Shown in pieces: positions 1-32,144 of a stretch of 32,144 bases of DNA. Both the position numbers and the translations under genes were made by a program. The stretch lies in IMG/VR virus record IMGVR_UViG_3300009172_000026, positions 1 to 32,144 of that record; one strand, written 5' to 3'. Under the pieces are notes generated by a model, which ran no database searches, had not been told where the DNA came from, and saw only the letters and a program-made list of their open reading frames with translations. The DNA is from a virus. Numbering within the stretch: the stretch's first letter is position 1; each line of letters begins with the position of its first letter.

Positions 1-1399
1 CACACTTATACTTAATGTCTGCGGCTGTCAGACCAGCACTTAATCCATCTCCAGGCGCTGGCGGGGTGTATGTGATTGCCACACCAAGTTCTGTCTTACT
101 TGAAACAACATAAGCCCAGTAGTGGTACTTAGAGTCCATGATTGTTTCGAACTTGCCCTTTGAACCATAGTTTGCGCCTGACATCTGAGTCAAAAGAGAA
201 GTGCCGGTTCCAGCGTAGGCATCGGTCGCAATATCTGTAAGCGCATTGATTTTAGCTAATCCAACATTAGATAGACTAGCAGAAGAGTAACCCGTAACAG
301 TGATAGTGCCTGTAAGCCCGGTAAGAGTGCTACCAGTAGGCCAAGTGCTACCTCCATTGAGAGCATTTTTTAATGCGGCATGAATAGGTCTTTCAAACTT
401 CGCAATATAGGGCAAAAGTGCTGTGCCATAGTTTGTGGTGTTTGTTCTTGTGTGACCATCACCGCCCCACTGCATATCAAGCAGATAGAAATCAATCCAG
501 TAGTCGAGGTCACGTTTACACTTCAATTCGATGGTTGAAGCAGTGCCTGGTAGTGAAAGAAGCGTCGCTAGATCCGAATAAAAGTCTGGATTAGAACCCG
601 TTATCTTTGCTAGGGCAGCGTCGATGATAGCATATCGGCTATCTTGAACAAGCTTTCTATCTTTAGGAAGATTATCAGCGGCAATGGTGGTAGCGGCTTC
701 ACTTGCACCTAGACCTACAATACGATAGTCATCGTTCTGGGTAACTTGAACACTACCCGTTGGATCACCGCCGCGATATAGAAGCGGATCGGTTGAGTCA
801 GCGTTACCATAGGGAGAATTGGGTGATTTAATAAGAGACTGTGAGCGCCTTACAACCGAGAAGTTGTCTTCTTGGCTATTGTCCCTTGTTTCCCAGAAGT
901 ACCCATCAAAGTTATCGTAGATACCGAATTTACGAATAGAGGGATTCTGTGAAAAAGATTTTTGCGATACGCTTGACTTAATACCAAACGTTGCGGCTGA
1001 TACACGACCAGGTTGATACCTGAAGAAGCGTTTAGATGTCAAGACAGCACTTTTATTACGTGGAGCCTCTACAAGTGCGCCAGCTTCGTTTGGTAAGTGC
1101 TTGATTCCGTAACCGGGAACATGATACTCGGGACTAAGCGACCACTCAGACGGGTTAACGTCATACGTGTTAACGTCTGCGAAGATACCCAAAGCAACTT
1201 CAGCCCGAGGAATACCCAAGAGAGAAAGAGCGACCTCGGATTGAACTTTATTCTGTTCTACTACGGGAATGGGTGTCTGGTCTGACGCCATGACTACCGG
1301 AATAGATTTCCCTGCGGGTTGTGGCCCCGGTGAAACAGGAGTAGTTCTACCCACGTTTACTACACTAGCATTATTATTTACATTCGTTATGCTTGACAT
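1..1399 (-). CDS. Large virion structural protein, N-terminal part (runs off the left edge)
   Basis: An open frame runs from an ATG at 1399-1397 to the left edge without a stop, giving at least 466 codons; the C-terminus is missing. The start follows the TAA of the upstream gene by one base and has an AAGGA ribosome site in that gene's last codons. Residues about 30-45 read IPVVMASDQTPIPVV, a motif that recurs in many phage structural proteins. It is followed by a conserved-looking block with SLLGIPRAE, FADVNTYDVNPSEW and LVEAPRNKSAVLTSKRFF. From memory, similar blocks occur in large structural proteins of T4-like cyanophages; I cannot name a T4 counterpart. Being last in the tail and adhesin operon, it is probably a baseplate-peripheral or fibre component. 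Function is inferred from context only. Confidence 0.8.
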   Translation of the reverse strand, partial: MSSITNVNNNASVVNVGRTTPVSPGPQPAGKSIPVVMASDQTPIPVVEQNKVQSEVALSLLGIPRAEVALGIFADVNTYDVNPSEWSLSPEYHVPGYGIKHLPNEAGALVEAPRNKSAVLTSKRFFRYQPGRVSAATFGIKSSVSQKSFSQNPSIRKFGIYDNFDGYFWETRDNSQEDNFSVVRRSQSLIKSPNSPYGNADSTDPLLYRGGDPTGSVQVTQNDDYRIVGLGASEAATTIAADNLPKDRKLVQDSRYAIIDAALAKITGSNPDFYSDLATLLSLPGTASTIELKCKRDLDYWIDFYLLDMQWGGDGHTRTNTTNYGTALLPYIAKFERPIHAALKNALNGGSTWPTGSTLTGLTGTITVTGYSSASLSNVGLAKINALTDIATDAYAGTGTSLLTQMSGANYGSKGKFETIMDSKYHYWAYVVSSKTELGVAITYTPPAPGDGLSAGLTAADIKYKC

Positions 1400-1400
1400 A

Positions 1401-4232
1401 TTAGATTATCCTTCCTTGTGCCATCACAAAGGTATCGATTATATTTAGTGAACCGCCAGCCCCGACGTTCAGGCCAGCCCCACTGCCAGCGCCGTGGAAC
1501 TTTATAACCACTGTCCTTTCTCCTCCGTCTTCTGCACCAATAGACTGAACAGTGCCTTCGAATACGTTATTTGGGTTAGACCAACCGTAGTGTGTCGATC
1601 CTTTGAATCTGACTCTTTGATTGAGTGCCAAATACAATGTACTTACTGTAGTAATGCTATAGGTGTCACCGGACCAAGATCCAGTTCCCTCTATCGTGGC
1701 AGCGGTAACTTCATGGCGATACGAAGCTGACCACCCTATGCCTTGATGTAATTCATTAGCTGCTTTTAACGTCGAATAGCTGTAAGCGCCGTTACCTGTC
1801 TTAATTGACTGTACGGTGGCACTAGATATATCAAACGCAAACTGTCCAAGAGCCCTATCCATTCCAGCCGGTCTATCATTGATCGTGATGCCGTCAACAC
1901 CGCCGCTAGTGGCAGTACCATCTCCAGAACTCGGGACAGCACAGATGAAAGAAGACCCAACATCGAATACGTGCCCACTCGTCCCAGCCGCTGTGTTCCA
2001 GTCAGCCTGTAATGTGGTGGTGCCTAACGACAGGATTACATATCTCTTACCAACGGTAAAGTTAGCAGGAGTATAAGTTGTTCCGTAAATTTCTTCAACG
2101 CCCTGAGCAGACTTAGAAATAAAGAATGCTCTGTATTCGATTGAAGAACCCGACTCTGATAGAGACAGGTTATACGCCGAACCATTTTCTTGATAAACAT
2201 GAATAAGGCTTTGATAATCATCATTAGATGCTGCCGCTTCATACAGATCAATGTTAATCGAATCGTATTCGCTATTCAATATATCTGGTGTAGGAAGATA
2301 CTCGTTCGCAGGTCCCATAAGAACGTTAGGCGAAGACAAGAAGAATGTTGATCCATACACAAACAATCCAGATCCACAGTTTCTAATAATATTATTCGAC
2401 ACAACTCCCCTATTTGTTACAGATACATCAACATAATCGGTGAAGTTCTCGAATCTATTACCCGTGATCATGGTAGTCGTTCCACCATCTACTACTAGAG
2501 GAGAGTAATCGTACCTATCCGTGATGCCGCTATTAACAACTTCACTAGTATTCATTTTTAATTCGACTGGCGATCTCGCCCAGATGCCTCCAGCTGGCAC
2601 ATTTTTAATGCGAACTCTGTCTAACAGAAGCGAGTCGCAGCCAGTGCCAAAATCTAACATGTAGTTTTTATTGAATGTTGTAGAGTCGGCAAACAAGAAC
2701 TGTTCTGTAAAGTTGCCATCAAGGTCAACACCGACGATAGAGATGCCAGTTGCGTTAGTGCTACTTGTTGATATGATTAACTTGGCGTTATCTGTTTCTG
2801 CTTCACCACCAGTCCAAGGAAGCTTTCTAATCTTTGTAATGTAAGATGTTCCGACTAAGCCGAAGTTGTTTGGTACACTAAGTTGGGCTGTGTTATATGT
2901 TTTAGCATTCAACACGATGCTCTTCTTGCCCACAGATATTTTTGCCGTGATGGCGTCACGAATGAGCGATGTGTCGTTATGTGAGATTGCCACAGATTCG
3001 CTCTGGTTAATAAACACATAATCGTCTAATACGAGATCGAATGAGGTAGAGGTATCGGTTATGGACACGATAGTCTTATCTACCCAGCCACGTAAGGCCG
3101 AAGATGGTGGTGTCAATGGGAAATGTGTCACGCTCGTGTATGAGTTGTCAGCGGGGTTTTTACCTGACCAATCAGTATAGTCAAACGTATAGTAATCGAT
3201 CCACGAGCCTGTATCAACTTCCTTTCTTCCTAGAACTGCGACAAGCTTATAGCCGGCGGTGTCGCCCACTTGGCGATAAACGGCAATGCCTTTATCAGCA
3301 GGAGTGTTGGTGAAGTTTAGTCTAATAAAGTTTGTAACGTTGAATGCGTCTAATGTGGCAGTACTACCCAATTCAGTGGGAGTTTTAATAGTAGCAATCG
3401 CAGCACTACTGGCAGGAGAAATTTCTCCAGTTGCGACATCAAACTCAGAAATCTTATATGACAATTTTGTATAATTAGGTGTGTCCGGTACTTCAGTTAA
3501 AAAGCCTGCTACAGTGAGCGATAATCCAGATGTGAGAGTGGTTGCTTCGTATGCTGTCGATGCGCCATAGAGGCGCAGAACTTGTCCAACGGCGAAGGCT
3601 GTTCTCACATTTATATCAGAAATCCTAACACTCTTCGACTGAGTTTGGGGTGATACTCCTTCCAGCGATACGAACGTTCCAGCTTGGCCGCTCAAACTAT
3701 CTGAAGATGTGCCTTGGTCGAATGTGTTATTATACGTGTTGTATAGTCCACCAAACAGCGCATTGACCCGAGCGTCTGCACGAGTTTCAGTGTAAAATTT
3801 ATTTACACTGCCTTCGTTGACGTAATCAGATAGCATAGTTATATTACTGCTACCGTCGTAGATCATCTTGCCTGTATTTGTGTCGTAACGAATGAAACCT
3901 GTGTTGTTCGTTAACTGCGACAAGTTGCTAGCAATCGTAGGCGCGCCAGTGAGGTTCGCAAATGCTAAGAAGTATGCGCTGGGTTTATACTCTCCATTGT
4001 AATACAGAGTCGAAGACCCTAGTGTATTTCCGGCGCTTAACGGATTGTAGCTGTTGAGCGCAGTGACCATATTGGCCTGGTTGGCGTTAAACGTATCGCT
4101 ATCTACGACAGTGCTTTTAAGGTCTAAGAATGTGATTTTTTTAGACTGAGTTTCGCTGCTATCCGTTAATAGAAATATGTCCGCATTGTCCGGAGTACTG
4201 AGCGCAGTTAGCTGTGAAAGTCGTTTAGTCAT
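1401..4232 (-). CDS. Tailspike-like virion protein with parallel beta-helix
   Basis: A 943-residue protein. Residues 1-40 (KRLSQLTAL..DIFLLTD..KKITFLDL) form an anchoring-type N-terminus often seen at the start of phage adhesins. Roughly residues 430-690 look like a right-handed parallel beta-helix of the pectate-lyase type: a turn with LNAKTY..AQLSVPNNFGLVG is followed by short repeated strands such as TTTMITGNRFENF and RGVVSNNIIRNCGSGLFV. Around residues 722-777 is a WNTAAGTSG module that also occurs in two other virion proteins here. No catalytic residues can be assigned. A perfect late promoter (TATAAATA) lies about 30 bases upstream. The likely role is host-surface binding or glycan degradation at the baseplate; this is inferred from fold-like pattern and position. 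Confidence 0.8.
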   Translation of the reverse strand: MTKRLSQLTALSTPDNADIFLLTDSSETQSKKITFLDLKSTVVDSDTFNANQANMVTALNSYNPLSAGNTLGSSTLYYNGEYKPSAYFLAFANLTGAPTIASNLSQLTNNTGFIRYDTNTGKMIYDGSSNITMLSDYVNEGSVNKFYTETRADARVNALFGGLYNTYNNTFDQGTSSDSLSGQAGTFVSLEGVSPQTQSKSVRISDINVRTAFAVGQVLRLYGASTAYEATTLTSGLSLTVAGFLTEVPDTPNYTKLSYKISEFDVATGEISPASSAAIATIKTPTELGSTATLDAFNVTNFIRLNFTNTPADKGIAVYRQVGDTAGYKLVAVLGRKEVDTGSWIDYYTFDYTDWSGKNPADNSYTSVTHFPLTPPSSALRGWVDKTIVSITDTSTSFDLVLDDYVFINQSESVAISHNDTSLIRDAITAKISVGKKSIVLNAKTYNTAQLSVPNNFGLVGTSYITKIRKLPWTGGEAETDNAKLIISTSSTNATGISIVGVDLDGNFTEQFLFADSTTFNKNYMLDFGTGCDSLLLDRVRIKNVPAGGIWARSPVELKMNTSEVVNSGITDRYDYSPLVVDGGTTTMITGNRFENFTDYVDVSVTNRGVVSNNIIRNCGSGLFVYGSTFFLSSPNVLMGPANEYLPTPDILNSEYDSINIDLYEAAASNDDYQSLIHVYQENGSAYNLSLSESGSSIEYRAFFISKSAQGVEEIYGTTYTPANFTVGKRYVILSLGTTTLQADWNTAAGTSGHVFDVGSSFICAVPSSGDGTATSGGVDGITINDRPAGMDRALGQFAFDISSATVQSIKTGNGAYSYSTLKAANELHQGIGWSASYRHEVTAATIEGTGSWSGDTYSITTVSTLYLALNQRVRFKGSTHYGWSNPNNVFEGTVQSIGAEDGGERTVVIKFHGAGSGAGLNVGAGGSLNIIDTFVMAQGRII

Positions 4233-4262
4233 CTACATTGCCTTTGAATACGTTGTCATTGT

Positions 4263-4270
4263 TATTTATA
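4263..4270 (-). promoter_or_regulatory. T4-type late promoter box
   Basis: The minus strand reads TATAAATA, the exact T4 late promoter consensus recognised by gp55 with gp33. It is about 30 bases upstream of the tailspike-like gene, in the short gap after the S74 adhesin gene, so it can start a transcript for the last two genes of the operon. Confidence 0.75.
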
Positions 4271-4288
4271 GTACAGTTATACATCAGT

Positions 4289-5377
4289 CTATCGGCCATT
4301 CACTTTTAATTCTTCGATCTCCGCTTTCAGTTCTTTGATTGCCTCTATAAGAAGACCGACAATGTTGCCGTACATGACCGCTTTTGAAACTTCGCCGTCA
4401 AGTAGTTCTACTTCGTACACAACTTGTGGAAATACTTCTTCAAACTCCTGAGCTATAACACCGGTCATAGGGGTCGGATCACCGATATAGTTATATGTGT
4501 ACCCCGAGACTTGAGAAATTTTATCGAGAGCCCCTTCAATCTTTACCAGGTTCTCTTTTCGATTGATGTCGGATATGCTACCCTGAGAGGTGACTGTTCC
4601 CTCTGCAACAATATCACCAGAATATGAGTTAAGCCGAATTTTTGATTCGAGACCATTAGCGATATAAAGACTTGAACCTGTAGGCTGAGTCTCAGCCCCC
4701 GGGTCTGGTATAAATGACCAAAATACATTTGCAGAAGTGGAGTCGCCCGGGACGCCAGATGTCGTGATGATAAACGAATCAGGAACGCTGAAGCCGACCA
4801 CACCAAAGTCGCCCTGTTTTAATGTCGTTTTTGCCGTGCCATCGTCGCCCAACTGCAACTCGAACGTGTCGTTGATCTTGAGGTTACCCGTTAAAGTGCC
4901 GCCGTCTGTACTCAGGATGCTTGTGGGTAAAAGACCATCTGCGATTGTTAGATTGGTACCAGTGATAGTCCCGTCATTCGCATCAATCCGCAGTAATGCG
5001 TTGCCCTTTTTAATGTCGAACTGTGTTTGAGTTGCGTTAGTGCCTAGGGTCCAAGTTAGTGCGTCAGATAGATAGTACTTGACTTCTGCCGCTGCCGCAC
5101 TCTTAATCTGTAACTCGCCGGTAAGCTTCGCATCAGCGTTGATTGTGATTAAGTTATCGGTATTAGCGGGGGGTGCGTCAATTGTATTAATGAATAGCGT
5201 ATTGCCACTGATATTGCCACCACCACTGATATTGCCACCAATAACGATGTTACCATCGTTTGTCTCAGCATCACCAATTGTGACAGCCTCTGCTAAAGCA
5301 TCAATGATGTCGTTGGTTCGATCTTTCCATTGGCCGAACGTATTTGCATTAGTGATTGGAACTAGAGTTGTACTCAT
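4289..5377 (-). CDS. Phage adhesin with C-terminal S74 intramolecular chaperone
   Basis: A 362-residue protein. Its C-terminal 94 residues, from Ser269, match the peptidase S74 self-cleaving chaperone domain. SDINRKEN carries the expected Ser269 and Lys274 pair, five residues apart as in endosialidase-type domains. It is followed by ALDKISQVSGYTY, a GVIAQEFEEVFPQVV block and a helical tail (IVGLLIEAIKELKAEIEELK). In known members the domain drives trimerisation and is then cut off just before the serine. The N-terminal part is beta-rich and contains GGNISGGGNISGN repeats, as in fibre shafts. Its ATG overlaps the TGA of the upstream small gene (ATGA), which suggests coupled translation. Probably a trimeric fibre or spike. 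Confidence 0.85.
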   Translation of the reverse strand: MSTTLVPITNANTFGQWKDRTNDIIDALAEAVTIGDAETNDGNIVIGGNISGGGNISGNTLFINTIDAPPANTDNLITINADAKLTGELQIKSAAAAEVKYYLSDALTWTLGTNATQTQFDIKKGNALLRIDANDGTITGTNLTIADGLLPTSILSTDGGTLTGNLKINDTFELQLGDDGTAKTTLKQGDFGVVGFSVPDSFIITTSGVPGDSTSANVFWSFIPDPGAETQPTGSSLYIANGLESKIRLNSYSGDIVAEGTVTSQGSISDINRKENLVKIEGALDKISQVSGYTYNYIGDPTPMTGVIAQEFEEVFPQVVYEVELLDGEVSKAVMYGNIVGLLIEAIKELKAEIEELKVNGR

Positions 5378-5556
5378 TTTGATATCTCTTTAACTGTATT
5401 TTCTAGGGTTTGCATAGCACACTCCAGCTTACATATCCTTACCTCTAGATTCTTAATGTATTTATCTTGTTCCTTACGAGCAACTGCACTCCGATATGCA
5501 CTAACATCGGTGTTCACGAGTGCTACATCCTTTCTAACGAACTCTGTTTGTATCAT
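5374..5556 (-). CDS. Small coiled-coil protein between two large tail genes
   Basis: A 60-residue protein whose C-terminal half (residues 30-60, KYIKNLEVRICKLECAMQTLENTVKEI) has a heptad pattern typical of a short coiled coil. It overlaps the upstream DUF4815 gene and the downstream S74 gene by ATGA at both ends, so it is translated in a coupled block and is very likely real despite its size. It could help attach or trimerise the fibre made by the next gene. I do not recognise a named family. Confidence 0.75.
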   Translation of the reverse strand: MIQTEFVRKDVALVNTDVSAYRSAVARKEQDKYIKNLEVRICKLECAMQTLENTVKEISK

Positions 5557-8500
5557 GTTAGTGCAATCGCTCTGTAATCGTAGATGTGGGGGAACAAGTT
5601 AACAGCTGGGCTTACAACCAAAGATTTGGTTTCAATCTCAGCGTTAGTTGCGTGACGCATAACAAACTTCATTTGGAAAGAACTATATTCGTTTGTGTTC
5701 TCAACTTCGTCCAGTGTGTATTCAAATTGACGATAATCTTTTGTGTTAGCTGCGTTTGAGTACATATCAGGATTCTGATTGTCTAACTGTATCCAACCGC
5801 TTTGCACTTCAACGTTTGTTGGGTAAGTGAATCTCACGTAAACGTCAACAAAAGTTCCAGCCGGGCGATATGCGCTCAGGAAAACTTTCATCCCATTTGC
5901 GTCTAATTGCTCTTGCAGTATAACTTCTTTAGATATCCACTTAGATGTCGTGCTTTCGGCTGCCGTGATTTGATATTTGTAAACGTTCAATATAGACAGA
6001 TCAGCGTCAACGATGGGCGAAGCTGAGGTGAATCCATTGTTTGTCATAGATACCCTGACAGAGAAATCGGCTGTTGCGGGATTCGTTGAATTAATAATAT
6101 TACTCCTACTATTAATCACACGAGGGTTGTTAATCGTGTAAACGTTTCCGTTTGACTGAATCACTTTGTCAACAGTATTTCCATTATACAACGTAAAGTC
6201 TGTGGATGTTCTGATTGTATTATTAACGTAGATTTGCGGCTGAAAGTAAGACAGCGCTTCATTATTCACGGATGTCACATAAGCAGTAGCCCCGCTATTG
6301 TAACCAGTGATGACTTGGCTATTGTTTCGTGCTGTTCCATCTCCTGCCGTACCAGCACCAGTAGCAACGAACGTCTGGCCCAAAGTGGGAGTGCCGGAAG
6401 CGCCTATAGCATTCCAGTTTGACGTTGTTGTAGCGCTGCCCACGTTCGTTATAGTGTACGTGTTACCTTGAACAAAGCTCCCGATAATAGTTGGCTCATT
6501 GTCATCAATGAAGTTTGATGCCGTTGCGGAACTGGCCCTTAAGAATAAACGATCAGGATTTCTAGCGTTAAAGTGAGACACTCTACCTGCAACACACAAA
6601 TACGCTTCGGCGGATGTAGTTGTTGTAGAATTGTAAGGAGTCTCTAATGTAATAGTAGTGGAGGTCACATTATCAACAGTAGAGGTCGTTACATTCGAAA
6701 TCTTAGATAAGAACTTATTATTCAATCCATACGCTAGATAGATATAGTCGTTCTCTGCAAACGAAGTGTTTCCTGTGATAACCACTGTCTGAAGAGTTGG
6801 CCCTGTGACGGCGGCGTCATAAGATGTGTCCTTTAGGACGTAGGCAAGTTCGTCATTCAGGAACGAGTTAGTTGTATTCCGAACCGTCAAAAACTCAACA
6901 TCATTAGGAACAAGGTTAACATAACCAGTGGTCTCTTGGAAGCTATATCGCTTCAATGTGAATTTGAGGTCTTCATCTTGATACGATTTCCACGCGCTGT
7001 CGTTTGTAGAAGTGAATAGAACACCGTCACCCCAGTCTAGCGTGATCGGAACACCCGAACCCACGTCTGTTTCGCCGACTTTACACGTCCATATCAGATA
7101 ACCTGGGGCGTTAGCATCAGGAATGACGACGAAGCAGTATTCTTTTTCAATGTTTAATTTAACAGGATTCTTAAACTCAAAAGTAGTCGCAGTAGCGGCA
7201 GTGTCAGATACATTGATCTGATTTGCCCGAAGATGCTTTCTACCAAAAGGAAGAACTGTGCTTGACGGATAACCATTGACAACTTCACGAATCTCAACAG
7301 TTGCACCGAAATACAGACTCTTCGCTTTAAAGTATACGTCAACTTCACTTAGCATAACGACACTGGCACCGTTTGCTTGTCCAGTTCTAATCTTAAACGT
7401 TTGTGCGATGGGATCGTTAGGTGCGGCCCGTGTGAACTGTCTTTGAACGATATTGGATGCAACGCCAAAGTCAACTGTACGTGTAGTAAAGTTTAAATCG
7501 GACTTACCAACGTCAAAGTTGAACGCACGATAAGTGGCTTTGCTATAAGAAGTTTTGGCAGAATCAATGCTTGAGTACGTATCAACGTCAACAATTTCAA
7601 GTGTGTTTTGACCAACGAAGAACGTGTCTGCAGGAATCATAAAGACCGCAGTAAGAGTGCCTTCTATATCTGTTCGAACCTGAGCACCCTTCATTCCCTT
7701 GATCTGTACATTCGCTACGTTGTACTCCGTATTTAACCCCACGGTTGTTGGGTTAATACTGCCGGGATATACGTGAGCATTGACATCAACTTCTTGAAAG
7801 TAGAAGTAGTGGCGAGTATTAGGTCTTAGCCCAGTGACAAGAATTTTAACTTCCCTTGACTGTACGTAAGGCTTCATGTTAATGTCAGTGATGAAGTTAC
7901 CGACTGCGGCAGAGAATTGTTCGTTTGTCGTTGCTGTCAACTCGGAAATTGATGCGTCTTGTGTAAAGTTTTGAGTACGACTTCGCCCGCTACCATTAAA
8001 TCCTGTTGACGTTTCTGTGCCCACATTGTCTTCTCGAACAAATGGAATAAGCTCTTGAATATTGTCAACCAAATCGAGGAGTGATGATGCAAAGTCGATT
8101 TCAAACTCAACGGCTGGATTTTTAATTACGTTATATCCAGCATCGAACGGTGGTAGAATATTCGACTTACCCTGATAGCTAAAGAAGTTTGAGACACAGT
8201 TCCTAAAGTTTGTTGCGTATGGTTGTTCAACTGTAGTGACACGAGATCCCGTGTCTGCTAAGGTGACAACATCTTGGAATACGTTCGCACCATCAGAAGA
8301 GCCGACTTTTAAGTCAACAGGAAACTGAGTTACTGCGGGCGTAGCAACAGTACGTGATTTATCAATAGCGGATTTGAATTCAGGATCAGAGATTGCGCCC
8401 ACTACAAGATTCTTAAAGCCATCTACAAGAATCCCATTCTTGAAGCGAGGGTTTCCTGAAACATCCGGAATGAAAAAGTCTTTTGCTTCCGCCTCTAAAA

Positions 8501-10931
8501 GGCTGATTGATACTAGGTCAACAAGGCGATCAAGCTTTCCATCAATGTCTGAGATGTCCTTCATCGTATAGTTCTTATTCGACACGTCTTGGAGACGAAT
8601 AGAATTGTTACCAACGATCTTAGTTTGGCCACCAGGCACCAATATATTGTTAATTGCATACAGTCCCGAAATCTCGGGCCTACTTGGATTCTCTGCTTCT
8701 CCACCTTTATAGAGCGAAATTACACCGAACTCATCAAGCACCAGGCTGTCAATGCGCGACATGTAATATTCTTGTGTGGCAGAGATGTTGCTGTCTACCG
8801 CCGGTTGAATTCCAGGCACAACTGTGATAGGAGCTACAGAGGCAGTGGGAGCGCCAGCTGTTCCGATTGTGTAAGCAACCCCGGGAGTCGCATAAGGTCT
8901 GAAGTCGTATGAGTCTAGCAGACTATACTCAACATCATTTTTGCTGTAGAAAGTTTTAACCAAATGCTTACTGGGCACATTCGTGTAACTGTCAACCGTC
9001 AGATAACCACTACCAACTGTAGAAGTTCTGCGAAGCACTTTAACACGGATTCTTAGATTGGTGTTAGCAAGAGTCTCACCCGCCCTCAGCGTGATGTACG
9101 AGATATCATAGAAGTGGTCTTTCTGATTATTGATAAGACGGAACTTGCTCGTAATATTGTTAGCGCCCGTAGCACCAAACTGATCTATGACCTCGATAAC
9201 TTTAATGCAATTTGGCAAACCCAAAGTTGCTTTACCATCAGCATAAACCGACTTGACGTATACATCAACTTCCTCTACTGCGTCTTGCTGAATGCCTGTG
9301 ACGATTGCGTCATAGTACAAGAAAGCGGGATCAGATGCACTAAGCGATACATTAACAGTTCCGCCTGTAGAAGATGCTGTAGCGGTGATCACGTTGTTTA
9401 CTCCATCAACAGCAAATATATTTGCACTTAAAGGCTGTTCGTTAGCAGTAGCGGCTAGTGTTAAGGTGCTACTTGGAGAAGATACGGCTAAACGTTTTCT
9501 CTGAACCAGTGCCACATTTGAGATAGAATACACGCTAGACTTACCAGCGTCAAACACTTTACCGCCAGACTTGACGCCGTAAAGCACACCAGCATTGGTC
9601 AGAGTAGTGTTTTCGATTTTAGTGGCTACAGTGTTCTCTTCACCCGAAGCTCTTACGATTGCGTAGACGTAGATTTTGCCGGGGGTGACGTTAGCAATGC
9701 AGCAACTGCCGATAACAGTAGAGCCATTCAGAATGTCATAGCGTGTGCCATCAATAGCAAAGCTATCTAATACTTGGCCAGCCGTATGGTTGTATGTGTA
9801 GAACTGCCCGTAAGCAATACCAGTAAACTGATTTGTCTTTGATTGCGTCAGCGTAGTTGGATCAATTTGCAGGCGCTTTGCTGAAACGTTGATGACTTCG
9901 TTACCATAAACATAAGCCTTGCCTGGGGATACAACGGCAAACGCTTCTCCGCTTTCACTAGATTGCTCAAGTGTTACGTTAAGCCCACGTGTTACGTAGT
10001 TGCCCGACTCGTCATAAGTACGTCTCGCAAGTTCTGAATTGATGGAGTTGAACTCAGTACGGTCACGGATACGAACTGGGTTACCGTCTACGTAACGAAT
10101 CAGGGCAAAGAACTCAGTTGGTTCTGCGTCAGTGTTGTACGAAACGAGAGTAGGCACCAGTTGAAGCCTATCTGCGCCAGGTGCATTTTCGTTATTGAAT
10201 CCAGCTGCGTTATCAAGTAGCGAAGTATCAGCGTTTGAGTTAATCAGATTTTCAATAATTGAGAATCCAACAGATACTGTTCCTGGCGTGTTAGTATACT
10301 TTGATACGATAATAAATTGATTATCAACAAAGATGAAGTGCCCTTTTTGAAAGATAACACCTTCTTCGCAAGATACACCAAACGATTTGCCAACGTTATT
10401 CGCAACACTAGCGGTCGTCACGGTAATCTGTGTCACCTCAGAAGCATTCTCAACTCTAAGAGTTTCGCCTGATTGAAACTGCTTTACATCAGTGTCACCG
10501 TCTTGGGCAGTATTCGTGTATTTGATGTAAAACGTTTTAAGATCAGGATCTTGAGTCTGAAAACCACTTTGACCTTTAATGATATCAGCCCGTAGCCCAG
10601 AAGTCTGACCAACGAGGCTAAACGTTGTAGTGATTCCATCATCACCAACTACCTGATCATAGAGTGCGGGATTAGTGAATCCCGCTTGGTCGTTTATTTT
10701 AACGTAGAAAAGATCATCACGTGCGGTAAGGTTAATACCACTTATGATGGTGCCTTCTTTATAGACATTCGCCCCAAAGCGTTCAACTTGTTTTTGAAGA
10801 ATAGTCTGTAATTGCGTCAATTCACGTGCTTGTACTGCCTTCGCTGGCTTGAACAGAATACGGTTAAACTGTTTTGCCTCATTGAAGTCATCATAGTACG
10901 GATCAACATTTAAGTCTGTATTAATGCCCAT
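5553..10931 (-). CDS. Giant virion structural protein with DUF4815-type N-terminus
   Basis: A 1792-residue protein, the largest in the window. Its start (NVDPYYDDFNEAKQFNRILFKPAKAVQARELTQLQTILQKQVERFG) is characteristic of the DUF4815 family of phage tail proteins. The rest is beta-rich, with many Thr, Ser and Asn strands. Around residues 1485-1535 it carries the GNTYTITNVG..NWNAIGASG module shared with gp8 and the tailspike-like protein. It sits just after gp8, where T4 has genes 9-12, so it may supply the baseplate-to-fibre connection done by gp9, gp10 and gp11 in T4. That role is positional inference. The start has an AAGGAAAG ribosome site, and a late promoter lies inside the end of gp8. 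Confidence 0.85.
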   Translation of the reverse strand: MGINTDLNVDPYYDDFNEAKQFNRILFKPAKAVQARELTQLQTILQKQVERFGANVYKEGTIISGINLTARDDLFYVKINDQAGFTNPALYDQVVGDDGITTTFSLVGQTSGLRADIIKGQSGFQTQDPDLKTFYIKYTNTAQDGDTDVKQFQSGETLRVENASEVTQITVTTASVANNVGKSFGVSCEEGVIFQKGHFIFVDNQFIIVSKYTNTPGTVSVGFSIIENLINSNADTSLLDNAAGFNNENAPGADRLQLVPTLVSYNTDAEPTEFFALIRYVDGNPVRIRDRTEFNSINSELARRTYDESGNYVTRGLNVTLEQSSESGEAFAVVSPGKAYVYGNEVINVSAKRLQIDPTTLTQSKTNQFTGIAYGQFYTYNHTAGQVLDSFAIDGTRYDILNGSTVIGSCCIANVTPGKIYVYAIVRASGEENTVATKIENTTLTNAGVLYGVKSGGKVFDAGKSSVYSISNVALVQRKRLAVSSPSSTLTLAATANEQPLSANIFAVDGVNNVITATASSTGGTVNVSLSASDPAFLYYDAIVTGIQQDAVEEVDVYVKSVYADGKATLGLPNCIKVIEVIDQFGATGANNITSKFRLINNQKDHFYDISYITLRAGETLANTNLRIRVKVLRRTSTVGSGYLTVDSYTNVPSKHLVKTFYSKNDVEYSLLDSYDFRPYATPGVAYTIGTAGAPTASVAPITVVPGIQPAVDSNISATQEYYMSRIDSLVLDEFGVISLYKGGEAENPSRPEISGLYAINNILVPGGQTKIVGNNSIRLQDVSNKNYTMKDISDIDGKLDRLVDLVSISLLEAEAKDFFIPDVSGNPRFKNGILVDGFKNLVVGAISDPEFKSAIDKSRTVATPAVTQFPVDLKVGSSDGANVFQDVVTLADTGSRVTTVEQPYATNFRNCVSNFFSYQGKSNILPPFDAGYNVIKNPAVEFEIDFASSLLDLVDNIQELIPFVREDNVGTETSTGFNGSGRSRTQNFTQDASISELTATTNEQFSAAVGNFITDINMKPYVQSREVKILVTGLRPNTRHYFYFQEVDVNAHVYPGSINPTTVGLNTEYNVANVQIKGMKGAQVRTDIEGTLTAVFMIPADTFFVGQNTLEIVDVDTYSSIDSAKTSYSKATYRAFNFDVGKSDLNFTTRTVDFGVASNIVQRQFTRAAPNDPIAQTFKIRTGQANGASVVMLSEVDVYFKAKSLYFGATVEIREVVNGYPSSTVLPFGRKHLRANQINVSDTAATATTFEFKNPVKLNIEKEYCFVVIPDANAPGYLIWTCKVGETDVGSGVPITLDWGDGVLFTSTNDSAWKSYQDEDLKFTLKRYSFQETTGYVNLVPNDVEFLTVRNTTNSFLNDELAYVLKDTSYDAAVTGPTLQTVVITGNTSFAENDYIYLAYGLNNKFLSKISNVTTSTVDNVTSTTITLETPYNSTTTTSAEAYLCVAGRVSHFNARNPDRLFLRASSATASNFIDDNEPTIIGSFVQGNTYTITNVGSATTTSNWNAIGASGTPTLGQTFVATGAGTAGDGTARNNSQVITGYNSGATAYVTSVNNEALSYFQPQIYVNNTIRTSTDFTLYNGNTVDKVIQSNGNVYTINNPRVINSRSNIINSTNPATADFSVRVSMTNNGFTSASPIVDADLSILNVYKYQITAAESTTSKWISKEVILQEQLDANGMKVFLSAYRPAGTFVDVYVRFTYPTNVEVQSGWIQLDNQNPDMYSNAANTKDYRQFEYTLDEVENTNEYSSFQMKFVMRHATNAEIETKSLVVSPAVNLFPHIYDYRAIALT

Positions 10932-10947
10932 ATGTTACACTCTTTCC

Positions 10948-12816
10948 TTAAAAGTCGAAGATAAACTTTATCTTTTCTTTGCGTTCTATTTGCCTAGTGA
11001 TCGGGGAAAAATCAACATAATGAAGAACTTCTCCGGTGTATGGTGTATATTTTCCGTAAACTATATCTGTGCTAGTATTTATACTCAGTGAGTCGGCTGT
11101 TGTACCAGACAGACTTTCCTTCACGTAAATGGTTCCTTTATGGAAAGCATTCTCGAAGTTGCCATAATAGTCAACTAAGTATACGACAGTCGTGTCAGCA
11201 CTTGAGTCGTAAATACTCTCGTGAATCCTAGCAGAGACTATTTCATCACCTAGATTAAGTATGTTGTCGGAACCTGGAGCTAGTCTAGACGTACTCACTG
11301 TTCCCGTGCCGATTATCTCTACATCTGCTGCTGTAAACGTGGCTCCCACAGCATACTCGTCGCCTGATGTACCAGCTGCCGTATTCCAGTTTGCTGGTGT
11401 TGTATTGCCCAACGATGTGATAACGTAAGTGGTGCCTGCTTCTAATTCACTAACAGCGACGGTCTTGATGTACTGTTGAATATAGTAACCAGGCAGTGCA
11501 ACAGCGGTTTGATTACCAGTTAGTGTGATAGGTGCTCTGTTGTCAAACGAGTCTAAATATACACCATCACTAAAACTTGGGTTCTTTACAAGTCCAACTT
11601 TAGTGTATGTGTTACTGTCGGGAATCGTTAACGAATCGCCTAAGAAGTTTGTGATGACGGCGAGTCTACTCATTGCCAACTCGGCAATAGGATTCGATCC
11701 ATGACCACCACGAGGTGACACTACGCACCTAAGAGTTGTTGTGCCGGCTTCTTTCAAACTTTCTGGATAAGCCACTTCGGCGGTAGCAAATTTGTACTCA
11801 GTTCCTTTAGTTTCGAATCCAACTCTAACCAGAGTTCCGTACTGATCAATTATACCATATGCTTTGCAACGAGTTCCTGTTAATGTACTCTGACTGACAT
11901 TTATTTTAGGAACTACTTGACAAACATTTGTAGGTGTGATAGAATCAGTTGTATCGATTGTAATGTTAATGTTAATCTTACCCGATGCAGCATCAGCAAA
12001 CAAAGAAGAAGCTAATATATCATACAGGCCACCTGAAGGAGTCTTGAGGTACATGTTAGCGTAAGCGTTCTCTGTACTGTACAGATCATCGTACGATAAT
12101 TTTTCTTTAGGAGTGATCGACACAACTACGTTCTTAATGTTTGCATTCTGTACAACCGATAACACGGTAACATTGGAAGAGTTAGTGGAGTCAGTTGCTT
12201 CACCAAATAGATAATTGCTAAACTGATTCAGAACAGACTCTTCTATAATGATCTGCGAAATAGACTCAGAAGCGGCAGCGATAACTTGCGCATCACCGTA
12301 TGCTGGATAAGGCAACGGCAAGCTGTCGGTTGTTTGATAGACCGCAGCATCTGAAGCTGATACAGTAAACATGTATTTCCACACATAGTTATCATCTGTA
12401 GCGATGAACAGGTAAGTAGCTGGGTCGATATTAATAAAAGAAGGTGTAACAGTAGAAACGCCACCGTTATTATTCTCAATACATTTGAATACGCCAAAGT
12501 TGTCTGCGCCATCGGGCACGGTAACAACTGTGTTCTTCAATGTTATGTCTTCTTCGTCATCGAAATCATCGTAAATAGTACCAGATACCCAGTTATTCTT
12601 ATAGAACATATAACGAGTGTTTGCGTCAGTTACTTTATTACCAAAGATGACTCTCCTCTGAAAGTCCCTCTTTTCTTTTTGGGTATTCGAGATGGGGTTA
12701 ACCTTATCGATGCTAGACGCCATGATGTAGTAATTGGAATCCGATTCATCTTTGAACGAATTAAAGAGTTCGTTAGAAGTTTCAATCCTGAAATTTTCTG
12801 TGGTAATCTTTGCCAT
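10948..12816 (-). CDS. 8: Baseplate wedge protein gp8
   Basis: A 622-residue protein matching T4-like gp8, which forms dimers in the baseplate wedge. Typical features are the N-terminal block with YYIMASSIDKV, DFQRRVIFGNKVTDANTRYMFYKN and YVWKYMFTVS, and the C-terminal HYVDFSPITRQIERKEKIKF. It is much longer than T4 gp8 (334 residues), as in cyanophage homologues. The extra length includes a WNTAAGTSG module at about residues 454-507. It lies downstream of gp6 and the gp7-position protein, the T4 order 6-7-8. A TATAAATG late promoter variant precedes it. Confidence 0.85.
   Translation of the reverse strand: MAKITTENFRIETSNELFNSFKDESDSNYYIMASSIDKVNPISNTQKEKRDFQRRVIFGNKVTDANTRYMFYKNNWVSGTIYDDFDDEEDITLKNTVVTVPDGADNFGVFKCIENNNGGVSTVTPSFINIDPATYLFIATDDNYVWKYMFTVSASDAAVYQTTDSLPLPYPAYGDAQVIAAASESISQIIIEESVLNQFSNYLFGEATDSTNSSNVTVLSVVQNANIKNVVVSITPKEKLSYDDLYSTENAYANMYLKTPSGGLYDILASSLFADAASGKININITIDTTDSITPTNVCQVVPKINVSQSTLTGTRCKAYGIIDQYGTLVRVGFETKGTEYKFATAEVAYPESLKEAGTTTLRCVVSPRGGHGSNPIAELAMSRLAVITNFLGDSLTIPDSNTYTKVGLVKNPSFSDGVYLDSFDNRAPITLTGNQTAVALPGYYIQQYIKTVAVSELEAGTTYVITSLGNTTPANWNTAAGTSGDEYAVGATFTAADVEIIGTGTVSTSRLAPGSDNILNLGDEIVSARIHESIYDSSADTTVVYLVDYYGNFENAFHKGTIYVKESLSGTTADSLSINTSTDIVYGKYTPYTGEVLHYVDFSPITRQIERKEKIKFIFDF
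11076..11083 (-). promoter_or_regulatory. Internal late promoter for the giant DUF4815 gene
   Basis: A perfect TATAAATA on the minus strand inside the 3' end of the gp8 gene, about 145 bases before the ATG of the DUF4815 gene. The same strand and distance to a very long gene make it a plausible internal late promoter. A chance match inside coding sequence is possible. Confidence 0.4.
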
Positions 12817-12841
12817 TATTATACCCGTTTAATCCTTGTTG

Positions 12842-12849
12842 CATTTATA
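12842..12849 (-). promoter_or_regulatory. Late promoter box for gp8
   Basis: The minus strand reads TATAAATG, one base from the late consensus. It lies in the only sizeable non-coding gap of this part of the operon (12817-12893) and about 26 bases before the gp8 ATG. Confidence 0.6.
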
Positions 12850-12893
12850 TATACATATGGGACGTAGACTAAATTTATAATTATTATTTACGC

Positions 12894-15185
12894 TCATGTG
12901 CCCGATACAACTGGTGTGCCAATAGTTACGATAATATTATCAGCCGAATCTTCTGTGGTAACAACGTCAACGCCGTTCTCGGTGTACAAATTCTCGTAGC
13001 CGATGTCATATTCTTCAATTTCCACATCAACCGTGGGCTGCACATCATTAACACTACTTATCAAAGATGTGCTAAAGATTTTCGTGCCAGCAACGCCGAC
13101 AGTCTCGTTGATTAACGGCACATACTTAGCGGGATCAATGATAGAAGAGACTTCATAAGAGTACTCTTGGTAGTAATAGTTGTCGTGAATCCTCTTAGTG
13201 TTTTCACTTAAGAAGGACGTTGTTGTCTTCCAAGTGCCCTCGGTAGCACCAACGCCCTGAGCATTTATCGTAGCCTTAGCGACGATTTTGTTGAAGTAGT
13301 CACCATCCTCGATACTCACAAGAGATACCACTTCAGCGTCTTGATATCTATAACCGCTGTTAACGATAGCAACACTTTCGATCTGACCAGTCTCGTAGCT
13401 CGCACGACCAGATATGACAGCATTCGCTCCCATTGGTAAAGACTCGGGATCAGGTTTGATATTACTAATCGTGTATAGGTTACCAGTAATATTAACGGAT
13501 ACGTCTTCATCAAAGTCGTAGAAGCTTAATTGTCTGAAATAATAATCGTTACCAGCTCTTCTGATAAGCTTTGCTTTTACGGTATAGGGGATAGTTAGCC
13601 CTGCGCCGGTTAAGTCTTCAATCGTTCTTTCTTGAGTAATAATATCGCCTGCCTTCAACAGGAAGCTTGTGCCAGAAAAGTTGATGATGATATCTTTTTT
13701 GTCGAACTTAGAGACAGCGACATTCGCAATATTGCTGTATACATCGTTCTCGTAGCCACCACCAGAAGAGGTAATTTTTAGTTCGGCAATAGTTCCCAAC
13801 ACAACGTTCAATGTCGTGAATGCGTCTGCCAATGTAGTCAGAATCGATTCTGGCCCATCACCAGTCATACCATAATCAGTAGCGCCTAATATAACGTTTT
13901 CGTAGTCGCCAATTTGATCTGTGATAAGTGTGACGGTCTCATTGTTATTAATAGCTGACAATTCATATGATGCAGAACGGTTAACTGCGGAAACACTCGT
14001 TAATGTGCCCGCTTCTGTACCATTGATCTCAAACGGTGCAACCATATCGTTGATTATATTTTCGCTGTCATCCAATGGGCTCACGGGAAACAGATTGAAC
14101 TCGGTATTGACCTCACTAATTTTCGAGATATAGATCAATGGGTGAACATACGCAATGACAGTTCCACTTCCGGTAATAGAAGTTGGTTGGGTGGCGAACG
14201 ATTGGCCGCCCAGCGAGGTAATTGCTGACCCAGATCCTGATCCTGATGCAAATCCAACAGACGATATGGTGTCACCCGCTTTAATTGTCGGTGACTCTGT
14301 TTGTGTTATAATAAGAACTTGGTCACTAATGCCAATAGTATTCGTAACTGTTACCGACGATGGGTTAGCATAACCAAAGCCACCGTCGTCAATGTTAAAT
14401 TCTATTTGTCCTGTTGTAGTATCTGATACCGACAATATAGTAGCAGTGGCGTTATTACCATAAGCATCTGATACAAGCTTAACTCTATTGCCAACAACTT
14501 GGCCTGAGGCGCGACCCTCAGCCTCCACTGTGATTTGACTAATAGAGCCAGAGATTAGTTTGCCTGCATTTGTACGTACACCATCTCGTGTAACTTCCAA
14601 GCTGTCATCAGACAAAAACTTTCCAGATGTGTTTGACAGGTATATCAGTGGAATCAAAGAACCTGTGAAGTTAACGAAGATAATCTCATCTACGAAACTA
14701 CTTGCTGACGAGATGTTTCCCTTGATCCTATCACCCTTTTGAATGGGATACCCGTCAACAACGAACACCGGATTCATCTCAAGATACGTGTCGCCACCCC
14801 ACACAGAGGCCGATGGCATTAATATATTATTTGCAGGGTAGAAGACTTCGATCTGTTCATTATAGAATAATTGAAAAAGAAGTTCAAGTGATTCCTGCGT
14901 ACCTTTTCTTTTATATAAGTCAGTAACGTGTTTAATAATAAAACGTGTATCAATTACTGTGTCGAGAGGGAGGTCAGCTAGGTATTTCTTTTTAAAGAAC
15001 ACCAGAAAGGACGATAAAGTCGTATCGATATCCCTTAGCTTGGGAATATTGCGGTCTATTGTTTCGTCGAGAAATTTATAATATGCCTTCGTGAACTCTA
15101 TCATGAATTCACCGTCTTCTCTATATAGAGCCGGGAACTGTAGATCGATTCCTGAGTACGTGCTATCTCTGACTACTAAACTCAT
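12894..15185 (-). CDS. Baseplate wedge structural protein in the gp7 position
   Basis: A 763-residue protein between gp6 and gp8, where T4 encodes wedge protein gp7. Residues 1-130 are helical and charged (EFMIEFTKAYYKFLDETIDRNIPKLRDID, LYKRKGTQESLELLFQLFYNEQIEVFYP). The rest is beta-rich with glycine turns. From memory, cyanophage genomes have a related structural protein at this site. I did not see direct similarity to T4 gp7, so the wedge role rests on position. Its ATG follows the gp6 TAA by one base, with no strong ribosome site, so translational coupling is likely. Confidence 0.75.
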   Translation of the reverse strand: MSLVVRDSTYSGIDLQFPALYREDGEFMIEFTKAYYKFLDETIDRNIPKLRDIDTTLSSFLVFFKKKYLADLPLDTVIDTRFIIKHVTDLYKRKGTQESLELLFQLFYNEQIEVFYPANNILMPSASVWGGDTYLEMNPVFVVDGYPIQKGDRIKGNISSASSFVDEIIFVNFTGSLIPLIYLSNTSGKFLSDDSLEVTRDGVRTNAGKLISGSISQITVEAEGRASGQVVGNRVKLVSDAYGNNATATILSVSDTTTGQIEFNIDDGGFGYANPSSVTVTNTIGISDQVLIITQTESPTIKAGDTISSVGFASGSGSGSAITSLGGQSFATQPTSITGSGTVIAYVHPLIYISKISEVNTEFNLFPVSPLDDSENIINDMVAPFEINGTEAGTLTSVSAVNRSASYELSAINNNETVTLITDQIGDYENVILGATDYGMTGDGPESILTTLADAFTTLNVVLGTIAELKITSSGGGYENDVYSNIANVAVSKFDKKDIIINFSGTSFLLKAGDIITQERTIEDLTGAGLTIPYTVKAKLIRRAGNDYYFRQLSFYDFDEDVSVNITGNLYTISNIKPDPESLPMGANAVISGRASYETGQIESVAIVNSGYRYQDAEVVSLVSIEDGDYFNKIVAKATINAQGVGATEGTWKTTTSFLSENTKRIHDNYYYQEYSYEVSSIIDPAKYVPLINETVGVAGTKIFSTSLISSVNDVQPTVDVEIEEYDIGYENLYTENGVDVVTTEDSADNIIVTIGTPVVSGT

Positions 15186-15186
15186 G

Positions 15187-16947
15187 TTATGTCGCCAACG
15201 GTGTTACGGTTACAGTGATGTCTTCGGCACGAATAGAAATAATTCGGTCTTTAGGTGTCTTAACGTCTTTATTAACCGTCGATGCTGTGAACTTAATAGA
15301 TGCGCCTTCATACGCATCAACAATCAAGTTTGACAACTTAACCGCACCTGTAGTATAATTCAATGAGCCAACATTTGCTTTGAATACACGAGTTGCTTCT
15401 GAGTCAGAGGAGATCAGCATAAGATTACCGAGTCCGTCGTCCTGCATCTTCACAGACGTTCCTTCAACAGTGAACTTAGTGGTACTTACCGCAGGTTTGA
15501 ATGATGTGAAGCCCGTGGCAACATCGAATGCATATGGCTTAACAAGGGCATCATCAAACGTGAACGATGGGCTGCTTGCGATGTTTAAAACTGGAACGTA
15601 TTGTATAATTGGTTTAGCTACAATGTCAGAACTTATAATCGAATTATCAACGGCGTCTAAGGTTGCAGCCAACCTCGATTGACGGAGCGTCTTATTGAAG
15701 TCGCCCAAGTAAGTAACTTCGTATGCGAGAATAGCTGCTTCAATCTCTGTCTTAATTTGCGCAGTGGATTTCGTAGTGATGTTAGGGTCATACACAACGG
15801 TGACATTAGTATCAACGAACAAGAACTTGGCAGAAACAAATACTGGCTCTATAGTCAGAGGTGTCTTATCCTTTAAATAGTTTTTAAAGTTAGCGATTTC
15901 GTAATCGGCTGCGCCTTCTCCGCCAGTAACATCAACAGATATAATGACTTTACCGTACTGCGGAGGATCAATTTCGTCGCCGCCATATACAGAGATAGCT
16001 TGAATGTTGGGGAATCTGGATCTCAATAGAACTTCGTAATCACGTTTTGTGACGGCACGTTCTTGAACCTGTAATGCTTTTGGGGCGAATGTGCGAATAG
16101 ACTCAACGCCTTCCGCGTAGTATCCACTCGCTGATTGTGATGTTACTGTGATATTATTTGAACTAGCTCCACCAAAAGCACTTGGAAGCGTCAAGCTATT
16201 CACGCCGTTTGCTTCTGGGCCAGAACAGATTCTGTAAGATACTGTGATCACGTCTGTAATGGTGGGCTGGAATCCGAATTTGTTTTGTCCGAATTGAATA
16301 CTGTACTTGCCGTCATTCTCGGGTTGTAGATAAAAAACAGGATCGGCGGCTGCCACGCCAAAGATTTCGCTCTTGTATGTGAATACGTTTCCATTTACGG
16401 TAAGAGTAATACTGCTTGTGTCTACCCATTCGTTAGATAATGTTGTATTAGCGATTGACAGAATTTCGTTAATCTTTCTACCTTCATAAAGGTCAACGTT
16501 AGTGACCTGAAACACAGTAGGACTTGTTCTAGACGCAACGTATGCCGTATCGTTTAAGAATATGTATGTTTTATTACCACAACGACCACTGAATGTCGTA
16601 CCGGTGGGAATGGTTAAGAAGTTTGATGAATACGACTCGGTCATAGAGAACGAAATATCACACTTAAGTGCGGAGGATCGCCTGCTACGAGGTAAATAGT
16701 TTAATTCTTTTGCATGGCTTAAGACACTATTACGCTGTGATGCACTATCAAGGAACATTTCAGAGATAGCCATGTTATAATAATAGTTATTGTAGAATGT
16801 GTTATACGACAGAACGTCAAGTAGAACGTTCATGTTCGACCCCTCGTAGTCGTAGTCCTTAAATCTGTCCTGATTTTTCAGAAAAGTCTTTAGAGCTTCT
16901 TTCGTTGCGAAGAAGTCTAGATTTGTTATTGGTGATATATTAGCCAT
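15187..16947 (-). CDS. 6: Baseplate wedge protein gp6
   Basis: A 586-residue protein with the gp6 / baseplate J-like pattern. The N-terminal block has NMNVLLDVLSYNTFYNNYYYNMAISEMFLDSA, then HAKELNYLPRSRRSSA; the middle has ERAVTKRDYEVLLRSRFPNIQAISVYGGDE. In T4, gp6 forms the inner ring that joins the wedges and controls sheath contraction. The start overlaps the gp25 stop as TAATG, so the two are coupled. An AATAAATA box near 16994-17001 inside gp25 might be a weak late promoter for it. Confidence 0.9.
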   Translation of the reverse strand: MANISPITNLDFFATKEALKTFLKNQDRFKDYDYEGSNMNVLLDVLSYNTFYNNYYYNMAISEMFLDSASQRNSVLSHAKELNYLPRSRRSSALKCDISFSMTESYSSNFLTIPTGTTFSGRCGNKTYIFLNDTAYVASRTSPTVFQVTNVDLYEGRKINEILSIANTTLSNEWVDTSSITLTVNGNVFTYKSEIFGVAAADPVFYLQPENDGKYSIQFGQNKFGFQPTITDVITVSYRICSGPEANGVNSLTLPSAFGGASSNNITVTSQSASGYYAEGVESIRTFAPKALQVQERAVTKRDYEVLLRSRFPNIQAISVYGGDEIDPPQYGKVIISVDVTGGEGAADYEIANFKNYLKDKTPLTIEPVFVSAKFLFVDTNVTVVYDPNITTKSTAQIKTEIEAAILAYEVTYLGDFNKTLRQSRLAATLDAVDNSIISSDIVAKPIIQYVPVLNIASSPSFTFDDALVKPYAFDVATGFTSFKPAVSTTKFTVEGTSVKMQDDGLGNLMLISSDSEATRVFKANVGSLNYTTGAVKLSNLIVDAYEGASIKFTASTVNKDVKTPKDRIISIRAEDITVTVTPLAT

Positions 16948-17357
16948 TATCTTTCCCTGACAAGATCGATTGTTAGTGATGTCGTGTTGCTAGTATTTAT
17001 TACACTGAACAAAACACTCGCCTGTAAATTATTAGTATCTAAGTCTGCAATTATTTCCACATTCTTCACCACGCATCTAGGCTCGTATGTTCTAATAGCC
17101 CTAGAGATATCGTCTTTCAATATAATAACCGTGTTAGCGTCAATATTCTCAAATAATGACGCATTAATATTGCAACCGAACTCGGGCTGAAACAACCTCT
17201 CGCCTTTATTCGTGAGAACTATATTCTTAATAGACTCTTTAACAGCGTTTTCGTTTATGCGCCGTGACAAGTCTCCCCGCCCAGGAACTTGCTCTAGATT
17301 CTTTGCAAAATCTGAGTAGAATTCTTGCGCTCTCGTTCTGGGTGTTAAGACTGCCAT
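16947..17357 (-). CDS. 25: Baseplate wedge protein gp25
   Basis: A 136-residue protein of the gp25-like family (T4 gp25 is 132 residues). Recognisable blocks are FYSDFAKN, then NAVKESIKNIVLTNKGERLFQPEFGCNI and AIRTYEPRCVVKNVEI. gp25 links the wedge to the sheath and nucleates sheath assembly. It has an AAGGAAA ribosome site and its own late promoter variant upstream. The TAATG overlap with gp6 fits equal production of the two partners. Confidence 0.92.
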   Translation of the reverse strand: MAVLTPRTRAQEFYSDFAKNLEQVPGRGDLSRRINENAVKESIKNIVLTNKGERLFQPEFGCNINASLFENIDANTVIILKDDISRAIRTYEPRCVVKNVEIIADLDTNNLQASVLFSVINTSNTTSLTIDLVRER

Positions 17358-17374
17358 CGTATTTCCTTTTCTTG

Positions 17375-17382
17375 TATTTATG
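17375..17382 (-). promoter_or_regulatory. Late promoter variant for gp25-gp6
   Basis: The minus strand reads CATAAATA, one base from the late consensus, 18 bases before the gp25 ATG and at the end of an otherwise unexplained gap. The distance is shorter than for the other late boxes, so the leader would be very short. Confidence 0.5.
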
Positions 17383-17504
17383 CGTTATGCAGTGCGGTTC
17401 TTCTCAGACTTCCGATATCCCCGGGATAGGCGGTTGAGCTATATGAAGTATTCGCCAGTGGGGGTGTCCGGTTCACGGCCGTACAGCTGCCGCTAAATCA
17501 TCAT

Positions 17505-19331
17505 CTAGCCGCGGAGCCTCGATATCCGAGCCTCTTCCCTTTGCTCCCGATCTCGAATGATCTGTCGCGATCCCTGCAGCCACTTGGTATCGTCTCGGTT
17601 TTGCTGTGCTAATTGCTCTGCTGGTATACCCGCATTCTTCCTATATGCGTCTGCGTTATGTTTGGCAATTGCATTGACCCATTTCGCCTTTTCATCGCCA
17701 GTGACAGGGTGGCTAGAACTTGCTTGACTTCCGTGTCCTGCTACCCACATTCTTCTAGATCCACAGTCGAGGTGCATAAACGAACTATAAATTCCAATAC
17801 CCGTAAAGCCTGCTCGTTGTGCTGCTAAGAACACCACCTCTTTGTACTCAGCGGACACCCGAATATCAATAGCGAAGCCACTCATGTGAATAGAGTCCGT
17901 GGCACCTCCTTGCGATCTATTATATTCTTTACTGCGGAATGCAGACGTGACAGTAAATTCTTTACCGGCTTCTTCACTGATCCTAATCAATTTGGCCCAT
18001 ACGACAGGTTTAACTTTTTGCCATCTATTGTTATCGATAATGTCTTTTTCGAATACGAAACTGCCCGGAATTCCAGCTGAGGTGAGACTTGCAATCTGTT
18101 CATACTCATCCCACGTAATACTAGATGTCTGCCAATCAAATTGTTCGGGATTCTCAAGTAGGCCAGTGGTTGGTCGTGGTGTTACTGGTGTTACTGGAGC
18201 ATCAGCTAAAGAGATGACATCGGAATTAATCTCCTTAACATCCAAAGAGATGTTGGTGCCCTGGGAATTAATCGTCTCAACAGAAGAAGATTTAGCAGCG
18301 ATGCGATCTTCCTGAGAGACTCGTGTAGCGCCTGCTTCTACGGCAGACTTGGTTTCTTTGAGAGACGAGTTCTTCGCAATAAGTGACTCAACAGCTACAG
18401 TCTCTACAAGCGCTGTGAGTGCGTTAGCTGGGCCCATAAGAAGGCCCTGTAGTAACTCAGCGAACTGGCAGAGGCGAAACATCAGAAGTGCTACGTTTTC
18501 GACCGTCAATCTTTCGAACTGGCTTGACATAGTAGCGATATAAGCACCAATCTTACCGAGAAAATTATCAATATTATCGTCTTCGAAGAACTCCAATACA
18601 CCCTTAGCCATACTATCGAGCTTCGTAAAAAGTTCTCCGATAGAAGTTGCTATGCCAGTGATTGTGGCAACAGCAGCAGCAATCATAGCTTCGACTTGTT
18701 TTTTAGCTTGCTCGACGAGCTTCTTAACGATCTCGACGATAGCGTCACCTAATGCCGCAATAGTTTCCTGAAGTGTTAGGGACTCTGCCTTCTTTAATGG
18801 ATCTAACTCAGCCAAGTTTATAATATCAGAGATAAGACCTCTTGCTACATTAATTAATATAAAAGTCTCAAATATCTTAGTAAAGATGTCTCCGAATTCA
18901 CCACATAAGCCACTGGAAATAGTTGAGCCTGTGTTAGTATCTAAGTGAAAATCAAAATCACTGAGAAAGCTATCAAATTGTACTGGGATTGATAAGTCTG
19001 GATTATAATCACGAATCACCGGATATACAGCAACGGCATTGATCTGGTTCCGTAAAACAAAGTCAGCGGTGTCTACATACGTAATTGGAAACTGACTAAC
19101 TCTATTCTTGAGCATAGGATATGAGGTTAAGTCAACAGCACCACTACTAAAAAGAACATTCAGCCTATTAGTTAAATCAATAATAGTCGTTCTATCAACC
19201 CTATCAAGTGGATTGCTCGTAATGAGTAACGACGGCTCGAACAGTGTATTAAAGATCGCACTATTCGGCGTCAAGACTTTGGGATCAAATCTTGAGGTTA
19301 ACGGTGTACTTGAGTCGCATCCGATTGTCAT
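17505..19331 (-). CDS. Baseplate hub protein with M15-type peptidase domain
   Basis: A 608-residue protein. Residues about 180-260 are strongly helical and Ala/Ile rich (LVEQAKKQVEAMIAAAVATITG). Residues about 440-530 form a VanY / M15-type zinc peptidase domain: TSAFRSKEYNRS leads into SIHMSGFAID, an exact SxHxxGxAxD motif with His482 and Asp489, and the third ligand is His520 in FMHLD. Such domains cut peptide cross-links in peptidoglycan. The C-terminus is a charged helix ending RISRLRG. It lies directly after gp5, which here lacks the lysozyme domain of T4 gp5, so this protein is probably the tail-associated wall hydrolase. A late promoter variant lies just upstream. Specific substrate is unknown. 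Confidence 0.85.
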   Translation of the reverse strand: MTIGCDSSTPLTSRFDPKVLTPNSAIFNTLFEPSLLITSNPLDRVDRTTIIDLTNRLNVLFSSGAVDLTSYPMLKNRVSQFPITYVDTADFVLRNQINAVAVYPVIRDYNPDLSIPVQFDSFLSDFDFHLDTNTGSTISSGLCGEFGDIFTKIFETFILINVARGLISDIINLAELDPLKKAESLTLQETIAALGDAIVEIVKKLVEQAKKQVEAMIAAAVATITGIATSIGELFTKLDSMAKGVLEFFEDDNIDNFLGKIGAYIATMSSQFERLTVENVALLMFRLCQFAELLQGLLMGPANALTALVETVAVESLIAKNSSLKETKSAVEAGATRVSQEDRIAAKSSSVETINSQGTNISLDVKEINSDVISLADAPVTPVTPRPTTGLLENPEQFDWQTSSITWDEYEQIASLTSAGIPGSFVFEKDIIDNNRWQKVKPVVWAKLIRISEEAGKEFTVTSAFRSKEYNRSQGGATDSIHMSGFAIDIRVSAEYKEVVFLAAQRAGFTGIGIYSSFMHLDCGSRRMWVAGHGSQASSSHPVTGDEKAKWVNAIAKHNADAYRKNAGIPAEQLAQQNRDDTKWLQGSRQIIRDREQREEARISRLRG

Positions 19332-19356
19332 TTAATTATCCTGTTCGTCATGTCTC

Positions 19357-19364
19357 TATTTATT
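19357..19364 (-). promoter_or_regulatory. Late promoter variant for the M15 hub gene
   Basis: The minus strand reads AATAAATA, one base from the late consensus. It touches the TGA of gp5 and lies about 26 bases before the ATG of the hub peptidase gene. Confidence 0.5.
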
Positions 19365-20899
19365 CACACGGAAGTATTAGAATCGTCGCCATGCCCCATG
19401 AAGCTAGTCATAGGAGGGTTCTGTTTTTGCACGAAGTTACCACCCAATAGCGATGGGCGACTTGCAGGAATAACTCCAGGGTTGACAACCTTAGCTATTT
19501 CTGTTACACTGGGTGATGCGCTTGCAAGCGCAACTTGAGGTCCACGGAGCGTGTCGATAGCAGTTAGTGTAGCTATTGATGTCTCGGCAGTCACCGTACC
19601 AATATTAACTACCGAACCATCGAGTGATGTGATCCCAACAGCGTCTAAGTTCAATGTGCCACCAGCAGCGACATCGACCTTACCAACTGCCGATACGTTA
19701 GTACCACCCAAACTATGAATAGAAGCAGTCGTTGTTGCAGAGATGGAAACTATTCCAAGTGATGTCAAGCTTACAAGCACAGGCGAGTTAATTTCAACGC
19801 CCTTGTGTGTCGCATCTATATAAGGAATGGTCTGTGTAGATACCGCTGGCACGCCAAGCGAAGTAATCTTTGTATAAGCAGTTGAGTAAAGATTCATCTT
19901 ATATGAATCCATGTGTATATCGCCTAATAGACTTTGTACGTAAAAGCCACCAATGGTTGACATACTCTTAATATTATCATAAGCTACAAGATTTATATCA
20001 TCAGATGTAGCAAATAGTCCAATACTACCACCAGAGATATTAGCCTTAACGGCAGATTTAATATTAACTGTATTCCGTGCAGTCACGTTAAAGTTCTCGC
20101 ACTCAATATCGAAATCGCCGGCGATCCATACTTTACCAGAACCAGTTTCTACTTTATGCGTCCAGTTTTCGTGAATATTAGTGTGTCGGCTACCCTTCAC
20201 AGTATTACACTCAACACCTTCTGTAGAGTTGTATGTGTCGCCAAATGATTTAATAAGGATAGTGCCGTTCGGGTCGATCTGAAATACAGAGCCACTTGAG
20301 TGTGATAGTAGAATATAGTTCCCGCCTTCGTTCTCAACTGGATCACATAGCACCAAGAAGTTGTCACCATTCTTTGATTTGATAACTCGATTGTCGAGGT
20401 TTCTTTCTGGCGTCATGACCGGCGGCTCATCACACGTATCACCGTTTGCCATAGAGATGTCTCGGTTCCTGAGTGATTGTTGCAGAATAGTTTGACCAAA
20501 ATCTGCGTCTTCACCACTGACGTATCTGTGTAAGGGTGGTGCACCGAATTCTTCCAGACTCTCTGGTGGAATATATCCGTCTGCACCAGGCTGTCCTGAG
20601 CCGGCTGGGAACGATAAGTTCATGCCCGGTATTCTACCCATGACCATAGGATGCTGTGCTTCTCGCCCGTCGACAAAGAATCCAAACACCCAGTCACCAA
20701 CTTTAGGAATGACTTGAGAAGCGCCATAAGAGCCATCGAGTACAGTGGCCCATGGTAAGTGCTGCGTTGGCAGCAGGCCTTCGTCTTTAGGCGGATGCAC
20801 TCCGAATGCTCGCACCCGAACGCGCCCAGCATTAGTCAAGTCTTGTCTATCTTCAACAACGCCCACAAACCAAACTAAGTTATTAAATAATCCGCTCAT
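19364..20899 (-). CDS. 5: Baseplate hub / central spike protein gp5, without lysozyme domain
   Basis: A 511-residue gp5-like protein. Residues 1-105 form the OB-fold domain (WFVGVVEDRQD..GRVRVRAFGVHP, then PKVGDWVFGFFVDGREAQHPMVMGRIPG). Residues about 200-440 are short beta strands typical of the gp5 C-terminal triple beta-helix needle (SGSVFQIDPNGTILIKSFGD, NVTARNTVNIKSAVKANISGG, GGTLNLDAVGITSLDGSVVNIG). No T4-type lysozyme domain lies between the two, although T4 gp5 has one. The protein would puncture the outer membrane, and wall cutting would fall to the neighbouring M15 protein. The start overlaps the gp27-like stop as ATGA. Confidence 0.9.
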   Translation of the reverse strand: MSGLFNNLVWFVGVVEDRQDLTNAGRVRVRAFGVHPPKDEGLLPTQHLPWATVLDGSYGASQVIPKVGDWVFGFFVDGREAQHPMVMGRIPGMNLSFPAGSGQPGADGYIPPESLEEFGAPPLHRYVSGEDADFGQTILQQSLRNRDISMANGDTCDEPPVMTPERNLDNRVIKSKNGDNFLVLCDPVENEGGNYILLSHSSGSVFQIDPNGTILIKSFGDTYNSTEGVECNTVKGSRHTNIHENWTHKVETGSGKVWIAGDFDIECENFNVTARNTVNIKSAVKANISGGSIGLFATSDDINLVAYDNIKSMSTIGGFYVQSLLGDIHMDSYKMNLYSTAYTKITSLGVPAVSTQTIPYIDATHKGVEINSPVLVSLTSLGIVSISATTTASIHSLGGTNVSAVGKVDVAAGGTLNLDAVGITSLDGSVVNIGTVTAETSIATLTAIDTLRGPQVALASASPSVTEIAKVVNPGVIPASRPSLLGGNFVQKQNPPMTSFMGHGDDSNTSV

Positions 20900-22320
20900 A
20901 GTACCACTTTTTCCATATCATATGTCCTGCCTAATAGACCCGAAGCACGTTCTTTGCTTGCGCCACGTAGCCCGCCTCTCGTCAGCACTAGGTTTTGCGT
21001 ATATTCATCTCCGTTAAATGAGTTGTTTATAGAAACAATCATATACTTTCCCGTTCTTTCTGTGTCAAACTTTCTTCTACCATCAAGGGATTCAGCAAAC
21101 TCGTACAGTTCTAACACAATGATCTGTCCCGGATATAATTCCGTTCTACCTTTAATAGTAGTTGTCAAAGCATTCACTGACATGTGATAATCAATTATAG
21201 GCTTTATCGTATAGTTCTCGAAGTAATACTGATAAGGCTTCAACTGATATTTAACTTCACCTAGATTAGCGCCGATCTGTGGATAGTCAGCAATCAATAC
21301 CGTTTCAGGTGCATTATCTGGCTGCATGTAGTTATTAATAAATTCAGGCGTGTGTGTCTGCTTCAACGTATCAATTTGCGTGAATTGCGAGAACTCATTT
21401 GAATAATCATAGTCCCGTGTGATACGAGTTCTTGTTAAATAATCAAGTTCTGTAACACGTCTCCTATATCCACCAGTCTTAATATCGGCAATACTATTTA
21501 CCTTTGCGCCAAATGCAACACTTGCAACAGATTGTTGCGCAATGTTTTGACCAGGACCAGAGTTATCGTCTGTAGTATTATAGATGAATTTTAAGTTATT
21601 TGCAATTGCTTTAGCGTCATCAGATACATCATTTATGTACTTATCATATAGGTACTCGTATGTGCAGAAGTAATACTTTTCTCGTGTCTCAAAGAATTTG
21701 AATGAGGACGATTTACTCGCAGATGAATAAGCCCGCCTCGTGAGGAAGTTCATCGCCTCATCAGGCCGCATGTTAGGAATCACAAGCGTCTGTGTTCCAT
21801 CAGTTGCCTCGATCTCAATGTCTTTATCTATGGCGTTATCACCTGTGCGGAAGTATTCATCGTACAGCGCCAGGGCCATCTGCGCGATAGTCTGATCTGC
21901 ATATGATTTGCGAATCTCTACACTATCTGAGGTCAGTTTCTGCTTTGAACAGAATCGAATCGTGTATTTCAGCATTCTATCGTTAACAGAATTCTCGGGC
22001 TCAATTTCTTCTACTGAATAAACAAAGAATATTTCCGTCTTGGTCTTCTTGTAATAATCGGTGTACTGAATAATAACTTCTTCTTCACCAATAATGGGAA
22101 GTTCTTTAAGAACATTACTACTCTCATGCACAACAGCAAAGCCATGAATATAGGGGCTACCCATACTCTCAGTGATACCCCAGTTGACAATGACCTTATT
22201 CAGCTCCGTGCCATCTGTTAGATTCTTATCTGCAAACGACTTACTTACATCAGCAAATATGGGTCTAATTCTAAACTGCTTTAATGCATAAAAGCCAGCC
22301 TGATGTTGTTTAGCTCCCAT
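20896..22320 (-). CDS. Baseplate central hub protein, gp27-like
   Basis: A 474-residue protein immediately upstream of gp5 and coupled to it by an ATGA overlap. The N-terminus (INKVIVNWGITESM-like block with MGSPYIHGFAVVHESSNVLKELPIIGEEEVIIQY) and the block with IAQMALALYDEYF, MRPDEAMNFLTRRAYS and YYFCTYEYLYDKYI fit the hub fold of gp27 / GpD proteins. In T4 a gp27 trimer carries the gp5 spike and joins it to the tail tube. The C-terminal ELYPGQIIVLELYEF..GKYMIVSINNSF resembles the tube-like barrel of that family. It overlaps gp53 by 11 bases. The family call rests on pattern and on its pairing with gp5. Confidence 0.75.
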   Translation of the reverse strand: MGAKQHQAGFYALKQFRIRPIFADVSKSFADKNLTDGTELNKVIVNWGITESMGSPYIHGFAVVHESSNVLKELPIIGEEEVIIQYTDYYKKTKTEIFFVYSVEEIEPENSVNDRMLKYTIRFCSKQKLTSDSVEIRKSYADQTIAQMALALYDEYFRTGDNAIDKDIEIEATDGTQTLVIPNMRPDEAMNFLTRRAYSSASKSSSFKFFETREKYYFCTYEYLYDKYINDVSDDAKAIANNLKFIYNTTDDNSGPGQNIAQQSVASVAFGAKVNSIADIKTGGYRRRVTELDYLTRTRITRDYDYSNEFSQFTQIDTLKQTHTPEFINNYMQPDNAPETVLIADYPQIGANLGEVKYQLKPYQYYFENYTIKPIIDYHMSVNALTTTIKGRTELYPGQIIVLELYEFAESLDGRRKFDTERTGKYMIVSINNSFNGDEYTQNLVLTRGGLRGASKERASGLLGRTYDMEKVVL

Positions 22321-22864
22321 TGATTACCACCGAGAATCTATCTTCAATGAAAGAAAGATAAGACTTATTCAATAGTTGAATAGTTCTTTTGTCTTCATTC
22401 AACTCAACTTCATAGTCATACACTCGAACAGCATAGAACTCGCTAGTGGGGTCGGATAAATACGTTGCACGATTGATCCGGATATTTGGATCATACAGAC
22501 TCTTATAGTGAACAATGTTACCAGCTATCGTAGTATTTTTTGTCCACTCTAACACTGCATCGCCTGTTGTGTTTGAGCGAGTTTCGTATTGAACCTTCAT
22601 ATACGATTCCAACTCTTCAGTTGTTTTATACCACTGCGTATATGGGTCAACGATGTCGTTTGCCATCAACACGAGCCATGCATACTCGGAATTGTCATAG
22701 TAGTAGTATGCCACGCTCTCGGGCTTGTCTCCATCTTCTAGCGTGTAGTTAGTATAATCTAATGCGCTTGCTTTGAGCATACTCGTCAATTTTACTTTAC
22801 GAGTGATGTCAAGCACTTCTTCATTATTAATAACTACTGTGGGAAATTCTCTGAAATACGACAT
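22310..22864 (-). CDS. 53: Baseplate wedge protein gp53
   Basis: A 184-residue protein like T4 gp53 (196 residues). Typical features are the N-terminal YFREFPTVVINN, then DKPESVAYYYYDNSEYAWLVLMANDIVDPYTQWYKTTEELESYM. gp53 joins wedges to the hub; it contains a LysM-like fold in T4. The gene sits two bases after gp48 and overlaps the gp27-like gene. Confidence 0.9.
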   Translation of the reverse strand: MSYFREFPTVVINNEEVLDITRKVKLTSMLKASALDYTNYTLEDGDKPESVAYYYYDNSEYAWLVLMANDIVDPYTQWYKTTEELESYMKVQYETRSNTTGDAVLEWTKNTTIAGNIVHYKSLYDPNIRINRATYLSDPTSEFYAVRVYDYEVELNEDKRTIQLLNKSYLSFIEDRFSVVINGS

Positions 22865-22866
22865 TA

Positions 22867-24051
22867 TTAGTTTCCTGCTGGTGCGTACTTTTCGGGATCG
22901 GCTGAAATGTCCTCATCCGTAATTCCATCTGCATTGAGTTCGTCTTTCGTCCGGGTTACAGTAAGTCCACCCCGCCCCGTCTGAACACGATATTCATCTG
23001 TTAGGTTCTCATCGGTTGGTGTTTGTGCATCACTCTGTCCATCTGCTGCGGGTACTGCGGTACCACTATCGGGTTTATAAAGCACGTTCGCCGCGCTTAA
23101 TAAAGGTGCCCGCAGAGTTGCGTCTTCGTTTAGCGCCTCTATGGACGTATCCATGTTATCATAATCGTCAGAAGTATGAATGTATGCTTCATTTAGCGTC
23201 ATCGAGATACGAATAGCAGATGGACGTCCACCCCTATTAATAGCAATACCGTTTGGAGTATAGTCAACGTTTAACTGGCTGATCATCGATGTCTTGAACT
23301 TGAAGTAGTAGTCCATATCGATACCCTGGAAGTAGATATCAACCATAGCAGGATACCTCATGAGTCCACGATCAATCGCTGTGACTGTCGTATTTTGTCC
23401 TATAGCAGAGTCAATTTTAGGAAGAACCATACTTTGAAGTGTTTGAATGATGTCCTTGAGTGTGCGAGATTCCTCTTCACTCTCTGGAGATAATAGCCAT
23501 TCAAGCGAGTGTACTTTAAGATCAACACCCTTAAATGTAAGTGTGGCAAATGGATTAACAGCTGTGCCTCGACCCGCGGATATGCCGTTGGCAATATCCG
23601 GAGCAATCTTGTCTAGTCCAGCTCTTACTAAGAATGACGTGACATCAGTGCCCTGGGTCGCGGCCTTGCTGAAGTCTCCACCTCCTATATCCGTACCTAT
23701 GTTCTTTGCGGCTTCCATGACACCAGAGCTTAACTTGCTGGTTACACTACCAAGGCTACTTGGATTACTTGAGACTTGTGCGGCGGCTGTTGCTAAAATA
23801 CCTAGTTCATCTCCAGCTACGTTAATCTTAAAAGAGTCTTGAATCTGACGAGGTAATGGCAGCACGATATCTGCAATATTATTTTCGGTGGAACCCATCG
23901 TGCCGCCATACTTGTATTCAAAGAATCTCATTAGCGTACAGTGAACACCAAGTCCTGCGGGAAATGTCAACACACCTCGGTTTGATTTCTTTCTCGCTGC
24001 GACAATCTGATCAGCGGTTAACGATAGTAGTGCCCTGGTCGAATCTGCCAT
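22867..24051 (-). CDS. 48: Baseplate tail-tube cap protein gp48
   Basis: A 394-residue protein resembling T4 gp48 (364 residues), which sits on the hub and starts the tail tube with gp54. Supporting blocks are LTFPAGLGVHCTLMRFFEYKY, DIVLPLPRQIQDSFKINVAGDELG, ATLTFKGVDLKVHSLEWLLSPESEEES and INRGGRPSAIRISMTLNEAYIHTSDDY. The last is common in tube-like phage proteins. It is the first gene of the leftward operon and has a perfect late promoter 42 bases upstream. Confidence 0.85.
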   Translation of the reverse strand: MADSTRALLSLTADQIVAARKKSNRGVLTFPAGLGVHCTLMRFFEYKYGGTMGSTENNIADIVLPLPRQIQDSFKINVAGDELGILATAAAQVSSNPSSLGSVTSKLSSGVMEAAKNIGTDIGGGDFSKAATQGTDVTSFLVRAGLDKIAPDIANGISAGRGTAVNPFATLTFKGVDLKVHSLEWLLSPESEEESRTLKDIIQTLQSMVLPKIDSAIGQNTTVTAIDRGLMRYPAMVDIYFQGIDMDYYFKFKTSMISQLNVDYTPNGIAINRGGRPSAIRISMTLNEAYIHTSDDYDNMDTSIEALNEDATLRAPLLSAANVLYKPDSGTAVPAADGQSDAQTPTDENLTDEYRVQTGRGGLTVTRTKDELNADGITDEDISADPEKYAPAGN

Positions 24052-24064
24052 TGTTTTGAACCTT

Positions 24065-24072
24065 TATAAATA
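24065..24072 (+). promoter_or_regulatory. Late promoter for the rightward gp4 operon
   Basis: A perfect TATAAATA on the plus strand, 38 bases before the gp4 ATG. It lies to the left of the leftward promoter at 24093-24100, so the two promoters point toward and across each other within the 58-base gap. Confidence 0.75.
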
Positions 24073-24092
24073 TTATGTTAATCTATTGCAAT

Positions 24093-24100
24093 TATTTATA
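24093..24100 (-). promoter_or_regulatory. Late promoter for the leftward gp48 operon
   Basis: A perfect TATAAATA on the minus strand, 42 bases before the gp48 ATG. It lies to the right of the rightward promoter, giving two face-to-face late promoters. Confidence 0.75.
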
Positions 24101-24109
24101 TGAGTTTGT

Positions 24110-24574
24110 ATGGCACTTCAAGGAAAATTTTATCAAGGAAAATTTCGACCTAAGAGCCCAAGTAAATACAAGGGCGATTACACTAATATTGTATATCGTT
24201 CGAGCTGGGAATGCCGATTTATGTCATATATAGATAAACATCCTCATGTCACGAAATGGAGCAGTGAGGAGATAATTGTGCCGTACCGCTCGTGCGTTGA
24301 TGGCAAGATGCACAGATACTTTCCAGACTTCTACGTTGAAATGACGAATGCGCTGGGAAAGAGAGAGAAGTTGTTAATCGAGATCAAGCCGTATAAAGAG
24401 ACTGTACCACCTAAGGTTCAAGAAACGAAGCGAAAGAAGCCCACGCAAAGGTATTTACGAGAAGTCAAGACATATGGAACTAACTCAAGCAAATGGAAAG
24501 CGGCAGAGGAGTTCTGTAAAGATAGGGGATGGAAATTCGTGATAATGACTGAGAAAGATTTGGGACTGAAGTGA
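24110..24574 (+). CDS. 4: Head completion nuclease gp4
   Basis: A 154-residue protein like T4 gp4 (also called gp50/65), needed to finish heads before tail joining. It has a PD-(D/E)xK nuclease-like pattern: YRSSWE with Glu34, WSSEEIIVPYRSCVDGKMHRYFPDF with Asp73, and LLIEIK with Glu91 and Lys93. The conserved WSSEE..IPY and DGK.HRYFPDF blocks are typical of the family. The C-terminus is lysine rich. It is the first gene of the rightward operon. No strong ribosome site is seen. Confidence 0.9.
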   Translation: MALQGKFYQGKFRPKSPSKYKGDYTNIVYRSSWECRFMSYIDKHPHVTKWSSEEIIVPYRSCVDGKMHRYFPDFYVEMTNALGKREKLLIEIKPYKETVPPKVQETKRKKPTQRYLREVKTYGTNSSKWKAAEEFCKDRGWKFVIMTEKDLGLK

Positions 24575-24576
24575 GC

Positions 24577-24630
24577 GATGTGTTGCTCATATGAGTCTAA
24601 TGAGTAAGAAATACTTATACGAGCAACATC
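24577..24630 (+). terminator. Stem-loop after gp4
   Basis: GATG-TG-TTGCTC at 24577-24588 pairs with GAGCAACATC at 24621-24630, with two extra bases on the left arm and a loop of about 30 bases; a TTT follows. It may be a weak terminator, an attenuator or a processing site between gp4 and the next gene, which has its own late-type box. Confidence 0.35.
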
Positions 24631-24641
24631 TTTACAATACA

Positions 24642-24649
24642 CATAAATA
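24642..24649 (+). promoter_or_regulatory. Late promoter variant
   Basis: CATAAATA on the plus strand, one base from the late consensus. It lies in the 120-base gap after gp4 and 45 bases before the next ATG, and follows the stem-loop. Confidence 0.5.
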
Positions 24650-24694
24650 AGAGTATAGGGAAATATTGATAACCGAAGGCGTAGTGACACTATA

Positions 24695-25291
24695 ATGGCT
24701 GTAGTATTTGATCGTATATTAACTAAGGGTGTTAGGTCTGGGCAGATACCTGCTCAGACTGCTAAAGCTCGTGACTGGTATCGTCAAACCGCTAAGGATT
24801 ACGGAAGAGTGAAAGATAGTGAAATCTTCGGTAAAGGCAGTGATAAAGGTAGAATGGCATCTCGCCCATTAATCGGTGGTATGTATATGTACGAGTACAT
24901 GGCTAAGGGTAGAAAAACTCTACCATATTTCGATAGCTTGCCCCTCATATTCCCATTTAATACTGCTACGGGAGGATTCTATGGACTCAATATGCACTAT
25001 TTGCCGTTGCCGCTTCGTGCTAAGTTGATGGATGCGCTATACGATACCACTAATAATGACAAATACGACGAGACTACCAAATTAAAGATTAACTATGCGA
25101 TTCTGTCAAAAGCCGCTAAGTTCGAGCCATTTAAACCTTGTGTCAAGCGCTATCTTACGTCACAGGTGAGAAGTAAGTTTATGTACATCTATCCATCTGA
25201 GTGGGATATAGCACTCTTCTTACCAACAGAGAGATTCCAGGGTGCCTCAAAAACAAAAGTCTGGTCAGATTCCAAGAAGAACATAGGGTAA
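24695..25291 (+). CDS. Conserved T4-like marine phage protein of unknown role
   Basis: A 198-residue basic protein that I recognise as a type seen in marine T4-like phages but cannot tie to a T4 gene. Visible blocks are DRILTKGVRSGQIPAQT near the start, RPLIGGMYMYEYM, then LPYFDSLPLIFPF, GGFYGLNMHYLPLPLRAKLMDAL and a C-terminal YPSEWDIALFLPTERF. It has no membrane segment, signal peptide or catalytic motif I can name. Its place between gp4 and the tail-tube initiator, five bases before the latter, suggests a virion assembly or hub role. Function unknown. Confidence 0.8.
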   Translation: MAVVFDRILTKGVRSGQIPAQTAKARDWYRQTAKDYGRVKDSEIFGKGSDKGRMASRPLIGGMYMYEYMAKGRKTLPYFDSLPLIFPFNTATGGFYGLNMHYLPLPLRAKLMDALYDTTNNDKYDETTKLKINYAILSKAAKFEPFKPCVKRYLTSQVRSKFMYIYPSEWDIALFLPTERFQGASKTKVWSDSKKNIG

Positions 25292-25295
25292 CTAA

Positions 25296-26060
25296 ATGTC
25301 GTTCAACATACAGAGCTTTAGTAGTAAGATAAGCCAGCACGGTCTAGCGAAGAACAACTTGTTCTTTGTAACAATTGTAGTTCCTTCAGCAATTCAAGAT
25401 GAGATGGGGGAGATAGCAGTCGTGCCTGATCTACAGTTTTTCTGTCGTAGTGTGACGTTGCCTGAGATGGATATGATCACCGCTGACATTCAACCTCAAG
25501 GCTTTGGCTCACCTCAGAGACGACCACAAGGTATGAACTTCCCCATCATTCCCGCTGTCTTTATGGTCGATAGCGACTTCGGTGTCATGAAGTTCTTTCA
25601 TAGATGGGCGCAGGCTATCATCAACTATGATCGAAGCGAAGGCGTTCGTGGAATTGTAAACAATCAACTGCCGTTTGAGATGGGATATAAAAACGAGTAT
25701 GGAACCGAAATGACAGTAACTGTATTTTCTTTCGGTGGTGGCAGCGAAACAGATTCCATATACACATATGAGTTGAGTGGCGTATATCCAGTTAATATTG
25801 GAAACACCTCTGAAGCATGGGAAAGCACCGCTGAAATTATGACGTTGCCTGTTGGGTTCACGTATGACACGTTGAGTGTTACCGGAGCTAAAACGCCCGT
25901 TGTCTTAGATGACGGACTCGGTGCAAATGGGTTATTAACTTGGTTTTCTTCTATTAACTCCGTAGCACAATCTATCAGAGGACTAAAGAAACCCAAAAAC
26001 ATCCAAGACGCAATCAACCAGATCACGAATGTATCAACAATTACGAATTCGTTTAAATAA
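25296..26060 (+). CDS. 54: Tail-tube initiator protein, gp54-like
   Basis: A 254-residue protein with the tail-tube fold pattern: NLFFVTIVVP, FFCRSVTLPEMDM, PIIPAVFMVDSDFGVMKFFHRWAQAI, and YELSGVYPVNIGNTSEAWESTAEIMTLPVGFTYD. The last block is characteristic of the gp19/gp54 tube family. T4 gp54 (320 residues) sits on gp48 and starts tube polymerisation. The choice of gp54 over gp19 rests on its closeness to gp48, gp26 and the tape measure and its extended C-terminal tail. Confidence 0.75.
   Translation: MSFNIQSFSSKISQHGLAKNNLFFVTIVVPSAIQDEMGEIAVVPDLQFFCRSVTLPEMDMITADIQPQGFGSPQRRPQGMNFPIIPAVFMVDSDFGVMKFFHRWAQAIINYDRSEGVRGIVNNQLPFEMGYKNEYGTEMTVTVFSFGGGSETDSIYTYELSGVYPVNIGNTSEAWESTAEIMTLPVGFTYDTLSVTGAKTPVVLDDGLGANGLLTWFSSINSVAQSIRGLKKPKNIQDAINQITNVSTITNSFK
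26052..26059 (+). promoter_or_regulatory. Possible weak late promoter before gp26
   Basis: TTTAAATA on the plus strand, one base from the late consensus, 32 bases before the gp26 ATG. It overlaps the gp54-like stop in a very A/T-rich stretch, so a chance match is quite possible. Confidence 0.25.
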
Positions 26061-26091
26061 TTTTTATAATTTTTTACTATAGGAGAATGAG

Positions 26092-26793
26092 ATGGGACTA
26101 CCAAAAATTGAAATGCCGCTATTTGAGACTAAGCTGTTTTCGACTGGAAAGATTGTAAAGTTTAGACCCTTTACTGTCAAGGAAGAAAAGATACTTCTTA
26201 TCGCACAAGAGGCAAATGACGTTGACCAAACACTTTTAGCTATTCGCCAGATTATCAGCAACTGTGTGTATGACCTAGATGTTGAACAATTGCCTATGTT
26301 TGATATGGAGTATCTAATGCTTCAACTACGTGCTAAGTCCGTGAATAACGTGATCACATTTAATATCACTGATCCTGATACGCAGAAGCCAGTGGAGATT
26401 GAACTAGACCTTGATACTATCAATCTGACATTGGATGACAGGCATTCAAAAGAAATCACGATTAAAGATGATATGCACCTGATGATGCGGTATCCTCGAA
26501 TAAACGAAGTATCTCTATTTAAAGGTTATGAAGGTGACGAAGTAAATACACTGTTTAACATAATGATATCGTGTATAGACTGTGTTGTTGTCGGCGATAC
26601 AATCAGCAGAATGGAAGACTTTACTCCTCAAGAAATTCAAGATTTCGTTGAATCGTTTCCTGGCAGTGTGGTTGAAGAGCTTAAGCTGTTCTTCGAAACA
26701 GTTCCAGTTCTTCGATATGAGGCAAAGTATATCAATGCTAACGGCGACGAGAAGACTTTAGTACTGGAGGGTATGGAGACTTTTTTTATCTAG
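26092..26793 (+). CDS. 26: Baseplate hub assembly protein gp26 (unshifted product)
   Basis: A 233-residue protein matching the T4-like baseplate assembly family that includes gp26 (208 residues in T4). Typical blocks are KFRPFTVKEEKILLIAQEAND, AIRQIISNCVYDLDVEQLPMFDMEYLMLQLRAKSV and a C-terminal NGDEKTLVLEGMETFF. A strong AGGAG precedes the ATG. The frame stops at TAG 26791-26793, one codon after a run of seven T. That run is a perfect T_TTT_TTT slippery heptamer in the gene's own frame, and a 9-bp stem follows. Like the short chaperone of lambda (gpG), this product is probably the more abundant of two forms. Confidence 0.85.
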   Translation: MGLPKIEMPLFETKLFSTGKIVKFRPFTVKEEKILLIAQEANDVDQTLLAIRQIISNCVYDLDVEQLPMFDMEYLMLQLRAKSVNNVITFNITDPDTQKPVEIELDLDTINLTLDDRHSKEITIKDDMHLMMRYPRINEVSLFKGYEGDEVNTLFNIMISCIDCVVVGDTISRMEDFTPQEIQDFVESFPGSVVEELKLFFETVPVLRYEAKYINANGDEKTLVLEGMETFFI

Positions 26794-26957
26794 CGTTGAG
26801 CCATAACAGCTTAGGAGTATACTATAAGACTATATTCTCTTTGGCTCAACATCATAAATACTCTATAAGTGAACTTGAGGGTCTTATACCATACGAGCGT
26901 GATGTGTATGTTGATCTGTTGTTAGAATATTTGGATAATCAAAAATCAAATCAATAG
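26092..26957 (+). CDS. gp26 frameshift fusion (-1), probable long tail-assembly chaperone
   Basis: If ribosomes slip -1 on the seven T at 26781-26787, translation continues with TAT at 26787-26789 and runs to TAG at 26955-26957. That adds 56 residues (YLALSHNSLGVYYKTIFSLA at the start, then LIPYERDVYVDLLLEYL) to the 232 shared residues, giving 288. The added domain looks like real protein: balanced composition, amphipathic helices and no stop. It has no ATG, and only a TTG near its start without a ribosome site, so it needs the frameshift. The arrangement matches the known frameshifted tail chaperones found just upstream of tape measure genes. Whether both forms are made is inference. Confidence 0.75.
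26781..26850 (+). promoter_or_regulatory. Programmed -1 ribosomal frameshift signal
   Basis: The signal has all three standard parts. A T7 run at 26781-26787 reads T_TTT_TTT in frame. A 7-base spacer contains the in-frame TAG. A stem follows in which GTTGAGCCA (26795-26803) pairs perfectly with TGGCTCAAC (26842-26850), 9 bp with no mismatch and a 38-base loop. The stem lies within the shifted coding region, so the pairing is kept on top of coding constraint. Confidence 0.8.
26853..26860 (+). promoter_or_regulatory. Possible late promoter for the EF-hand and tape measure genes
   Basis: CATAAATA on the plus strand, one base from the late consensus, directly after the frameshift stem and about 107 bases before the next ATG. 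It is inside the shifted coding region, so it could be chance. Confidence 0.35.
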
Positions 26958-26966
26958 GAGATTAAA

Positions 26967-27290
26967 ATGGCAAAAACTTCAGAAACAAAAGACAAGTACG
27001 CCGAGTATGATGTAGACGGCGATGGCGTTGCTACTGATCATGAGTTGGGTATAAGTCAAAAAATCGTTCGTCTAGAAAACGAAGATAAGAAGCAAGACGC
27101 CCAACGTAATATGGCATGGTTTAGCCTGTCAGGTATGTTGTTGTATCCGGCGGCGGTAATTATTTCAAGTTGGATTGGTTTAGAAAGTGCGGCAAACATT
27201 CTGGGAGCCATGGCTCCGACGTACTTCGTATCTGTAGCTGGCATCGTTGCAGCATTCTATGCCAAAGAAGCTTTCAGTAAGAACGTTTAA
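26967..27290 (+). CDS. Small membrane protein with an EF-hand calcium loop
   Basis: A 107-residue protein. Residues 15-26 (DVDGDGVATDHE) form a complete canonical EF-hand loop with acidic ligands at positions 1, 3, 5 and 12 and Gly at 6. Residues 33-48 are a charged helix. Two hydrophobic segments follow, about 49-71 (AWFSLSGMLLYPAAVIISSW) and 78-99 (ILGAMAPTYFVSVAGIVAAF), so it is probably a two-pass membrane protein with the calcium loop at the N-terminus. It has a good AGGAG site and stands between the gp26 cassette and the tape measure. A holin-like role is possible, as is a role in DNA-entry channel formation; neither is shown. Confidence 0.85.
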   Translation: MAKTSETKDKYAEYDVDGDGVATDHELGISQKIVRLENEDKKQDAQRNMAWFSLSGMLLYPAAVIISSWIGLESAANILGAMAPTYFVSVAGIVAAFYAKEAFSKNV

Positions 27291-27301
27291 GGTAAAATAA
27301 G

Positions 27302-28996
27302 ATGGAAGAGAACACCCCGGTTAGTGTTGCATCAGACAATGCGCTCGTTAATAATCCTAAACTGGAGGAAGTGTTCTCGTCTATCGAAAAGCAACTTACT
27401 ATACAGACGGGTTTTCTCAAGTCAATGCAGGGCGACTTTGCCAATCAGTTTAAGTTTAATCGAGAGATGGCTAAAAAGGCTGAGAGCGCAAATAGTAGAC
27501 TGAGTGTTGCAGACGAAGACGGCGCGACACCGAATGATTTATCTGATCCTACAAACGACGAGAATAAGAAAGATTTAGCTGGCGATTACGGGATTGGTGG
27601 CCTATTAGCTACTGCTATGGGCGGTGTTGGATTAGCTGCACTTCTTGGGGCCGCATTAAAGAAGACAGTTCCGGCATTGCTTGCGCCTGTCATAGGCAGT
27701 TTTATAAACGGCGCTGTAACAGAAGCACTGACTGATATAGGTGCAACAGAAGAAACGGCCGAGGTGATCGGAGACGCCTCTATGTCGGGAGTCAAGTGGG
27801 GTATCTGGGGCACACTGCTATTCGGAAAGTGGGGAGGGGCCGCTGGACTTCTTTATGGCGTAGGATCTCATCTAGGTAACATAATGGATAAGAACCAAGA
27901 TGGCATCCTTGACGGCACTACTACGGAAATGGATCGTGAATTTTGGAATAAATGGGGCGCTGGAATTGGTGCGTCAGCAGGCGTACTTCTTATGATATTC
28001 GGTAAAAGATTGGGAGTAAAACTTCTGGCTGCCGGGAGCGCTGCGCTAGCGGCGACACTTGCAAAGATTAAGCCTCTCACCCCAGGCGCACCGACAAGTG
28101 GAGCTGCACCAAGACCTGGAGCATCAACTTTACCAAGGGGTACATTACCAAGTGGTAGTGGTGCGGCAGCGCGTGGCGCTGGAAACGTATTCAGTATAGC
28201 TACAGGTCAGCCTATGACCGTTACTGCTGTAGAAGAGGCAATGAAGAACGACCCAAGTAGGGCAACAAAATACGCAAAGTATGCTAAGTTTTTTAAGTTT
28301 GCTGGACCTGCTATGGCGGTCATTCCAGCACTGATTGGACCAGTTATGGCAATCCATAATGACGAGTCAGATGAAGAGATTAAAAAACAAATCGTTGGAG
28401 CATTAGGATCAATCGGCGGAGCATATTTAGGCGCGATAGCTGGTGCGGGAGCTGCAACAGTGATACCAGTTGTTGGTCAATCTGGTATTGGTAATATACT
28501 AGGTGGGCTTATTGGAGCTGCTGGTGGGGCATTGTCTGGCGAATTTATAGCGGAGGAGCTAGCAGATTTCCTGCTTGGCGGCCCCGATCCAAAACCCGTA
28601 GATGGTGCAGTTAATACTGGAGCATCTAGCTATGGCCAGATGAATCGACGAGCTAGACGAGCTAATCGCAGCCAGACACCCGGAGCAACTTATAACGAAA
28701 ACGGAACACTGCAAGCAAGCGCTGAAGATATTACATTTGCTCAATCTGCTATGGATGCCGCTGGTCATACGCAAGCTATAACCCCAGGAAATGCGATGAG
28801 CCAGAAGGTAGACATGATCATCACCGATTCTTTGGTGTCTAAGAAGGGTAGTGGTGGCGGAGTTAACATGAATCAGATGGGTGGTAACGTAAGTAACACC
28901 ACGAATGTTGGTGGCGCATCTACTATGGTCACCGTCATTCAAGCAAGCGGCAGCAATGCTCTGTCAAACAGTCTTCCTGTAAATATGGCGACTTGA
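27302..28996 (+). CDS. Tape measure protein candidate (gp29-like)
   Basis: A 564-residue protein, close to T4 gp29 (590 residues), placed where tape measure genes lie, after the frameshifted chaperone. Residues 1-75 are a helical N-terminus (LEEVFSSIEKQLTIQTGFLKSMQGDF). Several Gly/Ala-rich hydrophobic stretches follow (about 93-135, 160-185, 215-250 and 375-420), typical of tape measures that enter the membrane. Around residue 197 is DKNQDGILD, a calcium-loop-like motif resembling the EF-hand of its neighbour. The C-terminus is low complexity (GNVSNTTNVGG). It ends with TGA TAA TAA stops in a row. Call based on size, position and composition; I saw no decisive similarity. Confidence 0.65.
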   Translation: MEENTPVSVASDNALVNNPKLEEVFSSIEKQLTIQTGFLKSMQGDFANQFKFNREMAKKAESANSRLSVADEDGATPNDLSDPTNDENKKDLAGDYGIGGLLATAMGGVGLAALLGAALKKTVPALLAPVIGSFINGAVTEALTDIGATEETAEVIGDASMSGVKWGIWGTLLFGKWGGAAGLLYGVGSHLGNIMDKNQDGILDGTTTEMDREFWNKWGAGIGASAGVLLMIFGKRLGVKLLAAGSAALAATLAKIKPLTPGAPTSGAAPRPGASTLPRGTLPSGSGAAARGAGNVFSIATGQPMTVTAVEEAMKNDPSRATKYAKYAKFFKFAGPAMAVIPALIGPVMAIHNDESDEEIKKQIVGALGSIGGAYLGAIAGAGAATVIPVVGQSGIGNILGGLIGAAGGALSGEFIAEELADFLLGGPDPKPVDGAVNTGASSYGQMNRRARRANRSQTPGATYNENGTLQASAEDITFAQSAMDAAGHTQAITPGNAMSQKVDMIITDSLVSKKGSGGGVNMNQMGGNVSNTTNVGGASTMVTVIQASGSNALSNSLPVNMAT

Positions 28997-29002
28997 TAAT
29001 AA

Positions 29003-29029
29003 GAAAGGGCGACATTTCTGCCGCCTTTC
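29003..29029. terminator. Shared terminator hairpin between convergent operons
   Basis: GAAAGGGCG at 29003-29011 pairs with CGCCTTTC at 29022-29029 with one bulged G and a 10-base loop. It lies between the end of the rightward tape measure gene and the end of gp32, which converge. On the minus strand it is followed by CTTTCTTATTAT, moderately U-rich, so it fits best as the gp32 terminator, and it may serve both directions. Confidence 0.55.
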
Positions 29030-29049
29030 CGTCACGCTCTTAGCTGAGA

Positions 29050-29988
29050 TTACTCTTCAGCTAAACTCTTGAAAAAGTCGAGAGAGTCATCAGAATCCCC
29101 CTCAGTTTCAAAAGATGGTGATGGAGCTACCTTAACTTCAGGAGCTTGACGCTCTTTAAATTTAGGAGTATACTCCACCCCCACACTGTTGTCCTCGGCA
29201 GCAGAGTTGCTGGGTGCGTGTGTGCTGCCATCAAGACCTAGAACCTTATACAGCTTTGCTTTCAGTTCGTTATAAGTCTTGAAGTTTTTAGGATCAACAA
29301 TGTCTGCAAGGGAATGCTCTTTAGTCCAAACTGCTTCCATCTCCTCGTCTGACAGTGCGCCAGAGCTACCAGTAATTGGAGCTGCTGAGGCAAATTCAGA
29401 TTTATCGTAGTTACGATATCCTTCAACTTGACGGATTTTAAGTTTGAAATCAGCGCCTTCCCATAGATCAAAGGGGTTTGTTGGTGCTTCATCAGCAAAC
29501 TGAGGATTCATTGTATCGTTCAGTTTGTCGAAGATTTTCTTACCAAACTTATACAAGAACACTTGACCTTCACGAGAAGGGTTCGCACTATCTTGTACAA
29601 CGTAGATATTTGCAACGTAGTTCAAGCGGCGCTTTTGCTTACGAGCAGTCTCCTTATCATCATCATGACCAGAGTTCCATAGCTTAGAGTTATACTCAGA
29701 TACTGGATCGTCTTGACCAAGAGTTGTGAGAGAGTTCTCAATGTACCAGCCACCTGGTCCTTGAAACCCGTGATCCCAATATCGCACGAAAGGCAAATCC
29801 TCGCCTGTTGGTGCGGGCAAAAAACGAATTACTGCGTAGCCATTTCCAGCTTTATCAACTTCAGGCTTCCAGAAATTAGCAGAGTCTCCATAATCTTTTT
29901 TTGAGTTACCCATAGTGGATAACTGGTCGTTCAACTGATCGAATGATGAAGAACGTGCTTTTTTTAGTGCTGCGAAAGATGATGTCAT
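29050..29988 (-). CDS. 32: Single-stranded DNA-binding protein gp32 without zinc-binding cysteines
   Basis: A 312-residue gp32 (T4: 301). The basic N-terminal LAST-like motif is KKARSSS (residues 9-15). The core has GNGYAVIRFLPAPTGEDLPFVRYWDHGFQGPGGWYIE, ARKQKRRLNYVANIYVVQD and FLYKFGKKIFDK. The C-terminal tail is acidic and ends SDDSLDFFKSLAEE, the usual docking site for replication proteins. The protein has no cysteine at all: the positions of the T4 zinc ligands read Ser86, Asp94 and Ser97, while His73 remains. From memory, cyanophage gp32 shows the same change. It lies in the T4 order dsbA-33-59-32 and has its own promoter and a repeat-rich leader. Confidence 0.93.
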   Translation of the reverse strand: MTSSFAALKKARSSSFDQLNDQLSTMGNSKKDYGDSANFWKPEVDKAGNGYAVIRFLPAPTGEDLPFVRYWDHGFQGPGGWYIENSLTTLGQDDPVSEYNSKLWNSGHDDDKETARKQKRRLNYVANIYVVQDSANPSREGQVFLYKFGKKIFDKLNDTMNPQFADEAPTNPFDLWEGADFKLKIRQVEGYRNYDKSEFASAAPITGSSGALSDEEMEAVWTKEHSLADIVDPKNFKTYNELKAKLYKVLGLDGSTHAPSNSAAEDNSVGVEYTPKFKERQAPEVKVAPSPSFETEGDSDDSLDFFKSLAEE

Positions 29989-30010
29989 TTTGTGATACCT
30001 CAGTTTAATA

Positions 30011-30071
30011 TGCGATTTATTTTACGATTTATGTTACGGTTTTGTCCTGCGTTTTATACTGCGATTATTAT
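30011..30071 (-). repeat. 32: Five tandem 12-base repeats in the gp32 leader (probable gp32 operator)
   Basis: Read on the plus strand, five units follow each other: 30011-30022, 30023-30034, 30035-30047 (13 bases), 30048-30059 and 30060-30071. Each starts T(G/A)CG and continues with a T-rich stretch, for example TGCGATTTATTT and TACGATTTATGT. In the mRNA this is a nearly unstructured A-rich tract of AUAAA-type units spaced by CG(U/C)A, ending about 20 bases before the gp32 ATG. T4 gp32 represses its own mRNA by cooperative binding to an unstructured A/U-rich leader; the periodic tract fits that role. The operator function is inferred. Confidence 0.65.
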
Positions 30072-30085
30072 AAAGTCGTTATCAT
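30068..30085 (-). other. Possible five-codon leader ORF in the gp32 mRNA
   Basis: An ATG at 30085-30083 opens a five-codon frame (MITTL) that stops at 30070-30068, preceded by a GGGGGA purine run six bases before the ATG. It would place a ribosome just upstream of the repeat tract. It may be accidental; the purine run may instead belong to an RNA structure. Confidence 0.25.
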
Positions 30086-30105
30086 GGCTGTCCCCCTTTG
30101 TTGTG

Positions 30106-30720
30106 TTAATTATACACTAATGCTGTGTATTTGTCAAGACATATGTTACGCATTTTGACTTTATCATAGTCTAAGAATGGTTTGTATTTCTTGACAGTAT
30201 TATTTATGCTGGGATAAACTATCGTGTCGTTGATAGCAGTAGTCCAGTACTTAAAGCAACCCGTCAGGTCATCAAAAATGATAAGGGTCTCAATGCTTAT
30301 CTTCTTTGAGTTGTACAGTTTGATTACATTAGGGTACTGGCCATCTTCAACTAAGAAGTTGGAGTTAAAGTCCACGTCGAGTTCTTCAAGATCATTCGTA
30401 AAGATGTAAGACAAAGACTGTTGCCTCTTTGCCCACTCGGTATAACAGGTGTTTGCATCCTCGCTATCAATCAGATTACCAATCCAAAGATCGGGGTTCT
30501 TAACGAGATTTGCTAACACGAAGTTTTTAGAATCCTTACGCTTTGCTAGTTTATAGAAAAAGAACTTGTCTTTCCTGTTTTCAAAGCTATCCACACTTAA
30601 CCGCATTTTACCACCATACTTAATAAAGTCATAGCTGGTGGTAAAATGCTTCTTCATTGCCATGTAATAAGTATAGAGGTCAAACGCCTCCCTAGTCGAA
30701 TACATAGACATTGGTGTCAT
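30106..30720 (-). CDS. 59: Helicase loader gp59
   Basis: A 204-residue protein (T4 gp59: 217) that loads the gp41 helicase onto gp32-coated forks. Blocks matching T4 gp59 include YDFIKYGGKMRLS, KDKFFFYKLAK, LANLVKNPDLWIGNL, YTEWAKRQQSLSYIF and ISIETLIIFDDLTGCF. It overlaps gp33 by ATGA, so the two are coupled. Its last codons hold the gp32 promoter. The gene order 33-59-32 is that of T4. Confidence 0.9.
   Translation of the reverse strand: MTPMSMYSTREAFDLYTYYMAMKKHFTTSYDFIKYGGKMRLSVDSFENRKDKFFFYKLAKRKDSKNFVLANLVKNPDLWIGNLIDSEDANTCYTEWAKRQQSLSYIFTNDLEELDVDFNSNFLVEDGQYPNVIKLYNSKKISIETLIIFDDLTGCFKYWTTAINDTIVYPSINNTVKKYKPFLDYDKVKMRNICLDKYTALVYN
30109..30137 (-). promoter_or_regulatory. 32: Perfect consensus sigma70 promoter for gp32
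   Basis: On the minus strand TTGACA (30137-30132) is followed after exactly 17 bases by TATAAT (30114-30109), the full bacterial vegetative consensus. Transcription should begin near 30102, just after the gp59 stop, giving a leader of about 115 bases that carries the repeat tract. A host-type promoter implies early expression. Confidence 0.85.
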
Positions 30721-30971
30721 ATCGGCAACCTTACCAATTTTTCTACCATGTTGAGATCCTCAGCCTCTCGATAAATCTTAGCTTTTAGAACTGGTGAACG
30801 TTTAATAATCTCTCCTATCACCTCTATATCAAGGTTATGCCGTTCAGCATAGTCAACGACTGCATCGATGTATGGCACTCCTTTAGTAATAAGCGATGCG
30901 ATATCATTCATAATGAACTCAGAGTTTAACTTATTAAGAATTTCTAAATCTTGATTATCTGGAATTTTCAT
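30717..30971 (-). CDS. 33: Late transcription coactivator gp33
   Basis: An 84-residue protein (T4 gp33: 112). The central block (SLITKGVPYIDAVVDYAERHNLDIEVIGEIIKRSPVLKAKIYREAEDLNMVEK) follows the T4 gp33 pattern of MSYLEA..EEN.IP, then K.IP..I.EKI..EA.D.NLL. In T4, gp33 bridges RNA polymerase to the sliding clamp at late promoters. It lies between gp59 and DsbA-side genes as in T4 and overlaps gp59 by ATGA. An AGGAG lies only three bases before the ATG, unusually close. Late TATAAATA boxes elsewhere in the window are its expected targets. Confidence 0.82.
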   Translation of the reverse strand: MKIPDNQDLEILNKLNSEFIMNDIASLITKGVPYIDAVVDYAERHNLDIEVIGEIIKRSPVLKAKIYREAEDLNMVEKLVRLPI

Positions 30972-30977
30972 GCACTC

Positions 30978-31190
30978 CTATCCGTGAAGAACTTTAATAC
31001 CACGAACCCAACTATCGGCAACATCTTCCACATAGCTGATGTGGCCGTTAGGAAAAGATTCAACCATAAACGGCTTATTGTCGCCAATACTGTTATAGTA
31101 TTCTATACGCAATACGCCGTCAACGTTAACAACTTCAGCCCTAGGGCTTTCAGGAGACTCTTTATAAAAAGTTGAGATGATCTTATTCAC
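30978..31190 (-). CDS. Small conserved protein of unknown function, GTG start
   Basis: A 70-residue protein with a GTG start at 31190-31188, supported by an AAGGAG six bases before it. The C-terminal block (SFPNGHISYVEDVADSWVRGIKVL) looks like a compact folded domain; from memory, similar short proteins occur near gp33 in other marine T4-like phages. It lies between DsbA and gp33 with gaps of 19 and 6 bases, so it belongs to the same transcript and may serve replication or late transcription. No function can be assigned. Confidence 0.8.
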   Translation of the reverse strand: MNKIISTFYKESPESPRAEVVNVDGVLRIEYYNSIGDNKPFMVESFPNGHISYVEDVADSWVRGIKVLHG

Positions 31191-31209
31191 AATACACTCC
31201 TTCTATTCG

Positions 31210-31470
31210 TTAGATAGTAACGGTTTCCATTAGTGCTTCGAGTTCTTCAATCTCAGAGACAACTTCAGCCATGTTTTGTTTATGATAGATTCGAGCCATT
31301 TTGCCAAGATACTTTTTAGGAATGTCTACGTCTTCTGCCAGAGAAGACAGTGCTTCCTTAACAAAACTGCGTTCTGATTCCTGTCGAAGATATGAACCAC
31401 TAATTTCGTCCATACAGTCTTTGATGCGTTTTTTATCAGCATCGGTTGAGGGTATAATAATTCCAGTCAT
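31210..31470 (-). CDS. dsbA: Double-stranded DNA-binding late transcription protein DsbA
   Basis: An 86-residue protein from the ATG at 31470-31468 (T4 DsbA: 89). An AAGGTG lies seven bases before this ATG. A longer frame starting with GTG at 31509 has no ribosome site and begins inside the last hairpin of the tmRNA, so the shorter form is chosen. The C-terminal part (FVKEALSSLAEDVDIPKKYLGKMARIYHKQN, then EIEELEALMETV) resembles the T4 pattern RAKDELGV..KMFNRLLALYHKDN..VELYDTV. DsbA binds late promoter regions in T4. Its place before gp33 and gp59 is that of T4. Moderately sure, as the protein is short. Confidence 0.72.
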   Translation of the reverse strand: MTGIIIPSTDADKKRIKDCMDEISGSYLRQESERSFVKEALSSLAEDVDIPKKYLGKMARIYHKQNMAEVVSEIEELEALMETVTI

Positions 31471-31504
31471 ACTATATTCACCTTGGTAAGTTAAAGTTGA
31501 TAGA

Positions 31505-31788
31505 GCCACTTTTCTGTTTCTAGGTAAGTGGCCAACCCACCAGGTTTATGCGGCTAACGCATATCCTGTAGGAGCAAAAGTATCTTCTGCATTTACGGTT
31601 TTGCTTCTTTAACCGGGAACTCCCAGTCCTTAAGGTCTTTAGCATTGACCTATCCTCCACATAATCTCAATCTGTTTGTCGAATCTGCATCAGCCCCATC
31701 ATAAAAACACTAACAATGCTCTTATGGTGGAGCTGTTGGGTGCTGCCCCCAAGTCCAAACAAATTTACTTTATGCCTCAACGAATTAC
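31505..31788 (-). ncRNA. ssrA: Permuted (two-piece) tmRNA
   Basis: The RNA is read leftward, with the tRNA 3' part before the 5' part, as in the split tmRNAs of Alphaproteobacteria. Acceptor piece: TTTGGAC, then a T-arm with 5-bp stem (31748-31752 with 31736-31740), acceptor strand 31735-31729, and ACCA ending at 31725. An intervening segment (31698-31724) follows. The coding piece starts at 31697 with GGGGCTG, which forms seven pairs with the acceptor strand including a G3-U wobble, the alanine identity pair. Next come ATTCGACA and helix P2 (31669-31678 with 31756-31765, ten pairs). A hairpin (31633-31651), a possible pseudoknot (31596-31626), the tag frame, a hairpin over its stop codon (31545-31561) and a final 7-bp hairpin (31505-31532) follow. 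The T-loop GGCAGCA is not the usual tRNA sequence. The outer ends are approximate. Confidence 0.93.
31546..31590 (-). CDS. ssrA: tmRNA proteolysis-tag reading frame
   Basis: The frame begins at resume codon GCA (31590-31588) and ends at TAA (31548-31546): 14 residues, AEDTFAPTGYALAA. The ALAA end is the classic ClpXP degradation signal. An A stands four bases before the resume codon, as in other tmRNAs. The length and the FAP and ALAA elements resemble alphaproteobacterial tags of the ANDNFAPVALAA type. The last codons lie in a 6-bp hairpin, as in helix P5 of known tmRNAs. The exact resume codon is inferred; GCA is the only sensible alanine codon in frame. Confidence 0.85.
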   Translation of the reverse strand, partial: AEDTFAPTGYALAA

Positions 31789-31794
31789 TTACAT

Positions 31795-31823
31795 AGTATA
31801 TCTCATTCATAGACGTTTGTCAA
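31795..31823 (-). promoter_or_regulatory. Sigma70-type promoter of the tmRNA gene
   Basis: On the minus strand TTGACA (31823-31818) is followed after exactly 17 bases by TATACT (31800-31795). Transcription should start near 31788, about 23 bases before helix P2 of the acceptor piece. The DsbA-gp59 genes lie downstream on the same strand, so the same promoter may also serve them. Confidence 0.8.
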
Positions 31824-31831
31824 GTACTATT

Positions 31832-32144
31832 CTATATTTCTGGAAACAAAGATTCGTTCACGAATGCATCAACATCGTCTTCGTTTAGGCCCAGGCTTTT
31901 CATCACGGCTGGGGTGTGAGGGTTTTGCTTTTGATAATGGGCATAGTTGTTCTGTGCGGCTGCACCCATTTCAACTGTAGAGTATCCGGAGTAGTCGGCT
32001 ACATTCTCTAGATAGTACCCCAGAGTCTCTTCAGCAGTACTGCATATCTGCGCTATTTCGTTCGGTTCCTTGATCATACCAGCAGCTATCATATGATCAG
32101 TGAAGATTGCTTTAGCCCAAGGAGGGAGCTCTCTCTCTCGCTTC
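31832..32144 (-). CDS. C-terminal part of an unidentified protein (runs off the right edge)
   Basis: The frame is open from the right edge to a stop at 31832, at least 104 codons. The first ATG inside the window is at 32092, but it has no ribosome site and the coding frame continues upstream of it (LPPWAKAIFTDHMIAAG), so the true start is probably outside. The visible part is mildly acidic and helical, with no clear motif, ending in NEDDVDAFVNESLFPEI. In T4, the gene before dsbA is rnh; I do not see RNase H motifs in this fragment, so I leave it unnamed. Confidence 0.65.
   Translation of the reverse strand, partial: KRERELPPWAKAIFTDHMIAAGMIKEPNEIAQICSTAEETLGYYLENVADYSGYSTVEMGAAAQNNYAHYQKQNPHTPAVMKSLGLNEDDVDAFVNESLFPEI

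Follow-up and report, generated by a model that had tools for sequence, protein, structure and literature searches.

The stretch of DNA analyzed here (the window) is a 32,144-base IMG/VR virus record, in which profile searches identify T4-like gene neighbours, including a gp4-like head closure protein, a gp2-like DNA end protector, a tail tube protein, a gp48-like cap and a gp53-like wedge protein. On the plus strand, positions 26,092 to 26,793 encode a protein of 233 aa (26.9 kDa), the putative short form of a tail assembly chaperone, which by sequence is a member of the T4 gp26 family. It is matched almost over its full length by the Pfam profile PF12322, T4_baseplate (E 4.9e-51; residues 8-232 against profile positions 1-218 of 219), and by the PHROG profile phrog_150 (E 1.3e-54). 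A search of the protein against PDB sequences returned no match, and when its AlphaFold model (mean pLDDT 84.6) was used for a fold search of the PDB, the HK97 chaperone 2OB9 ranked third, with a probability of 0.54 and an E-value of 1.3, which is not significant.

The 3' end of this gene reads GGAGGGTATGGAGAC-TTTTTTT-ATC-TAG. We find, as the initial annotation had proposed, the heptamer T_TTT_TTT in zero-frame phase at 26,781-26,787, a candidate site for a -1 shift, followed after a single codon (ATC) by the zero-frame stop TAG at 26,791-26,793. Among the window's long ORFs (9,887 codons in all), heptamers of the type T_TTT_TTN occur in frame just twice; the other one is a TTTTTTG at codon 55 of 313 in the minus-strand ORF at 29,050-29,988, with no gene end nearby. 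The open -1 frame of 56 codons is likewise present, at 26,787-26,954 with a TAG at 26,955-26,957, and translation across the junction gives the annotated peptide ETFF/YLALSH. On sequence evidence this extension (26,787-26,957, plus strand, 56 aa and a stop) belongs to the gp51 family, since it is matched by phrog_634 (baseplate hub assembly catalyst, i.e. gp51) with an E-value of 9.7e-21. The predicted gp26-gp51 fusion product has 288 aa and a mass of 33.4 kDa. The claim that the extension has no start codon is correct near the junction as far as ATG and GTG are concerned; a TTG, however, occurs at 26,796, and further TTG and GTG codons lie deeper within the extension.

Two elements of the kind that classically stimulate frameshifting are present around the heptamer, namely a Shine-Dalgarno (SD)-like sequence and a downstream stem. 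The former, GGAGGG, lies inside the coding sequence at 26,766-26,771 on the plus strand, 9 nt 5' of the heptamer. The latter is a predicted RNA stem at 26,795-26,850 on the same strand, with arms at 26,795-26,803 and 26,842-26,850 and an inner hairpin within the 38-nt loop; the 7-nt spacer and the perfect 9-bp stem described previously are borne out, the arms being exact reverse complements. With a minimum free energy of -17.4 kcal/mol, the window's stem scores z -2.9 relative to dinucleotide shuffles; a search of Rfam returned no match.

Downstream of the extension, a small plus-strand ORF of 107 aa (26,967-27,290) is matched only by phrog_27150 at an E-value of 0.023; an ORF is found at the same position in Cr30, Melnitz and phiM7, and it belongs to no family. 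It is followed by an ORF of 564 aa (27,302-28,996, plus strand), the presumed tape measure and likely client of the chaperone. The 564-aa ORF sits where Cr30 has its annotated tape measure, but the small ORF separates it from the putative chaperone gene, and its match to phrog_23574 (tail length tape measure) is weak (E 2e-5). Iterated profiles gave no sequence link between this ORF and T4 gp29, and the assignment as tape measure is weakly supported.

We gathered relatives of the locus from 14 isolated or single-cell phages and 82 viral contigs. Two of the contigs were set aside, L002 as nearly identical to the window and L076 as cut off, and the window together with the 94 relatives with complete 3' ends formed a conservation set of 95 loci, with a non-redundant subset of 91. 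The expectation that relatives keep a T7 or similar heptamer is borne out in all 94 of them, so that in each of the 95 loci the gp26-like gene carries an in-phase T_TTT_TTN among its final codons, immediately 5' of the gp51 extension. Among the 91 non-redundant loci, TTTTTTC is the most frequent form (58), followed by TTTTTTT (29), TTTTTTA (3) and TTTTTTG (1), and elsewhere in their gp26-like genes the in-phase motif occurs just 7 times in 17,927 codons. Furthermore, in 91 of 91 the codon 5' of the two phenylalanines ends in T and the first phenylalanine is encoded by TTT, which goes beyond codon usage; given the residues and the codon usage, the log10 probability of this pattern is approximately -35, a value that assumes independent loci and is therefore overstated owing to shared ancestry. 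The phages carrying the in-phase heptamer include cyanobacterial phages and phages of Caulobacter, Methylophilales, Pseudomonas, Rhizobium, Sinorhizobium, Stenotrophomonas, Vibrio, Cronobacter and Aeromonas. In Vibrio phage SD25 (labelled Ackermannviridae; L099 3500-3530), the gp26-like gene ends with GTTTTTCGCTAATG, without an in-phase T_TTT_TTN but with a GTTTTT motif as in the report on Vandenendeviridae.

The zero-frame stop of the relatives lies right after the heptamer or at most eight codons beyond it. The extension has a conserved hydrophobic residue at its second position, which we considered as independent evidence but dropped: a stop that occupies the second codon 3' of the heptamer forces this residue, being one base out of phase. 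Only the 15 loci whose stop lies elsewhere therefore count, and in these the -1 frame keeps the pattern FF[RYLF][ILVF]x[LMT] while the zero frame varies. Three loci (L035, L042 and L074) have eight codons between the heptamer and the zero-frame stop, and thus a longer overlap of the two frames, with the same -1 pattern.

The stimulatory elements also extend to the relatives. In most loci, cores of GGAGG, GAGGG, AGGR or AAGG cluster 8-10 nt 5' of the heptamer, and the predicted anti-SD pairing is stronger than in synonymous recodings (Wilcoxon p-value 1e-9). The predicted fold of the 66 nt 3' of the heptamer is more stable than in synonymous recodings, with a mean z of -2.7 across the 91 loci, compared to -0.5 and -0.3 for control stretches, and a mean z of -2.2 when the extension's own codon usage is applied. 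In the 21 loci closest to the window, the positions of the stem are paired in 84% of cases, as opposed to 26-43% when the stem is slid, and the number of double-change cells is 12 compared to 4.6 in shuffles. The covarying changes are C-G to U-A in seven sequences and, in five others, A-U to either U-A or U-G; double changes are confined to two stem pairs. The pair 16-69 links synonymous leucine codons (CTG/TTG) to synonymous glutamine codons (CAG/CAA). In other lineages the hairpins differ, and this particular stem is not common to all.

Upon comparison with T4 and its relatives, a profile of the extensions matches the C-terminus of all eight T4-type gp51s, with no significant match to gp26. 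The proposed homology of the extension to T4 gp51 is thus confirmed, with one refinement: T4 gp51 does not consist of the extension alone, but of a complete gp26 paralogue to which the extension is joined. Its gp26-like domain is related by profile-profile comparison both to T4-type gp26 (E 5e-23) and to the window's gp26 family (E 7e-14), which at the sequence level establishes gp26 and gp51 of T4 as paralogues. An unrooted tree separates the frameshift genes from T4-type gp26 and gp51 (support 96/86), with the gp51s forming one group (100/99) and the gp26 group being less clear (66/21). By homology, T4 gp26 corresponds to the short form and T4 gp51 to the long form with its extension; in T4 these are two separate, divergently transcribed genes, whereas the window has one gene with a frameshift site. 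The two genes are also divergent in 44RR and others, and they lie in tandem and in one direction in Slopekvirus Miro and RB43 (L100 2940-4234, L101 4001-5294). No T_TTT_TTN is found in T4 at the gp26 end or at the gp51 junction. The simplest reading is probably a single duplication in the T4 lineage, in which one copy (gp26) would have stayed short, the other (gp51) would carry the extension in frame, and the slippery site would have been lost, with the direction of these events inferred, the tree being unrooted.

Wrong or absent annotation of gp51 is a recurrent error in T4-like genomes. The GenBank entries of Syn19, Melnitz and LG08 annotate the extension too short, with a start well within the conserved domain, and in Cronobacter LPCS28 and Aeromonas Asswx_1 it is unannotated although the frame is present. 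These extensions lie at L016 3711-3875 and L017 3708-3876, and also in L006, L007 and L014.

We consider a programmed -1 frameshift near the end of gene 26, yielding a longer gp26-gp51 chaperone, to be the correct reading of this locus with a probability of roughly 0.9, in support of what the initial annotation had suggested; it is favoured by the phase of the heptamer, the gp51 identity of the extension, the SD-like element, the covarying stem and the loci that lack a start codon. Most ribosomes would end at the TAG at 26,791 and produce the 233-aa gp26. For a minority, the SD-like GGAGGG to the rear and the stem in front would slow translation, and these ribosomes would slip one base back on T_TTT_TTT and continue in the -1 frame to give the 288-aa fusion. 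Both the occurrence and the efficiency of the shift we infer from these sequence signals.

It is very unlikely that the extension is instead made generally as a separate small gp51, by termination and re-initiation near the gp26 stop, with the T run a by-product of the two phenylalanines. An ATG overlaps or closely trails the stop in 43 of the 91 loci, a further 9 have only GTG or TTG near it, the window has the TTG at 26,796, and Cr30, phiM9, Moby and phi-ST2 carry annotations of this type. However, in 39 of the 91 loci the -1 frame contains no ATG, GTG or TTG between the heptamer and a point 12 nt beyond the stop, and its first start codon is found 8-32 codons inside the conserved extension, so that re-initiation is not the general route. 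It also leaves unaccounted for the invariant T at the end of the codon before the phenylalanines and the invariant TTT, the -1 pattern kept from the heptamer onward even where the stop lies further downstream, and the fusion of the extension to a gp26-like domain in T4-type gp51. Given the 43 loci with a nearby ATG, re-initiation may nonetheless yield additional, free gp51 in some phages.

T runs can cause transcriptional slippage, and the run here is seven long, so that RNA polymerase could add or drop a U and produce the fusion in one frame. This explanation is more improbable still, as 58 of the 91 loci have TTTTTTC only, the codon phase of T_TTT_TTN is invariant although transcriptional slippage would not need it, and the SD-like and stem elements are of the kind expected to act on ribosomes. 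The T7 homopolymer could also have been misread in sequencing or assembly, splitting one gene in two; this is already refuted by the relatives, since the same arrangement is found in more than 90 other loci, isolated phages included, and the T7 recurs in a second contig that differs from the window at only 4 of 10,699 bases.

The programmed frameshift would give a short and a long form from one gene, a sequence architecture that fits the lambda G/GT type. By analogy, gp26 and gp26-gp51 look like the lambda short and long tail assembly chaperones gpG and gpGT, in which a short and a -1 frameshifted long protein are likewise encoded shortly before the tape measure gene, an arrangement that is conserved across a wide range of long-tailed phages according to a review (PMC5009743) of Levin et al. 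1993 and Xu et al. 2004. The putative chaperone role is based on position, on the two-form architecture and on the T4 literature, where both gp26 and gp51 appear among the hub assembly chaperones (PMC3004832). As in lambda, the gp26 part would form a coat around the tape measure, and partners from the tail tube or the baseplate hub would be recruited by the few copies that carry the gp51 tail. The window differs from lambda in that its signal consists of T_TTT_TTN, an SD-like element and a stem, its short protein is larger (233 aa), and gp26 has no detectable sequence similarity to gpG, a comparison of lambda gpG with the gp26 alignment giving no match.

The tie of a T4 baseplate factor to the lambda G/GT mechanism, as originally claimed, is supported but not new. 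Vladimirov, Gautam & Davidson 2022 (Virology 566:9-15), known here second-hand, are credited with identifying the chaperone genes of T4-like phages and with the two-gene arrangement of T4; PRFect (PMC10885494) cites them for short and fused long gene copies, and PMC12846349 for slippery poly-T sequences in the TAC-N genes of T4-like phages. A literature search on frameshifting in cyanophage or T4 gp26/gp51 returned no direct description. The Vandenendeviridae and Andersonviridae (PMC12846349) similarly have a conserved -1 frameshift with a poly-T motif in the chaperone gene before the tape measure, but their motif is GTTTTT and they are another phage group. The concept is therefore known, and the window is a new, well supported case of it. 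What is added here is a broad conservation test, the three-part signal and the wrong gp51 starts in databases, many gp51 entries having a wrong start or lacking the gene; the rule holds across many T4-like lineages, T4 itself has both forms as duplicated genes, and gp51 gains a testable role.

The E. coli dnaX gene carries an SD-like sequence approximately 10 nt upstream, the heptamer A_AAA_AAG and a downstream stem-loop, and frameshifting there makes the shorter product. The window shares the three-part arrangement of the signal, but with T_TTT_TTN as the heptamer and a longer product. It is likely that the ancestral chaperone of the T4 superfamily used such a dnaX-style three-part signal, which would have been lost once, at the duplication in the T4 lineage that fixed gp51, making T4 the exception and the RB43-like tandem of gp51 and gp26 possibly an intermediate.
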